DNA from: Carboxylicivirga caseinilyticus
GTDB taxonomy: Bacteria > Bacteroidota > Bacteroidia > Bacteroidales > Marinilabiliaceae
Assembly: GCA_025499705.1 (NCBI GenBank)
Contig: JAFMVE010000008.1
Location: 62,001-126,000, forward strand
DNA: 64,000 bases
Direction: 5' to 3'
The notes under the pieces were generated by a model that saw only the letters and a list, made by a program, of their open reading frames with translations, ran no database searches and was not told where the DNA came from. Made by a program: the position numbers and the translations under genes. Position 1 is the first letter of the stretch. Each line of letters begins with the position of its first letter. Positions 1-64,000 of the stretch are shown one piece after another.

Positions 1-327
1 GCAATCGCTGATTGCAACCGACGAATAGTTGAATGTATTTTTAGAGAAAACAGATGATAAGCCTACAAATTCTCCCGGTTGAATAATTCGAAGATTAAAA
101 CTTTTATTTACATCTCCTTCTACATACTGAATGGCTAGTCCTCGTGCAACAAATAATACATATGAAGCAAAGGTTCCTTGTTTTGTAAGGTTATCACCCT
201 TTCGAAACTGTACCTGTGTTCTGCTTGTTCTTATAATTTCTACTTCATTATCATCTAAAGCCTGAAAACAAGGGGCCTGTATATCGCAAATGTAGTCGGT
301 GTCTTTTTCAGTAATCGTTTTCATCAT
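1..327 (-). CDS. Crp/Fnr family transcriptional regulator, N-terminal part (cut by window edge)
   Basis: The first 109 residues of a gene reading leftward are visible; the rest lies outside the window. Two adjacent ATG codons (325-327 and 322-324) could start it. The translation has the N-terminal pattern of a large Bacteroidota Crp/Fnr subfamily: a C-x5-C pair (Cys14, Cys20), then FRKGDNLTKQGTFAS and the cyclic-nucleotide-binding barrel motif LRIIQPGEFVGLSSVF. The HTH domain is not in view. It is divergent from the CoA-disulfide-reductase-like gene, with about 170 bases between them, so it may regulate that gene; this is inference. The Cys pair could sense redox state, also inference. Confidence 0.85.
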   Translation of the reverse strand, partial: MMKTITEKDTDYICDIQAPCFQALDDNEVEIIRTSRTQVQFRKGDNLTKQGTFASYVLFVARGLAIQYVEGDVNKSFNLRIIQPGEFVGLSSVFSKNTFNYSSVAISDC

Positions 328-447
328 ACACAAAAATAGAATCTATTTTATGAAATGAACCGATGAACAACTGAAAAGTTGTGCAAGGTCAATTTAAATA
401 CGGATCAAGGTCAATGCATTTTTTCAGGTTCTTTTTTGGATAGGATA

Positions 448-455
448 TAGTTTTG
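448..455 (+). promoter_or_regulatory. Candidate -7 element TAGTTTTG upstream of the CoA-disulfide-reductase-like gene
   Basis: TAGTTTTG matches the Bacteroidota -7 consensus TAnnTTTG and lies 42 bases before the ATG. No TTTG is found 19-21 bases upstream, so the -33 half is missing or weak. A weak -33 would suit an activator-dependent promoter, and Crp/Fnr genes flank this locus. Confidence 0.35.
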
Positions 456-497
456 TCACAAGAAAATTTGAATATAAAAACATAAAATAAAGTCTAT

Positions 498-2501
498 ATG
501 GAAAAGATTGTAATTATTGGAGGAGTTGCTGCCGGAGCTACGGCCGCCGCAAAGGCAAGAAGATTATCACCTGATGCTCAAATCACCATGTTGGAAGCAG
601 GTCCGGATGTTTCTTTTGCCAATTGCGGCTTACCTTATTATATAGCAGGTGATATTGAAAATCGCTCAAGCTTAATTTTACAAAGTCCCGATAGTTTTAA
701 AGAACAATACGATGTTGATGTATATATTCATACGCTTGTAACATCAATAGATAAAGACGGTCATATTGTAAATACAATGGATACTCGTGATGGATCTAAG
801 AAACAATATGAATATACAAAACTGATCCTTGCTCAGGGGGGGCGTCCTATTCAACCTGATTTGCCGGGAGCAGATTATGACCATGTATTCAGCTTATGGA
901 CGCTGGAAGATATGGACAAGATTGATAATCATTTGAAACATGAAGATCCCAAAACTGCTGTTGTTGTAGGTGGTGGATTTATTGGTTTGGAAATGGTTGA
1001 GGCCTTGGTTAAGCGTGGATTGAAAGTGCATGTTGTTGAGAAGATGCCTCATGTTATGTCGCTGATGGATGCCGAAACTGCCGGATTTATCACACGCGAA
1101 TTGCATTCTTATGGAGTAGGAGTTCATACTGAAACAGGAGTTGTTAAGATCAATGCTAACTCGGTAGAATTGGATAACGGCAAGAAGCTGGATGCTGATA
1201 TGGTTCTGTTGTCAATTGGAGTACGTCCAACATTACAACTGGCTATTGATGCAGGATTAGCAATTGGTGAAGCTGGTGGGCTATTGGTTAATGAGTACCT
1301 GCAAACATCAGATAAAGATATTTATGCTGCCGGTGATATGGTGGAGATCGAACATCGTGTAAGCGGTAAGAAGGTTCGAATTCCGTTGGCCGGACCAGCA
1401 AACCGTCAGGGACGTATTGCTGCAGAAAATGCACTTGGAGGAAAACATGCTTATCAGGGTGCAATCGGAACATCGGTTGTGAGAGTTTTTGAAGCTGTTG
1501 CCGGAATCACAGGAATGTCATTGAAACAAGCTAAGGCTGCTGGCATTGATGCTGATGCAGTAGTAGTTCATAAAGAGCATCATACTTCCTATTATCCTGG
1601 TGCTGAAACTGTTTCGGTTATGGTTATTTACGATCGCCAGACTGGTGTTGTTATCGGTGGACAAACAGCAGGTTACAAAGGAGCTGATAAGCGTTTGGAT
1701 GTATTGGCAACAGCTGCAGCAGCAAAAATAAAAGTTAGCGAAATAGCTGATATGGACTTTGCATATTCACCTCCGATTGGAACAGCCAATGATGCCATGA
1801 ATATGGCAGCCTATACAGCTGAGAATAAAATGTCGGGATTCAGTCCAAGCTTATTGGTTTCGGAATTGGATGAGTTTATTGAAGGTAAACGTTTGATTGT
1901 TTTAGATGTACGTGATGTATTCGCATTCCAGAAGAGTAATTTAAAAGGAGCACACCACCTTCCATTGGAGATGTTATCTCAAAATATACATGCTATTCCA
2001 AAAGAAGTGCCAATCGTGGTTTATGATGAAACCGGTAAAAAAGGTCATCAAGCCTTACGTACTTTAAAAAATGCTGGATTCGAAGAAGTTTACAATATTT
2101 CGGGAGGTCATACTTCTTTGCAACGTCATGCAGTAGCTGTAGGTTTTAAAAACTTCCATGTTGAATTATTACCTATTGAGAAGAAGAATATTCATCAAAA
2201 AGAAGAATCAACCGAAGTTGAAAGTAACAAGAATGTAAGTCAGGATGAATTAGCTCGTTTGGTAGTGGATGTTCGTACACCGGGTGAGTTCAGGTCTGGA
2301 GCATTCCCTGATGCAGTAAATATTCCTTTGGATGATATCATGTCGGGTAAAGGTGATTTAGGAGATAATACAGACAGAGAAATCATTGTTTATTGTGCTT
2401 CTGGTGCGCGATCGGCTTATGCGCAACAGGTGTTGAAGCAGCGAGGATATACCAATGTGAAAAACGGTGGAGGTATAGCTGCAATGATGTCACGCATGTA
2501 A
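498..2501 (+). CDS. FAD-dependent CoA-disulfide reductase-like protein with two rhodanese domains
   Basis: This is a pyridine-nucleotide disulfide oxidoreductase of the CoA-disulfide reductase/persulfide reductase (CoADR-RHD) type. The N-terminal FAD motif IIGGVAAGATAA is at residues 6-17. The single active cysteine is Cys43 in SFANCGLPYY, and a NAD(P)H-binding GGGFIGLE motif lies mid-protein. The C-terminus carries two rhodanese-like domains, about 450-550 and 575-667. In the first, Asp510 sits where the catalytic Cys should be (VYDETG), so it is probably inactive. The second has YCASGARS with Cys633. Known relatives usually have one rhodanese domain and are near 565 residues, so 667 is long. 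Likely role: reduction of CoA disulfide, CoA persulfide or polysulfide in the cytoplasm. Two Crp/Fnr genes flank it. Confidence 0.88.
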   Translation: MEKIVIIGGVAAGATAAAKARRLSPDAQITMLEAGPDVSFANCGLPYYIAGDIENRSSLILQSPDSFKEQYDVDVYIHTLVTSIDKDGHIVNTMDTRDGSKKQYEYTKLILAQGGRPIQPDLPGADYDHVFSLWTLEDMDKIDNHLKHEDPKTAVVVGGGFIGLEMVEALVKRGLKVHVVEKMPHVMSLMDAETAGFITRELHSYGVGVHTETGVVKINANSVELDNGKKLDADMVLLSIGVRPTLQLAIDAGLAIGEAGGLLVNEYLQTSDKDIYAAGDMVEIEHRVSGKKVRIPLAGPANRQGRIAAENALGGKHAYQGAIGTSVVRVFEAVAGITGMSLKQAKAAGIDADAVVVHKEHHTSYYPGAETVSVMVIYDRQTGVVIGGQTAGYKGADKRLDVLATAAAAKIKVSEIADMDFAYSPPIGTANDAMNMAAYTAENKMSGFSPSLLVSELDEFIEGKRLIVLDVRDVFAFQKSNLKGAHHLPLEMLSQNIHAIPKEVPIVVYDETGKKGHQALRTLKNAGFEEVYNISGGHTSLQRHAVAVGFKNFHVELLPIEKKNIHQKEESTEVESNKNVSQDELARLVVDVRTPGEFRSGAFPDAVNIPLDDIMSGKGDLGDNTDREIIVYCASGARSAYAQQVLKQRGYTNVKNGGGIAAMMSRM

Positions 2502-2528
2502 AATTGATTTAATCTGCTTTAGTAAATC

Positions 2529-2567
2529 TGGCCACTGGTTCTTTACAAGACTGGTGGCCATTTTTTT
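2529..2567 (+). terminator. Rho-independent terminator after the CoA-disulfide-reductase-like gene
   Basis: The arms TGGCCACTGG (2529-2538) and the sequence ending CTGGTGGCCA (to 2560) form a long stem with a few G-T pairs, followed at once by seven T. It ends the transcript before the next Crp/Fnr gene. Confidence 0.85.
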
Positions 2568-2635
2568 ATCCTTTTTATATTATGCTTGCAAAGCTGCATC
2601 AATAATTATACATTCGAAAGCAAGCTTATTAGCCT

Positions 2636-3277
2636 ATGTTATTGACCGAATCTATAAAAGCCAACTTTCCTGTTTTTGCTGAAGATGATTTACTCAGCGA
2701 AATGGAAAAATACTGTGTTGTCAAAAATCTTGAAGTTGGAAAAAGCCTGATTGACATAGGAGAGGAGGTTGTTTCTGTTCCATTAATTATGAAGGGAACA
2801 GTTAAAGTAGTCAGGGAAGATGCTGACGGTAATGAGCTGCTTTTGTATTATTTGAATCAGGGTGATACCTGTGCTTCTCTTCTTACTTGTTGTATGAATA
2901 AAACACTTAGTGAAGTAAAGGTAACAGTATTGGAGGATGTCAGTGTTTTAATGGTACCCATTCGTATTATGGATGAATGGATGAGAAAGTATACTACCTG
3001 GCGTAATTTTGTTATGTTGTCGTATCGCGAAAGGATGGAACAATTGCTGGTAACAATTGACAGCATTGCCTTTAAAAAGATGGATGAACGACTATTATTG
3101 TATCTGCAACAACGGTCTTCTGAGTTAAATACCAATATTCTTTGTGGAACACATCAGGAAATTGCTGATGATTTGCATACTTCACGTGAGGTGATATCGC
3201 GATTATTGAAACAACTGGAAAGAATGGGGCGAATCAATCTGTCAAGAAATAAAATTGAAATTATTTCTCTTGTGTGA
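2636..3277 (+). CDS. Crp/Fnr family transcriptional regulator
   Basis: A complete 213-residue regulator. Residues about 20-115 form a cyclic-nucleotide-binding-type barrel (SLIDIGEEVVSVPLIMKG, then GDTCASLLTCCMN), and the C-terminus has a Crp-type winged helix with THQEIADDLHTSREVISRLL as the recognition unit. The cluster of Cys residues in the GDTCASLLTCCMN segment is common in Bacteroidota members whose ligand is unknown; it is not the Fnr [4Fe-4S] pattern. It follows the CoA-disulfide-reductase-like gene, separated by a strong terminator, so it has its own transcript. Control of that neighbour by this protein is plausible but inferred. Confidence 0.9.
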   Translation: MLLTESIKANFPVFAEDDLLSEMEKYCVVKNLEVGKSLIDIGEEVVSVPLIMKGTVKVVREDADGNELLLYYLNQGDTCASLLTCCMNKTLSEVKVTVLEDVSVLMVPIRIMDEWMRKYTTWRNFVMLSYRERMEQLLVTIDSIAFKKMDERLLLYLQQRSSELNTNILCGTHQEIADDLHTSREVISRLLKQLERMGRINLSRNKIEIISLV

Positions 3278-3362
3278 TCAGAAGCACAAATTAAGTGTTT
3301 TTACCTTCTTACTTTTATAAAGCCAATGAAACTTACAACGATCAGTAAGTAGTAGAATATGC

Positions 3363-3385
3363 CTGAGTTTTAACTCGGTCTTTTT
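3363..3385 (+). terminator. Terminator after the second Crp/Fnr gene
   Basis: CTGAGTT pairs with AACTCGG around a very short loop and is followed by TCTTTTTC. The stem is short, but the position 86 bases after the stop codon fits. Confidence 0.55.
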
Positions 3386-3395
3386 CAGTAGACAT

Positions 3396-3423
3396 AACGC
3401 GGATTAGGTAACTGATCCGCGTT
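3396..3423. terminator. Hairpin between convergent genes
   Basis: AACGCGGAT and ATCCGCGTT form a perfect 9-bp stem with a 10-base loop. It sits between the Crp/Fnr gene and the convergent methyltransferase gene and overlaps the latter's stop codon (3422-3424). There is a modest T-rich stretch on the plus side (ATCTTTTTC). It probably protects 3' ends or terminates. Confidence 0.5.
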
Positions 3424-4414
3424 AATCTTTTTCATCGATAAGTTCCATACTCAATGATCCGCCTAAATCTGATTCTTTCTTTTCACAGAGCCATATGCTT
3501 CGGGCAAATTTTGCTTTCCCACTTTTCTTAACTGTACAATAATCCGAAACGATTAGTCCTGCATTGGTAATAATTTCCCTAATATCAGTAATGGATACAA
3601 TAATAATTCGATCGGCTATTTTAGTTGTTGACTCAATAATATGCTGAGTTGTATCATCACCAGGATTGCTAAAAATATTGTATGGTAAGTCAATAATGGC
3701 GGCATCATAGAGGTTAGCAATGTCTTTTATATCGGAGCGGTAAACATTAGCAGTGTAGTTAAAATGCGAAAGGTTAGTGCGGGCCTGTCTGCAAACCTTC
3801 CAGTTAATATCACATCCTTCAATAGTATTTCCTGCAAAACAGGCTTCTAGCATTATTGTGCCAACTCCACAACAAGCATCCAGTATCTTTCTTTTAGTAT
3901 TGGTTTGGGCAGCAATGTTTACAAGAGCTTTGGCAATGTTGATATTAATAGAATTACTGTAAGAAAATGGTTTTTGTTTGTGTTTTTGCCATTCAAGGTT
4001 ATTCTTTATTAAAGTGCCAAAATACCAAACACCCTTGTAATAACATAAAGCATAGGTTATTGCAGGTTTATAATACTCTGGGGTGCCATCGATAGAATAG
4101 CCAATATCTTTTAATTTCTCAAGCCTTTTGGAATACTCAGTTGTATCACCATCCAAAACTATGTATTCAACTTTAAAGTTATCGACGCAAATTTTCTCGT
4201 TTTTAATTTTTTCAATGAGAGTTGAATAATCTTCTGCTTGTAAAAGTATATCCATTCTTTTTTGAATAAATGCGCTGATGGATGGTTCAATTTTTTTATC
4301 TGATAAAAGGAGTTTATTCTTTTCTTTTTGATTAAAAATATATTTCGATTCGAGTTTGCATAAGTCACTTTCAGTATTGTCGTATATAAAAAAGTATAGA
4401 TAGTTTTTAATCAT
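3422..4414 (-). CDS. TRM11/THUMP-type RNA methyltransferase-like protein
   Basis: A 330-residue protein whose C-terminal half is a class I S-adenosylmethionine methyltransferase. Motif I is ILDACCGVGTIMLEA (residues 177-191), the acidic loop follows as EGCDIN, and motif IV is DLPYN (242-246), the (D/N)PPY-type motif seen in enzymes that methylate guanine N2 in tRNA or rRNA. The N-terminal 110 residues are consistent with an RNA-binding THUMP-like region, judged by layout only. The exact RNA target cannot be read from the sequence. The gene stands alone, convergent with the Crp/Fnr gene. Confidence 0.7.
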   Translation of the reverse strand: MIKNYLYFFIYDNTESDLCKLESKYIFNQKEKNKLLLSDKKIEPSISAFIQKRMDILLQAEDYSTLIEKIKNEKICVDNFKVEYIVLDGDTTEYSKRLEKLKDIGYSIDGTPEYYKPAITYALCYYKGVWYFGTLIKNNLEWQKHKQKPFSYSNSININIAKALVNIAAQTNTKRKILDACCGVGTIMLEACFAGNTIEGCDINWKVCRQARTNLSHFNYTANVYRSDIKDIANLYDAAIIDLPYNIFSNPGDDTTQHIIESTTKIADRIIIVSITDIREIITNAGLIVSDYCTVKKSGKAKFARSIWLCEKKESDLGGSLSMELIDEKD

Positions 4415-4574
4415 TTTCTGTATTTAATATCCTCTAATCAGAATTGATTTGCAATAATACAAATATTTGTTGATGAGCTGGATGTTCTATTTATGGATCT
4501 TGCAGAGAAAACCAATCATGGAAAATGGCTTTGACAGAAATAGTGCATCTCTGAAACTTTATAAAATCATATAT

Positions 4575-4590
4575 TATGGATCGATCCATA
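4575..4590. repeat. Perfect 16-bp palindrome
   Basis: TATGGATC followed directly by GATCCATA gives a 16-bp perfect dyad with no spacer. It lies 160 bases upstream of the methyltransferase start and just beyond the terminator of the M49 peptidase. A dimeric regulator site is one reading; chance is another. Confidence 0.4.
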
Positions 4591-4594
4591 GCAC

Positions 4595-4624
4595 AAAAAA
4601 AGCCCGCAAGAAAAAATGCGGGCT
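4595..4624 (-). terminator. Rho-independent terminator after the M49 peptidase gene
   Basis: On the minus strand AGCCCGCA and TGCGGGCT form a perfect 8-bp stem, followed by a run of T. It starts about 25 bases after the peptidase stop codon. Confidence 0.9.
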
Positions 4625-4647
4625 AAGTATAATGCTATTTTTAAATC

Positions 4648-6285
4648 TTATGTTCCAATCACTGAAGGTCCTTGTTCAAATACAATATCAACAGGAATGC
4701 CTGCTTGTTCAATTCTATCAAGATCTTTTTGTAATTGAGGACGGATGGTGCCCATTTCGGCCAAAGTTTGCAGGGATTTTTGATAATCACCATCTCCCTG
4801 AATGGTTAAAATATCTGCTGAAAGACTGTTCATAGCTTCTGTCATTTTTTCGAAATCAACAGTGTAAAATCCTGTTACTTCATTATAGCTGAATGCTCCT
4901 TTTTCTTTGAAATAGTTGAAACGCATCATGTTGGCTTTCCCATGAGCACTGGCAGCTCCAAAACGCACTGAACGGAAGATACCAGCCATAAAAGTGACGT
5001 AATTATCCATTAAATCTGTTTCAGGTAACTCACCCATTTTTACCAGTTCGCTTACCATAAACAATCCAAGAATATCAGCTTTAGCTTCCTCCATAGATGA
5101 ATAAGTTTCTTTTAGTGCTTCGCGTACACCACCTTTACCATTGATCGTTTCTTTAATTCCCAATCCATGAGCAACTTCATGGAACATTGTATTCTCAAAA
5201 AATGCATTGAATTTAACATGTTCCTGCTGAGATGGATCAATTACTACTTTACTGATTGGAATCAAAATCTTTTCAAACTTAGCCTGCATCGAGTTCTTCA
5301 ATTGAAGCTTGCGGCTTCCTTTAGTAACATGTACCTCCGGATCGTTAGGAAGGTTAATGGCAATGGTTTTACTTCCTGCATTACAATCACCGGCGTAAAA
5401 TAATGCATCGTAAGCTCCCAAGTCGCTGTCACTACCCGGACTTTCCTGTTTGTATGCTTCATCAACTGGAAGTGATTTTTGTAAATCGGGAAGAAGAGCT
5501 GCAAAACGGGTTAATTTATCCGACCATTCTTTGTCTTTAATCAGGATATAAGCTTCAAAAGCAGCTTTGTATCCATACAACGCATCTTCGTAGTTCTCGA
5601 TTGGACCCACCACAAAATCAATTGTGTTGGTTTTCATGTCCATCCATGCCATGTCACTGGCCTGATACTCATTGGTAAGAAGCGCTTCTGATCGTAACTC
5701 AAGGTATTTCTTTAAGCCTTCATCTTCAGCTAAATCAGCGGCTTTCAGTAATAATTCAGACACTTTGGTTAGTTCTTCTTTATAGGCTTCGCTATAAGGA
5801 ATAACTTCCAGGTTACCTTTGTCATTGCGTTTTATGACAGTATACAAATCATCTTTCTTATCAGCTTCCAAAGCTTCAAACTCTTCTTTGGTCATATCTT
5901 TGGGATAGAAACAGGCACCAGCTGGTTTTGTGCCAATATCAGCTACAAAAGGTTTATTATCATCCAGTCTTTCCCACGGACCGTAATTTATCTTCAAAAA
6001 TTTCTTTAAGGTTTCATCCTGAGTGTTGCTTAATAACTCATTTTTATCGCCCCAGGCTTGTTTCCAGAATAAATCATCCATAATTTGAGCAGCCTCAAAT
6101 AATAAGGGAAGCATTTGCTTTTCTTTTTCAGTAAGCTGGTTTAAATCAGTTGTTAATTGAAAAGGGATAAAATTATCAACCTTTCTTTGTAATTCCGGAT
6201 CAGATGAAACGTACATTTTTGATGGTTTTTGATTATATGCACTTAGCATCAATAATGCCAATAATGGTAATAAAAGTTTATTCAT
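4648..6285 (-). CDS. Dipeptidyl-peptidase III (M49)-type zinc peptidase, exported, lipobox Cys replaced by Tyr
   Basis: A 545-residue exported metallopeptidase of the dipeptidyl-peptidase III type. The zinc site is HEVAHGLG (369-376), an HEXXH form of the motif as in many bacterial members, with the third ligand expected in EEAKAD (399-404). Conserved M49-like segments include NLPNDPEV (311-318) and FRSVRFGAASAHG. It should release dipeptides from peptide N-termini in the periplasm. The N-terminus reads as a lipoprotein signal, LLMLSAYNQKPS, but Tyr17 (codon TAT, 6235-6237) occupies the place of the lipobox Cys, one base from TGT. The protein may therefore be a soluble or uncleaved form. A good terminator follows. 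Confidence 0.85.
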   Translation of the reverse strand: MNKLLLPLLALLMLSAYNQKPSKMYVSSDPELQRKVDNFIPFQLTTDLNQLTEKEKQMLPLLFEAAQIMDDLFWKQAWGDKNELLSNTQDETLKKFLKINYGPWERLDDNKPFVADIGTKPAGACFYPKDMTKEEFEALEADKKDDLYTVIKRNDKGNLEVIPYSEAYKEELTKVSELLLKAADLAEDEGLKKYLELRSEALLTNEYQASDMAWMDMKTNTIDFVVGPIENYEDALYGYKAAFEAYILIKDKEWSDKLTRFAALLPDLQKSLPVDEAYKQESPGSDSDLGAYDALFYAGDCNAGSKTIAINLPNDPEVHVTKGSRKLQLKNSMQAKFEKILIPISKVVIDPSQQEHVKFNAFFENTMFHEVAHGLGIKETINGKGGVREALKETYSSMEEAKADILGLFMVSELVKMGELPETDLMDNYVTFMAGIFRSVRFGAASAHGKANMMRFNYFKEKGAFSYNEVTGFYTVDFEKMTEAMNSLSADILTIQGDGDYQKSLQTLAEMGTIRPQLQKDLDRIEQAGIPVDIVFEQGPSVIGT

Positions 6286-6368
6286 GATTGAATACTTTTT
6301 TAGGTGTTGTGTTATTCTTCAGTCTCTTTTAAAAGAATATATTTTCTATTCGAAATTACATAAACACG

Positions 6369-6396
6369 AAATGGTATACAAACATGTATACCATTT
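6369..6396. terminator. Perfect hairpin downstream of the cyclase-HD gene
   Basis: AAATGGTATAC (6369-6379) and GTATACCATTT (6386-6396) make an 11-bp perfect stem with a 6-base loop. It lies 39 bases after the stop of the minus-strand cyclase-HD gene and upstream of the M49 peptidase start. Flanking T-runs are weak, so it could be a terminator or an operator. Confidence 0.5.
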
Positions 6397-6434
6397 TACT
6401 TTGTTGTTGCTACCTTAAAAACTGTAGGTTTGAA

Positions 6435-7847
6435 TTATTGATTGGTAGATGCTTTACTTTGCAATAACTCTTCTAATCGTTCAATCTGATTTTGCTTATT
6501 CACTTCTCTCAGGTTACGTGCTGTTTCGGTGAAGTATTGATGTTTTGTGATGAAGTCAAGTTGCAGCTGATTCCATTCATCAATAGTACCTATCATATCC
6601 CTTTCTTTTAATTCCCTGTACAACGTGTTAGAAACAGGAATAAAATCGCTTCTTCCAAGGTAATCGAGGTCTGAATCACAGATAACCTGTTCCATCAGAT
6701 TTTTGGGTTCTGGCGGAAATTTGGTTGACATTATCAGGTTACATACTTTATCAATCAAATCTTCGGGGTAGTTGTAACTGCCTAGTATCTCGCGGGCAAT
6801 ATAGGTGCCGTGTAATTCATGTTCTTTGTAATCGCGGGTATGTCCCGAATCATGAAAAAGTCCGGCTAATTTTAAAATTAGTATTTCTTCTTCACTTAGG
6901 TTTTCGGCCCACCCAATTAGCTCAACTTCAGTAATTACGTCGATTGTATGTTTTATATTATGGTAGTACAGGTTTGTTGGTAGTTTCTGTTCCATCAGAT
7001 CAAGTACCTCTTCCTGCAAATCCATAAACTGAATTAATCCATATTTTGTATTATACTTTCGGTTCGGAATAATACCTTTTCCATTCACTGAAAGTTCAGG
7101 CAATATTCCGCCAACTAAGAACATATCCAACAGTCCCTTGTACTTTGCTGGTATTTGTCCGCTTTTATTTAGTGTAAAGAATTCTTTTACCAGCTCATAA
7201 GTCATATTCGAAATATTGATACAGCCTGTTGGACAAGCCATTCCAACTCTGGAAGTGAAGTTTACATTTTCTCCGGTGAGATTATAAGGTAGTTTCTTTC
7301 TTCCTGTTGGTTCTCCTAAAACAGGACCTGTATGTATTCCGATGCTTATATTCCAGAATGGGCGATGAACACCTTCAACGCGACAATCAAGAATAACTTT
7401 TCGCATTTCAAGTGCCGTATTAATAACATCTATGGGGTTTGTATGGTTTTCTTCCAAAACACCACCTGCGTAAAGGAATGTGTCGCCAATGGTTTTAACC
7501 TTTAGCACTCCATATTTGTGGGCAATCTCATCAAACTTAAGGTATACTTCGTCAAGAGCATCAACTAATTCCTGTGCACGAGGATGACCGTTTAGTTTTT
7601 TAAATCCCTTAACTGTTGCATAAAGAATTGATACCATTTTGAAACGCTTCACTTTGCGGCGTCGTGTACTCTTCAATTCCTGCTCAATATCTTTTTGTGA
7701 ATATTTAGCTAAAAGATTATGATATTTTTCGTTTTGATGTTGCAGATCCTCATACCATCCCATCCAGCCTTTCAACTGTTCATTCAGTTCCTTATTTCGG
7801 TTGGCAAGTTTTGTTATTCTTTCTATGTAACTATCAATGCTTTCCAT
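6435..7847 (-). CDS. Class III nucleotide cyclase-like domain fused to an HD domain, cyclase probably degenerate
   Basis: A 470-residue cytoplasmic protein. Residues 1-60 are a probable coiled coil. Residues about 70-250 match a class III adenylate/guanylate cyclase homology domain: SILYATVKGF, KTIGDTFLYAGG, SIGIHTGPV and NFTSR. Only one of the two metal-binding Asp residues is kept (Asp122); Thr78 replaces the other (the usual motif reads F-x-D-I-x-G-F). Asn196 and Arg200 of the transition-state pair are present. Residues about 290-420 are an HD phosphohydrolase domain with His296, H332-D333 and D391. So the cyclase half may only bind nucleotide while the HD half hydrolyses a nucleotide or phosphodiester. 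The substrate is unknown. Confidence 0.8.
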   Translation of the reverse strand: MESIDSYIERITKLANRNKELNEQLKGWMGWYEDLQHQNEKYHNLLAKYSQKDIEQELKSTRRRKVKRFKMVSILYATVKGFKKLNGHPRAQELVDALDEVYLKFDEIAHKYGVLKVKTIGDTFLYAGGVLEENHTNPIDVINTALEMRKVILDCRVEGVHRPFWNISIGIHTGPVLGEPTGRKKLPYNLTGENVNFTSRVGMACPTGCINISNMTYELVKEFFTLNKSGQIPAKYKGLLDMFLVGGILPELSVNGKGIIPNRKYNTKYGLIQFMDLQEEVLDLMEQKLPTNLYYHNIKHTIDVITEVELIGWAENLSEEEILILKLAGLFHDSGHTRDYKEHELHGTYIAREILGSYNYPEDLIDKVCNLIMSTKFPPEPKNLMEQVICDSDLDYLGRSDFIPVSNTLYRELKERDMIGTIDEWNQLQLDFITKHQYFTETARNLREVNKQNQIERLEELLQSKASTNQ

Positions 7848-8020
7848 ATTATTAATGAGGATTTTGTGGGGGAGTTTAAAAATATCTTTCCGGTGCTACA
7901 TTAATTAATTTACGATGTTTTTATAAAAAATTCATGCTTTGGTTTAATGGTTACGTTGATAAATTGAAAATGTTATTCTAATTTAGATTTAATCTGAGAA
8001 TGCCATTAAAAATTTGATCA

Positions 8021-8860
8021 ATGAAAAAATTTCTACCACTAATAATTATATCGGTTTTTGTAATAAGTAATGGGGTTCGTGCACAAGAACTAAACAGAAT
8101 TTGGTCTTCCGAAGCCATATTAGACGTACCTGAATCAGTCTTGTATTCACCTGTTCATCAATGTCTTTTTGTATCCAATGTTTCTGGTAAACCTTCAGAA
8201 AAGGATGGTCAGGGAATGGTTTCGGTTTTGGATGTTGATGGAAATATTAAGGAGCTTAACTGGGTTAGTGGGTTAAGCGCTCCCAAGGGCATGGCGGCTG
8301 ATTCAACGTATTTATATGTTTCTGATATTAACGAATTGGTGATTATTGATATTCGTTTAAAACAGATACATGATCGAATTAAAAAAGAGGATGCAAAATT
8401 TTTAAATGATGTTGCTATCAATAGTCATGGTGATGTTTTTGTATCTGATATGACAGCTAATAGAATATTAAAACTCAAAGACGGAATATTGAAAGTTTGG
8501 TTGGAAGGTCCAATGCTAAATAGTGTTAACGGGTTATTTTGCGAAGGTGATGATATAATTGTTGGTACAGCAAGTCAAATTCTTAAGGTTAGCATGGTCG
8601 ATCAGTCATTTGAAGTTTTGTTTGATGAGACAACTGCTGTTGATGGTATTGAGTCTGATGGGAATGGTGGATATTACTTTTCATCATGGAAAGGATTATT
8701 ATATCATGCTATACCGGGTGAAGTGCCTGTTTTATTAATGGATACATCGGAAGATGAGATTAATTGTGCTGATATTGGCTACGATCCAACTACAAAAATC
8801 ATCTTTATTCCCACTTTTTTCGATAACAGGGTAGTTGCTTATCGTTGGGGAAAGTTATAA
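8021..8860 (+). CDS. Secreted SMP-30/gluconolactonase-like beta-propeller protein
   Basis: A 279-residue protein with a clear signal peptide (MKKFLPLIIISVFVISNGVRAQ). The body consists of repeated blade-like segments such as PESVLYSPVHQCLFVSNVSG, KGMAADSTYLYVSD, LNDVAINSHGDVFVSD and VDGIESDGNGGYYFSS, the pattern of SMP-30/gluconolactonase and NHL six-bladed propellers. Substrate and catalysis are not evident. Its stop codon overlaps the end of the convergent miaA gene by six bases. Confidence 0.75.
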   Translation: MKKFLPLIIISVFVISNGVRAQELNRIWSSEAILDVPESVLYSPVHQCLFVSNVSGKPSEKDGQGMVSVLDVDGNIKELNWVSGLSAPKGMAADSTYLYVSDINELVIIDIRLKQIHDRIKKEDAKFLNDVAINSHGDVFVSDMTANRILKLKDGILKVWLEGPMLNSVNGLFCEGDDIIVGTASQILKVSMVDQSFEVLFDETTAVDGIESDGNGGYYFSSWKGLLYHAIPGEVPVLLMDTSEDEINCADIGYDPTTKIIFIPTFFDNRVVAYRWGKL

Positions 8861-9790
8861 CGTTTTACCTAAAAGTTTTAATACTCTATCTGTCCTTTGA
8901 TTAATAGGTTCGAAAGCATCTACCCAATGAATGATTGCTCCTTTTCGTTCCATTCCCCTGTACCATGTCATTTGGCGCTTGGCAAATTGATGTATGGCAA
9001 CATTTAATTTATCAAACATCTCCTGAAAGGTTAATTCACCAATAATGTGGAGTGTAAGGTATTTATATTCGAGGCCATAATATATCAGGTCCTGCGGATC
9101 AATTCCATTGTCAATTAACTGACGCACTTCATCAAGCATACCTTCATCAAGTCTTTTCTTTAAGCGATCAGTAATCTTTTTTCTTCTGGCATTTCTGTCA
9201 ATATTAACACCGATAATAAGAGGATTAACTTCCGGAAGATCCAGTTCAATTTCAGGATGGTCCTGATAATAGGTTTCAATTTCAATTGCCCTGATGGCTC
9301 TTGCTACTGCCTCTAAATCTGTTTGATTATGTAACGATTTAAACGACTGCAGTATTTCTGTTAATTCTTCAATTGTTTTTCCTTTGAGTTGTATTCGTAA
9401 GGCATCATTGTTAGGCACATTAATCAGCTTATATTTATTAAGAACTGATTCGATATACATGCCTGTACCACCGCACATAATAGGGAAGTGGTTGTTCTGC
9501 TGTACTTTTTCAAATGCTTTGAAAAAATCAGCCTGGTATTCAAAAACATTGTATTTGTAGCCAGCATCAACAATATCAATTAAGTGATAAGGGATGGATA
9601 CGCCATCAATGGTATAATCTTCAAGGTCTTTACCGGTTCCCAAATCCATACCTTTATATACCTGGCGGGAATCGGCGCTGATGATTTCTCCATCAAGTGT
9701 TTTTGCAAGATGTGTGGCAAAAGTGGTCTTGCCGGATGCAGTTGGACCTAAAATTACTAAAAGATTGTATGGTGTATTGTTTGCAGACAT
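8855..9790 (-). CDS. miaA: tRNA dimethylallyltransferase MiaA
   Basis: A 311-residue enzyme that transfers the dimethylallyl group to N6 of A37 in tRNAs reading codons that begin with U. The P-loop GPTASGKTT is at residues 15-23, followed by ISADSRQVYKGMDLGTGK, MCGGTGMYIESVL and the C-terminal KRQMTWYRGM, all diagnostic for MiaA. The length is normal for the family. The 3' end overlaps the convergent propeller gene by six bases, leaving no room for an intergenic terminator. Confidence 0.97.
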   Translation of the reverse strand: MSANNTPYNLLVILGPTASGKTTFATHLAKTLDGEIISADSRQVYKGMDLGTGKDLEDYTIDGVSIPYHLIDIVDAGYKYNVFEYQADFFKAFEKVQQNNHFPIMCGGTGMYIESVLNKYKLINVPNNDALRIQLKGKTIEELTEILQSFKSLHNQTDLEAVARAIRAIEIETYYQDHPEIELDLPEVNPLIIGVNIDRNARRKKITDRLKKRLDEGMLDEVRQLIDNGIDPQDLIYYGLEYKYLTLHIIGELTFQEMFDKLNVAIHQFAKRQMTWYRGMERKGAIIHWVDAFEPINQRTDRVLKLLGKTL

Positions 9791-9927
9791 ATGAATGTTT
9801 TAACATCGTAAAACTACGTTATTTTTAAGGTAAATAAAACCCGGTGATTCTTCAAAAAGACTGAAATATGTATTTGCGCATTAGTCTTAGTTCCTTTTAG
9901 TATTCAAATGCTATTTCAAAATTTTGT

Positions 9928-9935
9928 TACTTTTG
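9928..9935 (+). promoter_or_regulatory. Candidate -7 element TACTTTTG upstream of the Yip1-smpB pair
   Basis: TACTTTTG matches TAnnTTTG and lies 53 bases before the ATG of the Yip1 gene. No TTTG is seen at the expected -33 spacing. Confidence 0.4.
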
Positions 9936-9988
9936 TCATTGAAGTCAACCAGTAGACTAAAAAAGAAATCAATCACAATTGAGGTCAT

Positions 9989-10546
9989 ATGTACAAGAAT
10001 CTTTTTAATAGAGTTAAGGATCTGCTTTTTAAGCCAGCAAAAGCTTGGGAAGGTATTGTGGCCGAACAAAATTCGATTAATGATGTGTTGATGACATTTA
10101 GTTTGCCATTAATTGGAGCTTACAGTTTGTCCATATTTTTGGGATATTTATTGGGGCATCAGGAATTGGATTTTACAATAGCCACAAAGTTAGCTGCATT
10201 TACTTTTTCGGCTTGCTTTTTGGGTTTGTATCTTGCTTATTTTATTTTAATCAAAGTAATGCCTATTACTGTTTTAAAAGAAGACAAAGGGTTGGCATTT
10301 AAGATAATAGCCTATTCCTCATTGCCCATTTATCTTTTAGGAATTATAACGGCATTAATTCCGCAAACAATTTTCTTTTTCTTTTTGGTAATATATGCAG
10401 GGTATATTATTTGGGAAGGATTAAAGATATTGAATGTTGAGTCGGAGAATAGAGGGTGGCAAACTGCGGTTTTAACTATAATGGTTCTGGTTTTGCCTTA
10501 TGTGTTGCACAAGCTGTTAATATACCTTAGTAGGTTTGCTTTATGA
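9989..10546 (+). CDS. Yip1-domain integral membrane protein
   Basis: A 185-residue protein with about five hydrophobic segments after a short cytoplasmic start ([20 protein letters not shown]). That start and the spacing of membrane helices are typical of the Yip1 family in Bacteroidota, whose function is unknown. It overlaps smpB by four bases (ATGA), so the two are probably translationally coupled. No catalytic motif is seen. Confidence 0.75.
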
Positions 10547-11004
10547 GTCAATCATCAAATAGAATAAATATACGCAATAAGCGATCAACATTCGATTATG
10601 AATTAATTGAACGGTTTTCTGCTGGTATTCAACTTGCTGGTACCGAAATTAAGTCTATTCGTTTAGGAAAAGCCAGTCTGGTGGATTCTTATTGTTATTT
10701 CGTTAAAGGAGAACTTTGGTTGAAGGGAATGAGAGTATCGGAATACTTTTATGGGACCTATAATAACCATCAGCCGGAACGTGAAAGAAAGTTACTTCTT
10801 AAGAAAAAAGAGTTACAGAAATTAGAGCGTAAAACAAAAGAGTCAGGTTTAACAATTATACCTATTCGTCTTTTTTTGAATGATCGTGGTTTTGCAAAAA
10901 TCGAGATAGCCCTTGCTAAAGGAAAAAAACAACACGATAAGCGTGAAACGCTGAAACAGAAAGATGCAAGTCGTGAAATGGATCGTGTTCGGAAAAAATA
11001 CTAG
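10543..11004 (+). CDS. smpB: SsrA-binding protein SmpB
   Basis: A 153-residue SmpB, the tmRNA partner that rescues stalled ribosomes. The core motifs are present: [35 protein letters not shown] and the basic C-terminal tail with [17 protein letters not shown]. The length is normal. It starts inside the end of the Yip1 gene. The tmRNA gene itself is not in the 165 bases that follow. Confidence 0.97.
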
Positions 11005-11169
11005 AATTTTTTAATTGCTACGCAACCTTTCATTTTCATATTCATCAGAGATATTAAACCCAATGATGTATATGCGTAAGGATTTTTGCCTTTGTTTATG
11101 GTTGTGTTGTTCGTCTGAAAAGTTTAATTTCAATACTCTGTTTCTTTTAACAAATTTTGAAAGTTAATC

Positions 11170-11724
11170 TTGTTTGTGAGCGAACTGAATAAAATAATTG
11201 AGGATTGCCAAAATAATAAGCGAAGGGCTCAGCAACAATTGTACAATATGTTTGCCCCTAAGATGCTGGGTGTTTGTATGCGTTATTGTAAGAGCAGGAG
11301 TGAGGCAGAAGATTGCTTGCAAGAGGGATTTATAAAAGTCTTTTCAAAAATACATCTGTTTGGTTTTAAAGGTTCTTTTGAAGGATGGATTCGAAGGATT
11401 ATTGTAAATACAGTAATCGAATTCTATCGTAAGAAACAACCTGAGATTTTGGTGGACGAATTTCCAATAATTACGGAATATGAAGAGGAAGTTTTTGTTC
11501 CTGTTGTCAGTCAGCAAGAATTGTTGGCTATGATTCAGGAATTACCTCCAAAATACCGATTGGTTTTTAATATGTATGCTATTGAAGGGTTTTCTCATCA
11601 GGAAATAGCAGAGGAGATGAATATTTCAATCGGAACATCAAAATCAAACCTGTCAAGGGCAAGACAATGGTTGAAGCAAAAAATTGAAGAAAAGGTCAAA
11701 GGAAAAAAACAAGGGGTATGCTAG
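11170..11724 (+). CDS. ECF-type RNA polymerase sigma factor
   Basis: A 184-residue sigma-70 family factor. Region 2 reads YCKSRSEAEDCLQEGFIKVF followed by GSFEGWIRRIIVN, and region 4 reads LPPKYRLVFNMYAIEGFSHQ plus EIAEEMNISIGTSKSNLSRA. No ATG fits upstream of region 2; the start is TTG at 11170 or GTG at 11176. Its stop codon overlaps the start of the next gene by seven bases, so the pair is co-translated, which suggests that the neighbour controls or depends on it. Confidence 0.93.
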   Translation: MFVSELNKIIEDCQNNKRRAQQQLYNMFAPKMLGVCMRYCKSRSEAEDCLQEGFIKVFSKIHLFGFKGSFEGWIRRIIVNTVIEFYRKKQPEILVDEFPIITEYEEEVFVPVVSQQELLAMIQELPPKYRLVFNMYAIEGFSHQEIAEEMNISIGTSKSNLSRARQWLKQKIEEKVKGKKQGVC

Positions 11725-13061
11725 ATCTCGGGAATAAAATAGATGAAACCTTCCGAAATGGATTAGGTGGTATGGAGATTGACCCGTCACCTAATGTATG
11801 GTCAGGAATAGAGTCAGGGCTTAATTCGGGAGGAAAGAAAAAAGGATTGTTTTTTATATGGAGTGTAGTTGCTGCAGCTTCTATCTTGGCAGCTGTTATG
11901 ACAACAATCTTTTTGTTTCAGGATAAAAATCCAAACGATTTATCCTCTTCAATGGCTGAATTGCCAAATACCATAATTGAAGAAAATAATTTTGACAATA
12001 AAATTAATCCCCAAATTAACAATTACGAGTTGGGTAATACCAATGGAAAATCTGAAGTAAAACAAGATGACAATAAATTAATATTGGCTCTAAAAGGAGA
12101 TCCTAATAATAAGACTAGCAACACTGTTTTTTCTAGTTCTACTGATGTCATTCTAAATAGAGAAGAGCATTTCAATTATCTTAACAGAAAAGGTATTGAG
12201 GGACTTGATAACTATTCAGAAATAAATTCCAGGCAATTAAAATCAGATAAAAAGAACGAATATTTTCCATTGTATGCCTATAATGAAGAGGTAAAGTCAA
12301 AAAATGATTATCAACTCTTGGTTGGAGGCGCCATTTCTTCCGCATATAATTATCGGCAAACATCTGGTGCTCCTGTGAGATCGTACGACTCCTACACCGA
12401 AAGTGGTGTTAATTCAATGGGTGGAGGTATAAATGTTCGAATCGAAACCAGGAAAAGATGGAGTATTGAAACGGGTGTTGTTTATGCGCAATTAGGGCAA
12501 GAAATTAACAGTGCAGTCAATTATCAGTCTGATTTCATGTACAGCGATGCAATGATTAATGCCAGCATGGACATGCCAAAGACCTATAATAACTCGATGG
12601 GAAAAATTAAGTTCAATACTAATAATAGTTCTTCCGCTCCTCAATTGAATTACGAAGTGATGGGTTCGATTTATGATATGGCGTTGCTGTCTGAAGGTGA
12701 TGGAATCAGACAGACATTAGAATATATTGAGATACCATTAATGGCTCGGTATAAATTGATTGAAGGATTTTCCATTTTATCTATTGCTGGTGGTTTAAGT
12801 TCGAATATTTTAGTAGGTAATACTGCTTATCTTCTAGATGGTAACAATCGTTTGGAAGTTGGTGAGATGGAGGGTATTAAGCCTGTTTCGTGGAGTAGTT
12901 CAGTAGGTTTAGGTTTTGAAGTACCTGTCACTAAAATAGTACGTATAAGTATCGAGCCTCGTTTTAAATATTACATTGAATCAATTAATAATAATTCGGA
13001 TTATAATTTTCAGCCTTATGCTTTTTCGGTGTTTGGTGGAATTTCCTTTTTGCTAAAATAA
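11718..13061 (+). CDS. Membrane-anchored protein with N-terminal anti-sigma-like segment and C-terminal beta-barrel-like domain
   Basis: A 447-residue protein. Residues 1-40 contain the short motif (DETFRNGL, PSPNVWSGIESGL) that often precedes the membrane segment in proteins encoded after ECF sigma factors in Bacteroidota. A transmembrane helix follows at about 43-66 (IWSVVAAASILAAVMTTIFL), then a long Asn/Ser-rich linker. The last about 250 residues resemble an outer-membrane beta-barrel of PorT type (GVNSMGGGINVRIETRKRW, IEIPLMARYKLIEGFSILSI, ending in FSVFGGISFLLK). One protein spanning both compartments is unusual in form but recurrent in this phylum. Anti-sigma activity is inferred from context. 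Its stop codon abuts the convergent ABC transporter stop with no gap. Confidence 0.65.
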   Translation: MLDLGNKIDETFRNGLGGMEIDPSPNVWSGIESGLNSGGKKKGLFFIWSVVAAASILAAVMTTIFLFQDKNPNDLSSSMAELPNTIIEENNFDNKINPQINNYELGNTNGKSEVKQDDNKLILALKGDPNNKTSNTVFSSSTDVILNREEHFNYLNRKGIEGLDNYSEINSRQLKSDKKNEYFPLYAYNEEVKSKNDYQLLVGGAISSAYNYRQTSGAPVRSYDSYTESGVNSMGGGINVRIETRKRWSIETGVVYAQLGQEINSAVNYQSDFMYSDAMINASMDMPKTYNNSMGKIKFNTNNSSSAPQLNYEVMGSIYDMALLSEGDGIRQTLEYIEIPLMARYKLIEGFSILSIAGGLSSNILVGNTAYLLDGNNRLEVGEMEGIKPVSWSSSVGLGFEVPVTKIVRISIEPRFKYYIESINNNSDYNFQPYAFSVFGGISFLLK

Positions 13062-14843
13062 TTACGAAAAGCTATTAACCATTTTATAAAATTCTCCCTT
13101 AGAAGAAATAAGATCTTCGTAAGAGCCATTCTCACAAATCTCACCATCTTTTAATACTACAATTATATCCGCCAAATGAATGGTCGAAAGTCTGTGACTT
13201 ACAATGATTGCTGTTCTGTTTCGGGTAATTTCTTTAAAATGTGAGATTAGATTCGCCTCGGTAAAAGCATCTAATGAACTGGTTGGTTCGTCAAGAATAA
13301 TAATCTGAGCATCGTTATAAAAGGATCGGGCAAGAGCAGTTCGTTGCCATTCGCCTCTGCTAAGCATCTCACTATCTTTAAAAAGTGTTCCCAACGGTGT
13401 TTCATACCCTTTTTTCAGGTTGTCGAAAATGTTATGAATGCCAGCATTTTGGGCAGCTTTTTTTATTTGATCTATCTCATATGGGCGACGCACATTCCCG
13501 TATCTGATATTATCTTTCGCTGAAACATTGTAAAGCATAAAATCCTGAAAAATGATGCTCATGTTTTCTGCCAGATCACTTGGATGAATGTCATTGAGAT
13601 TGCAATTATCCAGTACTATTTTACCACTTGTTGGCTTATATAAACCGGCAAGAAGTTTTACTAATGTTGTTTTACCAGATCCATTAGCCCCAACCAAAGC
13701 TATCGTTTTTCCAACAGGGATGGTAAGATTAAGATTTTTAAAGACCCATCTCTCAGTATTTGGGTATTTAAAACCAATTCCATTGAATTGGATGTTGTTT
13801 TTTAAAGGGGTTGGGAAATTTCCAATTACATTTTTTTCAGAAGGAAGCTCGATTCGTTGAAAATCAAAAAAGTTTTTAAGAAATAAATTGTCTTCAAGTA
13901 AGGATGATATGCGGGTAAGGAATTCCTGTAAAACTGCATAACTTCGTTGTAAAGCTAAAAAATACATAGCCATTGCTCCATTCGTAATCTTTCCTTCAAT
14001 TGCTTCAACAATAATAAACGAGAATACGACCAGTAGAATAAGTGTTGCAAATACCTGCACCAAAGTTTCACGGAGTGTTTTGCTTTTTGATATGGACCAC
14101 TGTTTACTTCTTAAGTTATCTCTTACTTCGTTGTACTTATTACTAAATGTTTTACTTAGGTTGAAAATGCGAACTTCTTTTGCAAAATCTTTACCAACCA
14201 ATAAGCGATTGAAATAATGTAATCGTCTTTCGTCTTCTGTTTGCTCTTGTTTTAAATCATATCCTTTCTTGGAAAAGTATAACCGAAAAATTATAATCGG
14301 AAAGCCGGCAATCATTAAGATTGGTATAATTAACCAGTTAAAGGTGGTTAAAACTGTGAGCATTACAATTAAGGTAATTGTATTCTGAAGTAATCCAAGC
14401 AGACTGTAAAATACTTTGCTTGGTCTGAAATTGGCTTCATTAACAGCTCTGAAGAATAAATCCTGATAGGTACTGTCCTCAAAAAAACCGTATGGTAATC
14501 GAACCGTCTTAAAATGAATGAGGTTTTGTATGTAATCATTTAGGAAATGAGAATGTCTTTCTCGCACCAGGTTATTTACAGATCCACTGATGGCATTAAG
14601 AAGGAAAAAAGCTCCTACTAAAGTTAACGTCGGATATAGATTGGATATTGCAAAATTATTGTTGGAGCTGGAAAAGCTCACAATATCAATTAATTGTTTT
14701 ACGACTAATAAAAGTAAAAGAGGTATAAGACCTCTTATTATTGTGAAAACAGAATTTATAAAAGTCCATTTGGGTGAACTTAAATAAACCAATTCAACTG
14801 CCTTAAAGATGTGTTTTAATGAATGTGATTTTTTAGCGCTCAT
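13062..14843 (-). CDS. ABC exporter, fused permease and ATPase, of the peptide-maturation operon
   Basis: A 593-residue half-transporter: about six membrane helices in residues 25-310, then the ATPase with Walker A GANGSGKTT (385-393), signature LSRGEWQR (494-501, where LSGGQ is usual), Walker B IIILDEPTSSLD (514-525) and the H-loop His550. It has no N-terminal C39 peptidase domain, so leader removal must be done elsewhere, presumably by the S26-type peptidase encoded 101 bases upstream. It most likely forms a homodimer that exports the processed peptide. Lipid or drug export is the alternative. It is the last gene of the operon. Confidence 0.85.
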   Translation of the reverse strand: MSAKKSHSLKHIFKAVELVYLSSPKWTFINSVFTIIRGLIPLLLLLVVKQLIDIVSFSSSNNNFAISNLYPTLTLVGAFFLLNAISGSVNNLVRERHSHFLNDYIQNLIHFKTVRLPYGFFEDSTYQDLFFRAVNEANFRPSKVFYSLLGLLQNTITLIVMLTVLTTFNWLIIPILMIAGFPIIIFRLYFSKKGYDLKQEQTEDERRLHYFNRLLVGKDFAKEVRIFNLSKTFSNKYNEVRDNLRSKQWSISKSKTLRETLVQVFATLILLVVFSFIIVEAIEGKITNGAMAMYFLALQRSYAVLQEFLTRISSLLEDNLFLKNFFDFQRIELPSEKNVIGNFPTPLKNNIQFNGIGFKYPNTERWVFKNLNLTIPVGKTIALVGANGSGKTTLVKLLAGLYKPTSGKIVLDNCNLNDIHPSDLAENMSIIFQDFMLYNVSAKDNIRYGNVRRPYEIDQIKKAAQNAGIHNIFDNLKKGYETPLGTLFKDSEMLSRGEWQRTALARSFYNDAQIIILDEPTSSLDAFTEANLISHFKEITRNRTAIIVSHRLSTIHLADIIVVLKDGEICENGSYEDLISSKGEFYKMVNSFS

Positions 14844-14944
14844 TAATTATGTTGGATATAACACTAAAGTAATATTAATAATCCAGCAATTTAAAAACCA
14901 AATAGAGAAAATATTCTAATAGGTTATTTTAGAGTGTTGGAAAT

Positions 14945-15388
14945 TTAAATGGAGTGATGTGTCAATTTTAAATATAATATTGCCGTATATCTTATTATCA
15001 CTCTTGGAAATTTTCCAAGACGTGGCATCAATTGTTTTGCAAATCTGAAAATCCAATGATTAACAGATCGATAGCTGTTTTTTCTTGTTCTTCCAATTAC
15101 TTTTCCTAAAATACCTTGTTCTGATAAAATTGGGTCAGTAGAAAAAAGACTATCTCCTTTGCATATAACTTTTGTGTTGGAAATAGAAATAATTCTATGA
15201 GCGATAAGTGTTTCTTTTCCTTTAAAAACGATAATGTCACCTTTGGCGTAAGTTCTTTCTGGAGATATTTTTAATTTATCTCCAGGCAATAGCAAAGGAA
15301 ACATACTGATCCCATGAGCTTGAATCTCTGTTGTTTTACCTTCTTTTAAAAGATCAACGATAATATTTATGAAATCATTTTTATCCAA
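14945..15388 (-). CDS. S26-family (signal peptidase-like) serine peptidase of Ser-His type
   Basis: A 147-residue protein with the three boxes of signal peptidases: GISMFPLLLPGD with Ser28, GDIIVFKGKETLIAHRII with His64, and ICKGDS with Asp79. His64 stands where bacterial SipS/LepB enzymes have the general-base Lys, so this is the archaeal/ER (S26B) arrangement. There is no N-terminal membrane anchor; only the C-terminal 30 residues are moderately hydrophobic. Its start overlaps the end of the kinase-like gene by eight bases. The likely job is cleavage of the small peptide's leader in the cytoplasm or at the membrane (inference from the operon). Confidence 0.75.
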   Translation of the reverse strand: MDKNDFINIIVDLLKEGKTTEIQAHGISMFPLLLPGDKLKISPERTYAKGDIIVFKGKETLIAHRIISISNTKVICKGDSLFSTDPILSEQGILGKVIGRTRKNSYRSVNHWIFRFAKQLMPRLGKFPRVIIRYTAILYLKLTHHSI

Positions 15389-16268
15389 ATTTATTCAGAA
15401 TTAAATCTATAATCTCAGTGTCGGGTTTGAAACCAACTTCATATACACCAATACTCTCAACAGTCTTAGTAATATAATCCAATCTTTCTTTAATCTGCAA
15501 TTCGTTGAAATGATATTGTATACAATTACTCAAAACAGAAAGGATTCCACTGGTTGTACTTAGGGGTTTAATGTAGTTATGGGGTGATTGCTTAATGATG
15601 AAAAGTTTATTAAGCTGTACACTCTTATTAACATCTTTGTAATATGGCATAGGAGTATTGTATAAATAATAATCCTGACCATGCGGATTAACAATAATTC
15701 TGTCATCATTAATGATAGTAGCTCCTTTTTTTTGCCATAGTTTTGCCATGGTTGTTTTACCTGTACCCGAAACAGCAGAGAACAAAAATCCAGCTCCATT
15801 ATAGTTTACAGCCGAAGCATGCATAATAAAGCCTTTACTACTGTGAACAATGTATTGTAAAATCAGGATTCCAATAGGGTGAAAGAATGGATCAATTTCA
15901 ATGGTTTCTTTGGGTTTGGTTATCAGCTGCAGATTAATCGCTTTTTCTTTTTCGTTAATTGTTGCTAATCCTGAATGTATGTCAATGTCTTTTTCAAATT
16001 CAAAGTGAATAAACTTGCTGGAATCATTTTTTAGTAGCTTCCACTTGTAAGGAATTTCTTCTTCAAAGGATTGAGCCCCTTTAAATACTGTTTGAAGGTT
16101 AGTAAGGTCGATTTCTTCTATACAGTCAATGTTAAATATCCAATCATGCTTTTCAGAACTTTCTATGAAAAGCTGACTTCCACATAACGTTTTAGGCAAT
16201 AAAAAAGGACATAAGAAATTAACTTTTATTCTTATATCCCCAATATTGTAAATGGTGCTATATACCAT
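15381..16268 (-). CDS. HPr-kinase-like (HprK) P-loop protein of a RiPP-type operon
   Basis: A 295-residue protein. The C-terminal half carries the HprK-like ATPase fold: IMHASAVNYNGAG with His150, the P-loop SAVSGTGKTT (164-173), then INDDRIIV with Asp188-Asp189. The N-terminal 130 residues have no motif I can name. It lacks the full-length HPr kinase/phosphorylase layout and no HPr gene is near, so it belongs to the HprK-like proteins found beside PqqD-like proteins in peptide clusters. In lasso-peptide clusters such kinases phosphorylate a Ser of the precursor; a similar act here is inference. Confidence 0.75.
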   Translation of the reverse strand: MVYSTIYNIGDIRIKVNFLCPFLLPKTLCGSQLFIESSEKHDWIFNIDCIEEIDLTNLQTVFKGAQSFEEEIPYKWKLLKNDSSKFIHFEFEKDIDIHSGLATINEKEKAINLQLITKPKETIEIDPFFHPIGILILQYIVHSSKGFIMHASAVNYNGAGFLFSAVSGTGKTTMAKLWQKKGATIINDDRIIVNPHGQDYYLYNTPMPYYKDVNKSVQLNKLFIIKQSPHNYIKPLSTTSGILSVLSNCIQYHFNELQIKERLDYITKTVESIGVYEVGFKPDTEIIDLILNKFG

Positions 16269-16275
16269 TGATCAA

Positions 16276-16482
16276 TTACAAGTTATCATAATCTGGTGTT
16301 GTACCTCCAAAAGGAGTATCTGAATTAAGAGTGGTTGGATATTCAGGTGATGGACCTGGTGCCTTGGAGAATGGATCAGGAGGTCCAGGATCGCCCGGAG
16401 TTGACATCATAATAAGAGAGATCTCTTGATCAATCTGATAAGTTTCGATGGTAGGCGGTATATATGCTCTTTTAATCTTCAT
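16276..16482 (-). CDS. Candidate RiPP precursor peptide, Pro/Gly/Asp-rich, 68 residues
   Basis: It lies between the PqqD-like gene (12-base gap) and the kinase gene (7-base gap), in the same direction. Residues 1-27 look like a leader: basic start, YIPPTIETYQIDQE, then a short hydrophobic ISLIMMS. Residues 28-68 have 11 Pro, several Gly and Asp, and 9 Ser/Thr, but no Cys (TPGDPGPPDPF..., ending in TPDYDNL). The start motif Y-x-x-P-x-x-E recurs in small Bacteroidota peptides of unknown role. It has no ordinary Sec signal. Core limits and modification are unknown. Confidence 0.7.
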   Translation of the reverse strand: MKIKRAYIPPTIETYQIDQEISLIMMSTPGDPGPPDPFSKAPGPSPEYPTTLNSDTPFGGTTPDYDNL

Positions 16483-16494
16483 TTATATAATCAC

Positions 16495-16779
16495 TTAATC
16501 AAGTGGTTTTATGATTTTGGCTTTAATAGCTTCAGATATAAATACTTTTATATCATCTTTAGCAACCTGGTTATATACTTCAAATTCTTTACAGACCAAA
16601 TGTAATATTTCAGTTTCTGTTTTAGGTTCAAGTAATTGATCATAAATAAATAAGCCAACTTCATTTAAGGAGAAAACTTTATTCATTTGAGCAACTTCTG
16701 ATGCCACAGGAACTATAACCAATTCATCTCCAATCTTTTTTTCTACGTATCCGGTTACTTTTCTAAAACGCTGTTCCAC
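16495..16779 (-). CDS. PqqD-like RiPP recognition element protein
   Basis: A 94-residue stand-alone PqqD-like protein, the family that binds leader peptides and presents them to modifying enzymes. Typical features are the strand GDELVIVPVASEVAQMNKVF, the FSLNEVGLFIYDQLLEPKTE helix-turn, and EILHLVCKEFEV followed by DDIKVFISEAIKAKII. The start codon is GTG at 16779, chosen because the domain begins right away and a TAnnTTTG element lies 18 bases upstream. It is the first gene of the operon; the partner peptide is encoded next. Confidence 0.85.
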   Translation of the reverse strand: MEQRFRKVTGYVEKKIGDELVIVPVASEVAQMNKVFSLNEVGLFIYDQLLEPKTETEILHLVCKEFEVYNQVAKDDIKVFISEAIKAKIIKPLD

Positions 16780-16796
16780 TGTAAATAAATTAGTTG

Positions 16797-16804
16797 CAAA
16801 AATA
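16797..16804 (-). promoter_or_regulatory. Candidate -7 element of the peptide-maturation operon
   Basis: On the minus strand TATTTTTG matches TAnnTTTG, and the GTG start of the PqqD-like gene is 18 bases downstream, giving a very short leader. No clear -33 TTTG is seen. It suggests that the operon is transcribed separately from tsaD, which lies upstream in the same direction. Confidence 0.45.
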
Positions 16805-16906
16805 TAAAAAAACCACTATTAGCCTTGGCTTAATGTTAAAAGTTTGTTTTATTTTGACTAAATCGCTTTTTTACTGCTTCAATAAACACTTAAATTTGCG
16901 AATAGT

Positions 16907-17926
16907 TTAAAATTCTAATCGCGCAAAAGGGGCCGTTTCCTGACCAACAAATTCTTTTCGCAAATATTTATAATAACCATTAATAGCAATCATTGCTGCA
17001 TTGTCGGTCGTGTACGCAAACTTTGGTATATAGGTTACCCAATTATATTTATGTGCCGATTCATTTATTCTGTTTCGCAATCCTGAGTTGGCTGAAACGC
17101 CTCCAGCCAAAGCTATCTGCTTAATACCAGTGTCTTTCGAAGCTTTAATTAATTTGTTCATTAATGTATCGATAATGGTCTTTTGGAGGGAGGCACAAAT
17201 ATCATTTTTGTTTTCCTCAATAAAATCCGGATTGACCTTAATCTGATCTCTTAAGAAATAAAGAAATGAAGTTTTTAATCCACTAAAGCTGTAATCGTAA
17301 TTATCTATTCTAGGCTTACTAAAAGAATAAGCATTTTCATTACCCTGTGAAGCAAGTTTATCAATCAGGGGGCCTCCCGGATAAGGTAAACCCATTACTT
17401 TAGCACATTTATCAAACGCTTCACCTGCAGCATCGTCAATGGTCTGTCCAATAATCTCCATCTCCAAATGACTTTTAACCAAAACAATTTGACTATTACC
17501 TCCTGATACAAGCAGACATAAAAAAGGAAACTCAGGTTGATCAGTATCTTCCGGATGTTCTTTTATAAAATGAGCCAGAACATGTGCGTGCAAATGGTTC
17601 ACTTCAATTAAAGGTAAGTTATTTGCCAAAGCGAATCCTTTAGCGAAAGAAGTACCAACCAACAATGATCCCATTAGACCAGGCCCACGGGTAAATGCAA
17701 CTGCATTAATTTCGTCTTTATTTATTTTGGCATCCTTGATTGCTTTGTCTACAACTGGTATAATATTTTGCTGATGAGCACGCGAAGCTAATTCAGGTAC
17801 AACTCCTCCAAAAGCTTTGTGCACATCCTGATTTGCAACACAGTTTGATAGGATCACTTCATCTTTAAACACTGCTGCTGAAGTATCATCGCAAGATGAT
17901 TCAATGGCTAAAATAATCACACTCAT
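16907..17926 (-). CDS. tsaD: tRNA N6-adenosine threonylcarbamoyltransferase TsaD
   Basis: A 339-residue TsaD, which completes the t6A37 modification of tRNAs reading ANN codons. Visible motifs: IESSCDDTSAAV at the N-terminus, AFTRGPGLMGSLLVG, the metal-binding VNHLHAHVLAH (H-x3-H), LVSGGNSQIV and ALAGGVSANSGLR. The length is standard. It is followed in the same direction by the peptide operon after 127 bases and is divergent from tamB. Confidence 0.97.
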   Translation of the reverse strand: MSVIILAIESSCDDTSAAVFKDEVILSNCVANQDVHKAFGGVVPELASRAHQQNIIPVVDKAIKDAKINKDEINAVAFTRGPGLMGSLLVGTSFAKGFALANNLPLIEVNHLHAHVLAHFIKEHPEDTDQPEFPFLCLLVSGGNSQIVLVKSHLEMEIIGQTIDDAAGEAFDKCAKVMGLPYPGGPLIDKLASQGNENAYSFSKPRIDNYDYSFSGLKTSFLYFLRDQIKVNPDFIEENKNDICASLQKTIIDTLMNKLIKASKDTGIKQIALAGGVSANSGLRNRINESAHKYNWVTYIPKFAYTTDNAAMIAINGYYKYLRKEFVGQETAPFARLEF

Positions 17927-17978
17927 AATTTCTTCTTATAGAATTAGCTTCCTAGTCGTTTAAATTCCTTCTTTTTCT

Positions 17979-17986
17979 TAATTTTG
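17979..17986 (+). promoter_or_regulatory. Candidate -7 element upstream of tamB
   Basis: TAATTTTG matches TAnnTTTG; transcription would start near 17993. The -33 half is weak (TTTA with short spacing). It coincides with the in-frame stop codon that bounds the tamB reading frame upstream. Confidence 0.35.
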
Positions 17987-18050
17987 GTGGGGTTTTAAAC
18001 GGGTCAAAAATATAAAAAAAAATATCAAAATAGGACTGTATGTATTAGCG

Positions 18051-21000
18051 GTGCCATTGGGCTTACTGTTAATAGCATATATGCTTGTACTCATTCCTGC
18101 AGTTCAAACACGCATAGTTTCTTATTTGACCAATCAATTATCAGAAGAATTTAATACCGAAATTTCGGTAGGCAAAGTTTATATCAAGCCTTTTTCAAGT
18201 GTTATTCTTAAAAATGTATTGGTAAAAGATCAACAGAATGATACTTTAATGTTTGTTGAATCTCTCACGTCTCATATCGATTCTGTTTATTTCAGAGACA
18301 AAAGAATTTACTTATCGAGCCTTTCAATAAAAAAGCCTCATATTAATATTTATCAGCAAGATTCACTTTTTAACTATCAGTTTCTGTTTCGGAAGAAAAT
18401 TCAAACTGATACAATTGCTAATTTATGGAGGTTTGGAGTTAAGTCGGTTAATTTGACGAAAGGGGATGTTGTTTATAAAAAAACAAAGAAAGATCCAATT
18501 CTGATCAAAGGTGTTGATGTTGTATTAAGTGAGATTCATAAGGACAGTGTTTTTTCATTACGTCTGGATGAACTGCGTTTGACTGAAAAGGGAGGGTTTA
18601 TTGTTCAAGGAGCTTCTGGTTTAATTAGTGCCGGAAAAGAAAATCTGACGCTAAGTCAGATGCAGTTGAAAACATATAATTCCAGAATCGATTTGGATAG
18701 TTTATTTATTCATTATAATAATTCGAAACAAGGACCTGAAAAACTGGAACAATTCTATATTGGATTAAAACCTTCTTATATATCGCATCGTGACCTTGGC
18801 TTATTTGTTGATTTAAAGCAATTGGGTAATCTTCCGTTTAATATTTCGGGAGAAGCTTATGGCTCCATAAAAAATATCAAAGGGCGAAATGTTCGTTTCG
18901 ATTTTGGTGCTGAGTCATCCATTTCAACCAGTTTTGATATTAATGGGTTGCCAAATATTAATGAAACATTCCTTTATCTAAATATAAAAGACCTATATAC
19001 TACTCCAGCTGATCTTCGTTATATCATGGCATATGATAAAGTGATGGCCTATCAATTACCAAAGTCATTGGATAATTTAGGTAACATTCATTATAAAGGA
19101 AGTTTAACTGGATTTCTAAGTGATATAGTTGCTTTTGGTGAGTTTTCAACCGATTTAGGATCCATCACAACTGATATAGGTTTGAAAGTAAACGACAAGC
19201 AAGGTCTTGTCTTTGCGGGTAATCTTGCCACATCTGATTTTAATGTGGGAGGAATTTTGGGAGCTTCAGAACGGATGGATCATTTATTTATGGAAGTCTC
19301 TATTCAGGGAAACAGAAAGTCATCCGAGTCGTTTTATGCTTTTATGGATGGGGTAGTTGATTCGTTAGAAATAAATCGATATAATTACAAGAATATTACC
19401 CTTAACGGACTGTTTGCCAATAATAGATTTGACGGTTCATTCGGAGTTGATGACCCCAACGGAAAATTGGCTTTTAACGGTAAAATTGATTTATCGGAAG
19501 AAGAACCAAACTTTGATTTTAAAGCCATTATAGAAGGTGCTAAACTGGATAAACTAAATCTGCTTCCAAAGATCGTGGACAATGAATTGTCGATGGTATT
19601 AACATCAAATTTCACGGGTAAAGATATTAATGATGTTATCGGTTATATTACAGTTAATAATGCTGAATTTATTTCACCGGAGCACAATGTAAGGATGGAC
19701 TCTTTGTTGTTGATTTCAGTGAGGGAAGGAGATGAAAAACATATTGTTTTGCAGTCGGATTTGATGGAAGGTGATTTAATAGGAACATACAACTTTACCT
19801 ATTTTAGACAAATCTTTATAAAACACATACAACAGTATTTGCCGGCATTAGAGAATTTATTACCTCAAAAAGAAGTGAGACTGCGCGAGAATGATTTTAC
19901 TTTTTCATGTCGCTTGAAGAAAATGAGTGAATTGATGAATTTACTTCAGCCGGATCTAGTGGTTTCTGATGATGGCATTGTGTTGGGTAAATTTAATAGT
20001 AAGGAAAATGTTCTGGATCTTACTGTAGAACTGGGAGAGTTTGAATATAAGGAATTAATTTTGGTCAATCCGGAATTACAAATAGCTTCAAATGATAAGA
20101 ATGACCTCTCGATTATTACAAGGTGTAAAGAGGTTCTGTTGAATGAGTCGTCCCTGTTGCAAAATTTCAGTCTGCACAATTTGCTTTATAATGATTCTGT
20201 TCAGGTTAATGCCTATTGGAACAACTGGAGCGAGGTGAACAATAGTGGATCAATCCATGCTGCGGCCAATATAAAGAGTAATACTTCAGGACTTTATGCT
20301 TCTATCAATGTAGAACCTTCATATGTGATGGTAAAAGATAGTATTTGGGAGATTCAGGCAACCCGTATCAACTATCATCCCATGGGATTATCGATGAGGA
20401 ATTTCAGAATTCATCATAATAATCAGGAATTGGGTATTAATGGATTCTTGCATAAAACAGCAGAAGATGGATTGGAAGTACATATGCAGAATATCAGACT
20501 TGGAGATATTGTTTCTGCTCAAAATGTTGAGGGTTTAAGTCTTGATGGATTATTGAATGGTAACGTTCATGTTGCAGATTTTTATCGGACACCTATAGTT
20601 ACAAGTGAATTAAAAGTTGCAGATTTTGTATTTAATGATGATCAGATTGGGGATTTTTATCTAAACACCGACTACATGCCGGCAGAAAAAAGACTGGCAA
20701 TAAATTCAAAAATACAGAAAGGTGAAAGTCAGCCATTACTGGGTGGCGGATATGTGGATATGAATACTCTGGCGGTTGATCTCAATTATAAACTTGACAG
20801 TTTGGAAATTGGGTTTCTTAATCTTTATTTAAAGAAGATTATGCAGAACCTTTCCGGAACGGCATCAGGGGGCCTGGCTGTTCAGGGCAAGATTACCGAA
20901 CCTGAGTTAGTGGGTAAAGTAAATATCAATAAAGCTTTTTTTGATGTCGACTTGTTGCAAACAACTTATTCCGTTTCTGATTCGATAATATTCAAACCAC

Positions 21001-22430
21001 ATCAGATTGATTTTAGATCGATGACAGTACGCGACAGGTATGGTAAAGAAGGATCATTTAATGGTGTGATCAATCATACCGGATTTCATAATATGACATA
21101 CAATCTGGCACTACTCACCAATAATATGTTGGTTCTAGATACCAGGTTTAAAGATAATCCCATCTATTATGGAACTGTGTTTGCCGATGGAAACATGTCA
21201 ATAACAGGGAGAACAGATGATTTAATAATAGATATTAGTGGGCAGACCAAGAGCAATACTCTTTTCTATATTCCTTTAACCAGTGATGAGGTGATTGAAG
21301 AATCAAATTTTATTCGATTTGCAAAACCTAAACTCGACCAGAATGAAGCCATTGATGAAGTGCCGGAAGAAGATTATTTGACCGATTTTTCAGGAATGAC
21401 GGTAACAATGGATTTGGATATTACACCAGATGCACAAACACAGGTGATTTTTGATTCTAAAATTGGCGATATTCTAAAAGGAAGTGGAAATGGAAATCTA
21501 CAGATAAGGATGGATAAAGAAGGTGGCGTTAACTTCTTTGGTGATTTTAGTTTTGTTGAAGGAGATTATTTATTCACGTTACAGAATGTTCTGAATAAAC
21601 GATTTATCATTAATCAGGGAAGTAAAATACGTTGGGATGGTGATCCGTATGATGCAAAGATTGATTTGAATGCAACTTATAAACTGAAGGCCTCACTATA
21701 TGATTTGGTTAGATCTACCATTACTGATGAACAAATGCTACAGGATTATAGCCGACGTATTCCTGTTCATTGTAACTTGTTGTTGAATGATCGTTTGATG
21801 AAACCCAATATTAAGTTTCAGATTGAGACCCCTTCTGCTCAAAAAAATAACCAGGATGTAATTGATGCTTATATTAATACAGAAGAAGAATTAAACAGAC
21901 AGGTTTTATCGCTTCTGGTATTGAATAGATTCTTTACCGATGATAATTTATCAAATACAGTCTCAGATGGAAACCGATCAACGGGTAACAATGCTGCCTT
22001 GGTTACTACTTCAGAGATGTTGTCTAATCAGTTAAGCCACTGGTTGTCACAGATTAGTAGTGATTTTGATATTGGTGTTAGTTATCGACCAGGAGAAGAG
22101 GGTATTTCCAACGATGAGATTGAAGTAGCTTTGTCGACACAGGTTTTTAATAACAGGGTTACCATTAATGGTAATGTTGGATACGGACAAGATAATACAC
22201 GTACCAGTAATCTTATTGGTGACTTTGATGTGGATGTTAAGTTAAATCAATCAGGAACACTAAGAGGTAAAGCTTATACAGTTACCAATAACGATATTAT
22301 CTATACCGAATCACCCACGCGTCAGGGGGTTGGTATTTCATTTAAAGAGGAGTTTGATTCGGTTAGAGAACTGATGAGAAAATATTGGAGAAAATTTACC
22401 GGAGAAGGTAAAAAGGAAGATGACGAGTAG
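18051..22430 (+). CDS. TamB-like translocation/assembly module protein
   Basis: A 1459-residue inner-membrane-anchored periplasmic protein. An N-terminal membrane helix (LLIAYMLVLIPAVQTRIV) is followed by an AsmA/TamB-type long beta-rich body, and the C-terminal about 400 residues match the TamB domain (GGVNFFGDFSFVEGDYLFTL, INQGSKIRWDGDPYDAKIDL, LSLLVLNRF, SDFDIGVSYRPG). It likely moves lipids or helps insert outer-membrane proteins. The only standard start codon in frame is GTG at 18051, which drops a basic stretch (KNIKKNIK) that would normally precede the helix; the frame stays open back to 17982. The true start is uncertain. It is followed by exbB-exbD-exbD-tonB. Confidence 0.85.
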   Translation: MPLGLLLIAYMLVLIPAVQTRIVSYLTNQLSEEFNTEISVGKVYIKPFSSVILKNVLVKDQQNDTLMFVESLTSHIDSVYFRDKRIYLSSLSIKKPHINIYQQDSLFNYQFLFRKKIQTDTIANLWRFGVKSVNLTKGDVVYKKTKKDPILIKGVDVVLSEIHKDSVFSLRLDELRLTEKGGFIVQGASGLISAGKENLTLSQMQLKTYNSRIDLDSLFIHYNNSKQGPEKLEQFYIGLKPSYISHRDLGLFVDLKQLGNLPFNISGEAYGSIKNIKGRNVRFDFGAESSISTSFDINGLPNINETFLYLNIKDLYTTPADLRYIMAYDKVMAYQLPKSLDNLGNIHYKGSLTGFLSDIVAFGEFSTDLGSITTDIGLKVNDKQGLVFAGNLATSDFNVGGILGASERMDHLFMEVSIQGNRKSSESFYAFMDGVVDSLEINRYNYKNITLNGLFANNRFDGSFGVDDPNGKLAFNGKIDLSEEEPNFDFKAIIEGAKLDKLNLLPKIVDNELSMVLTSNFTGKDINDVIGYITVNNAEFISPEHNVRMDSLLLISVREGDEKHIVLQSDLMEGDLIGTYNFTYFRQIFIKHIQQYLPALENLLPQKEVRLRENDFTFSCRLKKMSELMNLLQPDLVVSDDGIVLGKFNSKENVLDLTVELGEFEYKELILVNPELQIASNDKNDLSIITRCKEVLLNESSLLQNFSLHNLLYNDSVQVNAYWNNWSEVNNSGSIHAAANIKSNTSGLYASINVEPSYVMVKDSIWEIQATRINYHPMGLSMRNFRIHHNNQELGINGFLHKTAEDGLEVHMQNIRLGDIVSAQNVEGLSLDGLLNGNVHVADFYRTPIVTSELKVADFVFNDDQIGDFYLNTDYMPAEKRLAINSKIQKGESQPLLGGGYVDMNTLAVDLNYKLDSLEIGFLNLYLKKIMQNLSGTASGGLAVQGKITEPELVGKVNINKAFFDVDLLQTTYSVSDSIIFKPHQIDFRSMTVRDRYGKEGSFNGVINHTGFHNMTYNLALLTNNMLVLDTRFKDNPIYYGTVFADGNMSITGRTDDLIIDISGQTKSNTLFYIPLTSDEVIEESNFIRFAKPKLDQNEAIDEVPEEDYLTDFSGMTVTMDLDITPDAQTQVIFDSKIGDILKGSGNGNLQIRMDKEGGVNFFGDFSFVEGDYLFTLQNVLNKRFIINQGSKIRWDGDPYDAKIDLNATYKLKASLYDLVRSTITDEQMLQDYSRRIPVHCNLLLNDRLMKPNIKFQIETPSAQKNNQDVIDAYINTEEELNRQVLSLLVLNRFFTDDNLSNTVSDGNRSTGNNAALVTTSEMLSNQLSHWLSQISSDFDIGVSYRPGEEGISNDEIEVALSTQVFNNRVTINGNVGYGQDNTRTSNLIGDFDVDVKLNQSGTLRGKAYTVTNNDIIYTESPTRQGVGISFKEEFDSVRELMRKYWRKFTGEGKKEDDE

Positions 22431-22524
22431 AATAATAGTTAAATCTTTACGTTTACACTATTGAATGATAGGTGCAGTTTGCATTTTTATTATTTTAGCT
22501 GATCAGAAATCTAGAAATATAACA

Positions 22525-23220
22525 ATGAATTTATTACTATTTATACAGTCAACGGCTGAGAACATTGCTGATGTAAATCTCGAAGAGGGAGCAGAACAAA
22601 GCATGAACTACATTGAGATGGCCATGAAAGGTGGTTGGATTATGATTCCACTGCTTTTATTATCGGTTGTTTCGGTATATATCTTTTTTGAGCGTTATAT
22701 GGCTATTAAAAAGGCCTCAAAAGAGGATGATGGCTTTATGAATAAAATCAAGGATTATATCCATGATGGTAAAATCGATTCTGCCATTGCTTTGTGCCAG
22801 TCGCACGATTTTCCTATTTCCCGAATGATCGAAAAAGGAATAACACGTATTGGTCGTCCATTAAATGATGTGAATACAGCCATCGAGAATGTGGGTAACC
22901 TGGAGATTAGTAGATTGGAAAAGAGTTTGCCAACATTGGCAACAGTTGCAGGTGGTGCTCCTATGATTGGTTTCCTTGGTACCGTAATTGGTATGATCCG
23001 TGCCTTTTATGATATGGCTAATGCAGGTAATAATATTGATGTGAGTCTACTCTCATCAGGTATCTATACTGCAATGGTAACTACTGTGACAGGTTTGGTA
23101 ATTGGTATCATTGCGTATTTCGCCTATAATATTCTGGTGGCTAAAGTTGAAAAGGTTGTCTTTAAGATGGAAGCGCGTACTATGGAGTTTATGGATCTGT
23201 TGAATGAACCAGCTCACTAA
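22525..23220 (+). CDS. exbB: MotA/TolQ/ExbB proton channel family protein
   Basis: About 231 residues from the chosen ATG at 22525; an upstream in-frame ATG at 22465 would add 20 residues without family support. The protein has three membrane segments (GGWIMIPLLLLSVVSVYIFF; ATVAGGAPMIGFLGTVIGMI; YTAMVTTVTGLVIGIIAYFA) and the conserved GFLGTVIGMIRAF motif. With the two ExbD-like proteins it should form the proton-driven stator that energises the TonB/TolA-like protein encoded next. The preceding extracytoplasmic stretch with the EEGAEQ segment is typical of Bacteroidota ExbB. Confidence 0.93.
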   Translation: MNLLLFIQSTAENIADVNLEEGAEQSMNYIEMAMKGGWIMIPLLLLSVVSVYIFFERYMAIKKASKEDDGFMNKIKDYIHDGKIDSAIALCQSHDFPISRMIEKGITRIGRPLNDVNTAIENVGNLEISRLEKSLPTLATVAGGAPMIGFLGTVIGMIRAFYDMANAGNNIDVSLLSSGIYTAMVTTVTGLVIGIIAYFAYNILVAKVEKVVFKMEARTMEFMDLLNEPAH

Positions 23221-23222
23221 AA

Positions 23223-23612
23223 ATGGCTTTAAAGCGAAGAACAAAAATAAGTGCCAGTTTCAGTATGTCGTCCATGACCGACATTGTGTTTTTATTGCTG
23301 ATCTTTTTTATGATCACATCAACAATGGTGCATCCTAATGCTATCAAACTGTTGATACCAAAGAAAAGCACAAAAAAGGTTGTTGTGGATACCTATTTGA
23401 ATGTGAGAGTAACAGCATCAGGTCGATTTGTAGTTGATGGAAAATGGATGGGGAGTGATCAGGTGGAAGGCAGTCTGACCCGATTATTTGCTCGAAACGA
23501 TAATTCAATTATTCGTTTGCAAACAGATGCTAATGCTTCAACAGGCGATGCTGCCCGGGTATTGGATATTGCTGAATCGAATGGTGTAAAAGTAATCTTG
23601 GATATCAGGTAA
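23223..23612 (+). CDS. exbD: ExbD/TolR family protein, first copy
   Basis: A 129-residue protein with a single membrane helix containing the essential Asp in SSMTDIVFLLLIFFMITSTM, then a periplasmic domain. It starts two bases after exbB stops and overlaps the next exbD by one base. Two tandem ExbD genes are common in Bacteroidota and probably form a heterodimer inside the ExbB ring. Confidence 0.95.
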   Translation: MALKRRTKISASFSMSSMTDIVFLLLIFFMITSTMVHPNAIKLLIPKKSTKKVVVDTYLNVRVTASGRFVVDGKWMGSDQVEGSLTRLFARNDNSIIRLQTDANASTGDAARVLDIAESNGVKVILDIR

Positions 23613-24007
23613 TGGGACTGAAAAAAAGAAGTAAGGTTGAATCAGGTTTCAGTATGTCGTCGATGACTGACATCGTGTTTCTGTTGTTGATATTCTTTAT
23701 GATCACATCAACTCTGGTGACTCCTGTCGCAAATAAAAACCTGTCTTTACCAAAGAGTGATCATCAGGTATCAGCCAAGCCCAATACTACTATTTCGGTA
23801 ACAGCTGATCAGGAGTATTTTGTGCAGGGTGAAAAGGTTTCTTTCTGGCAGATAGAAAAGAAATTACAGGAAATATTAGCTGATAGTCCTGAAATGTATG
23901 TTGCTTTACATGTTGACGAGACGGTACCTTTTTCGGTAGTTGGTAAGATACGGGATATTGCTATCCGCAATAAATATAAGTTGATTTTGGCCACACAAGC
24001 CAAGTAA
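23612..24007 (+). CDS. exbD: ExbD/TolR family protein, second copy
   Basis: A 131-residue paralogue of the preceding protein, with nearly the same membrane segment (SSMTDIVFLLLIFFMITSTL) and a diverged periplasmic part (LSLPKSDHQVSAKP, then AIRNKYKLILATQAK). The start codon ATG overlaps the previous stop. It is co-transcribed with exbB and the tonB-like gene two bases further on. Confidence 0.95.
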   Translation: MGLKKRSKVESGFSMSSMTDIVFLLLIFFMITSTLVTPVANKNLSLPKSDHQVSAKPNTTISVTADQEYFVQGEKVSFWQIEKKLQEILADSPEMYVALHVDETVPFSVVGKIRDIAIRNKYKLILATQAK

Positions 24008-24009
24008 GT

Positions 24010-24909
24010 ATGGATGAGAAAAACAAACGATACGGTGTAATTGGTACAACAGTATTTCATTCTTTACTGTTGTTGTTCCTGATTTTCTTCGGGCTGTCTT
24101 CATTGCCCAAAGGAGAAGAAGGGATACTGGTGAGTTTTGGAGATACAGTATTGGGTCAAGGGCCTGAGGAGCCAAAAGAATCTGAGGCTGTAAAACAGGA
24201 GAAGGTAACACCACCGCCTGTTAAAACACCGGAACCCACCCAACCCGATCCGATAAAAGAAGATATCAAAACACAGGATTATGATGATGCTCCGGTTGTA
24301 AAATCGGAAGCCCAAAAGCAAAAAGAGAAAGAAGAAAAGGACCGTTTGGATAAAGAGCGTAAAGAACGCGAAGAGCAGGAAAAGATTCGTCAGGCTGAAT
24401 TGGAGCGTCAACGACAAGAAGAGGCTGAGCGAAAGCGTATTGAGGAAGAAGAGCGCAAACGTCAGGAAGAACTTGATCGCAAAGCAGCTGAAGCCCGTGA
24501 TAAAGTGAAAGGAGCATTTGGTAAAGGAACAGGTGATAATACTTCGGAAGGTAATACCGGTGGTACAGGTAATCAGGGGCAGACAACAGGTGGAAATACT
24601 ACTAACCGAACCGGCTCAGGAAAAGGTAATTCCGGTAATGGATTTGATTTAACAGGTAGGAGTTTGGTTGGAGGATTACCAAAGCCCACGTACAATATTC
24701 AGGAAGAAGGAATTGTTGTTGTTGAAATAACGGTAGATCGCAATGGTAATGTGATAACTGCAGTACCTATTCTGAGAGGTTCAACAACCCAAAATAATTA
24801 CTTGCAGAGTAAGGCTATCGAAGCTGCAAAAAAGGCAAAGTTTAATGCCGATAAGGAAGCTGCTGCCTATCAAAAAGGAACCATTACCTATCATTTTGTT
24901 TTGGATTAA
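24010..24909 (+). CDS. tonB: TonB-like energy transducer with TolA-like charged coiled coil
   Basis: A 299-residue protein. A membrane helix lies at about 11-30 (TVFHSLLLLFLIFFGLSS). It is followed by a Pro-rich stretch (TPPPVKTPEPTQPDPIKED), a Lys/Glu/Arg-rich helical segment (about 95-165), a Gly/Thr/Asn-rich linker, and a C-terminal TonB domain (VVVEITVDRNGNVITAVPIL ... ending YHFVLD). The charged helical segment is like TolA domain II, so the protein mixes TonB and TolA traits. It should carry energy from ExbB/ExbD to outer-membrane receptors or to a Tol-type task; the tamB neighbour favours envelope upkeep. Confidence 0.85.
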   Translation: MDEKNKRYGVIGTTVFHSLLLLFLIFFGLSSLPKGEEGILVSFGDTVLGQGPEEPKESEAVKQEKVTPPPVKTPEPTQPDPIKEDIKTQDYDDAPVVKSEAQKQKEKEEKDRLDKERKEREEQEKIRQAELERQRQEEAERKRIEEEERKRQEELDRKAAEARDKVKGAFGKGTGDNTSEGNTGGTGNQGQTTGGNTTNRTGSGKGNSGNGFDLTGRSLVGGLPKPTYNIQEEGIVVVEITVDRNGNVITAVPILRGSTTQNNYLQSKAIEAAKKAKFNADKEAAAYQKGTITYHFVLD

Positions 24910-24997
24910 GCTATCCTTTGTTTCCAAACGAAGGGTTCATGTCAAATCAATTCTGATTGATATACAATAAACTGAATTATGGAATTCATAAATATAA

Positions 24998-25021
24998 ACT
25001 ACTCGATAGGAATCGAGTAGT
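24998..25021. repeat. Inverted repeat after the tonB-like gene
   Basis: ACTACTCGAT and ATCGAGTAGT form a perfect 10-bp stem with the loop AGGA. It lacks a T-run but lies about 90 bases after the tonB-like stop codon, between convergent transcripts, and may end both. Confidence 0.5.
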
Positions 25022-25079
25022 AGGGATTGACTAAAATTAGTTGGTTAGTTTTTTAGAATTACACTTATAATATCTAAAT

Positions 25080-25134
25080 GCGAAGCGTTCTAACTTCTAT
25101 TATCTATATCCGATAGAAATAGATGGGGAAGTTA
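25080..25134. repeat. Intergenic repeat, member of a dispersed CTAA-type family
   Basis: The segment begins GCGAAGCGTTCTAACTTCTA and folds as CTAACTTC (25090-25097) with GAAGTTAG (25127-25134), with a nested ATCTAT/ATAGAT pair. The start closely matches 32773-32800 (GCGAAGCAATCTGACTTCTA), which lies beyond glyA. It sits between the convergent tonB-like and TauE/SafE genes. Confidence 0.45.
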
Positions 25135-25150
25135 GGAAATGTTGTGATAC

Positions 25151-25921
25151 TTAAAAAAGCAATCCAAACACGCCCAATACTTTCATTGCAGCCAGCATAA
25201 CAGCTATCAGTAAAATATATCGTATGGGTTTTACCCCAATTTGTTTGGCGTATTTCGATGCAATAAATGCCCCTGTTGCGTTTCCTGCTGAAAGTATGAA
25301 TCCATATAAGTAATTAATCTGCCCGGCCCAGATAAATACAATTAATGCTATTGCTGTGTAGCATAAGACTATTAAAACTTTTACAGCATTGGCCTGAATC
25401 AGGTTGTAACCAACTCCCAAAACCAATCCGGCAAGGAGTAAGAAGCCAACGCCGGCCTGTATAAATCCACCATAGAAACCAATTAAAAAGAAAATGACCA
25501 GTTGCCAGTAAGTAGGTTTTCCTTCAATCTGTCCGGCTTGTTCTTTTATCCATTTGTCTGGTTTAAACAGAATAACAAAAAACATAACAAACAATAAAGC
25601 ACCGATAAAGTAATTCAAAGCCTGTTCGCTAATGTTGATGGAAAACAAAGCTCCGGCAAGTGATCCAACCAAGGCCGGTAAAACTAAATAAAGGTTACTC
25701 TTATAATCCAGTATCTTTTGTTTTCGAAAATTACGGACGGCAACAATATTCTGAATAAATATGGCCACCCGGTTGGTGGCATTAGCCTGGTGGGGACTTA
25801 ATCCCAGAAACATCAACATGGGCAGGGTTATCAACGATCCGCTTCCGGCAAGCGTATTGATAAAACCGGCAAATAACCCGGCAAGGATTAGAAGAAGAAT
25901 ATTAATGCCTGAAATGTCCAT
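25151..25921 (-). CDS. TauE/SafE family membrane permease
   Basis: A 256-residue protein with about eight membrane helices. Two repeats of the family are visible: an N-terminal GLFAGFINTLAGSGSLITLP followed by PHQANATNRVAIF, and a second GFYGGFIQAGVGFLLLAG followed by NAVKVLIVLCY. Members export sulfite, sulfoacetate or similar anions; the substrate here cannot be read. It precedes the large TonB-receptor gene in the same direction after 51 bases; a functional link is not obvious. Confidence 0.88.
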   Translation of the reverse strand: MDISGINILLLILAGLFAGFINTLAGSGSLITLPMLMFLGLSPHQANATNRVAIFIQNIVAVRNFRKQKILDYKSNLYLVLPALVGSLAGALFSINISEQALNYFIGALLFVMFFVILFKPDKWIKEQAGQIEGKPTYWQLVIFFLIGFYGGFIQAGVGFLLLAGLVLGVGYNLIQANAVKVLIVLCYTAIALIVFIWAGQINYLYGFILSAGNATGAFIASKYAKQIGVKPIRYILLIAVMLAAMKVLGVFGLLF

Positions 25922-25972
25922 AGGGTAAAAGTAATAAAAAGCTAGTAGCTGTCAGATGATGGCTATTAGCTT

Positions 25973-28612
25973 TCAAAACCGATAACTCACATTCAGTAAT
26001 ATTTCTCTGGGTCTTAAATAATAAGTATTACGAACCAACGAAATGTCGCTGTTCCAATAGCTTATTAACTGTTGGGTATCAAAGATATTGCGGCATTGTA
26101 TTTTGTAGCTGAATTTTCCTTTTTCAGGTTTATAGGCATAGCTAATGTCGCCAAACCAGCTGTGGAAAGTTTGTTGGTTGTTTTCGTTAAAGTTGTATTC
26201 TCCTCTAATGTTTATCCATTGTTTCTTAGTTAGGTAAAAGAAGAAATCAAGAACCTGTTCGTAGTTGTGAAATTTACTGTTAGCCTGAGTTGTACGCTGG
26301 CGGGTTCGGGTGTAATTAAAATTGTATTTTATCTGTAATGCTTTCCAATAGCCCCAGTTAATATTTAATCCGGCAATGTTGGTTTGCAATTCTCTGTCGC
26401 TCAGTGATTGGTTCAATACATATTGCGATTGTTGAAAAGTATTGGTAGAGTTGATACCAATGGTTGAACGCCAATTGGAAATGTAATAGGTTACTTCTCC
26501 ATTGAAGGTATGATCCGATCTTTCATTATCGTAAGGGAGAATCTCGCTTTGCAATACACCGTTGCCCATGCTTATCTGTCGGGTAATAATATCACTGTGA
26601 TTTAAACTATATCGGTAATCGATAGAAGCAAACCATCCCGATAAGGGATTTTTGTATTCGCTTCGAAAGCTACCCGTATATCGGTATTTATGCGGTAATT
26701 GATTTAAACCACGGTTTAAACTTCGGTAATTATTGATGATAAAACCTTGGGTAAGTCCGTTTATATCTCCAATGCTTTTACTGAAGGATAACGATGTGAT
26801 CAGTTTAAAAAAATTATAGAACTCGTAGTTAAGGTATGCCCTTGGGGCAAAAATAGCTTGTTGTATGTATTGACTGGCCTGATGCCAGGCATCATCAATA
26901 TTGTTGTTGATATACGATAATGGCAGGTTAAACCGAAGCTTCAGACTGGGTGTTTCGTAACTGATTTTTTCATCAACGCCAGCTTCGCTTTCGGTCCAGT
27001 CGAGTTGGTTGCGCAAGCTGTCGGCAGTTATTTCAAAGTCATTGTTGTCAATAGTGGTATTTAGTTTGTTCAGACTGAAGTTGACAAATGTTTTGGTAGA
27101 AAAGGCCCATCGCTTATGGGTGAGCGTAAATGCAGCTGATGCTTTGGTGTGTAAATCCTGCTTTAAGTAATGTTGTGTGGCCAGGTTGTATGCCTCGCCA
27201 TTGTTGATGTAATCATCAAATACTCCGGGTTCGTATTGTATTTGTTGAGGACTATGGTTGTAATCAACAAAAGCTTTAAAGCTGATAAAATGCTTACCCA
27301 CCATACGATGCCAATCAAGCTCATCGGCTGCGGAAAAGTGGGGGAGTTTGGCATTCTGAAGTTGCTGTGTTTCGTTAATGGATGTTTCGGCTTTATCCCA
27401 ATAGTTCTCGAGGCGGAACTTATTGTTTATATATTTTTTGCTGGCATTATTGGTAAAGATCAGATCTGTGATCAGACTGTTTTTCTTGAAGGTGTTTTGA
27501 GTATGTTCGCGCAAACGGGTGGTGTCATTCTCAAGGTAATACTCGGTTTCGATCAATGCTTCTTCTTCAATTCGATCGTTGTAATAGCTAACGTTAGTTT
27601 TTAGTTCTTCTTCATCACTTAATTTAGTTAGATAATTAAAGCTAATCAGGGCGGCATTATTCATCAGGTAACGCTCGCGGTTGGAGATGCCCGGTGGTGC
27701 AACCGAAGAAATATCCAGCAGATTGGGTTTGGTATTGGTGTAATTATCAATTTCGTTATATGAAATGGTAAACGGATGATGCTGTGTTGATAAATCGTTG
27801 CCAATATTGTTGGCCTGTAGTGTTGCTATCATCTGGTGTTTGGGCGAAAATAGCATAGGCGTAATGTTGGCATTGTACCTGGGATATGGGATGCCTATGG
27901 CCCCTTCGGCACGAAAGGTGGTAGTAAATTTCTTTTTAAGTTTCAGATTTACCGAAGTACCATCGTTAAATTGTTTGTCGCGAAGCATTTTTATAGGCTG
28001 ATGGTTGTGCAGAACTACCACGGCACCCACTGCTTTGTTCGATAGGTTTTTATTGGCAATGCCATATCGTCCTTCCAGTAAATCCATCCCCTCGATGTAA
28101 TATTTATCAATGGGTTTGCCCATATAGTATATTTTACCTGTAGCATCTACCGTAAAACCGGGCATGCGGTTAATAACATCACCAATCGACTCATCGCTTT
28201 GTTTTTCAAATGAACCCACCATATAAGTGGTGGTATCTTGTTTGCTTACAATAGGTGTGCCGCGTACATTAACCTCTTTGATTGCTTTAACCTCAGTTGG
28301 TAGCATTATGTGTAGTTCCTGTGTTTTATTGGCAATCAAAAGTGTTGTGTCGCTATAGTTTAACGAGCGCAACGAAAGAGCTACAGTATCTGTATGGGCA
28401 GTGTAGCTCATATTAAAGTATCCCTTATCATCGGTAAAAGCATAGGTGATAATATTATTACCTGCAGCGGGGTTTAGTAACATTACACTTACTGCAGCCG
28501 CAGGTTGATTATCTTCACCGCTAATAAATCCGCTTAGTTGGGATTGTGCATTAATTATCAGTGAAAAAAGTAGAATGGAAGAAAATAAATAGGTACGCAA
28601 GCACTTTCTCAT
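25973..28612 (-). CDS. Outer-membrane TonB-receptor-like protein with carboxypeptidase-regulatory-like domain, GLPGLI-associated
   Basis: An 879-residue protein: signal peptide (MRKCLRTYLFSSILLFSLIINAQ), a carboxypeptidase-regulatory-like domain (about 25-110), a plug-like domain with ESIGDVINRMPGFTVDATGK and the YYMGKPIDKYYIEGMDLL segment, then a long beta-barrel ending in an aromatic residue (LLNVSYRF). It has no SusD partner. It is encoded three bases after a GLPGLI protein, an association repeated across Bacteroidota. Cargo is unknown; the small secreted Cys peptide upstream is one candidate. Confidence 0.8.
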   Translation of the reverse strand: MRKCLRTYLFSSILLFSLIINAQSQLSGFISGEDNQPAAAVSVMLLNPAAGNNIITYAFTDDKGYFNMSYTAHTDTVALSLRSLNYSDTTLLIANKTQELHIMLPTEVKAIKEVNVRGTPIVSKQDTTTYMVGSFEKQSDESIGDVINRMPGFTVDATGKIYYMGKPIDKYYIEGMDLLEGRYGIANKNLSNKAVGAVVVLHNHQPIKMLRDKQFNDGTSVNLKLKKKFTTTFRAEGAIGIPYPRYNANITPMLFSPKHQMIATLQANNIGNDLSTQHHPFTISYNEIDNYTNTKPNLLDISSVAPPGISNRERYLMNNAALISFNYLTKLSDEEELKTNVSYYNDRIEEEALIETEYYLENDTTRLREHTQNTFKKNSLITDLIFTNNASKKYINNKFRLENYWDKAETSINETQQLQNAKLPHFSAADELDWHRMVGKHFISFKAFVDYNHSPQQIQYEPGVFDDYINNGEAYNLATQHYLKQDLHTKASAAFTLTHKRWAFSTKTFVNFSLNKLNTTIDNNDFEITADSLRNQLDWTESEAGVDEKISYETPSLKLRFNLPLSYINNNIDDAWHQASQYIQQAIFAPRAYLNYEFYNFFKLITSLSFSKSIGDINGLTQGFIINNYRSLNRGLNQLPHKYRYTGSFRSEYKNPLSGWFASIDYRYSLNHSDIITRQISMGNGVLQSEILPYDNERSDHTFNGEVTYYISNWRSTIGINSTNTFQQSQYVLNQSLSDRELQTNIAGLNINWGYWKALQIKYNFNYTRTRQRTTQANSKFHNYEQVLDFFFYLTKKQWINIRGEYNFNENNQQTFHSWFGDISYAYKPEKGKFSYKIQCRNIFDTQQLISYWNSDISLVRNTYYLRPREILLNVSYRF

Positions 28613-28615
28613 AAA

Positions 28616-29467
28616 TTACAAGCGTTCGATATAATTATTTAAAGTCATTATTTTTGCTTCAATTTCACCTGTATTAACATCTCCAAACGTTTGTGAATTA
28701 TTTATTAATTGAACTAATTCCATAGCTCTTGTTTTTTTTGCCCTATAGTATGCGCGCATATCGGTAGTTTTGTACCTTTCTTTGTTGAAGTATATTGGCA
28801 TACAATAATTGATTTTATTAAAGGATGTCAACTCAAATATATGTTGACCTTCTTTATCTTCTATTTTAACAATTAAACCAGGTAGGCCTAAAAATTTGTA
28901 TGGGCCGTTGTTAAAAGGTAGTTCCATAGTATACCATGCTTTGTAATAACGTCCCGAAAAGTTACATGTGGCTTTATGACACTTATAATTGCATATTATT
29001 GTATCATTACTTTCAACCAGGTTCCAATCTATTTGTATGTTTTGAATAACTTTGAGGTTAACTTTTGATGTTATATTACTTTCAAAAAATGTAATGGTAT
29101 CATTGTTGTTTTCTTTAAGTATCTTAAACTTTGTAAAGTGTCCACCACCTGGTAATTGTTGAATAAGTGACCATGCTATTTGTGTAGCTTCTTGTTGGTT
29201 TGTGTGGTTTTTGTAAACTTTAATAATAGAATCACGTTGATATGCGTATGCATGTTCGAATTTACTATAGGTGCTGCCAATATATAAATTCATTTCTTCG
29301 GATTTAAGGCGGTCATTACTTAATGAATCTTCCTGAAAGGTATATAAATAGCTTGCTATATAATTAACTTTGTCAATCTCGACATCATCTTGAGCTATTG
29401 CAACTCCATATCTAACAAGAATCAAAAGCAAAATTTTAATTCTCAATTTAGCGATTTTTATTTGCAT
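28616..29467 (-). CDS. GLPGLI family secreted protein, copy 1
   Basis: A 283-residue exported protein with the family signature KFLGLPGLIVKIED, preceded by CNFSGRYYKAWYTMELPFNN. The N-terminus is a signal peptide (LLLILVRYGVAIAQ). The family (TIGR01200) is found mainly in Bacteroidota and has no known function. It sits three bases upstream of the receptor-like gene and 57 bases downstream of the small peptide gene, so the three probably share a transcript. A paralogue of the same length is encoded about 1 kb upstream. Confidence 0.85.
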   Translation of the reverse strand: MQIKIAKLRIKILLLILVRYGVAIAQDDVEIDKVNYIASYLYTFQEDSLSNDRLKSEEMNLYIGSTYSKFEHAYAYQRDSIIKVYKNHTNQQEATQIAWSLIQQLPGGGHFTKFKILKENNNDTITFFESNITSKVNLKVIQNIQIDWNLVESNDTIICNYKCHKATCNFSGRYYKAWYTMELPFNNGPYKFLGLPGLIVKIEDKEGQHIFELTSFNKINYCMPIYFNKERYKTTDMRAYYRAKKTRAMELVQLINNSQTFGDVNTGEIEAKIMTLNNYIERL

Positions 29468-29524
29468 TATTTTTATTTATAAGTCAACAGGTAGCTCATA
29501 GTCTACCTGTTGAGTGCTATTTTT

Positions 29525-29722
29525 TTAATTACAGAAAGCTTCCTTTAATTCTTTGGCCATCTCTAATTTCTCATCGAGACTAACATCTTCAGACATAATA
29601 AGATTAGTTCCTCGACCGTCTCCACAATCTATTCTAATGTACGAAAGGTTACCGGCTAAAGCTAAGGTGGTTATTGCAAAATATCCTGATAATAGAACAA
29701 GTTTCTTCAAATGTTTTTTCAT
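29525..29722 (-). CDS. Small secreted two-cysteine peptide
   Basis: A 65-residue product: a signal peptide (KKLVLLSGYFAITTLALA) and a mature part of about 42 residues starting near GNLSYIRIDCGDGRGTN. Cys33 and Cys64 could form one disulfide; the chain ends AFCN. A helical acidic stretch (LDEKLEMAKELKEAF) precedes the second Cys. I do not recognise the family. It is placed directly before a GLPGLI protein and the receptor-like protein, so it may be their cargo, a signal or a toxin; all of these are inference. Confidence 0.65.
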   Translation of the reverse strand: MKKHLKKLVLLSGYFAITTLALAGNLSYIRIDCGDGRGTNLIMSEDVSLDEKLEMAKELKEAFCN

Positions 29723-29886
29723 TACACAAATTTTAAATGGTTAATAAATCAATTAATTTTGTGCAGGTTTAATCCTGCGCCCCTGCTGCACCGGTTCGCA
29801 AAAATAGGTTGGCAGGGGTTGCTTTTAAATGGCCATTTGTAAAGCAGAAATAAAGGTATATGTTCACTAGTGTAGAAAAATAGACT

Positions 29887-29908
29887 CCCCCCCCTTTTTT
29901 TTTTTTTT
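29887..29908. repeat. C8-T14 homopolymer tract
   Basis: Eight C then fourteen T, about 165 bases upstream of the small peptide gene. Such tracts slip in replication and are also prone to sequencing error. Confidence 0.85.
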
Positions 29909-30061
29909 GTTAAATATTGTTAATTGCTATTTCTCAATAAAACTATTCGGGCTTCTTGTTTTAGTTTCGATTTGTGCTAATTGCTCAGGTGTTGGCTGTG
30001 GTGCTATTCACGGTTTGACTTTAAGTAACGCCGTGAGTTGAATCTGAAACTTAAGTGAAAC

Positions 30062-30104
30062 GGATGCGATCTATATATGCAAGATGAATAGTAAGATCGC
30101 ATCC
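30062..30104. repeat. GGATGCGATC hairpin, copy 1
   Basis: GGATGCGATC (30062-30071) and GATCGCATCC (30095-30104) form a perfect 10-bp stem with a 23-base loop, just beyond the stop of the HTH gene. Copies 2 and 3 are at 31240-31282 and 32611-32652. Confidence 0.8.
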
Positions 30105-30109
30105 CTTTA

Positions 30110-30355
30110 TTATTCTATAATCTCAACAGGTTGATTAACCTTTAAACGTTTACCATTTGTATAGATATAACTGTTTTTAGTTTCGCAGTATTCTATTTTA
30201 ACCCCGGCGCCTCTTATTTCGTCGAGCATATTAAACAGGGTGGAACGAGATACACCAATTTGTTTTGCCAATTGAGTGGCGGTTCCGGTATTTTGGTTTT
30301 CTATTAGTGTAGCTAGTTGTTGGTAGGGGATGGTTTTTAAATTTATCTTCATCAT
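30110..30355 (-). CDS. Small helix-turn-helix protein
   Basis: An 81-residue protein with an HTH_11/DeoR-like domain: LATLIENQNTGTATQLAKQI followed by GVSRSTLFNMLDEIRGAG, then a winged hairpin (VKIEYCETKNSYIYTNGKRL). No sensor domain is seen. It follows the second GLPGLI gene by 18 bases in the same direction, so it is likely a local regulator of this module. Confidence 0.8.
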   Translation of the reverse strand: MMKINLKTIPYQQLATLIENQNTGTATQLAKQIGVSRSTLFNMLDEIRGAGVKIEYCETKNSYIYTNGKRLKVNQPVEIIE

Positions 30356-30373
30356 AGGTTGTTAGGTTATTAA

Positions 30374-31225
30374 TTATTGTTTTTCAAGCAAATTATTTCT
30401 ACTCGCAATTTTGGCTTGAACACTTCCCCTTTTCTCCGGAGTTAAATTGACGAACTGATTATTCCCGTATTTATTGATGCTTTCTAAAGTCTCGTTATGT
30501 TTTAAGGCCAGGTACTGTTTTGCATCTATTTTTATAAATTTTTTATCCCAGATATACATAGACTTGTCGTAGTTTATTTTTTCAAATGAAGTAAGAGTAA
30601 AGCAATGCTCTTTTTCTATGTCTTCTATTCTTACAATCATACCGGGTAGCCCTTTGAATTTGTATGGTCCATCGCTAATGGGAATTGATAATGTATACCA
30701 GGCCCGGTAATGTCGACCCCTAAATGTTGTTTGTGCTTCTTTGCAGATGTAATAGGTTATAAAAGTATCGGGTTGATTGACCAGTTGCCAGTTAAACGTT
30801 ATTTCTTCGGGCAAATGATAATATTTACCAGACATCACTTCATATAAATCGCTTTGACGACTGTTTTTTGTTTTGACAATACGGTATTGTGTATGATAAC
30901 TATAACTATTCTTAACTATTTGTTTTCCTATTTTAAGTCCGCTCTCCGGATTGTTAATATCGGGACAGTAAAAAAACAAGGAATCCATTTTAAATATGCT
31001 ATTATGGACAAACTGAGAACTGCTTTTGCCAATCAACAGGCACATTTCTTTTTGTTTACGACTTTCAATATTTGTTGAGTCTTCCTGATATTCGTAGCGA
31101 TAAGTAGCTATGTATTCAGCTTTATCGGTAATTATAACTCCATTTTGGGTTTGAGCAATTGAGGTGGAATAATAGGGCAAAGTCGTTATAAAAACAAATA
31201 GAAAGGTTCTGAGAAGTTTTTTCAT
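30374..31225 (-). CDS. GLPGLI family secreted protein, copy 2
   Basis: A 283-residue exported protein (signal peptide LRTFLFVFITTLPYYSTSIA) with the family signature KFKGLPGMIVRIED and the preceding FRGRHYRAWYTLSIPIS. It is the same length as copy 1 and clearly paralogous. Here no receptor gene follows; an HTH gene does. The gene for the 224-residue unknown lies upstream, separated by the second long hairpin. Confidence 0.85.
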   Translation of the reverse strand: MKKLLRTFLFVFITTLPYYSTSIAQTQNGVIITDKAEYIATYRYEYQEDSTNIESRKQKEMCLLIGKSSSQFVHNSIFKMDSLFFYCPDINNPESGLKIGKQIVKNSYSYHTQYRIVKTKNSRQSDLYEVMSGKYYHLPEEITFNWQLVNQPDTFITYYICKEAQTTFRGRHYRAWYTLSIPISDGPYKFKGLPGMIVRIEDIEKEHCFTLTSFEKINYDKSMYIWDKKFIKIDAKQYLALKHNETLESINKYGNNQFVNLTPEKRGSVQAKIASRNNLLEKQ

Positions 31226-31239
31226 GTGATTAGGTTTTC

Positions 31240-31282
31240 AGGATGCGATCTTTTGTCTTTTTTGTAACTAAGATCGCATCCT
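31240..31282. repeat. GGATGCGATC hairpin, copy 2
   Basis: AGGATGCGATCT (31240-31251) pairs perfectly over 12 bp with AGATCGCATCCT (31271-31282), with a 19-base T-rich loop. It lies between the 224-residue gene and GLPGLI copy 2, both read leftward. Confidence 0.8.
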
Positions 31283-31290
31283 CAATAGTT

Positions 31291-31965
31291 TTATTCTTCT
31301 TCAATAGTTTGCTTGCCTGCACGTAAATCTACTATCACGCGAGCTGCTTTATAAGTATTGTAAAGCTTAGGATTGGAGGTTTTAAATTGTTCTATTAACT
31401 TGTCTGTTTTCAGACGCAATAAATCGTTGTTTTCGGTAATCAAACGAGCCAGTTCGCGAGTGGCCTGCGAGCGGGTTACAATGGCAGATCGGGGAGAGGC
31501 GATCAGGGCTGCAAAGTCATCAATTTCTTTTTTTAGCTGAGCAATGTTTTCGGGTGTTTTACCATAGTCGGTTAATGCACCATCCAGCTTGGCTGCTTCG
31601 TTATAAATGGCGAGGCAAGTCGTTTTTACATCTTCATCCGACATATTGCCAAGTTGAGAGGATGATATAGCACACTTAATCTGTAAGTCGGGTATATTGT
31701 TTACCTGGGCGTATACGAACATGCAACCGGCCATTTGTACTGTTTCTTCAATCATTTCTTCCTCTTCTTTTATTTTTTGCTTACTGGCTCCTGTAGTTTT
31801 GCCTTGCTGTATCAATAATACTTCTTCCATTTCAGACAAGCTTTCGCCAAAGGACTGGATAAAGCTGGTTAATACGGGAATGGAGCTGAACTCTGTTGAA
31901 TAGGTGCCAAACACTTTGTTAACGGCTCTGAACATTGAGATTTTGTTTCGCTGTTTGTAATTCAT
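31291..31965 (-). CDS. Protein of unknown function, 224 residues, mostly helical
   Basis: No family recognised. It has no signal peptide or membrane helix. The composition is rich in Glu, Lys and Gln with likely coiled coils (KQKIKEEEEMIEETVQMAGC; TRELARLITENNDLLRLKTD). The final segment LYNTYKAARVIVDLRAGKQT could be a helical cap. It is followed by the copy 2 hairpin and the second GLPGLI gene. A cytoplasmic scaffold or element-related protein is possible; nothing in the sequence decides. Confidence 0.6.
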   Translation of the reverse strand: MNYKQRNKISMFRAVNKVFGTYSTEFSSIPVLTSFIQSFGESLSEMEEVLLIQQGKTTGASKQKIKEEEEMIEETVQMAGCMFVYAQVNNIPDLQIKCAISSSQLGNMSDEDVKTTCLAIYNEAAKLDGALTDYGKTPENIAQLKKEIDDFAALIASPRSAIVTRSQATRELARLITENNDLLRLKTDKLIEQFKTSNPKLYNTYKAARVIVDLRAGKQTIEEE

Positions 31966-32610
31966 AATAAAGGGGGTTTATAGGTATTGTAAGCCTCACC
32001 ATTGAGAACTCAATGGTTAATTGCAAGAAAGAGGTAATCGTAACATTATTTCATAATAAAATTTGATATTATATTGTAATCGTGTAGAAATGTTATGTGA
32101 ATGAGAATATTGAGTTGATTAAATTAATGGTGATAGTAAATAACATTAATAGAATAGTATAACACTTTTGTGTTTGTTTAAAGTAATACCTAGGTAGTGT
32201 TTAGTGTATTACTATAACATTATTACAAAATGTTTAAATGGATGTTCTGTTGAATATATTTGTTTACAATTGGCTTGTATTGCAGAACCTGAATCAGGAA
32301 AAAGAGGAGTCTCAAAAGGCATCTTATTACCTGAAACCGTTGTATAGATGCCCGAAAGGCATTGTTATACCTCCTGTAATTACAGGGCCAACAGGAATAA
32401 GTTGAGGCTTACCTTCAAAAGGCTGATCGCTGCCTGAAGTGGCTATAATGACACAAGGTATAGGTAGTGCTGTACTTTCAACAGATACAAATATTATGCA
32501 GATGATTAGGGGCTTGCTTTTAATCGTTAGCCTGTTACCTGAAGCAGGCTGATGATTAGCGCACACCTGCTATGTAATTCCTTTAACTGACACGGGGAGT
32601 TGATAAGAGC

Positions 32611-32652
32611 AGGATCGCATCTTAATTTGTATGTTTATTAATATGCGATCCT
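32611..32652. repeat. GGATGCGATC hairpin, copy 3 (arms swapped)
   Basis: AGGATCGCAT (32611-32620) pairs with ATGCGATCCT (32643-32652) around a 22-base loop. The core GATCGCAT lies in the left arm here but in the right arm of copies 1 and 2, so it is an inverted form of the same motif. Confidence 0.7.
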
Positions 32653-32697
32653 ACTGAATAAAATTGTCACTTTCTTTTTGAAGGCAGAACTATAAAA

Positions 32698-32744
32698 CAA
32701 AAAGAACGGTTCTCTATTGCCTTTATGGCTTTAAAGAACCGTTC
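32698..32744 (-). terminator. Rho-independent terminator after glyA
   Basis: On the minus strand GAACGGTTCT and AGAACCGTTC form a 10-bp stem with a 21-base loop, followed by TTTTTGTTTT. It lies about 65 bases after the glyA stop. Confidence 0.85.
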
Positions 32745-32772
32745 CTTAATATTGTTTTATCAACAGCTATAA

Positions 32773-32800
32773 GCGAAGCAATCTGACTTCTAATAGCTAT
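32773..32800. repeat. Intergenic repeat related to 25080-25107
   Basis: GCGAAGCAATCTGACTTCTA followed by ATAGCTAT matches the start of the repeat at 25080 with few changes. It lies between the glyA stop codon and its terminator. Confidence 0.45.
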
Positions 32801-32810
32801 CAGCTTAAAA

Positions 32811-34091
32811 TTACCATGCAAACATTGGCTTATCAGCCATCAAAGCATTTACTTTTTTGCAAACAGAAGCAATTACTTCTTCGTTGTCGATATTAGAGAT
32901 AACCTCGTCGATAAAATCAACAATGGTAACCATATCAGCTTCTTTTAATCCACGAGTGGTTATAGCAGAAGTTCCTACACGGATACCTGAAGTTGTAAAA
33001 GGTGAACGACTGTCGAAAGGCACCATGTTTTTGTTGATGGTGATATCGGCTTTAACCAATGTATTCTCAACCTGCTTACCTGTAATATCAGGGAACTTCG
33101 TTCTCAGGTCGATTAACATTAAGTGGTTGTCAGTTCCGCCCGAAATAATTTTATATCCTTTTTTAATAAACTCTGCGGCCATGGCTTGTGCATTCTTCTG
33201 AACCTGCTCAATGTAAACACCGTAGTCATCAGATAAAGCTTCGCCAAAAGCAACGGCTTTAGCGGCAATCACGTGCTCTAGTGGTCCACCTTGCTGACCA
33301 GGGAAAACCGCAAAATCCAAAACAGCACTCATCATTTTGGTTTCACCTTTTGGTGTTTTAATGCCAAATGGGTTTTCGTAATCTTTACCCATCAGAATCA
33401 TACCGCCGCGTGGTCCGCGAAGTGTTTTATGTGTAGTGGTTGTAACAATGTGGCAATGTTCAACCGGGTTGTTTAATTTACCTTTAGCGATTAGTCCGGC
33501 AGGGTGAGCCATATCGCAAAGCAATAAAGCACCAATCTCATCAGCCAAACGTCGCATGCGGGCGTAATCCCATTCGCGCGAGTAAGCCGAAGCACCGGCA
33601 ATAATCATCTTTGGTTTTTGTTCGCGGGCCAATGTTTCCATCTCATCGTAATCAACCATTCCGGTTTCTTCTTTTACATGGTATGAGATCGCGTGGTAGG
33701 TAACACCCGAAAAGTTAACAGGTGAACCATGTGTAAGGTGACCGCCATGAGCCAGATCCAATCCCATAAAAGTATCGCCTGGTTGTAAACAGGCAAAAAA
33801 TACTGCAGCATTAGCTTGTGCCCCCGAGTGTGGTTGAACGTTGGCATATTCTGCTCCAAATAGTTCGCATGCTCTGTCAATAGCCAATTGCTCTGTTTGA
33901 TCAACCACCTGACAACCTCCGTAGTAACGTTTGCCCGGGTATCCTTCGGCGTATTTGTTGGTTAAACACGAACCTTGTGCTTCCATTACCTGCTCACTCA
34001 CAAAGTTTTCGGAAGCAATTAATTCAATACCGTTTTTTTGACGATCGTATTCTTTTTTGATCAGGTCAAAGATGACTGTATCTCTTTTCAT
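32811..34091 (-). CDS. glyA: Serine hydroxymethyltransferase
   Basis: A 426-residue PLP enzyme that interconverts serine and glycine with tetrahydrofolate. Signature segments are [53 protein letters not shown], the PLP-Lys motif [14 protein letters not shown] and [13 protein letters not shown]. The ATG at 34091 ([18 protein letters not shown]) is taken as start; an upstream TTG would add an unsupported ten residues. It stands alone, with a terminator downstream, divergent from the TM2 gene. Confidence 0.97.
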
Positions 34092-34193
34092 TTGTTTGTA
34101 ATTAGTTTTAACCCTATCCAAATTTTAGTTAATGTTTAACCAATAGCTGGAGTTATGGTCGATATGTTTTACTGCTTATTTTTCACGAGTTCA

Positions 34194-34201
34194 CAAATTT
34201 A
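34194..34201 (-). promoter_or_regulatory. Candidate -7 element for glyA
   Basis: On the minus strand TAAATTTG matches TAnnTTTG, about 100 bases before the glyA ATG. A TTTT rather than TTTG sits at the -33 position. Confidence 0.4.
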
Positions 34202-34273
34202 CGGAACTAATTGATATAAAAAAGTAATGCAGTTTATAAGTTTTTATGAATTTTAGAAATGAGAAAATGCACT

Positions 34274-34304
34274 GTTGATAAAATTCACATTTTTACTAGC
34301 TTTG
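34274..34304 (+). promoter_or_regulatory. Promoter of the TM2-DUF2752 pair
   Basis: GTTG, a 19-base spacer and TAGCTTTG fit the Bacteroidota consensus TTTG-N19-21-TAnnTTTG with one mismatch. Transcription would start near 34311, which supports the ATG at 34323 as the start codon. Confidence 0.6.
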
Positions 34305-34322
34305 ACGATCAAACTTAATTTT

Positions 34323-34658
34323 ATGGATGCAAATAGTGTTACTTTGTTTTTAGCGCAGAACAGCGATCGTTTTCCGGTGGAGTCATTACCAATGATTAAA
34401 AAGAAACTTGAAGAATTGGATGAACAACGCTTTTTTCTGGTTAGTACACAGGAATATAGAAATCCTGTTGTGGTGTTAATTATCTCTTTGTTTTTTGGTT
34501 CGTTGGGAATTGATCGTTTCTTAATTGGTCAGACAGGTTTAGGTGTAGCTAAATTGCTTACTTGTGGTGGATTGGTATTTTGGACAATTGTTGATTGGTT
34601 TATTATAATGGGTACTACGCGCGAAAGTAATCTGGAGAAATTCTTAAGGGTTGCTTAA
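34323..34658 (+). CDS. TM2 domain membrane protein
   Basis: A 111-residue protein. Residues 1-40 are cytoplasmic and helical; then comes the TM2 domain, two membrane helices joined by the G-x-x-G-x-D-R-F motif (FFGSLGIDRFLIGQTGLGVAKLLT, key residues D and R) and FWTIVDWFIIMG. The start is set by the promoter at 34274-34304, which excludes an upstream in-frame start. The function of TM2 proteins in bacteria is unknown. The stop codon overlaps the next gene. Confidence 0.85.
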   Translation: MDANSVTLFLAQNSDRFPVESLPMIKKKLEELDEQRFFLVSTQEYRNPVVVLIISLFFGSLGIDRFLIGQTGLGVAKLLTCGGLVFWTIVDWFIIMGTTRESNLEKFLRVA

Positions 34659-35052
34659 GCTTTTTAATAATAAACGATTTGTAAATGTAATTGTGGTTGG
34701 GGTGATTATACTTGGGTATAGTTACCTCCTTCTTACTTCTTTTCCGGACGCCGAAAACAGTATTTGTCTTTTTAAAAAGGCAACCGGTATTCCTTGTCCG
34801 GGTTGTGGCATGGGTCGTAGTACCTGGTCTCTAGTACATGGACAATTAAAAGAATCACTTTTTTATCATCCTTTGGGTATTGTTTTTAACCTCTTGATGA
34901 TTATCGCCCTTATTCAGGCAGTTGTTGATATAATCAGGAATGATGATAAACTACTCCGTTTCTTTAAACAAAAGTGGCCACTTTGGAGTGTTTTAGTATT
35001 GTTTGTTGTAATTCTACTGGTTTGGGGTCGCAATATTTGGCTGGGAATGTAG
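34651..35052 (+). CDS. DUF2752 family membrane protein
   Basis: A 133-residue protein with three hydrophobic segments and the DUF2752 signature CLFKKATGIPCPGCGMGRS, whose CPxCGMGR core may bind a metal. The start is the TTG at 34651, overlapping the TM2 stop by eight bases; no ATG or GTG is available before the first helix. Pairing with a TM2 protein is common in Bacteroidota. The function is unknown. Confidence 0.8.
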   Translation: MLKLFNNKRFVNVIVVGVIILGYSYLLLTSFPDAENSICLFKKATGIPCPGCGMGRSTWSLVHGQLKESLFYHPLGIVFNLLMIIALIQAVVDIIRNDDKLLRFFKQKWPLWSVLVLFVVILLVWGRNIWLGM

Positions 35053-35061
35053 GATTTATGG

Positions 35062-35089
35062 ATGTTAGATGTTAGAAATTAGGTTTTAG
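35062..35089. repeat. 7-bp tandem repeat, TTAG type
   Basis: Four units ATGTTAG, ATGTTAG, AAATTAG and GTTTTAG follow the DUF2752 gene. On the other strand they read as CTAA-type units like those near 39.5 kb. Confidence 0.6.
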
Positions 35090-35215
35090 AATTTATGAAT
35101 GTTAAGATGTTGATTCTGTTTATTTATTATACATTCTATTATTCAGATCGTCTAAAAATCTAACCACCTATAAAACTTTTAACTTTTGCCTTTCGAGGTT
35201 TTACCTTTAAAAACT

Positions 35216-36994
35216 TTACTCATCCGAGAAGTGAATCAACACACGACGGTATACTGAGAAAATCTTTGATTTGGAAACAAAGCCAAGATACTTACCATTT
35301 TCGCAAACGGGAAGATTCCACGCTCCTGTTTCTTCGAATTTCTTCATAACATTATCCATATTTTCGTCATGCTCAATCACTGCAGGAGGCAGATCCATGA
35401 GTTCTTCAACAGTGGTTTCATTGTATAAGTCGTGATTAAAGATGATGCTACGAATATCTGATAAAGTAATATAACCTTTCAATTTATCGGCATGATCAAC
35501 CACAGGAAAAATATTTCGTTTCGACTTGGAAACCACTTTTGTTAAATCTCCCAAAGTCATCTCAGGATAAACGGTTTTAAACTCTGTTTCCAATACTTTG
35601 TCAAGACGCATCATTGTAAGTACAGCCTTGTCTTTATGGTGTGTGATCAGTTCACCTTTTTGTGCCAGTCGTTTGGTATAAATTGAGTGTGGCTCAAAGT
35701 ACATAATGGTAAGGTAGGCAATGGTTGAAGTAATCATCAAAGGAATAAACAATCCATAACCATTGGTAATTTCAGCAATCAGGAAGATAGCGGTTAAAGG
35801 AGCATGCATCACACCAGCCATCAAACCTGCCATACCTACCAGTGTAAAATGCGAAGCAGGCAGATTTACAAAACCAAGCGTATTGGCCAAACGGGCAAAG
35901 AAATAACCTGTAACACCACCCATAAACAAAGTTGGGGCGAAAATACCACCAATACCACCACTACCTGTTGTTACAGCAGTTGCAAATACTTTAAAGATGA
36001 TAAGCAGAGCTAGAAAACCCAGTAAAGCCCATATATTGTCATGCAGGGGATAAAATAGACTTTCGTTAAGAACCTCGGCACTGTTACCATTTAATAATTC
36101 AGTTATGGTATGGTAACCTTCACCATAGAGAGGTGGAAACAAAAAGATGAGTAAGCTTAATACTGCACCTCCCGTAATCCATTTTGTAAATGGATTTTTA
36201 ATAACTCCCAGGTGCTTTTCAACTAACATCACTCCTCTTGTAAAATAGAGCGAAATGAATCCGGCAGCAATTCCTAATCCAACATAATAAGGTATGTTAT
36301 TCAGAAGAAAAGGAGCTTCCAAAGCAAAGGTGAATTCAACTCCTTTACCCAGAAAAAAATAGGCGACAGTTGCTGATGTTACCGCTGAGATCAATAGTGG
36401 TACAATGGATGCCATGGTCAGGTCGAGCATCAAAACCTCCAGTGTAAAAACCAGTCCTGCAATAGGAGCTTTAAAGATACCAGCAATAGCACCTGCCGAT
36501 CCGCAACCGACCAAAAGTACGATGGTTTTGGTATTCATCCTGAATAATCTTCCCAGAGTAGAACCGATAGAAGCTCCGGTTAATACGATGGGTGCCTCAG
36601 CTCCAACCGATCCACCGAAACCAATGGTAAATGAACTGGTTAGAATTGATGAATAATTATTGTGAGTTTTGATATGACCGCCTCGTTTAGAAATGGCATA
36701 CAGAATTTTACTGACACCATGCCCTAAACTGTCTTTAATCACATATTTTACAATGATAAGAGTAATGAAGATACCAATAATCGGATAGGCCAGATAGAGG
36801 TAATTCATATGCTCAACCTTGAAATTGTTCGTCAGCAATGTTTGAATGAAGTGAATGGCATTCTTCAATATGACAGCAGCCAATCCACTGAAAATTCCAA
36901 CCAACAAACTCAAAATAAGAATAAAATGTTTCTGATTGATATTCTTAACTCTCCAAACCAAAAATTGCCCTAATAATTGATTGACCTTCTTCAT
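35216..36994 (-). CDS. CLC-family chloride channel/transporter with C-terminal CBS pair, copy 1
   Basis: A 592-residue membrane protein. About 430 residues form the CLC core: GFGGSVGAEAPIVLTGA keeps the gating Glu in the usual GxEGP place (here GAEAP), and GSGGIGGIFAPTLFMGG matches the third selectivity segment. In VFTLEVLMLD, Val replaces the second of the two Glu of E. coli ClcA (internal proton Glu, by eye), so it may not be a standard Cl-/H+ antiporter. Residues about 465-585 carry two CBS motifs (DKLKGYITLSDIR; GKYLGFVSKSKIF) for nucleotide sensing. A paralogue lies 2.5 kb away. Confidence 0.9.
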   Translation of the reverse strand: MKKVNQLLGQFLVWRVKNINQKHFILILSLLVGIFSGLAAVILKNAIHFIQTLLTNNFKVEHMNYLYLAYPIIGIFITLIIVKYVIKDSLGHGVSKILYAISKRGGHIKTHNNYSSILTSSFTIGFGGSVGAEAPIVLTGASIGSTLGRLFRMNTKTIVLLVGCGSAGAIAGIFKAPIAGLVFTLEVLMLDLTMASIVPLLISAVTSATVAYFFLGKGVEFTFALEAPFLLNNIPYYVGLGIAAGFISLYFTRGVMLVEKHLGVIKNPFTKWITGGAVLSLLIFLFPPLYGEGYHTITELLNGNSAEVLNESLFYPLHDNIWALLGFLALLIIFKVFATAVTTGSGGIGGIFAPTLFMGGVTGYFFARLANTLGFVNLPASHFTLVGMAGLMAGVMHAPLTAIFLIAEITNGYGLFIPLMITSTIAYLTIMYFEPHSIYTKRLAQKGELITHHKDKAVLTMMRLDKVLETEFKTVYPEMTLGDLTKVVSKSKRNIFPVVDHADKLKGYITLSDIRSIIFNHDLYNETTVEELMDLPPAVIEHDENMDNVMKKFEETGAWNLPVCENGKYLGFVSKSKIFSVYRRVLIHFSDE

Positions 36995-37116
36995 AATGGC
37001 CGCAAAAGTAATATAATAATAATGAATTGATTTTAAAACTATGGGAATTTTCAGTTAATCCTGGATATTGATTCTGTTATGCGGATTTAAAAATGATTTC
37101 TGATTTAATAAAAAAG

Positions 37117-37683
37117 TTAGTCCATTTTAGGCTCTATCTCAGCCCAGTTTTCTTTACGGGCTATTCTGCTAACCTGCATTTCACTAACACAAAATAGTTT
37201 TGCAATCAGGTTTTGTTTAACGCCTTTTTCAAGCATTCCTTTGATTACAGCAACATCATCGATACTTAATTTAGAGCTGGTTACAACCTTGCCAGCTTTT
37301 TTACGAGCTTCCTGAAGAACTTTGTGCATTCGTTTGTAGCTTTCTTCTTTGGTTACCCATTTTAGATTAGTATGATAGTTGTTTTGTTTGTTCCAGTCAA
37401 GGTGAATAACAACATCCTGATCGGGATGTGTTTTGTCAACAAAATATTCGGCCGTTAATTTGTGTACCAGATATGACTTTTTCTTACCTTCAACTCTAAG
37501 GCTTACATTGTAGAATCCTTTGATATTACCAAGCTTTACAATTCGTCCGTTTTCCTTATCGTAACAATAACTTTTTATTCGTCCGTAATTACTGATTTCG
37601 TATTTTTTATCTGTAAACGTAAGCTGTTTCCATTGTTCATCTTCAATTTTTCGGAGCTTACGAGTATTTAATTTCGGTTTCAT
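37117..37683 (-). CDS. NUMOD4/HNH-like protein with C-terminal helix-turn-helix
   Basis: A 188-residue protein. The N-terminus has a NUMOD4-like segment (EQWKQLTFTDKKYEISNYGR). The middle resembles an HNH_3 homing-endonuclease core (VHKLTAEYFVD ... VVIHLDWNKQNNYHTNLKWVT), in which the usual NHIDGNK reads IHLDWNK: the His and the second Asn pair are kept, the first Asn is lost. The C-terminus (NLIAKLFCVSEMQVSRIARK) looks like a DNA-binding HTH. It is not inside an intron or phage. It could be a domesticated regulator or a still-active nuclease. Confidence 0.7.
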   Translation of the reverse strand: MKPKLNTRKLRKIEDEQWKQLTFTDKKYEISNYGRIKSYCYDKENGRIVKLGNIKGFYNVSLRVEGKKKSYLVHKLTAEYFVDKTHPDQDVVIHLDWNKQNNYHTNLKWVTKEESYKRMHKVLQEARKKAGKVVTSSKLSIDDVAVIKGMLEKGVKQNLIAKLFCVSEMQVSRIARKENWAEIEPKMD

Positions 37684-37930
37684 AATTAAAATTTAGGTCA
37701 GTGTTAGGTTAAATGATGTACCTAAGAAAATGTTTGACTATTAATAAATTCAGGAAAGAAAGAGTTACTGTTCCCGCTAACTGATCTTAAGTAATAGCAA
37801 AAGTATGAAAAAGCAAATATGAAATCAATATCACACTGTATACTAATTCTGTTAAAAAACGTTAAGTATTAATTAGCAGAGCATTATCTTTACAATGTCA
37901 AATATTATAACGGCATTTTCTTCATTTTAA

Positions 37931-37938
37931 TATCTTTG
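37931..37938 (+). promoter_or_regulatory. -7 element of the groES-like/dus pair
   Basis: TATCTTTG matches TAnnTTTG. Transcription would start about 37945, six bases before the ATG at 37951, so the mRNA is nearly leaderless. This excludes the TTG at 37936 as start. Confidence 0.5.
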
Positions 37939-37950
37939 CCCAAAAAAAAG

Positions 37951-38334
37951 ATGTCGCTTGGAATAGATCATGCAGATTTGGAAAAATTTATATTGGTTGG
38001 CGATCGTATTCTGATTAAACCAAAGAGTCCGGAGAAAAAGACCAAGACAGGCTTATATCTGCCTCCGGGAGTTCAGGAAAAGGAAAGAATTCACAGCGGA
38101 TATATTGTAAAGGTTGGACCAGGATTTCCGATTCCTGTGGTTGCAGAATCGGAAGAGCCATGGATGAAAAAAGATGATAAAATAAAGTATCTGCCCTTAC
38201 AGCCAAAAGAAGGTGATTTGGCTATTTATCTTCAGAGTGGAGGATACGAAATTGAATATAAAAACGAAAAGTATGTGATTGTATCACAATCTTCTGTATT
38301 GATGTTGATAAGAGACGAAGGATTATTTGAGTAA
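37951..38334 (+). CDS. GroES-like co-chaperonin, stand-alone
   Basis: About 127 residues from ATG 37951. The GroES fold signature is seen in LVGDRILIKPKSPEKKTKTG, a mobile-loop-like GLYLPPGVQEKE, and GYIVKVGPGFPIPVV, ending VIVSQSSVLMLIRDEG. It is longer than classic GroES (about 97) because of an insertion around EEPWMKKDDKIKYLPLQPKE. No groEL gene is nearby, so it is a paralogue rather than the housekeeping co-chaperonin. It overlaps the dus gene by one base. Confidence 0.8.
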   Translation: MSLGIDHADLEKFILVGDRILIKPKSPEKKTKTGLYLPPGVQEKERIHSGYIVKVGPGFPIPVVAESEEPWMKKDDKIKYLPLQPKEGDLAIYLQSGGYEIEYKNEKYVIVSQSSVLMLIRDEGLFE

Positions 38335-39386
38335 TGGATTTGAATAGAATGGAAAAAGGAGTTAAGACTGGAAAAGAAAATTACTGGAAATCAATAAATG
38401 AACCAATTTGGGCCCTGGCTCCCATGGAAGATGTTACAGATACTGTTTTTCGTGAGGTGGTTTTGCGCTTAAGCAGGCCAGGACATGTTCATCTTTTATT
38501 TAGTGAGTTTTTATCAACTGATGGTTTTTGTCATCCTGTGGGTAAAGAAAAGGTTTTACATCGTTTCTTTATCAATCCTGAAGAAAGAGAATTAGCCCGA
38601 GAGATGAATGTGAAACTGGTTGCTCAGATTTGGGGAACTGATCCTGAAAAGTTTTACCAAACAGCTAAATATATAGCAGAAGAAACCGATTTTGATGGTA
38701 TTGATATCAACATGGGCTGTCCTATGAAAAATATCATCAAAAAAGGAGCCTGTTCAGCACTTATTAATACACCTGATCTGGCCCGTGAGATTATTGCGGC
38801 AACTAAAGAGGCATCAGATCTGCCATTGAGTGTTAAAACCCGTATCGGATTTAAGTCAGTTGTAACTGAATCGTGGATAAGCACTTTGTTACAATCAGAA
38901 ATAGATGCTTTGATTGTGCACGGTCGAATTCAAAAAATGATGTCTGAGGGTGAAGCAGACTGGACTCAGATAGCTAAAGCAGTGGAATTACGGAATAAAA
39001 TGAATCCGAATATTAAATTACTTGGTAACGGAGATGTATTATCTATTGATGAGTCGAATGAGAAAGTGAGAGAGTTTGGTGTTGATGGTGTAATGATCGG
39101 TCGTGGAATCTTTCATAATCCATGGCTTTACAATCAGGGACATGAGCCAGACATGGAAGAACGCCTGGAAGCCTTGCTATTGCATGCCCGTTTATATTCT
39201 AAAACCTGGACGGGTGAAAAAAACTGGTCTATTCTAAAACGCTTCTTTAAGATTTATACCAATAGCTTTAAGGGAGCTGCTCATTTGCGCGCCGAACTAA
39301 TGGAAACTCATGGCATAGATGAGGTTGAAACCATTGTAAAAGCATTTAAAGAAGATGTTAAAAGACGGGAACACGAAGCGGAATAG
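38334..39386 (+). CDS. tRNA-dihydrouridine synthase family protein
   Basis: A 350-residue FMN TIM-barrel enzyme that reduces uridines in the tRNA D-loop. Motifs: LAPMEDVTDTVFREVV at the N-terminus, DGIDINMGCPMKNIIKKGAC with the catalytic Cys equivalent in the NMGCP loop, LPLSVKTRIGF, ALIVHGRIQKMMSEGEADW, and LGNGDVLS then GVMIGRGIFHNPW for the FMN phosphate. Which Dus subfamily cannot be told. ATG at 38334 overlaps the groES-like stop; an in-frame ATG at 38349 is an alternative. Confidence 0.9.
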   Translation: MDLNRMEKGVKTGKENYWKSINEPIWALAPMEDVTDTVFREVVLRLSRPGHVHLLFSEFLSTDGFCHPVGKEKVLHRFFINPEERELAREMNVKLVAQIWGTDPEKFYQTAKYIAEETDFDGIDINMGCPMKNIIKKGACSALINTPDLAREIIAATKEASDLPLSVKTRIGFKSVVTESWISTLLQSEIDALIVHGRIQKMMSEGEADWTQIAKAVELRNKMNPNIKLLGNGDVLSIDESNEKVREFGVDGVMIGRGIFHNPWLYNQGHEPDMEERLEALLLHARLYSKTWTGEKNWSILKRFFKIYTNSFKGAAHLRAELMETHGIDEVETIVKAFKEDVKRREHEAE

Positions 39387-39454
39387 TTTTTACATTCTGT
39401 CACTCCTTCTAATATCCATCCAGGGTTTTAACCGGCTGAAATTATAAGCATCAA

Positions 39455-39505
39455 TCTATTAGTCTAACAGTCTAATCGTCTAGAAGTCTAATGGTCTAAT
39501 AGTCT
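39455..39505. repeat. 8-bp tandem repeat, consensus TCTAATAG, running into a gene end
   Basis: Six units of eight bases (TCTATTAG, TCTAACAG, TCTAATCG, TCTAGAAG, TCTAATGG, TCTAATAG) plus a partial TCT. The stop codon of the second CLC gene (39496-39498) lies in the sixth unit, so the repeat reaches the coding end. Confidence 0.85.
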
Positions 39506-41271
39506 CCTGAAAACATCTTTAATTGATTCCGGTAGGCTGTAAATGCATTTGCCCGTGAGATGAAACCAAGGTATTTGCCATGGTCAATAACAGCAATGTT
39601 AAAACGACTTGATTTTCGGAACATCTCAACCAGATCTTCCATTGAATCGTCGGGGCTGATGAAATATTCAGGCATATACATCAGGTCTTTAACCATTGTT
39701 GTTTTGTACAACTCAGGTTTGAAAATGATTTTTCTGATGTCATCCATCTTTATCATACCGTGCATTCTGCCATTTGAATCAACCACAGGAAACAGGTTGC
39801 GGTGAGCATCGGATACGACATTAACCAAATCACCTAAGGTAGCTTTGGGATCAATGGTGGCAAAGTCTGTTTCAATAAGGTTTTTAACCTCCATCATTGT
39901 TAATACGGCCTGATCCTTATCATGCGTTAGTAATTCCTTCCGCATGGCTAAAAGGTGTGTGTAAACCGAATGTCTTTCAAACGTTTTGGCAGTAGCAAAC
40001 GAGGCGGTTGCAGTAATCATAAGAGGCAGAAACATTTCGTAACCACCGGTTAAATCGGCAATCAAAAATAATCCTGTTAAAGGAGCCTGAAGTACTCCTG
40101 CGATCAATCCGGCCATACCAATCAGGGCAAAGTTTTGAACGGGTAATTGATGAAAACCAAGTTTATTAACAATGTTGGCGAAAAGCAGTCCGGTATTGGC
40201 ACCCATAAACAAGGTAGGAGCAAAAATGCCACCAACACCACCGCTTCCAAAAGTCAGGGAAGTGGCAACGACTTTAAAGGCAATAATAACTGTCAGTAGA
40301 ATAAACGCTGCCCAAATGCTACCCGACCAATTCTGAAAAATGGTATTCTCGAAAATAAAGTTTGTATTTCCACTCAAGGCACTGTTAATAACATCGTAAC
40401 CTTCGCCGTATAAAGCCGGGAAGAAGAAAAGTAAAATCCCCAGTAATGCACCTCCTACAGGCAGGCGGATTCTGTGCTTCTCCAGTTTCTCGAACCATTT
40501 TTCCATAAAGATATAGATTCGAGTAAAATAGGATGAAACAAATCCGGCAACAATGCCAAGAAAAACATAGTAAACCAGGTCAATCATCTCATAGGTGTGA
40601 AACAGTTCGAACGGATACACTACTTCCTGACCCATAAAAATATAAGAAACAATTACGGCCGAAATAGATGCCAGAAGAATGGGGACAATGGCTGCCAGTG
40701 TCAGATCAAGCATGATTACTTCCAAAGAAAAAACAATAGCAGCTATAGGAGCTTTAAAAATGGCCGACATAGCTGCGGCACAGGCGCAGCCGAGTAGTAG
40801 TTTGATCTGTCTGTAATTCAATCGAAATAATTGTCCTACATTGCTACCTATGGCAGCACCCGTTGAAACCGTAGGCCCCTCTAAACCAACGCTTCCCCCA
40901 AAGCCTACTGTCAGTGCACTGGTAACAATGGAAGAGAACATATTATGACGGTTCATCTTTCCTTCGTTCTTTGAAATGGCATAGAGTACATTGGGAATAC
41001 CATGTCGAACAGGCCTTCGAATTACATACTTAATAAATAAAACGGTTAAAAATATACCAACTGTGGGTGAAATCAGATAGATATATCCATGTTCCTGCCC
41101 AAGGTAAGTATGAACGAAATGACTGATCAGATGAACTGATTTTTTGATGGCTACAGCAGCAAAACCTGCTGCTATTCCTACAAGAATACTCAGAATCATC
41201 ATAAACTGGCGATTGCTGACATGTCGTAGCCGCCAAATAAGAAATTGTTTGAACAGTGATTTGCGATTCAT
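39496..41271 (-). CDS. CLC-family chloride channel/transporter with C-terminal CBS pair, copy 2
   Basis: A 591-residue paralogue of the protein at 35.2-37.0 kb. The CLC motifs are closer to canonical: HGIPNVLYAIS, GFGGSVGLEGPTVSTGA with the gating Glu, and GSGGVGGIFAPTLFMGA. Again VFSLEVIMLD has Val in place of the internal proton Glu (by-eye alignment with E. coli ClcA). Two CBS motifs end the protein (GRMHGMIKMDDIR; GKYLGFISRANAF). The gene's last codons are part of an 8-bp tandem repeat. Confidence 0.9.
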   Translation of the reverse strand: MNRKSLFKQFLIWRLRHVSNRQFMMILSILVGIAAGFAAVAIKKSVHLISHFVHTYLGQEHGYIYLISPTVGIFLTVLFIKYVIRRPVRHGIPNVLYAISKNEGKMNRHNMFSSIVTSALTVGFGGSVGLEGPTVSTGAAIGSNVGQLFRLNYRQIKLLLGCACAAAMSAIFKAPIAAIVFSLEVIMLDLTLAAIVPILLASISAVIVSYIFMGQEVVYPFELFHTYEMIDLVYYVFLGIVAGFVSSYFTRIYIFMEKWFEKLEKHRIRLPVGGALLGILLFFFPALYGEGYDVINSALSGNTNFIFENTIFQNWSGSIWAAFILLTVIIAFKVVATSLTFGSGGVGGIFAPTLFMGANTGLLFANIVNKLGFHQLPVQNFALIGMAGLIAGVLQAPLTGLFLIADLTGGYEMFLPLMITATASFATAKTFERHSVYTHLLAMRKELLTHDKDQAVLTMMEVKNLIETDFATIDPKATLGDLVNVVSDAHRNLFPVVDSNGRMHGMIKMDDIRKIIFKPELYKTTMVKDLMYMPEYFISPDDSMEDLVEMFRKSSRFNIAVIDHGKYLGFISRANAFTAYRNQLKMFSGDY

Positions 41272-41407
41272 AAGACTTGGGTTAACCTTAGAAAGGTAAT
41301 CAAATTTAATATTCCTGACTAATAAACTTTTTTAAATGATCAATGTTTAATCAATTGATTGAAATTTTAAACAAATAAGATTAACATTATACTAAAACAG
41401 ACAAAAT

Positions 41408-43816
41408 ATGAACTTAAATAGACTTATGAAATTCTTTGTTTTTATACCTCTATTGTTCTTTGGTAATAATATTCTGGCACAAACAGGTGTACTGAAAGGG
41501 GAGGTGCGGGATGCCTATACCAATAAACCGGTTCCTTTTGCCAGTGTGGTCATTTTTAATACTACTACAGGTACAATGACAGATACCCTGGGGCGATTTG
41601 AATTCCGTAACCTCGAACCCGGATTCCTACGTCTGCAACTTTCATCGATAGGATATAAAAATGTGGTGACAGAAGAATATAATATCTCTCAGGTACGGAA
41701 TACCAGTGTGCAAATAAAAATGGAATCGACAGCTGAGTCTTTGGAGGAGGTGAAAATTACAGCCTCACCTTATGCTGTGAGACCGGATGCTCCGGTGTCG
41801 TTAAGAAGAATAGGAATTGATCAAATTGAGAAAAGTGCAGGGGCAAATCGTGATATATCCAAGGTAATTCAGTCATTTCCAGGAGTTGGATCTGCCAGTA
41901 CCTTTCGGAATGATTTATTTGTAAGGGGTGGTGGACCATCGGAGAATCGCTTTTTTATTGATGGTATTGAGATTCCAAATATTAATCACTTTGCAACACA
42001 GGGAGCGACAGGAGGGCCTGTTGGTATTTTAAATGTTGACTTTATCAGAGAGGTTGATTTTTACTCCAGTGTATTCCCTGCCGGAAAAGGAAATGCCTTA
42101 AGCTCGGTTTTTGAATTTAAACAGATTGATGTTGATGTGGATAAGCCAACTTTTAAAGGAACGCTTGGTGCTTCGGAAATATCACTTACAACATTAGCAC
42201 CATTAAGTGATAAAACCGGATTAATTGCATCAGTCAGACGATCGTACCTGCAGTTTTTATTTGCTGCTCTTGATTTACCTTTCCTTCCCACTTTTACCGA
42301 TTTTCAGTTTAAGACAGAAACACGGATTGATGACCGGAATGAGATTTCATTTCTGGGTATAGGAGCCATTGATGTTTTTGAATTTAATAATGATGCAACA
42401 CCAACTGAGGAAAACCAATATATAATCGGATATCTGCCCGTAAATAATCAATGGAATTACACGATTGGTACTTCTTATAAACATTATTTTGGAAATAGTT
42501 ACCTGTCGATGTATCTCAGCAGGAATCATTTGAATAATGAAGCCATAAAATACGATGATAATGTAGAATCGCCCGAAAACCTGAATCTGAATTATATTTC
42601 AGATGAGATTGAGAATAAGTTCAGAACAGAATATACGGCACGTCCGAATCAGTGGACTATTAACTTGGGTGCAGGAGCGGAATATATCAATTACTACAAC
42701 CGCACTTATAATAAGGTTTTTATTGGAGGTCAATCATCGGAAATAAATTATAAATCGGAATTGAATTTTGTCAAGTATGCTTTGTTTGGATCTGTTTCGC
42801 ATCCTTTTTTCGATAACCGACTAACCTTATCCGGAGGAGTCAGAATGGATGCCAACAGCTATTCCGATCAAATGAATAATATGCTTAATCAGTTCAGTCC
42901 AAGGGCTTCATTGTCGTTTATGATTATGCCTGAATTTTATTTCAATGCCAATGTGGGGCGTTATTATCAAAACCCTTCCTATACAACTATGGGTTACCGA
43001 AACAGTGAAGGAGTATTAGTTAATAAGCAAAATGGGTTAAGTTATATTTCGTCTGATCATTTTGTGGCCGGATTTGAATTACGCCCCAATGATCATAGCC
43101 GAATGACGCTGGAAGGATTTTATAAATTGTACGGTAAGTATCCGTTCTCTGTTCAGGATTCTATTTCGATGGCCAGCAAGGGAGGAGATTTTGGAGTAGT
43201 TGGAGACGAAGAAGTTACATCAACTTCAAAAGGACGAGCCTATGGTTTTGAGGCTTTGTATCGCACAAAAACAAACAAAGGGTTAAATATGATTGCAGCC
43301 TATACTTTTGTACGCAGTGAGTTTACCGATTACAAAGACGATTATGTGGCATCGGCATGGGATAGTCGACATTTATTTACCATTACAGTAAATAAGACCC
43401 TGCAACGTAACTGGAGTGTAGGTATGAAGTGGCGCTATGTAGGAGGATTGCCATATACACCATACGATGGAGACAGATCATCGTTAAAAGTAGCATGGGA
43501 TGCTCAATACAAGCAGTATCTTGATTATTCGCAATACAATACCAGGCGATTGGAAGATTTTCATCAGCTGGATTTACGGGTTGATAAAACCTACAATCTT
43601 AAGAAGATGACTTTGGGTTTTTACATCGATATACAGAATGTGTATAATAATCAAGCTGCACAGGCACCCGAATTGATACAGCAACTGGATGAAAATGGTG
43701 AATCAATTATTGTTAACCCTAATGCAGCTTTGAATGAGCAACGTTATGCGATGAAAGAACTAAATGGTACTTCAGGAACTGTTTTACCAACAGTCGGATT
43801 GTTGATTGAATTCTAA
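41408..43816 (+). CDS. TonB-dependent receptor with carboxypeptidase-regulatory-like domain
   Basis: An 802-residue outer-membrane receptor: signal peptide (LMKFFVFIPLLFFGNNILAQ), an N-terminal carboxypeptidase-regulatory-like domain (about 25-110: LKGEVRDAYTNKPVPFASVV), a plug with VIQSFPGVGSASTFRNDLFV and RGGGPSENRFFIDGIEIPNI, and a barrel closing with VLPTVGLLIEF. There is no SusD neighbour. The substrate is unknown. The gene is single, with a hairpin at its 3' end shared with the convergent arginine decarboxylase gene. Confidence 0.9.
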   Translation: MNLNRLMKFFVFIPLLFFGNNILAQTGVLKGEVRDAYTNKPVPFASVVIFNTTTGTMTDTLGRFEFRNLEPGFLRLQLSSIGYKNVVTEEYNISQVRNTSVQIKMESTAESLEEVKITASPYAVRPDAPVSLRRIGIDQIEKSAGANRDISKVIQSFPGVGSASTFRNDLFVRGGGPSENRFFIDGIEIPNINHFATQGATGGPVGILNVDFIREVDFYSSVFPAGKGNALSSVFEFKQIDVDVDKPTFKGTLGASEISLTTLAPLSDKTGLIASVRRSYLQFLFAALDLPFLPTFTDFQFKTETRIDDRNEISFLGIGAIDVFEFNNDATPTEENQYIIGYLPVNNQWNYTIGTSYKHYFGNSYLSMYLSRNHLNNEAIKYDDNVESPENLNLNYISDEIENKFRTEYTARPNQWTINLGAGAEYINYYNRTYNKVFIGGQSSEINYKSELNFVKYALFGSVSHPFFDNRLTLSGGVRMDANSYSDQMNNMLNQFSPRASLSFMIMPEFYFNANVGRYYQNPSYTTMGYRNSEGVLVNKQNGLSYISSDHFVAGFELRPNDHSRMTLEGFYKLYGKYPFSVQDSISMASKGGDFGVVGDEEVTSTSKGRAYGFEALYRTKTNKGLNMIAAYTFVRSEFTDYKDDYVASAWDSRHLFTITVNKTLQRNWSVGMKWRYVGGLPYTPYDGDRSSLKVAWDAQYKQYLDYSQYNTRRLEDFHQLDLRVDKTYNLKKMTLGFYIDIQNVYNNQAAQAPELIQQLDENGESIIVNPNAALNEQRYAMKELNGTSGTVLPTVGLLIEF

Positions 43817-43817
43817 G

Positions 43818-43845
43818 GAACAGTAACCCCAATGGGCTACTGTTC
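43818..43845. terminator. Hairpin between convergent genes
   Basis: GAACAGTA (43818-43825) pairs with TACTGTTC (43838-43845). It starts just after the receptor stop codon and includes the stop codon of the arginine decarboxylase gene (43837-43839). There is no T-run on the plus side; a bidirectional 3'-end structure is likely. Confidence 0.5.
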
Positions 43846-45243
43846 TAAAAATCCTAGTATACGAAGCATATCTTCAACTCGCTGTTCGTCTTTGAATAAG
43901 TAATCGCGAAGCAAACCGTTCTCGTCTCGTTCAATCACTACATGTTTTGGTGCAGGAATCAAACAGTGCTTTAATCCGCCATAGCCACTAATTGAATCCT
44001 GATAAGCTCCGGTGTGGAAAAAACCAAGGTATAATTGTTCTTCGTTGGCGTTGGCAATTTTAGGCATAAATACCTGCTGGTTTAAATCTTCTGTATTATA
44101 ATAATCAGAGTGATCACATGTGATTCCTCCGATATTTACTTTTGAATATGATTTATCCCAATGATTTATTGGTAAAAGAATAAACTTTTCAAAGATACTC
44201 CAACTGTCGGGTATGGTGGTCATCAAACTGTTATCGATGATGTACCAAAGCTCGGCATCGTTTTGTTGCTTAACCTCCAGAACCTTGAAGATGATAGCTC
44301 CAGACTCCCCAACGGTATATCTTCCGAATTCGGTGAAGATATCCGGATCATCAATACCTTCTGCAGTACAGGTATCTTTGATGTTACGTACAATTTCATT
44401 GATGATGTAGTTGTAATCGTACTCAAAACCCAAGTTGTTTCTAATAGGTAAACCACCACCAATGTTGAAAGCACTTAACGATTCACATTGTTTTTTCAAC
44501 TCAACATACAGGTTTAATCCTTTTTGGAATAATCCCCAGTAATAAAGAGTATCCTTAATACCGCTGTCCACAAAGTAATGAAGCATGCGTAGCTTCACTT
44601 TTGGGTTGTCGGCAATTTTTTCTTTGTAAAAGTTCATCACGTCGGCCGGACGAATACCCATTCGTGAAGTATAATATGCTGACTGAGGTTCTTCGTCAAT
44701 CGCCATACGAATACCTACCTGAATGGTACCTTCAATTAAAGGCATCAAGCGATCTAATTCGTGAAGGCTGTCTAAAACAACAATCAGGTTTTTAAAACCG
44801 GCATTGTGTAACTGAGCAATCTTTTGCAGATAACCATCTGTTTTATGTCCGTTCTGAACCAGCTTAATATTTTTGCTTATCAGTCCTTCATCGTGTAATT
44901 TAAGAATAATATCAAGGTCATAGCTGGATGATGTTTCAAGACTTACACCATATTTCAGTACTTCTTTAATGATAAAACTGAAGTGACTACTTTTTGTACA
45001 ATAGCAATAATTGTATTTTCCTTTGTAACCATTGGCTTTAATGGATTTACTAAAAAGGTTTTTAACTCGCTTGACCTGTTCACCTATTCGAGGTAGATAA
45101 GAAATTTTTAAAGGTGTGCCATACTTATCAATTATGTGTTTTAATGATACATTATTGAAGTATAAATTTCCATTTTCAATGTCAAAACCCGGTTGAGGGA
45201 AATAATAAGTTTGGTCAATAAGTTCGAAATACGATTGCTTCAT
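43837..45243 (-). CDS. speA: Arginine decarboxylase-like PLP enzyme (fold III, short form)
   Basis: A 468-residue decarboxylase of the alanine-racemase-like fold. The PLP Lys is probably Lys84 in YCYCTKSSH; GVSLETSSSYDLDI, FNIGGGLP, FTEFGRYTVGESG and the CDHSDYYN segment, which supplies the second active-site Cys, follow family order. It is shorter than the E. coli biosynthetic SpeA (about 630-660 residues) and matches the shorter Bacteroidota form annotated as arginine decarboxylase. It would make agmatine for polyamine synthesis. Diaminopimelate decarboxylase is less likely because of the HYFVDSGIKDTLYYWGLFQK segment. Confidence 0.8.
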   Translation of the reverse strand: MKQSYFELIDQTYYFPQPGFDIENGNLYFNNVSLKHIIDKYGTPLKISYLPRIGEQVKRVKNLFSKSIKANGYKGKYNYCYCTKSSHFSFIIKEVLKYGVSLETSSSYDLDIILKLHDEGLISKNIKLVQNGHKTDGYLQKIAQLHNAGFKNLIVVLDSLHELDRLMPLIEGTIQVGIRMAIDEEPQSAYYTSRMGIRPADVMNFYKEKIADNPKVKLRMLHYFVDSGIKDTLYYWGLFQKGLNLYVELKKQCESLSAFNIGGGLPIRNNLGFEYDYNYIINEIVRNIKDTCTAEGIDDPDIFTEFGRYTVGESGAIIFKVLEVKQQNDAELWYIIDNSLMTTIPDSWSIFEKFILLPINHWDKSYSKVNIGGITCDHSDYYNTEDLNQQVFMPKIANANEEQLYLGFFHTGAYQDSISGYGGLKHCLIPAPKHVVIERDENGLLRDYLFKDEQRVEDMLRILGFLEQ

Positions 45244-45429
45244 TTCTGCACGTGTAAAATTATTGCTACTACATTAAAAGATGATTAAATGCTAAACTTA
45301 AAAAAGTTCGGCAAAAATATAAATAGTTACCAATTATTTTTATCCTTTAGAGATAAATTAATTCAATGAAGTTAATTTAAATAATTTGATCTAGGGTATT
45401 GAAATCCAGTCAATCTCAATTGAGTTGAG

Positions 45430-45468
45430 AAGAAAAATAAAAAGCAGAGACATATTTTGCCTCTGCTT
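45430..45468 (-). terminator. Rho-independent terminator after the S9 peptidase gene
   Basis: On the minus strand AAAGCAGAG and CTCTGCTTT form a perfect 9-bp stem with an 11-base loop, followed by TTATTTTT. Confidence 0.88.
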
Positions 45469-45491
45469 TAAATATTTTTAAGAAAAAGGTC

Positions 45492-47579
45492 CTAGTTTTT
45501 TAACTGTTCATCCAGGAATCTGAAAAACTCACGTTGCCATAAAATTCCATTCTGACAAGAAAGTACCCAATGGTTTTCTTCAGGGAAATAAAGGAACCTG
45601 GCCGGTATATTCATCATTCGGGCAGTGTTGAATGCGGCCATACCTTGTGTGTAAGGTATGCGGAAGTCCTTGGCCCCATGAATAACAAGAATTGGAGTAT
45701 CCCAGTTTTGAACAAACTTATGAGGAGAGTTTTTATAACTCTTCATAGCTGCCTTATTATCTTTATCCCAATAGCTGCCTTTGTTGTCCCAGTTTACAAA
45801 AAACATTTCCTCAGTGATGCTGTACATCTGCTCAAGATTAAAAATACCGCAATGAGAAATAAATGCACTGAATCGCTTATTATGATGACCGGCTAGCCAG
45901 TAAATAGAGAAACCACCATAGCTGGCGCCAACAGCTCCCAGATTATCTTTATCAACGAAAGGTTCCTTTGCAACGGCATCAATGGCTGAAAGATAATCTT
46001 TCATGTTCTGACCACCGTAATCACCACTGATTTGTTCGTTCCATTCCTGACCAAAACCTGGCAAACCTCTTCTGTTAGGAGCAACAATTATATAATCGTT
46101 GGCCGCCATCATTTGAAAGTTCCAGCGTAAGCTCCAGAACTGACTAACCATGCTTTGTGGACCTCCCTGGCAATATAAAAGAGTAGGATATTTTTTATTA
46201 GGATCGAAGTTAGGTGGGTATATCACCCAGGTGAGCATATCCTTATTGTCGGTAGTTTTAATCCATCTTTTTTCAACATTTCCCATTTTTAACTGAGAAA
46301 GTAGTGGTTCATTAACCTTCGATATATTTATTCCTTCACCTGTTGTGGGGTCAACTGAAATAATTTCGGTTGGATACTGCATTGAGGTTCGGGTGGCAAT
46401 CAGTTTGTCACCGGCAATATCCACTGAGTTATAGTTGTGAATGCCATCTGTTACTTTTGCATAGGAGGCATCATCCAGGTTAAAAGCATAAATCTCATTC
46501 GATCCTTTATCCTCTGAAGTAAACCAAAGTTTTTTTCCATCTTCGCTCCAGGTAAGACCATGAACATTAAAGTCAATCTCTTTGCTGTAATCGGTTTTTG
46601 TTCCTGTTGTCAGATCCAGAATAAACAAGCGGTTTTTATCGGCTTCGTAACCATCGCGTTCCATGCTTTCCCAGGCCATAAAATTTCCATCAGGTGAGAA
46701 AGTTGGAGCAATATCGTAACCCATCATACCCTCGGTAAGGTTTTTAGTGGTTTTGTCGGCTATCGAATACAAATAAATATCGCTATTGGTTGAGAATGCA
46801 GAAGCTTTACCTTCTAGTTTTTTTGAAGTATAGGCAATGTTTTTACCATCAGGTGTAAAGGTAATCTGCTCCATTCCACCAAAAGGTTTGAGTGGTGAGT
46901 GATATTTTTCACCTTCCATAATATCAGTTGCAGAACCAACTGTTGAGCCATTGGCATAATCGATATAAAACACATGACTGTATGTGAAATCGTGCCAGCT
47001 GTCCCAATGGCGATACATTAAGTCATCTTCAATACGGGCATCTGCCAAAGGTAAATCGGGATAAAGATCGTGAATGTTTTCATCTAGTTTTACACTCTGT
47101 GTAAAAACCAGTTTATCCATTGTTGGCGAATATTTATACCCCTCAATTCCACTTTTGATATGAGTTACCTGAGTGGGTTTTGAACCGTCAGGATTCATTT
47201 CCCAAAGCTGAACATCGCCTGATTCAGACGACAGATAAGCAATCTTCTGTCCGTCGGGGCGCCAGCTAACCTCAAATTCATTTGCATAGGTAGAAGTTAT
47301 TTGTTTGAATTCGCCACCTTCGGCAGGTAGCGTATAAATATCTGTATAGGTTCTGTTTTCTTCAATCTTGGTGTATGAAACTGTAAAGACCACTGTTTCT
47401 CCATCTGGTGATACAGATACGTTTCCAATACGTCCGAATGACCAAAGAACCTCGGGTGTCATTATTTCACTTTCTACTTTTAAGTCGCGGTTGTTAAAGG
47501 TTGGTTTTTCGGCTGTTTGCGGATTACTACACGATATCAATAATCCAAGAAGGCCCAAAAAATAGATATACTTCTTCAT
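45492..47579 (-). CDS. S9 family prolyl-oligopeptidase-type peptidase, lipoprotein
   Basis: A 695-residue exported peptidase. The N-terminus is a lipoprotein signal (FLGLLGLLISCSNPQ). The first about 420 residues are WD40/PD40-like propeller blades (SPDGETVVFTVSY, WRPDGQKIAYLSSE, SPDGNFMAWESM). The C-terminal hydrolase has the nucleophile in GASYGGFSIYW, Asp in HGAKDFRIP and His in PEENHWVL. The layout matches dipeptidyl-peptidase 5/acylaminoacyl-peptidase-like enzymes, so it likely trims peptides at the cell envelope. The first 70 residues also contain the ESEIMTPEVLWSFGRIG motif typical of Bacteroidota members. Confidence 0.9.
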   Translation of the reverse strand: MKKYIYFLGLLGLLISCSNPQTAEKPTFNNRDLKVESEIMTPEVLWSFGRIGNVSVSPDGETVVFTVSYTKIEENRTYTDIYTLPAEGGEFKQITSTYANEFEVSWRPDGQKIAYLSSESGDVQLWEMNPDGSKPTQVTHIKSGIEGYKYSPTMDKLVFTQSVKLDENIHDLYPDLPLADARIEDDLMYRHWDSWHDFTYSHVFYIDYANGSTVGSATDIMEGEKYHSPLKPFGGMEQITFTPDGKNIAYTSKKLEGKASAFSTNSDIYLYSIADKTTKNLTEGMMGYDIAPTFSPDGNFMAWESMERDGYEADKNRLFILDLTTGTKTDYSKEIDFNVHGLTWSEDGKKLWFTSEDKGSNEIYAFNLDDASYAKVTDGIHNYNSVDIAGDKLIATRTSMQYPTEIISVDPTTGEGINISKVNEPLLSQLKMGNVEKRWIKTTDNKDMLTWVIYPPNFDPNKKYPTLLYCQGGPQSMVSQFWSLRWNFQMMAANDYIIVAPNRRGLPGFGQEWNEQISGDYGGQNMKDYLSAIDAVAKEPFVDKDNLGAVGASYGGFSIYWLAGHHNKRFSAFISHCGIFNLEQMYSITEEMFFVNWDNKGSYWDKDNKAAMKSYKNSPHKFVQNWDTPILVIHGAKDFRIPYTQGMAAFNTARMMNIPARFLYFPEENHWVLSCQNGILWQREFFRFLDEQLKN

Positions 47580-47850
47580 GTAATTATAAGTTTTTGATGA
47601 ATTTTGTTATTAAGTTAATATGATGATAAGGTATTGACTTGCGTTGTTTTCTGACCAATAAATGCGGTTTTAAAAGTAACATCTTTCTGAATATTAAGTT
47701 GTGAGAATTATCATGGAAATGATTTCTTAAGAATAGAAACATGTTTTTTCTTGCTTATTTTGAATCATCCTATATTAAGTGTTTAGTGTTTTGTTGTCTG
47801 GTTATCATCGTCTTAAATTACTATATTGGGATTCAATTAATCCGAATCCC

Positions 47851-49047
47851 ATGAATAAATCAGACAACAGCAGAAGAAATTTTTTAAAGCTGACAGCAGC
47901 CGGTTTAGCCGGAGCAGCTTTAATAAAGAGTGAAACGGCACAGGCAGCCAGTTTTAAAAAAGCCGACGTTATTTACCGTACATTAGGACGAACAGGAGTT
48001 AAGCTTCCCATTGTTAGTATGGGCGCCATGCGAGGTGATACCAAAGCTTTAATTGAGGCAGGAATAAAAAGAGGAATCGTACATTTTGACACTGCTCACG
48101 TTTATCAAAAGGGGAAAAACGAAGAAATGCTGGGAGAAATATTCCAGAATTATGATCGAAACCAGTTTTTTATAGCGACCAAGGTTGTGCCTGATGATAT
48201 GGATAGAAAAACAGGTGAGATAGGATCTGGTTTTACTGTCGAAAAGTTTATGGAGTACCTCGATACTAGTTTAAAACGCTTGCAAATGGATCAGGTTGAT
48301 TTACTTTATGCTCATGCTGTATCTTCCGGTAAAGCAGTGTTGCATCCTGAATTGATTAAGGCATTGAAACTGGCCAAAGAGCAGGGTAAGTGCAAGTTTT
48401 TGGGCGTATCAACTCATAAAAACGAACCTGAAGTTATAAAAGCTGCTGTAGAAGCCGGTATTTATGATGTGGTTCTCACTGCCTATAATTTTAAACAGGA
48501 TCATCGCGACGAATTAACGCAGACCATTGCTGATGCAGCTGCTAAAGGAATAGGCTTTGTTGCTATGAAAACAATGGCAGGTGGTTTTCTGGATGAAGAG
48601 CATACCAAGCCGGTTAATACCAAAGCTGCCTTGAAATGGGCTTTACAAAATGAAAATATATGTACAGCTATACCTGGCTTTACAGCCTTTGAACATTTAG
48701 ACGAGAGTTTTTCGGTAATGGAAAAGCTTAAGATGTCAAAGCAGGAAGAGAAAGATCTGGAATTTGCCCGCGAATATGCAGGGTTGTATTGTAATCAGTG
48801 TAGTGTGTGCGCCGGACAATGTAAAAAAGGATTACCCATACCTGAAATTATGCGCTCGTATATGTACACTTATGGTTATCGCGATATGAATCAGGCTAAG
48901 ACCTTACTTGCTGATATGGGCGTAAAAAACGATCCATGCTCTGATTGTGATAGCTGTACAGTTTCCTGTGTTAAGAATTTTGCCGTTGCTGATAAAATTA
49001 AAAAAGTTAGTCGTTTGGTTGATGTTCCGGATGAATTTATCAGCTAA
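47851..49047 (+). CDS. Tat-exported aldo/keto reductase with two C-terminal iron-sulfur cysteine clusters
   Basis: About 398 residues from ATG 47851, chosen because the twin-arginine signal (NSRRNFLKLTAAGLAGAALI) follows at once; upstream in-frame codons add nothing. The body is an aldo/keto reductase barrel (RTLGRTGVKLPIVSMGAM, HFDTAHVYQKGKNEEMLGE, DQVDLLYAHAVSS, FLGVSTHK). The C-terminus has two Cys sets, YCNQCSVCAGQCKKG and DPCSDCDSCTVSC, as in ferredoxin-like [4Fe-4S] carriers. It probably acts in the periplasm as a redox enzyme of unknown substrate. The next gene, 30 bases on, encodes a secreted protein. Confidence 0.9.
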   Translation: MNKSDNSRRNFLKLTAAGLAGAALIKSETAQAASFKKADVIYRTLGRTGVKLPIVSMGAMRGDTKALIEAGIKRGIVHFDTAHVYQKGKNEEMLGEIFQNYDRNQFFIATKVVPDDMDRKTGEIGSGFTVEKFMEYLDTSLKRLQMDQVDLLYAHAVSSGKAVLHPELIKALKLAKEQGKCKFLGVSTHKNEPEVIKAAVEAGIYDVVLTAYNFKQDHRDELTQTIADAAAKGIGFVAMKTMAGGFLDEEHTKPVNTKAALKWALQNENICTAIPGFTAFEHLDESFSVMEKLKMSKQEEKDLEFAREYAGLYCNQCSVCAGQCKKGLPIPEIMRSYMYTYGYRDMNQAKTLLADMGVKNDPCSDCDSCTVSCVKNFAVADKIKKVSRLVDVPDEFIS

Positions 49048-49077
49048 TATCGTAAGCGTTAATTTTAAAATAGTTGA

Positions 49078-49923
49078 ATGAAGAAAATTTTATTAAGTGT
49101 GATGGCATTTGTTTGCGTCACATTGGTGGGTGCTCAGACTTATCCTGCTCAATTTGAAAATATTGAAGGTTTTACTTTGCAAGGAGAAAAGCAGTTTTTC
49201 GACCGTGATAATCTGTATAATTATATCAACGGAGCCTCTGATTTTTATCTGGGTTATGATTTTCAGGATTTATGGGTTGCCGATTATACAAATGATCAGG
49301 AACAGTCGTTAACATTGGAGCTCTATCGACATGGTGATAATATGTATGCCTTTGGTATTTACTCTGAAGAAAGACCACAAGCGGCAAACTTATTGGAGAT
49401 TGGAGCTGAGGGTTTTTACGAAAGTGGAGCTGTTTTTTTTCTGGCGGGTAGTTATTATGTGAAGGTTTACAACGGGCATCCAGCATTGGATGAGGATTCA
49501 TTAGTTGACTTTGCCAAACAGGTGGCTGGTAAAGTATGCGAAAAATGCCTGCTTCCCGAACAGTTAAGTTATTTCCCTGCTGAAAACAAAATACCTTCGA
49601 GCGAGCGATATATGGCCGAGAATTTTATGGGAGTAACCGGGTTTAATGGTGCGTTTACGGCTAAATACAAGATAGGTGACGAAGAGTGCAGATTATTTGT
49701 TTATAAGGGAGATGATGAGAGATGTCGTGAGATCATGAGTAAATATTTTACTCGTTTAAAGTTTAAAAAGAAGTTGAAAGAAATAACCTATGTGTTTGAT
49801 GATCCTTATCTGGATAAGGTTAAGCTCACCTATAAAAAAGGATTTATCTATGGAATGCTGGATTGCAAAGAACCAGAGAAAGTAAAGGGGTTATATGATG
49901 GTTTTGTAAGCCAAAATAAATAA
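49078..49923 (+). CDS. Secreted protein resembling DUF6599
   Basis: A 281-residue protein with a signal peptide (MKKILLSVMAFVCVTLVGAQ). The segments DRDNLYNYINGASDFYLGYD, LTLELYRHGDNMYAFGIYSE and AVFFLAGSYYVKV resemble the DUF6599 family by memory; a profile search would settle it. Function is unknown. It is encoded 30 bases after the Tat-exported reductase and is likely co-transcribed, so it may be a partner of that enzyme. Confidence 0.6.
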   Translation: MKKILLSVMAFVCVTLVGAQTYPAQFENIEGFTLQGEKQFFDRDNLYNYINGASDFYLGYDFQDLWVADYTNDQEQSLTLELYRHGDNMYAFGIYSEERPQAANLLEIGAEGFYESGAVFFLAGSYYVKVYNGHPALDEDSLVDFAKQVAGKVCEKCLLPEQLSYFPAENKIPSSERYMAENFMGVTGFNGAFTAKYKIGDEECRLFVYKGDDERCREIMSKYFTRLKFKKKLKEITYVFDDPYLDKVKLTYKKGFIYGMLDCKEPEKVKGLYDGFVSQNK

Positions 49924-49976
49924 TGGTTTTAGCTATAGTTAAGAAACAACAGAATAATTAAAATTTAATAATCTAT

Positions 49977-50006
49977 AAAAAAGAGGCATCGTTTCCGGTG
50001 CCTCTT
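49977..50006 (-). terminator. Rho-independent terminator after the DEAD-box helicase gene
   Basis: On the minus strand AAGAGGCA and TGCCTCTT form a perfect 8-bp stem with a 10-base loop, followed by TTTTTT. It begins seven bases after the helicase stop codon. Confidence 0.88.
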
Positions 50007-50012
50007 GGTGTG

Positions 50013-51665
50013 TTATTGTCGTCTTTTAGTTCTTCTTTTCGACGATGGTTTTGGTGTAGCCACTTCAAGGCTTACTTTTTTACCTTTTAATTTAGTTTTA
50101 CCAAGCTTTTCAATTACTTCCTGCTCATAGTCTTTATCAACTTCAATGAAAGAGAAGTTACGAAGTAATTCAATCTTACCTACTTTTACGGTTGTACCTT
50201 TAAATTTGCTGTTTATCAGGCCAATGATATCACCTGAAGAAACTTTGTCAGTTTTTCCCAGATTGATAAATAAACGGCTGAAAGGAACATCGCCTCTTCT
50301 TCCTCCACCATTACGTCCTTTTGAACGATCTTCTTTATAGATATTCAGATCAGGAGCATCTTTATAATACTCCATAAAACGGTTGAATTCTGCTGCTACA
50401 AACTGAGTAATCAACTGTTCGCGCTCCATGGTTGCCAGCTTTTCGTATACGGCAGGCATTAAAGCTTTAACAGGTGAATCATCTTCCAATACTGTATTAT
50501 CAACCCGGTCGAGGAAGTGGAATAATTGTTTTTCGCAAATCTCGTCTGCCTTTGGAACCCATTTGCGTTCGAAAGTTTTCTTGGCAATTTTTTCTATAGC
50601 TTTGATACGATGAGCTTCGCGGGCATGGATGATAGATACGGATATACCTTTTTTACCTGCACGTCCTGTACGACCGCTTCGGTGAATGTATACCTCAATA
50701 TCATCCGGCAAGTTATAGTTAATAACGTGTGTTAGGTCGTTTACGTCAATTCCCCTGGCAGCCACATCGGTAGCAACTAAAAGTTGAAGGTGATTTTTAC
50801 GGAAACGGTGCATTACCAAATCACGTTGTGCCTGTGAAAGGTCACCATGAATAGCATCTGCATTGTAGCCATCAGCCATTAAGCTGTCAGCAATGTCTTT
50901 GGTTTCCTGACGGGTACGACAGAATACAATTCCGTAAACATCAGGTGTAACGTCAACAATGCGCTTCAGTGCTTTGTAACGATCGCTTGCATGAACCATG
51001 TAATAATGGTGTTCTACATTGGATGAACCTGAGTTTTTAGTACCAACGCTGATTTCAACCGGATCCTGCATGTACTGTTTCGACATACGTGCAATATCAG
51101 GTGGCATGGTAGCTGAGAAAAGTAAGGTTTGTCTCCACTCTGGAGTTTGTGCCATGATGCTTTCCAAATCATCTTTGAAGCCCATGTTTAACATCTCGTC
51201 TGCTTCATCAAGTATCAACCAACGAACATCACCCAATTCAATTGCGTTACGATTGATAAGGTCGTTCATACGGCCTGGAGTACCCACTACAATATGTGTT
51301 CCTCTTTTCAAAGCTCTGATCTGAGTTCTGATTTCAGTTCCTCCATACACGGGAGTGATGTACAAATCCTTATAATATTTTGCGTAGTTGTTCAGGTCTT
51401 TTGTGATTTGCAGACACAATTCGCGTGTAGGACATAAAATCAAAGCCTGAACTTTTTTATCTTCGGTAATAATCTGTGGTATCACCGGTAATCCAAATGC
51501 TCCTGTTTTTCCGGTTCCGGTTTGTGCCAGAGCAATCAGGTCGTTACCGTAGTTTAGAATTTCAGGAATGGTCTTCGTTTGAATAGGGGTTGGTGTTTCG
51601 TATCCAAGCTCACCAATAGCTTTCAGAACTTCTTCCGGAAGTCCGCTTTCTTTAAATGTTTGCAT
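50013..51665 (-). CDS. DEAD-box RNA helicase with DbpA-like RNA-binding domain
   Basis: About 550 residues from the ATG at 51665; a GTG at 51683 would add six residues. Helicase motifs are complete: Q-motif (ELGYETPTPIQTKTIP), AQTGTGKT, PTRELCLQI, GTPGRMND, DEAD, SAT, and ARGIDVNDLTHVINY with HRSGRTGRAGKKG. The C-terminal RLFINLGKTDKVSSGDIIGL domain is the DbpA-type RRM, followed by a basic tail (KRRTKRRQ). Likely roles are ribosome assembly and cold adaptation. A -7 element about 115 bases upstream implies a 5' leader of roughly 100 bases. Confidence 0.93.
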   Translation of the reverse strand: MQTFKESGLPEEVLKAIGELGYETPTPIQTKTIPEILNYGNDLIALAQTGTGKTGAFGLPVIPQIITEDKKVQALILCPTRELCLQITKDLNNYAKYYKDLYITPVYGGTEIRTQIRALKRGTHIVVGTPGRMNDLINRNAIELGDVRWLILDEADEMLNMGFKDDLESIMAQTPEWRQTLLFSATMPPDIARMSKQYMQDPVEISVGTKNSGSSNVEHHYYMVHASDRYKALKRIVDVTPDVYGIVFCRTRQETKDIADSLMADGYNADAIHGDLSQAQRDLVMHRFRKNHLQLLVATDVAARGIDVNDLTHVINYNLPDDIEVYIHRSGRTGRAGKKGISVSIIHAREAHRIKAIEKIAKKTFERKWVPKADEICEKQLFHFLDRVDNTVLEDDSPVKALMPAVYEKLATMEREQLITQFVAAEFNRFMEYYKDAPDLNIYKEDRSKGRNGGGRRGDVPFSRLFINLGKTDKVSSGDIIGLINSKFKGTTVKVGKIELLRNFSFIEVDKDYEQEVIEKLGKTKLKGKKVSLEVATPKPSSKRRTKRRQ

Positions 51666-51775
51666 AAATAATTCTTTATCCACCCCTTCTCACGATCATG
51701 CAGCGATACCAAGAATTAATTATGCTACGACAGTGCTACTGATTGTGACCTGAGTGGTCCTCGTTAAATCGAGCG

Positions 51776-51783
51776 CAAAGATA
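51776..51783 (-). promoter_or_regulatory. Candidate -7 element of the DEAD-box helicase gene
   Basis: On the minus strand TATCTTTG matches TAnnTTTG. A TTTG occurs upstream but with a 27-base spacer, too long for the consensus. The leader that follows contains a small GACC/GGTC hairpin (51747-51759). Confidence 0.45.
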
Positions 51784-51856
51784 GACCTCTTTTTTTAAAA
51801 ATGTGGTATCCAAACGGAACTTATTGATTTTTTGGCATTAATTAACTTTTTACCTG

Positions 51857-54265
51857 CTAAAGTGAAAGCATCAGAGAGATAATAATATTCCGTCCGGGTG
51901 CAGCAATACCTGATGAATAGGTTTTGTAACGTTTATTAGTAATGTTTTCTATACCAGCTGTAGCTAATAGGTTAGGGGTGATGTGGTATTGCGAAACCAG
52001 ATTTATGGTTGTCCAACCCGGGGCATATGGATTACCATTTGTGTCGAGGGCATACATGTATGCTTTGTCAATCTCGCTTTCGGGCATATTGTTATATGAT
52101 ACCTCACCATTGTATTGAATATTGAAGTCAAGCTTTAGTTTTTCTGTTTCGTAACTCAGGTGTGTAACTCCAAACCATGGTGCAGCATGACGTAAAGGAG
52201 ACGTTGTTCCATCGTCGAGTTCTTCCTGTCCTTTCTGATAATTAAATCTGCTGGAAGCACTGATACCTGATCTCCACTTATATTCCATGCCAGCCTGAAT
52301 TCCATAAACTTTTGCATGAGCAGCATTTTGTATTGCCTGCACCTTACTTAATTCACTATCATACAAAATACTGTCCTGACCGTTCAGTTGATAATCTCTG
52401 CGAACCATGGCATTGGTTAACCAGGTGTAATAAGCTGCCATGTCGATTTTTAGTTTTTCAATTACAACAATGGCTGCACCTACTTCTCCGTTGATGGCAT
52501 ATTCAGGTTTTAGATCAGGATTGGGAACTACGACTGATCCGGGTTCTGAATCAAATACTTTACCAATGTCGTCAATATTGGGAGCACGAAATCCCGTCGA
52601 CAAAGAAGAGCTTAGCTGAATATTTTCATTAGGATTGTGAATAATGCCAAGACTACCGGTTAATGCTCCAGTGTTAAGAGTTGTGTTGTCAAAGCGGAAA
52701 TCGAAAAACTCATCACTAAATTCGGCATTTAAGTGAATGTAGTTGTAGCGAACACCTCCTTGCAGACTTGTTTTTTTTGTTACTTTATGTAAGTAGTTTC
52801 CGTAAGCTGCCGTAGATAACCAAACAGAGCCATCGGGGTAACGTGATGAAGCAGGTGCTGTTATGTTAGTAAAGATGTCTTCCTGAAGTCCTTCTGAGTT
52901 GATAGAATTACCGATAGCTTCAAAACCGTAGAATAGACGATTGCCATTCTGATTGTTTTTTTCAAAGTCAACATTCAGATTAATGGCATTAACTTTTTCG
53001 GTTCTGTGAGTGATGGATGAACTATTTAAGCTACGGTTGTGTCTGCTTTCTTTAAAATGTTGGTGAGATGCAATAATGTGCATGTGGTCATAGATCTTGG
53101 TTGGAGATGAGTGTTGGATGCTAAGGTTATTCATCATCCAAACCTGCGGTCCATAATACCATTCGGCATAGCGCAATGTATTGTTTTTGTATTGTATAAG
53201 TCGATCGTAACGATCAACATTTGAAGATTCAGAGTAATTAAAGCTGTAATTCAGTTGCCAGTTATTATTGGGTGTATATTTAAACTTTTGCATCAGGTTC
53301 ACCTGGTTGTAGGCAGTAGGAGTTTGTAGCTCCGGGTTTGTGTTTTTAATAATCTGGTCAACACCATTTTTTGTAATCACATATTCAGGTCGTAGGTATT
53401 CATCGGGTCCATTTGACCCCATCTTTAAATCACTAAAATCAGAATAGGTGAAACTTGTAAATGAAGCCCACTTTTCAAATCCCAGGTTTAAATCAAAATG
53501 TCCTGTCGCCTCATTGTTAGCTGATGAATAACGAGTGTTAGCTCTTAATTTAATAAGTGTTTTGTCGCCATGGCCAATTATTGGATCGAAGGTTAAAAAT
53601 CCCATTACACCACCAATGGCATCACTTCCATAAATTACTGAACCAGGACCAAAAATTACTTCTGCCCGGTTTGTGGAAAACGGATCGAGCGAAATAATGT
53701 TTTGCAGATTACCACTTCTGAAGATAGCATTATTCATTCTTACTCCATCAACGGTTATTAATACACGGTTTGTTGCAAAACCTCTTATCATAGGGCTGCC
53801 TCCTCCAAGCTGACTCTTCTGAATATATACATCTCCGGTATTGGCGATTAAATCAGCTGCTGTTTGAGGGTTTAAAAAAGTAATGTCTTTGGGTTTCAGG
53901 ATGGTTACTTTAGAAGGGGTTTCTCTTCTTCCTTGTTTCCACTTTGTTGCAGAAACGATTATTTCATCCAAAGAGAGTTCGCTTGGCTCCAGCAATAATA
54001 CCCAGTTTAGTTTTTTTAATTGTTGGTAACTAAGAATCTTTGATTCATAACCAATTAGTCTGAAAAAAATACTATCTACATCGGCAAATTCTTCCAAAGA
54101 TGCTTTCCCATTGGTATTAGTTACGGTACTAATGGTTGGTGTTGAAGTAAAAATAGTTACCAGTTCAAGTGGTTGCAGATTCTGAGCATCGCGCACAGAG
54201 ATAGTCTGAGCATTACTTATAAATATGGTGCAAACAAATGCAATTAATAAAGATATTCGGATCAT
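51857..54265 (-). CDS. TonB-dependent receptor resembling hemoglobin/heme-type receptors
   Basis: An 802-residue outer-membrane receptor with signal peptide (MIRISLLIAFVCTIFISNAQ), a short regulatory-like N-domain (about 20-105), a plug (PQTAADLIANTGDVYIQKSQ, GGGSPMIRGFATNRVLITVD, GVRMNNAIFRSGNLQNI) and a barrel with ELSLD/IIVSATKW before the plug and AAPGRNIIISLMLSL at the end. The RGFATNRVLITVDGVRMN segment is typical of TonB-dependent hemoglobin/transferrin receptor-like proteins. Heme or metal uptake is therefore likely, though no heme-binding gene is adjacent. Confidence 0.85.
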   Translation of the reverse strand: MIRISLLIAFVCTIFISNAQTISVRDAQNLQPLELVTIFTSTPTISTVTNTNGKASLEEFADVDSIFFRLIGYESKILSYQQLKKLNWVLLLEPSELSLDEIIVSATKWKQGRRETPSKVTILKPKDITFLNPQTAADLIANTGDVYIQKSQLGGGSPMIRGFATNRVLITVDGVRMNNAIFRSGNLQNIISLDPFSTNRAEVIFGPGSVIYGSDAIGGVMGFLTFDPIIGHGDKTLIKLRANTRYSSANNEATGHFDLNLGFEKWASFTSFTYSDFSDLKMGSNGPDEYLRPEYVITKNGVDQIIKNTNPELQTPTAYNQVNLMQKFKYTPNNNWQLNYSFNYSESSNVDRYDRLIQYKNNTLRYAEWYYGPQVWMMNNLSIQHSSPTKIYDHMHIIASHQHFKESRHNRSLNSSSITHRTEKVNAINLNVDFEKNNQNGNRLFYGFEAIGNSINSEGLQEDIFTNITAPASSRYPDGSVWLSTAAYGNYLHKVTKKTSLQGGVRYNYIHLNAEFSDEFFDFRFDNTTLNTGALTGSLGIIHNPNENIQLSSSLSTGFRAPNIDDIGKVFDSEPGSVVVPNPDLKPEYAINGEVGAAIVVIEKLKIDMAAYYTWLTNAMVRRDYQLNGQDSILYDSELSKVQAIQNAAHAKVYGIQAGMEYKWRSGISASSRFNYQKGQEELDDGTTSPLRHAAPWFGVTHLSYETEKLKLDFNIQYNGEVSYNNMPESEIDKAYMYALDTNGNPYAPGWTTINLVSQYHITPNLLATAGIENITNKRYKTYSSGIAAPGRNIIISLMLSL

Positions 54266-54324
54266 AAGATTGAGCCGGGTTGAATATTAGGTTACATCTT
54301 TGATATATGAATCAAAGATAGAGT

Positions 54325-55494
54325 TTATTCATTAACTTCACCGACAAAGTTTAAATTGATTTCTAATATCTCTGGTCTGTTTCCTGTTCTGATAGGAGGT
54401 CCCCAGGTGCCAAAGCCTGTGCTGACAATAAAATGAGAATTGCCTTTTTGCTTATAACCCCTGCTTACTTCAAATATTTTTTTCGTGATGTATCCAAAAG
54501 GCCAAAGCTGACCATGATGAGTGTGCCCTGATATTTGCAAATCAACACCTGCATTTGTTGCGTCATCCAAATTATAAGGTTGGTGATCGAGTAAAATGAT
54601 AGGTTTTGAATGGTCAAGATTTCCAAGCAATTCCTCAAGGTTTTTACGCTGGTTATTGGTTCTGTTTTTATCTCTGTCTTCTCTGGCGGCAATAATAAAC
54701 GAATCATTTATGGTGATGCTGGAGTCACGTAAAACAGTAATGCCATGATCGATCAAATATTCTACAGCTCTTTCAACGCCACCAATATACTCGTGATTAC
54801 CTGTCGAAGCATAAACTCCCATGGGAGCTTTCAATTCCAAAAGGTTTTTGCCTAAGTTTTGTTTGATAACGGGTTGTACATCTTCATCTACCACGTCTCC
54901 TGCCAGAAGTATGATATCGGGATGAAGGCTATTGATAGTTTCAACCAGTTTGCTTGTTTTTCTTGGACCAATAATGGTTCCGAGATGTATATCTGAGGCT
55001 GCAACAATTTTCAAAGATTGCATTGATCCTGCATTCTTGTGAATATTAATTGTTTGTTGGTTGATTTTTGGATGCCAGGCATTTAAAAAGCCAATGAGTA
55101 TGGTTAAAAGAACTCCTGAAAAAATTATGATGCCGGTTATTGTCTTTAACTGATCATAAGCTGCACTTCCTTTCGAAGGGAGGAAGTGGAATATCCAGTT
55201 CAATAATCTGATTAGATCAACAGTTATGAGGCTAAGTGTAAAATATAGCATGCCTGCAAACCAGAAGGCTCCAATCCAATGAAGGGTGGTTGCTGGGGGA
55301 GCATACCATATTTTTTCCAGAAACCGTCCTGCTGGATAAGCTAAAAAAAGTACAATCATTAAAATTCTGAATGTAGATTTTAAGGTGGTAGTATTCTCCA
55401 ACCATTGCATTCCTCTTTGGTAAATGTAAAAGTTGACAAAAAAATGAATGCTTAATACAATGCTTAAGAAAATGATTATACTTGCCGTTTTCAT
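54325..55494 (-). CDS. Membrane-bound calcineurin-like metallophosphoesterase
   Basis: About 389 residues from the ATG at 55494 (MKTASIIIFL); a longer form starting at 55542 is less likely. The first about 140 residues hold four to five membrane helices. The C-terminal domain has the metallophosphoesterase motifs AASDIHLGTI, LLAGDVVDED, STGNHEYIGG, LLDHQPYNLDDA and SGHTHHGQLWP. The substrate is unknown; relatives act on lipids or nucleotides at the membrane. It is divergent from the small membrane protein gene. Confidence 0.88.
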   Translation of the reverse strand: MKTASIIIFLSIVLSIHFFVNFYIYQRGMQWLENTTTLKSTFRILMIVLFLAYPAGRFLEKIWYAPPATTLHWIGAFWFAGMLYFTLSLITVDLIRLLNWIFHFLPSKGSAAYDQLKTITGIIIFSGVLLTILIGFLNAWHPKINQQTINIHKNAGSMQSLKIVAASDIHLGTIIGPRKTSKLVETINSLHPDIILLAGDVVDEDVQPVIKQNLGKNLLELKAPMGVYASTGNHEYIGGVERAVEYLIDHGITVLRDSSITINDSFIIAAREDRDKNRTNNQRKNLEELLGNLDHSKPIILLDHQPYNLDDATNAGVDLQISGHTHHGQLWPFGYITKKIFEVSRGYKQKGNSHFIVSTGFGTWGPPIRTGNRPEILEINLNFVGEVNE

Positions 55495-55581
55495 AAATTG
55501 GGTCTTTAATGGCTGTAAAGATAATAAAGCTATTAAATACAAATGTCTTTGTTTATAACCTTACAGGGTAATAAAATGTTT

Positions 55582-55938
55582 ATGGCTAAAATGATAAATA
55601 AACCATCGAAATGGCTACTTATTCTAGGTGGAATTTTTATTCTTCTGGGTATTCTTCTTAGGATGCAGGCGGAATTGTTTGATTGGTCAATTGTTTTTTT
55701 TGCTGCCGGAGGTAGTTTGAAGGTTATCTACCTGGTGATAGGTGTCAGTAGAAAAATATTAAAAATAGGCTGGGAGATAATATTGCTATTTATTGGAGTA
55801 TCATTGGTAATGATGGGGGTATTTTTTAAAAACTATTCTGCATTTGATCATTTATATCGTTGGTTTATTTTGTTTGGGGTCATTTGTAAAGTCTCATTTT
55901 TAGTCATTTTCGTTAGGCGACAAAAATTGCGTAAATGA
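55582..55938 (+). CDS. Small membrane protein of unknown function
   Basis: About 118 residues from the ATG at 55582 (MAKMINKPSKWLLILGGIFI); in-frame ATGs at 55576 and 55543 are possible. Four membrane helices are predicted from hydrophobicity (about residues 8-27, 38-58, 66-84, 92-112), with a basic C-terminus (RRQKLRK). No family recognised. It is divergent from the metallophosphoesterase gene. Confidence 0.6.
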   Translation: MAKMINKPSKWLLILGGIFILLGILLRMQAELFDWSIVFFAAGGSLKVIYLVIGVSRKILKIGWEIILLFIGVSLVMMGVFFKNYSAFDHLYRWFILFGVICKVSFLVIFVRRQKLRK

Positions 55939-56103
55939 ATACCCTATGTTAGTAGTTTTGGGTTGTATAAATATATCATATAAATAAAACATACTAAAAT
56001 AAAATGAAATATAATATATTGATATATAAATGTTATAATAGATTTATATTAAATTAATAGGATTATATATATTAAAAAAGTAGGCTCATTTTTCTATATC
56101 TCA

Positions 56104-56111
56104 TATCTTTG
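56104..56111 (+). promoter_or_regulatory. Candidate -7 element for the DUF4395 gene
   Basis: TATCTTTG matches TAnnTTTG, 42 bases before the ATG. The 215-base region before the gene is extremely AT-rich and lacks a clear -33 TTTG. Confidence 0.45.
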
Positions 56112-56153
56112 TTGTGTTGATAAATGAATTGATCATTAAATAAAGAACAAAAG

Positions 56154-56597
56154 ATGAAGAATTTAGTGTGTCCGGTATCCCCTGATCGAGTGTTGGAAGC
56201 TCAACCACGAATTTCTGCCTTGTTAGTAGTGGTATTGTTGGGATTGTATTTGTTTACGCAATTATGGTTGATTCCTGTTTTTTTGTTTGTCGATTTTCTA
56301 TTAAGGGGGTATGTGAATGGAAAATTCAGTGTTGTTGCCTATGTTTCAAAGACTTTAGCAATTAAATATTATGCTGATGGGTTAAAAATAGATAAGGCTC
56401 CGAAAATGTTTGCCGCTCGTTTGGGTATGGTTTTTAGTGCTCTTATAATTGTTTTGAGCTTATTTAATTTGACCAGCTGGGCTTTGGGTTTTGCCTTTGC
56501 ATTAATGATATTTGCTTCCGTTGAGTGTTTTTTAAATTTTTGTGTGGGTTGTTATGTATATACATTATTTATAATACCCATGTTAAAAAGTTATTGA
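56154..56597 (+). CDS. DUF4395 family membrane protein
   Basis: A 147-residue protein with four membrane helices in two pairs. The start CPVSPDRVLEAQPRISALLV and the later ECFLNFCVGCYVYTLFI, with its C-x2-C in the last helix, match DUF4395. Function is unknown; the conserved Cys could be redox active or bind metal. It stands alone. Confidence 0.8.
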   Translation: MKNLVCPVSPDRVLEAQPRISALLVVVLLGLYLFTQLWLIPVFLFVDFLLRGYVNGKFSVVAYVSKTLAIKYYADGLKIDKAPKMFAARLGMVFSALIIVLSLFNLTSWALGFAFALMIFASVECFLNFCVGCYVYTLFIIPMLKSY

Positions 56598-56797
56598 TGG
56601 TATGTGTTTGGTTGTAAATTTGGCACGACTTTTAGTTGTTGTAAATCTGCATTTTAACCTTTTATTGAATTCTGTTTATCGATCACATTTGTAATTTAGT
56701 CTATAATATTTAATCATTCGTCAAAAGAATGCTCACTTTCAGATGCTTAACCGTAATTATTAACACTTTTAAAAAGTGATAATTAAAATTGTGTGTT

Positions 56798-57292
56798 ATG
56801 AAATATCTGATTACAACTGTGTTTGCCTTATTGATGGCTTCATTAATGTATTCGCAGGATTTTTCTTATGTGAAAGAAATTGAACTTAATGATAACAATC
56901 AGCTTAAATCAGCTGAAGAGGATGTATTGGAGTGTTGTTATTATCTGGTAGCTGCCCGATATAATAAAAACGATGAACAGCGCATTGTTGCTACCGACTT
57001 TGTTTCGAAATGGGTAGATGCTAAATTTGACAAGGAAGTACTGTTGAATGAAAAGATTAATACAATAACCGAAGAGCGTCAGGAGCTGAATGAGATGTTT
57101 CTGGTTTATTATGCTTTACGATATATCGAAAATGAAGGTGGGATAGGCAAGGAAGAATTAGTTCAGAAAGCATTAACAGGTGTTGTTGACTTTTGCGAAA
57201 ATCCTGTGAATAAAATAAAGATTACTAAGGAGATGAAGAATCTTAAAGAGGTGATTGAAGCAGGAACTTTATCGGCTTATCTGCAGAAATAG
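56798..57292 (+). CDS. Secreted protein of unknown function
   Basis: A 164-residue protein with a signal peptide (MKYLITTVFALLMASLMYSQ), which fixes the ATG at 56798. The mature part is mostly helical (AEEDVLECCYYLVAARYNKN; ITEERQELNEMFLVYYALRY). It contains two adjacent Cys and a third near residue 140. No family recognised. The gene stands alone and is followed by a bidirectional terminator shared with recA. Confidence 0.65.
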   Translation: MKYLITTVFALLMASLMYSQDFSYVKEIELNDNNQLKSAEEDVLECCYYLVAARYNKNDEQRIVATDFVSKWVDAKFDKEVLLNEKINTITEERQELNEMFLVYYALRYIENEGGIGKEELVQKALTGVVDFCENPVNKIKITKEMKNLKEVIEAGTLSAYLQK

Positions 57293-57311
57293 TGAGAATT
57301 GAGATAAATAA

Positions 57312-57341
57312 AAACGGGTATTCGATTTAGAATACCCGTTT
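57312..57341. terminator. Bidirectional terminator between the secreted-protein gene and recA
   Basis: AAACGGGTATTC and GAATACCCGTTT form a perfect 12-bp stem with a 6-base loop, with T-rich flanks on both strands. The two convergent genes stop 20 and 17 bases away. Confidence 0.9.
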
Positions 57342-57357
57342 CTTGTATGTGTTGGAA

Positions 57358-58377
57358 TTACTTCGCTTTAATGGCTTCCATAATTTTTTGTTCCAGTTCT
57401 TCCGCTAATTCAGGATTGTCTTTAATTACTTCCTTAACAGCTTCTCTACCCTGGCCGAGTTTTGTTTCGCCATAGCTGAACCATGATCCGCTTTTCTTAA
57501 CAATTTCAAGTTCAACACCTAAATCCAGGATCTCACCAATTCTGGAGATTCCCTCGCCATAACGAATTTCAAATTCGGCTTTTTTGAATGGAGGAGCTAC
57601 TTTGTTTTTAACAACTTTAACACGGGTTAAACTACCTACAACGTTTTCGCCGTCTTTAATTTGGGTAACACGACGAATGTCCAAGCGAACAGAGGCATAG
57701 AATTTTAATGCGTTACCACCTGTTGTTGTTTCCGGATTTCCGAACATTACTCCAATTTTTTCACGCAACTGGTTGATGAAAATACAGGTTGTGTTGGTTT
57801 TATTGATAGTTGAAGTTAATTTACGTAGTGCCTGAGACATCAAACGGGCTTGTAATCCCATTCTAGAATCACCCATATCGCCTTCTATTTCTGCTTTTGG
57901 AGTTAGAGCGGCAACAGAGTCAATAACGATAATGTCGATAGCTGATGATCGGATAAGCTGATCAGCAATTTCTAAAGCTTGCTCGCCATTATCGGGTTGG
58001 GATATTAAAAGGTTTTCCAGGTTAACCCCTAGTTTTTCGGCATAAAAACGATCAAAGGCATGTTCTGCATCAATAAATGCTGCAATGCCTCCTTGTTTTT
58101 GGGCTTCCGCAATGGCATGAATAGCAAGAGTTGTTTTACCAGATGACTCAGGACCATAGATTTCAATAATTCTTCCGCGAGGTAAACCGCCAACACCTAA
58201 AGCAAGGTTAAGTGCTATGGAACCGGATGGTATAACCGGAACATCTTCAATGGATGCATCATCCATCTTCATAATGGTTCCTTTACCATAGGTTTTATCA
58301 ATTTTATCCATGGTAAGCTGAAGGGCTTTCAGTTTTTCCTGGTTTACTTTATTTTCTTTTTTCTCTTTTTCTGCCAT
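57358..58377 (-). CDS. recA: Recombinase RecA
   Basis: A 339-residue RecA. The Walker A motif is [14 protein letters not shown], followed by IDAEHAFD, the Walker B-like [30 protein letters not shown], the L2-region [20 protein letters not shown] and [16 protein letters not shown]. The length is normal. It lies 46 bases downstream of the peroxiredoxin gene in the same direction and is probably co-transcribed. Confidence 0.98.
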
Positions 58378-58423
58378 TTTATTTTGTTTTATGCTGTTTC
58401 TTCAATTTGTCAGGGTAGTAGAG

Positions 58424-58888
58424 TTATAAATTTAACTCGCTTAATATCTGATTTGTATGATCTTTTGTTTTTACTTTCTCAAAGATCTTTGTTATAGTTC
58501 CCTCTTCGTCAATAATAAACGTTTTTCTTAAAACACCCATGTAAGTTTTGCCATACAACTTCTTTTCTCCCCAGGCATTGTACATTTCAAGAATCTCTTT
58601 TTCAGTGTCTGCAATTAGGTTGAATCTAAGATTGTGTTTGGCAATAAATTTCTGGTGCGACGAAATACTGTCGGGACTAACACCTATTACTTCAAAGCCT
58701 TTACTGGTAAGTTCGTCATAGTTCTCGCTAAGATTACACGATTCAGCTGTGCAGCCGGGTGTATTGTCTTTTGGGTAGAAATATAAAATGACTTTTTTGC
58801 CTTTGAAGTCCTCCAGGGTGATTGTTTTGTTGTCCTGATTGATTCCTTTGAAAACAGGGGCTTTGTCGCCTTCTTTTAGTACTGACAT
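58424..58888 (-). CDS. bcp: Thioredoxin-dependent peroxiredoxin (Bcp/PrxQ)
   Basis: About 154 residues from the ATG at 58888 (MSVLKEGDKAPVFKGINQDN); an upstream start would add 14 residues outside the family. The peroxidatic Cys is in YFYPKDNTPGCTAESC, with a second Cys five residues later as in PrxQ. It reduces peroxides using thioredoxin. It precedes recA, linking oxidative-stress defence to DNA repair by position only. Confidence 0.95.
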   Translation of the reverse strand: MSVLKEGDKAPVFKGINQDNKTITLEDFKGKKVILYFYPKDNTPGCTAESCNLSENYDELTSKGFEVIGVSPDSISSHQKFIAKHNLRFNLIADTEKEILEMYNAWGEKKLYGKTYMGVLRKTFIIDEEGTITKIFEKVKTKDHTNQILSELNL

Positions 58889-59113
58889 AGCTAATGAAAT
58901 TAATTGGTTACAAATATATTTAATATACAACGAATATGCTCAGGCTTGGTTCAAAAGTTATTAACATGCAATAGTTCAATGCTGTAAGTATTTTGTTAAT
59001 CGTAATATTATTGTGCTTATTTGTATGTTATTCAATGCTGGTACATTGCATTTAATATTATTGATTAACCTTAGTTATTCTGATAAGCAGGCTGCAAAAT
59101 CGATAGGTTTGTT

Positions 59114-59121
59114 TAATTTTG
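59114..59121 (+). promoter_or_regulatory. Candidate -7 element for the PD40/SPOR protein gene
   Basis: TAATTTTG matches TAnnTTTG, 23 bases before the ATG at 59144. No TTTG is seen at the -33 spacing. Confidence 0.4.
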
Positions 59122-59143
59122 AAGCTGCCAACACAAGAAAAAT

Positions 59144-61624
59144 ATGATTTTAACACGTATGAAAATTCAATACATTGTTTTGATAATGATTGCATTTGTT
59201 TCACTAAAGATAAATGCACAGGAATCTTATTCTTCAAAACAAGCTTATGATATTTTTAAGGACGGAGATTATAAAGAGGCTCAAAAAGCATATGCTTATT
59301 TATTGACTAAGTACGATCGGGAGCCTAAATACAATTATTACTATGGAATATGTCTGTTGCAGAATAATGAGAATATCTCAGAAGCTGTAAAGCGATTGAA
59401 ATTTGCAGCATTAAAAGGGATTAGTAGAGATGCCTATTATTATTTGGGAAGAGCTTATCAGTTGAATTATAATTTTGAAGAAGCTATTTCGCAATTTAAT
59501 CGCTTTTTAAAATATGCTGCAGCTTCAGATATCCGTAATGAGAAAGCTGAGATGTATGTGCGGCAATGTAAGGTGAGTGTGGATTTAGCGGCCAAAGTAT
59601 ATCATCTTGATGTATTATCAAGAGATACAGTGCAGAAGAAAACCTTCATTAATTACTATCATCCGGTGAAAGATGTGGGACGGATTATGCGGAATAGTGA
59701 TTTCTTTGAATCCGGTGTTGACCCTGAGGGAGTGCTTTATCTGACGGAGCGGGGAGATCAGGTTTATTTTGCCTTGCTAAACGAAGCTGGCAACAGGGAT
59801 CTTTATAAAATGGAAAAGCTTCTGGATGGATGGAGTGATAGTAAACTTTTGAATGAATTGAATTCAGAAGCTGATGATATGTATCCGTATTTACTTATTG
59901 ATGGACAAACCCTGTTTTTCTCTTCAAATCGAGAAGGAGGAATGGGAGGATTTGATATCTATAAATCAACATATGATTCCGGAACAAAAACGTTTTCTAC
60001 TCCTGTTAATGTGGGCATACCATTTAACTCACCTAAAGATGATTTCTTATTTGTAACGGATGAATTTAATGATAAGGGATGGTTTGCTTCTAATCGTGAA
60101 ACAAGCGATAGTACCTTGATTGTATACACCATAAAATGGAATAGTAAGGTGGTTAAAAATCTGGTTACAGATATGAATGTGGTCAAGGAGGTAGCTGCTT
60201 TACCTCTTTCTGATCAGAGTTTCAATACCACCGGTAAAACGGATAAGAATGGATCTGTTGATCAACAAAAGAAAAGCTTTGAATTTCGTTTTATGATTGC
60301 TGACACATTGGTTTACACTAAAAAAGAGCATTTTAATAGTCAGGAGGCATTGGAATATTTTCGTCAGAGTCAGCAGTTGATTCATCAGAAAGATAGTTTG
60401 TCAAACTTAATGAAAGGTCAGCGTATTAGGTATGCAAGAACTAATTCTGATACCGAACGTGATATGTTGGTGAAAGATATTCTTTTGCTTGAAAAACAGG
60501 TTTATGGTTTAGATGGCAATATTGAACAAACGCAAAATAATGCAAGATATACCGAACTGACCAGAATTAAAGAATTGATTCGACAAGGAAGGTATATTGC
60601 ACCTGATCAGGTAAAAACTGAAAAGAAGTCGGAAACAAAGTTGAAGGAGATTCTTATACCTTCGGAATATACCTATTATACCAACGAAGAATTTCAACGG
60701 AAATTGAATGAGTTAGATGAGATGTATCAACAGGTTTTTGATCCATCAGAGGTAGCTCAGTTGAAAAAAGCAGACTCTTTATTCGTTTGGGGAAATATTC
60801 TTAGTCTGGAGTCATCTAAACTGCTGGAGGAGGCTGATAATCAGCAGTCGGTAAAGGTTCCGGTTGTATCTAATCCATTTAAAAAGCAGGATGAAGAAGA
60901 GGAAGAGAATGTTGTTTCGCCAGCTCAGGAAATGATCAATAAATCAAAGGAATTGAAGGAGATTTCTCTGGAATTGTACCATCAGTCACTCGATCAGAAA
61001 TATAAGATTTATGGTCAAAAGTTAAGTGATGTGGTAAAGTCAAATTCAACCGCAGATTTTTCTTATATAGAACAACCGCAGATCGATGCTTCAACCTACT
61101 TTAAAAATGCTAAAGAGATGTTAAACCCTGTATTGGGGTATGACGTGGAAACCTACGAAAAAGCAGGTGCGATGAAGCGATCAGGAGTACAGGAGCAAGA
61201 GAAAGCATTGTTTACTTATCTTGAGAAGAAGGAAGGTGGTGAAGTTGCTGAAGAGTTGGTGGAAAAAGAAGAGGTTGTGGGAAATGTACAAAAGACATAT
61301 CAGGAGTTACAAGGGATGGATGAGGAGGTTAAGAAACCTCAGGAAATTGTTCAGGCAGCTTTTAAGAAAGAATATGAATATCGCATTCAGATTGGCGTAT
61401 TTCGAAACGAACCAAATGCTGAGGCATTAAGCCAATTACCGGAGATTACAAAAACTGAAATTCCATCAAAAGATCTTACAAAATATTTTACAGGCAGATA
61501 TCCAAGTTATATAAAAGCTTCAGAAGAATTAGATAAAGTGCGGGCAGCCGGATTTAGTGGGGCATTTGTTGTTGTGTTTAAGGATGGCAAACAAATTAAT
61601 CTTACAGATGAATTAAAAAAATAG
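59144..61624 (+). CDS. Envelope protein with TPR, PD40 and C-terminal SPOR-like domains
   Basis: An 826-residue exported protein; a second ATG at 59159 gives a more usual signal peptide (MKIQYIVLIMIAFVSLKINA). The order is: TPR-like repeats (about 30-150: AYDIFKDGDYKEAQKAYAYL), a PD40/WD40-like segment (about 200-330: DDMYPYLLIDGQTLFFSSNR followed by EGGMGGFDIY), long charged coiled coils (about 390-700), and a C-terminal SPOR-like domain (YRIQIGVFRNEPNAEAL ... AAGFSGAFVVVFKDGKQI). The mix recalls Bacteroidota proteins that link outer membrane and peptidoglycan, including gliding/type IX secretion accessory proteins. The exact role is unknown. Confidence 0.75.
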   Translation: MILTRMKIQYIVLIMIAFVSLKINAQESYSSKQAYDIFKDGDYKEAQKAYAYLLTKYDREPKYNYYYGICLLQNNENISEAVKRLKFAALKGISRDAYYYLGRAYQLNYNFEEAISQFNRFLKYAAASDIRNEKAEMYVRQCKVSVDLAAKVYHLDVLSRDTVQKKTFINYYHPVKDVGRIMRNSDFFESGVDPEGVLYLTERGDQVYFALLNEAGNRDLYKMEKLLDGWSDSKLLNELNSEADDMYPYLLIDGQTLFFSSNREGGMGGFDIYKSTYDSGTKTFSTPVNVGIPFNSPKDDFLFVTDEFNDKGWFASNRETSDSTLIVYTIKWNSKVVKNLVTDMNVVKEVAALPLSDQSFNTTGKTDKNGSVDQQKKSFEFRFMIADTLVYTKKEHFNSQEALEYFRQSQQLIHQKDSLSNLMKGQRIRYARTNSDTERDMLVKDILLLEKQVYGLDGNIEQTQNNARYTELTRIKELIRQGRYIAPDQVKTEKKSETKLKEILIPSEYTYYTNEEFQRKLNELDEMYQQVFDPSEVAQLKKADSLFVWGNILSLESSKLLEEADNQQSVKVPVVSNPFKKQDEEEEENVVSPAQEMINKSKELKEISLELYHQSLDQKYKIYGQKLSDVVKSNSTADFSYIEQPQIDASTYFKNAKEMLNPVLGYDVETYEKAGAMKRSGVQEQEKALFTYLEKKEGGEVAEELVEKEEVVGNVQKTYQELQGMDEEVKKPQEIVQAAFKKEYEYRIQIGVFRNEPNAEALSQLPEITKTEIPSKDLTKYFTGRYPSYIKASEELDKVRAAGFSGAFVVVFKDGKQINLTDELKK

Positions 61625-61674
61625 AAATTGGTTTTTTACAAAAAAACTGTTTATTTTAAAGAAACATTTGGCCT

Positions 61675-61950
61675 ATGGTTGCATTTAGTAAAAGAAGCAA
61701 GCTTCCTGAGAAGGATGGAAGTAATAGTGAAAAGCGAATTCTTACACTTCATAATGATGATGTTAATACATTTGATCATGTTATCGATGTGTTATGTGAG
61801 GTTTGTGAGCACGATGCTATTCAGGCAGAACAATGTGCCCTCATTACTCACTACAAAGGATCGTGCGATGTTATGGTTGGGGCAGTTGACAAACTTTTAA
61901 CGATACAAGAGCAAATGGTTCAGGAAAAACTTTTAGTTACCATTGATTAA
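61675..61950 (+). CDS. clpS: ClpS-like adaptor of the Clp protease
   Basis: A 91-residue ClpS, which delivers substrates with destabilising N-terminal residues to the ClpA/ClpC-ClpP protease. The core LTLHNDDVNTFDHVIDVLCE holds the conserved N-D-D and T of the N-end pocket; AEQCALITHYKGSCDVMVG follows. ATG at 61675 is the first start that keeps the family core. It stands between the SPOR-protein gene and nfeD. Confidence 0.93.
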   Translation: MVAFSKRSKLPEKDGSNSEKRILTLHNDDVNTFDHVIDVLCEVCEHDAIQAEQCALITHYKGSCDVMVGAVDKLLTIQEQMVQEKLLVTID

Positions 61951-61956
61951 ATCACT

Positions 61957-62433
61957 ATGTCATTAACTGTTATTATCTTAATAATCCTTTTAGGATTATT
62001 TCTTTTAGTTCTAGAGTTTTTTGTTTTTCCCGGAGTAACGGTTGCTGGAATAGGAGGGTTCTTATTTGCAGCAGGTGGTATTTATTTGGTATATGACAAA
62101 TATGGAACATCATCGGGTAATATTGCCCTGGTTGGTACCTTGATTGTGGGTATAGTTATTTTGGTAATGGCTTTTCGGTCAAATACATGGAATCGTCTCA
62201 TGCTTCAGTCAAATATTGATGGTAAAGTAGAAACAGTGAAGCAGGATGTTATAAAAGAGGGTGACGAGGGTGTTACAGTAACCCGTTTAAATCCAATTGG
62301 AAAAGTAAGTGTTAATTCCGAACTGGTTGAAGGTCGTTGCCCTGGTCATTTTGTTGATGAAAACACGTCAGTTATAGTTCAAAAAGTATATAAAACATAC
62401 GTAATTGTAAAACCTAAAAAATTAAACTTATGA
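61957..62433 (+). CDS. NfeD family membrane protein
   Basis: A 158-residue protein of the short NfeD type: two to three membrane helices ([53 protein letters not shown]) and a C-terminal OB-fold-like domain ([20 protein letters not shown]). It overlaps the flotillin-like gene by four bases. NfeD proteins partner with flotillins in membrane microdomains. Confidence 0.9.
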
Positions 62434-63419
62434 TGGAAGGTTTCGCTCCAATATTATTGATAGCGGCGGTCGTAGTCGTTGTCTTTTTATTTCTTTATTA
62501 TGTTCCTATTTTACTTTGGTTTTCAGCTTTAGTTTCAGGAGTTCGTATCTCGCTTATTCAGCTTGTTTTGATGCGAATTCGTAAGGTGCCTCCAGGGGTT
62601 ATTGTTCGAGCTCTGATTGAGGCTTCAAAAGCAGGATTAAAAGAAATAAAACGTGATGAACTGGAAGCTCACTTTCTGGCTGGTGGTCATATCGAGAACG
62701 TTGTTCATGCCTTGGTTTCGGCCAATAAAGCCAATATAGACCTGAACTTTCAAATGGCTACGGCTATTGACCTGGCAGGTCGTGATGTATTTGAAGCGGT
62801 TCAAATGTCAGTAAATCCAAAGGTAATTGATACACCTCCAGTAGCTGCTGTTGCAAAAGATGGTATTCAGTTGATTGCTAAAGCCAGGGTTACGGTTCGT
62901 GCCAGTATCAAACAATTAGTTGGTGGTGCTGGTGAAGAAACAGTGCTTGCTCGTGTTGGTGAAGGTATTGTATCCTCTATTGGTTCTTCTATTTCTCATA
63001 AAGCTGTGTTGGAGAATCCTGATTCTATTTCTAAAGTGGTTTTGGAAAAAGGATTGGATGCCGGTACTGCATTTGAGATTCTTTCTATTGATATAGCAGA
63101 TATTGATATAGGTAAAAACATTGGTGCTGGTTTACAAATAGATCAGGCAGAAGCTGATAAAAATATTGCGCAGGCAAAAGCAGAGGAGCGTAGAGCTATG
63201 GCTGTTGCTCTTGAGCAGGAAATGAAAGCTAAAGCACAAGAAGCCAGAGCTAAGGTGATTGAGGCTGAAGCTGACGTTCCGAAGGCCTTAGCTGAAGCTT
63301 TCAGAAGTGGAAATTTGGGCGTGATGGATTATTTGAAATATAAGAATATTGAGGCTGATACGGCCATGCGCGATTCAATTGCGAAGCCCGGACAGAAACC
63401 TCCTAAAAAAGATAATTAA
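62430..63419 (+). CDS. floA: Flotillin-like protein FloA
   Basis: A 329-residue FloA (UPF0365) scaffold of membrane microdomains. An N-terminal hydrophobic hairpin ([20 protein letters not shown]) is followed by the conserved [20 protein letters not shown], an SPFH domain ([20 protein letters not shown]), and a C-terminal Ala/Glu-rich coiled coil ([20 protein letters not shown]). The start has ATGATG at 62430. It is translationally coupled to nfeD, and a strong terminator follows. Confidence 0.95.
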
Positions 63420-63426
63420 TTTTTTG

Positions 63427-63451
63427 AAGCTCCTTCGGGAGCTTTTTTTTT
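63427..63451 (+). terminator. Rho-independent terminator after floA
   Basis: AAGCTCC, loop TTCG and GGAGCTT are followed by a long T-run. The UUCG tetraloop makes this stem very stable. It is seven bases after the floA stop codon. Confidence 0.95.
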
Positions 63452-63520
63452 GACTTTTAATTAGTTAATTCCGGACAATAATATTGAAGAATAAAAAGTG
63501 CGGAAATTTTTGAAAAAGTT

Positions 63521-63551
63521 TTTGGAGATATGATTCTATTTACTACTTTTG
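63521..63551 (+). promoter_or_regulatory. Promoter of the tRNA cluster
   Basis: TTTG (63521-63524), a 19-base spacer and TACTTTTG (63544-63551) match the Bacteroidota consensus exactly. Transcription would begin near 63558, about 70 bases before tRNA-Ser. Confidence 0.8.
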
Positions 63552-63629
63552 CAAACGCAATTGCAAATGGGGCGTACGATAGAGGAGTTTTGATGTAATT
63601 GCTACTCTCAAAAGGTGAGAGGTAAAAAT

Positions 63630-63716
63630 GGAGAGTTGGGTGAGTGGCTGAAACCACCAGTTTGCTAAACTGACGTACGGGAAACTGTACCGGGGGTTCG
63701 AATCCCCCACTCTCCG
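63630..63716 (+). tRNA. tRNA-Ser (anticodon GCT)
   Basis: An 87-base tRNA with acceptor arms GGAGAGT and ACTCTCC, anticodon loop TTTGCTAAA (GCT, reading AGC/AGT), a long variable arm (CGTACGGGAAACTGTACC region) and the T-loop TTCGAAT. The discriminator base is G. CCA is not encoded. Confidence 0.95.
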
Positions 63717-63730
63717 CTCAATATTGTTTT

Positions 63731-63805
63731 CGGGGTGTAGCGCAGTCCGGTTAGCGCACCTGGTTTGGGACCAGGGGGTCCCAGGTTCGAATCCTGGTAC
63801 CCCGA
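63731..63805 (+). tRNA. tRNA-Pro (anticodon TGG), copy 1
   Basis: A 75-base tRNA with acceptor arms CGGGGTG and TACCCCG, D-stem GCGC/GCGC, anticodon stem CCTGG/CCAGG with TGG in the loop TTTGGGA, and the T-loop TTCGAAT. The discriminator base is A. CCA is not encoded. Confidence 0.95.
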
Positions 63806-63812
63806 CTACTTT

Positions 63813-63847
63813 AAGAACTTTGTAATGATAAAGTTCTTTGTTTTTTT
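63813..63847 (+). terminator. Terminator-like hairpin between the two tRNA-Pro genes
   Basis: AAGAACTTT and AAAGTTCTT form a perfect 9-bp stem with an 8-base loop, then TGTTTTTTT. If active, copy 2 depends on read-through or its own promoter. Confidence 0.8.
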
Positions 63848-63859
63848 AGAATGTTGTTT

Positions 63860-63934
63860 CGGGGTGTAGCGCAGTCCGGTTAGCGCACCTGGTTTGGGAC
63901 CAGGGGGTCCCAGGTTCGAATCCTGGTACCCCGA
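63860..63934 (+). tRNA. tRNA-Pro (anticodon TGG), copy 2
   Basis: Identical over all 75 bases to the copy at 63731-63805. The two are 54 bases apart. A short GTTTC/GTTTTC context before each gene suggests a local duplication. Confidence 0.95.
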
Positions 63935-63946
63935 CAAGTAAAGTAT

Positions 63947-63980
63947 AAGCTCATATGTCAAATGACGTATGAGCTTTTTT
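63947..63980 (+). terminator. Terminator after the second tRNA-Pro gene
   Basis: AAGCTCATAT (63947-63956) pairs with GTATGAGCTT (63967-63976), with one G-T pair, and runs into six T. Confidence 0.85.
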
Positions 63981-64000
63981 ATTTTTATTGATTCTTGTTG

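Follow-up and report, generated by a model that had tools for sequence, protein, structure and literature searches.

A conserved PqqD/HprK/S26/ABC operon of Carboxylicivirga caseinilyticus may mature a phosphopeptide tied to type IX secretion cargo

The operon and its surroundings

The window, a 64,000-nucleotide stretch of a Carboxylicivirga caseinilyticus contig, carries five ORFs on the minus strand that encode a PqqD-like protein, a small peptide, an HprK-like kinase, an S26-type protease and an ABC exporter (Table 1). The original prediction of five co-directional genes was reproduced in coordinates, order, spacing and motifs. From the PqqD-like gene onward, the genes are separated by gaps of 12 and 7 bases, an overlap of 8 bases and a gap of 101 bases. 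The upstream gene is presumably tsaD, as judged from its sequence. An element ahead of pqqD, TATTTTTG, may resemble the Bacteroidota -7 element TAnnTTTG, a weak assignment. No gene beyond the five was found in the window between tsaD and a convergent 447-aa ORF, and no type IX secretion system (T9SS) gene adjoins the operon. By eye, an ECF-sigma-like gene lies convergent nearby.

Table 1. Coordinates of the operon features in the window.
Feature	Position	Strand	Remarks
tsaD (presumptive), upstream neighbour, outside the pathway	16907..17926	-	
TATTTTTG, -7-like element	16797..16804	-	25 bases ahead of pqqD; weak
PqqD-like stand-alone leader-binding protein (putative)	16495..16779	-	94 aa, GTG start
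Precursor peptide	16276..16482	-	68 aa, ATG start
Leader motif YIPPTI (YxxPxI), residues 7-12	16447..16464	-	[YF]xxP in 150/152 distinct family peptides
Ser27, predicted phosphorylation site	16402..16404	-	20 residues after Tyr7
C-terminal core motif TPFGGTTPDYDNL, residues 56-68	16279..16317	-	based on [NSDT]PF
HprK-like P-loop kinase	15381..16268	-	295 aa
Walker A SGTGKTT of the kinase	15750..15770	-	alignment A2
S26-type protease	14945..15388	-	147 aa, TTG start
ABC exporter, permease and ATPase as one chain	13062..14843	-	593 aa

Proteins of the operon

Profile searches agree with the products first proposed: the PqqD and ABC domains are found, and the kinase and protease fall below cut-off but are backed by their residues and fold. 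The PqqD-like protein scores 46.2 bits against PF05402 (cut-off 23.4) and is the single match in its genome. In the PDB, its profile matches lasso leader-binding proteins, with the lasso protein TbiB1 (5v1u, E 8e-11) as the best solved relative.

The kinase reaches 19.4 of 33.3 bits against Hpr_kinase_C (PF07475), and the protease reaches 19.1 of 23.3 bits against Peptidase_S24 and 16.3 of 22.9 against Peptidase_S26 (PF10502), all under the curated cut-offs. Both names were kept because invariant catalytic residues, confident models and moderate fold matches support them. Over 40 aligned kinases, H150, S167-G168-x-G170-K171-x-T173 and D188-D189 are invariant, providing the His, P-loop Gly-x-Gly-Lys-[ST] and Asp-Asp of an HprK-like peptide kinase as judged against the BsfK residues printed in PMC10368454. 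A PDB profile search matched HPr kinase and PEPCK, and the structure model (mean pLDDT 94.8) aligns in Foldseek with PEPCK and HprK chains at moderate TM-scores of 0.2-0.5 by query.

Ser28, His64 and Asp79 are invariant across 25 aligned proteases, and these residues and the fold are those of a Ser-His S26 enzyme. The best PDB profile matches are SEC11C/SEC11A, and the model (mean pLDDT 94.9) resembles, again moderately, LexA at E <0.001 and signal peptidases at E ≥0.001. No N-terminal membrane anchor is visible by eye.

The exporter matches PF00664 (ABC_membrane) and PF00005 (ABC_tran), and the expected lack of a C39 domain is borne out by its 25 Pfam matches. In homologues from three families of the order (L124, L126 and L317), the S26 domain and the ABC exporter are fused into one protein that passes the cut-off of Peptidase_S24 only, not that of Peptidase_S26. 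Loci were labelled with a local S26 profile that excluded ORFs of at least 215 aa, which kept these fused ORFs out. An S26 gene is not found nearby at 20 of 81 kinase loci and an ABC gene at 28 of 81, although some of the stretches are cut short by the end of a contig. In two genomes of family f140, which lies outside the class of the window, the stretches examined yielded neither gene.

The peptide family

Searches of Pfam and NCBIfam returned no match for the 68-aa peptide, which aligns among 50 operon peptides and is included in profile A1. Its frame is strongly conserved at the protein level in relatives. In two of the 152 distinct family peptides, YxxP falls outside the region that was scanned, and these two were left unscored. 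Scored from the first [YF]xxP, 146 of 150 peptides have Ser or Thr exactly 20 residues after the Tyr (Y+20), as do all 150 once the four exceptions are re-registered on a second YxxP motif. One of these four (L162) is a weak match and may not belong to the family. Ser (97) and Thr (49) interchange at Y+20 among the 146 as first scored, and Ala or Gly never occurs there; Asp is found at Y+11 in 144 of 150 peptides.

The leader has no double-Gly motif. The core is Pro/Gly-rich and variable in the alignment of operon peptides; 106 of 130 distinct peptides have [NSDT]PF within 25 residues of the C-terminus. The locus encodes a ribosomal precursor with a conserved leader together with a PqqD/RRE protein, the combination by which we define a RiPP-type system. 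A second peptide gene is located elsewhere in the same genome, 19 bases behind a T9SS cargo gene, and most genomes of the family have more than one copy.

Distribution and co-occurrence

Of 71 genomes from the window's family, 69 have a kinase homologue, and only one of these has more than a single copy. The two genomes without it both have a peptide match, and seven of the 71 have no peptide. Among the 75 loci with a PqqD gene, 51 have a tsaD homologue directly upstream of it. On the strength of the near-universal kinase and this neighbour, the locus is not a sporadic natural-product cluster. Across the surveyed neighbourhoods, the kinase co-occurs strongly with the peptide and the peptidase, so that neither of the refuting conditions set with the original prediction (rare co-occurrence, or a peptide frame not conserved as protein) came true. 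All five genes stand in the window's order at 36 of 81 kinase loci (window counted), so the arrangement is more than chance.

Within the order sample, 23 genomes carry a kinase match at E <1e-20, a threshold of our choice; 20 of them have the peptide, versus 5 of the 224 others. With own-family genomes set aside, along with the seven that supplied peptides for the profile, the figures are 9 of 12 versus 5 of 224. At E 0.001, the kinase is found in 58 of 247 order genomes, including 22 of the 25 that have the peptide. In a phylum sample of 395 genomes, the top two non-family kinase matches (E 4e-66 and 8e-65; the next is 2e-30) come from two of the only three genomes beyond the family that have a peptide match.

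Two further ideas were rejected. For plasmid-borne spread, a single plasmid record turned up, and it matched only in part (28%). For anti-phage defence, PADLOC matched the exporter only, via its ATPase, and none of the other four proteins.

Linkage to type IX secretion cargo

Many peptide genes lie outside the operon. The family has 102 such matches, of which 80 were examined, the other 22 being mostly lower-ranked. Of these 80 genes, 55 have a T9SS cargo (CTD) gene directly ahead, at a spacing of -1 to 49 bases, against a background of 17 of 346 ORFs; the 80 loci are not independent and many are orthologous. A CTD gene is not immediately upstream of 25 of the 80, and is not the nearest neighbour on either side of 18. 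Since the local CTD profile was partly built from the same loci, TIGR04183 was run as a check and matched 53 of the 55 preceding cargo genes at E 0.01 or better, not necessarily all above the curated cut-off. A further TIGR04183 check took in 10 of the 19 tails of alignment A6.

The cargoes vary: the eight that were scanned include both an M1 peptidase and proteins with Big_5 Ig arrays. Single linkage places 62 of 71 cargoes in one cluster. The downstream neighbours of the peptide loci form 20 clusters, the two largest of which are by eye one region, so that somewhat fewer regions are represented. At 4 of 12 order-level operon loci, a CTD gene stands immediately ahead of pqqD, at distances of 4, 11, 5 and 77 bases. 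In the two f140 genomes, each of the six peptide genes is found 32-131 bases behind a gene with a T9SS-like tail, and 27-30 bases separate pqqD from another such gene downstream of it. These tails were found by TIGR04183 only, the local CTD profile giving a weak score or none, and the cargoes fall in separate clusters.

The window's own genome has 101 TIGR04183 matches, about 2% of an estimated 4700 genes. It has just two peptides, of which one stands behind a cargo gene, so most T9SS cargo lacks a peptide of this kind. Peptide-linked tails of the family carry the motif RFxL in 48 of 55 cases and PNP in none of 55, whereas 25 of 27 tails analysed from the genome's best-scoring 30 carry PNP and none of the 27 RFxL, a comparison set that favours PNP. 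Among the 101 matches, 22 begin no earlier than profile position 8, so PNP may be missing from them.

The literature searched yielded no description of PqqD together with type IX secretion or T9SS, nor of type IX secretion with an HPr kinase and a peptide, and we did not find the link between a peptide gene and a T9SS surface protein described there. Papers found to name both RiPP and T9SS mention either term just once or twice. In the main text of a Bacteroidales RiPP survey (PMC10352776), HPr, S26 and type IX are absent and PqqD occurs in the reference list only.

Interpretation

Given the observed genes, motifs, co-occurrence, fusions and linkage to T9SS cargo, we lean towards reading the operon as a compact RiPP-type phosphopeptide pathway whose exported peptide serves a subclass of T9SS surface proteins. 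The PqqD-like protein would hold the precursor via its YxxPxI leader. Phosphorylation is the likeliest modification, and the kinase would place it on the Ser/Thr at Y+20 (Ser27 in the window). The S26 protease may cut off the leader at the ABC exporter, on its cytoplasmic face, and the exporter would carry what is left, a Pro/Gly/Asp-rich stretch from about residue 24-28 to 68, out of the cytoplasm. The second peptide gene would presumably depend on this machinery too. At the cell surface, the mature peptide would most likely be a dedicated partner of the cargo subclass, as a binder, maturation factor or anchoring factor; this effect on cargo is the most conjectural of all the steps.

We hold as possible, at a little under an even chance, a wider proposal in which the conserved PqqD/HprK/S26/ABC machine is a hitherto unrecognised accessory arm of the T9SS. 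Each phosphopeptide would be encoded with, and dedicated to, one surface protein that it completes, guides or anchors. The arm would be a core trait of the family holding Carboxylicivirga and Marinilabilia that recurs outside its class.

An unlikely alternative is a secreted signal, by which the phosphopeptide reports on or regulates production of T9SS cargo with no physical partnership. A small peptide with an exporter, the multiple copies in most family genomes and a spacing suggestive of co-transcription with cargo would suit it, but the operon holds no receptor or regulator, the ECF-sigma-like gene being a convergent neighbour.

The original prediction implied a minimal RiPP natural product. 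Its RiPP-like reading is supported in part, with the PqqD protein, precursor, kinase, Ser-His protease and exporter forming one pathway; what falls away is the lone five-gene natural-product cluster, given a near-universal family locus, a second peptide gene and non-operon peptides mostly paired with T9SS cargo genes. We consider it improbable that the product is, for example, an antimicrobial with incidental T9SS neighbours: the gene kinds match RiPP clusters and an exporter is present, but the kinase is nearly ubiquitous in the family (69/71), the place behind tsaD is fixed at 51 of 75 loci, nothing like an immunity gene accompanies the five genes of the operon, and CTD linkage is far above background.

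Hitch-hiking, in which a single ancestral cargo-peptide pair was passed on and relocated although its two genes have no functional connection, would account for the many orthologous loci among the 80 and for the single cluster of 62 cargoes. It seems doubtful in view of the 20 downstream-neighbour clusters (somewhat fewer as regions), the diversity of the cargoes and the repeat of the layout in f140 with cargoes from separate clusters. A lasso pathway or its remnant, to which the YxxPxI leader, PqqD-type protein and kinase bear resemblance, is rejected as very improbable, since PF13471 (the lasso B2 transglutaminase-like protease) is absent from all 11 genomes searched, the window's own included, the operon in the window has no Asn-synthetase-like cyclase gene, and the core is Pro/Gly-rich and variable.

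Should the favoured phosphopeptide pathway hold, RiPP-style peptide modification would reach beyond natural products to become housekeeping in the surface building of some Bacteroidota. An HprK-like kinase would gain a defined substrate residue, and the S26 and ABC protease-exporter pairing, sometimes fused, would parallel C39 exporters. The final attachment of T9SS cargo is only partly understood, and the peptides would offer a new handle on this cargo.

Comparison with known systems

C39 peptidase-containing ABC transporters couple leader removal to export. The three S26-ABC fusions likewise point to leader removal with ABC export, but the protease is of the S26 Ser-His type and the leader is without double-Gly. 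PqqD-like and HprK-like proteins are also paired in SynChlorMet ScmC/ScmD and HprK-related kinases. The window's proteins score far under those NCBIfam cut-offs (ScmC 23 of 125, ScmD 22.8 of 100, HprK-related kinase B 31.1 of 200, A 17.9 of 200). Paeninodin-type lasso kinases are HprK-like and act on the precursor peptide. Their target is the C-terminal Ser (PMC10368454), whereas the conserved Ser/Thr of the window's family is internal.

The nearest likeness is to BsfA/BsfB1/BsfK, a kinase-bearing lasso cluster of Bradymonas sediminis described in the same paper (PMC10368454). There, BsfK phosphorylates Ser3 of its precursor, accepting Thr and not Tyr, and is aided by the PqqD-type leader-binding protein BsfB1. 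The two systems share a YxxPx[LI] leader (YxxPxI here, YxxPxL in lasso leaders), a stand-alone PqqD-type protein and an HprK-like kinase. Set against the printed BsfK motif (H148, G163, G166, G168, K169, S170, D186 and D187), the invariant His, P-loop Gly/Lys and Asp pair of the window's kinase agree in residue order and nearly in number; G163 is Ala or Gly in kinases of the window's type. By our count on that paper, Ser3 lies 19 residues after the leader Tyr, so the target is at Y+19 in Bsf and the conserved Ser/Thr at Y+20 in the window's family. Single exchange of the leader Tyr or Leu of BsfA did not reduce phosphorylation, so the kinase does not necessarily depend on the YxxP register. 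Unlike Bsf as described there, the window's system has an S26 protease, with no B2 protease found and no cyclase in the operon, a Pro/Gly/Asp-rich core, a conserved core locus and linkage to T9SS cargo.

The genes ahead of the peptides resemble T9SS type A cargo in carrying TIGR04183 tails, and within the family differ from it in having RFxL (48/55) rather than PNP (0/55).

Gene organization and conservation of the operon

The window encodes PqqD-like protein, precursor peptide, HprK-like kinase, S26-like protease and ABC exporter, in that order, with gaps of 12 and 7 bases, an overlap of 8 bases and a gap of 101 bases. All NCBIfam matches of the first four proteins fell short of their cut-offs, as did the 25 listed for the exporter. 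Upstream of the five ORFs, at 127 bases, lies tsaD; of the 75 surveyed loci with PqqD, 51 have tsaD as the gene immediately before pqqD. The element TATTTTTG, which we liken to the Bacteroidota -7 element, suggests that the operon has a putative promoter separate from tsaD. At 11170-13061, an ECF-sigma-like ORF (184 aa) overlaps a 447-aa ORF by 7 bases, both identified by eye; they are convergent with the ABC gene and keep this position across the genus.

Features of the window's operon and S26-ABC fusion ORFs in relatives
Feature	Position	Strand	Remarks
PqqD-like gene	16495-16779	minus	ORF; Pfam accepts PqqD
Precursor peptide, 68 residues	16276-16482	minus	ORF
HprK-like protein	15381-16268	minus	ORF; Pfam score below cut-off
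S26-like protease	14945-15388	minus	ORF; Pfam score below cut-off
ABC exporter	13062-14843	minus	ORF; Pfam accepts both ABC domains
-7-like element TATTTTTG	16797-16804		25 bases before pqqD; resembles Bacteroidota -7 element
S26-ABC fusion	L124:1716-3953		one ORF, S26 ahead of full exporter
S26-ABC fusion	L126:3771-6050		one ORF, S26 ahead of full exporter
S26-ABC fusion	L317:1179-3593		one ORF, S26 ahead of full exporter

The kinase is present in 69 of 71 Marinilabiliaceae genomes, in single copy except for one genome (G024) with two. Among 81 loci (the window plus 80), 36 have the complete order; 75 carry PqqD, 50 the peptide, 59 a stand-alone S26 gene and 53 ABC. In certain lineages PqqD and HprK persist although no peptide can be recognised. 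The fusion ORFs, from three families of the order, tie cleavage to export and parallel C39 exporters. Elsewhere in the phylum, HprK-like domains lie within ORFs of ~660-690 aa at five loci of family f136 (L281, L282, L283, L286, L295), which suggests fusions. Further PqqD-HprK cassettes (L306, L307, L312), two with S26, sit beside other genes and probably belong to different peptide pathways.

Kinase and peptide also occur together. Across 247 genomes of the order, the kinase was matched in 58 at E 0.001, 23 of these below 1e-20, and the peptide was found in 20 of these 23 versus 5 of the 224 others. Leaving out the window's family and the seven genomes whose peptides are profile rows gives 9/12 versus 5/224 (Fisher p 8e-11, a guide only since the genomes are related).

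A fixed register in the peptide family

Y7, P10 and D18 are invariant among 41 aligned operon peptides. We scored 152 distinct peptides, encoded in operons and elsewhere, which fall into 113 clusters at about 50% identity (rough clustering); 150 show [YF]xxP in the scanned region. Counted from the leader Tyr, Y+3 is Pro in 150/150, Y+11 is Asp in 144, and Y+20 is Ser (97) or Thr (49), together 146. The other four, registered on a second YxxP, conform at both Y+11 (Asp) and Y+20 (Ser/Thr). Ala and Gly are usual before a signal peptidase cut, and neither occurs at Y+20 among the scored peptides, a pattern that points to a required hydroxyl rather than just a small residue.

The C-terminus of the peptide beside the operon reads PFGGxxPDYxN and many peptides behind cargo genes end near NPFE; the two kinds may have different partners. 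No type IX secretion gene is the nearest neighbour of three Gly-rich paralogues (L176, L212, L216), whose sequences, where read, contain GQGGG and GPGGKPKGAAQ runs.

Conserved residues and folds of the enzymes

The kinase keeps H150, S167-G168-x-G170-K171-x-T173 and D188-D189 in an alignment of 40 sequences. Its profile matches HPr kinases and PEP carboxykinases in the PDB, and its AlphaFold model (mean pLDDT 94.8) is a moderate fold match to both. S28, H64 and D79 of the protease occur in 25/25 aligned sequences, its profile matches SEC11 in the PDB, and its model (mean pLDDT 94.9) is closest to LexA, with a weaker resemblance to signal peptidases. We therefore assign the protease to the Ser-His type. 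Lasso leader-binding proteins, for example TbiB1, are among the matches of the PqqD profile.

Most non-operon peptide genes lie beside type IX secretion cargo

By profile search, 64/71 family genomes have the peptide, most of them with a second copy elsewhere. We examined 80 of 102 such non-operon places. In 55, the peptide starts -1 to 49 bases after the end of a same-strand gene with a type IX secretion system (T9SS) C-terminal domain, and 62 have a gene of this kind as nearest neighbour on at least one side. As background, a T9SS tail occurs in 17 of the 346 remaining ORFs in these stretches that are 150 aa or longer. TIGR04183 matches 53 of the 55 upstream tails at E 0.01 and PF18962 matches 23. 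The genes behind peptides form 20 clusters, the two largest being one region by eye, and the cargoes are diverse: four of eight scanned contain Big_5 Ig-like domains, and one contains an M1 peptidase. Five operons without S26 and ABC nearby (L079, L090, L095, L100, L101) are convergent to very large cargo genes.

In the window's genome, which has 101 TIGR04183 matches, one of the matching cargo genes ends 19 bases ahead of the second peptide (L168). This genome has a single match each for the kinase, the S26 protease and the PqqD protein, so the searches revealed no further set of such proteins to serve that peptide.

The family's peptide-linked tails have PNP in 0/55 and RFxL early within the final 110 residues in 48/55; among the window genome's 30 best-scoring tails, 27 of them readable, PNP occurs in 25/27 and RFxL in 0/27. 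All eight tails from f140, a family outside the window's class, have PNP, whose absence is therefore no universal mark of peptide-linked cargo.

Linkage beyond the family

A cargo gene directly precedes pqqD in 4 of 12 order-level operon loci (by 4 bases in L118, 5 in L122, 11 in L119 and 77 in L123), and in L125 the S26 gene is followed 12 bases later by a cargo gene. In a phylum sample of 395 genomes, the peptide profile matches four, including the window's own; two of the others, G335 and G425, belong to f140, and outside the family no genome matches the kinase better than these two (E 4e-66 and 8e-65; next 2e-30). All six f140 peptides sit 32-131 bases behind genes with T9SS-like tails, which score weakly or not at all with the profile built here. 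TIGR04183 is over cut-off in four of these six tails, those four being the ones tested, and in both genes 27-30 bases behind pqqD. Neither f140 stretch showed S26 or ABC. Of 13 genomes searched for the sortase PorU, 11 gave a match over cut-off, among them the window's, G335 and G425.

Proposed pathway and comparison with BsfK

We propose that the PqqD-like protein binds the leader, the peptide would be phosphorylated at Ser27, the S26 protease would remove the leader at the exporter, and the exported peptide would meet a T9SS surface protein co-encoded with it or its paralogue. This chain as a whole appears somewhat probable. Our trust is greater for the phosphopeptide part, to which close parallels and conserved residues point, than for a direct physical partnership with the T9SS protein, for which the evidence is genome linkage.

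The lasso cluster of Bradymonas sediminis offers a parallel case (PMC10368454). There, the target of the HprK-like kinase BsfK is Ser3 of a lasso precursor. In the leader of this precursor, YxxPxL occupies -17 to -12, which places the phosphorylated Ser 19 residues after the Tyr. BsfK takes Thr, not Tyr, as target, and the PqqD-type protein BsfB1 speeds the reaction. Phosphorylation was unreduced when the leader Tyr or Leu alone was exchanged (PMC10368454). Although these single exchanges speak against a strict reading, the BsfK case fits Ser/Thr at Y+20 as the candidate kinase target.
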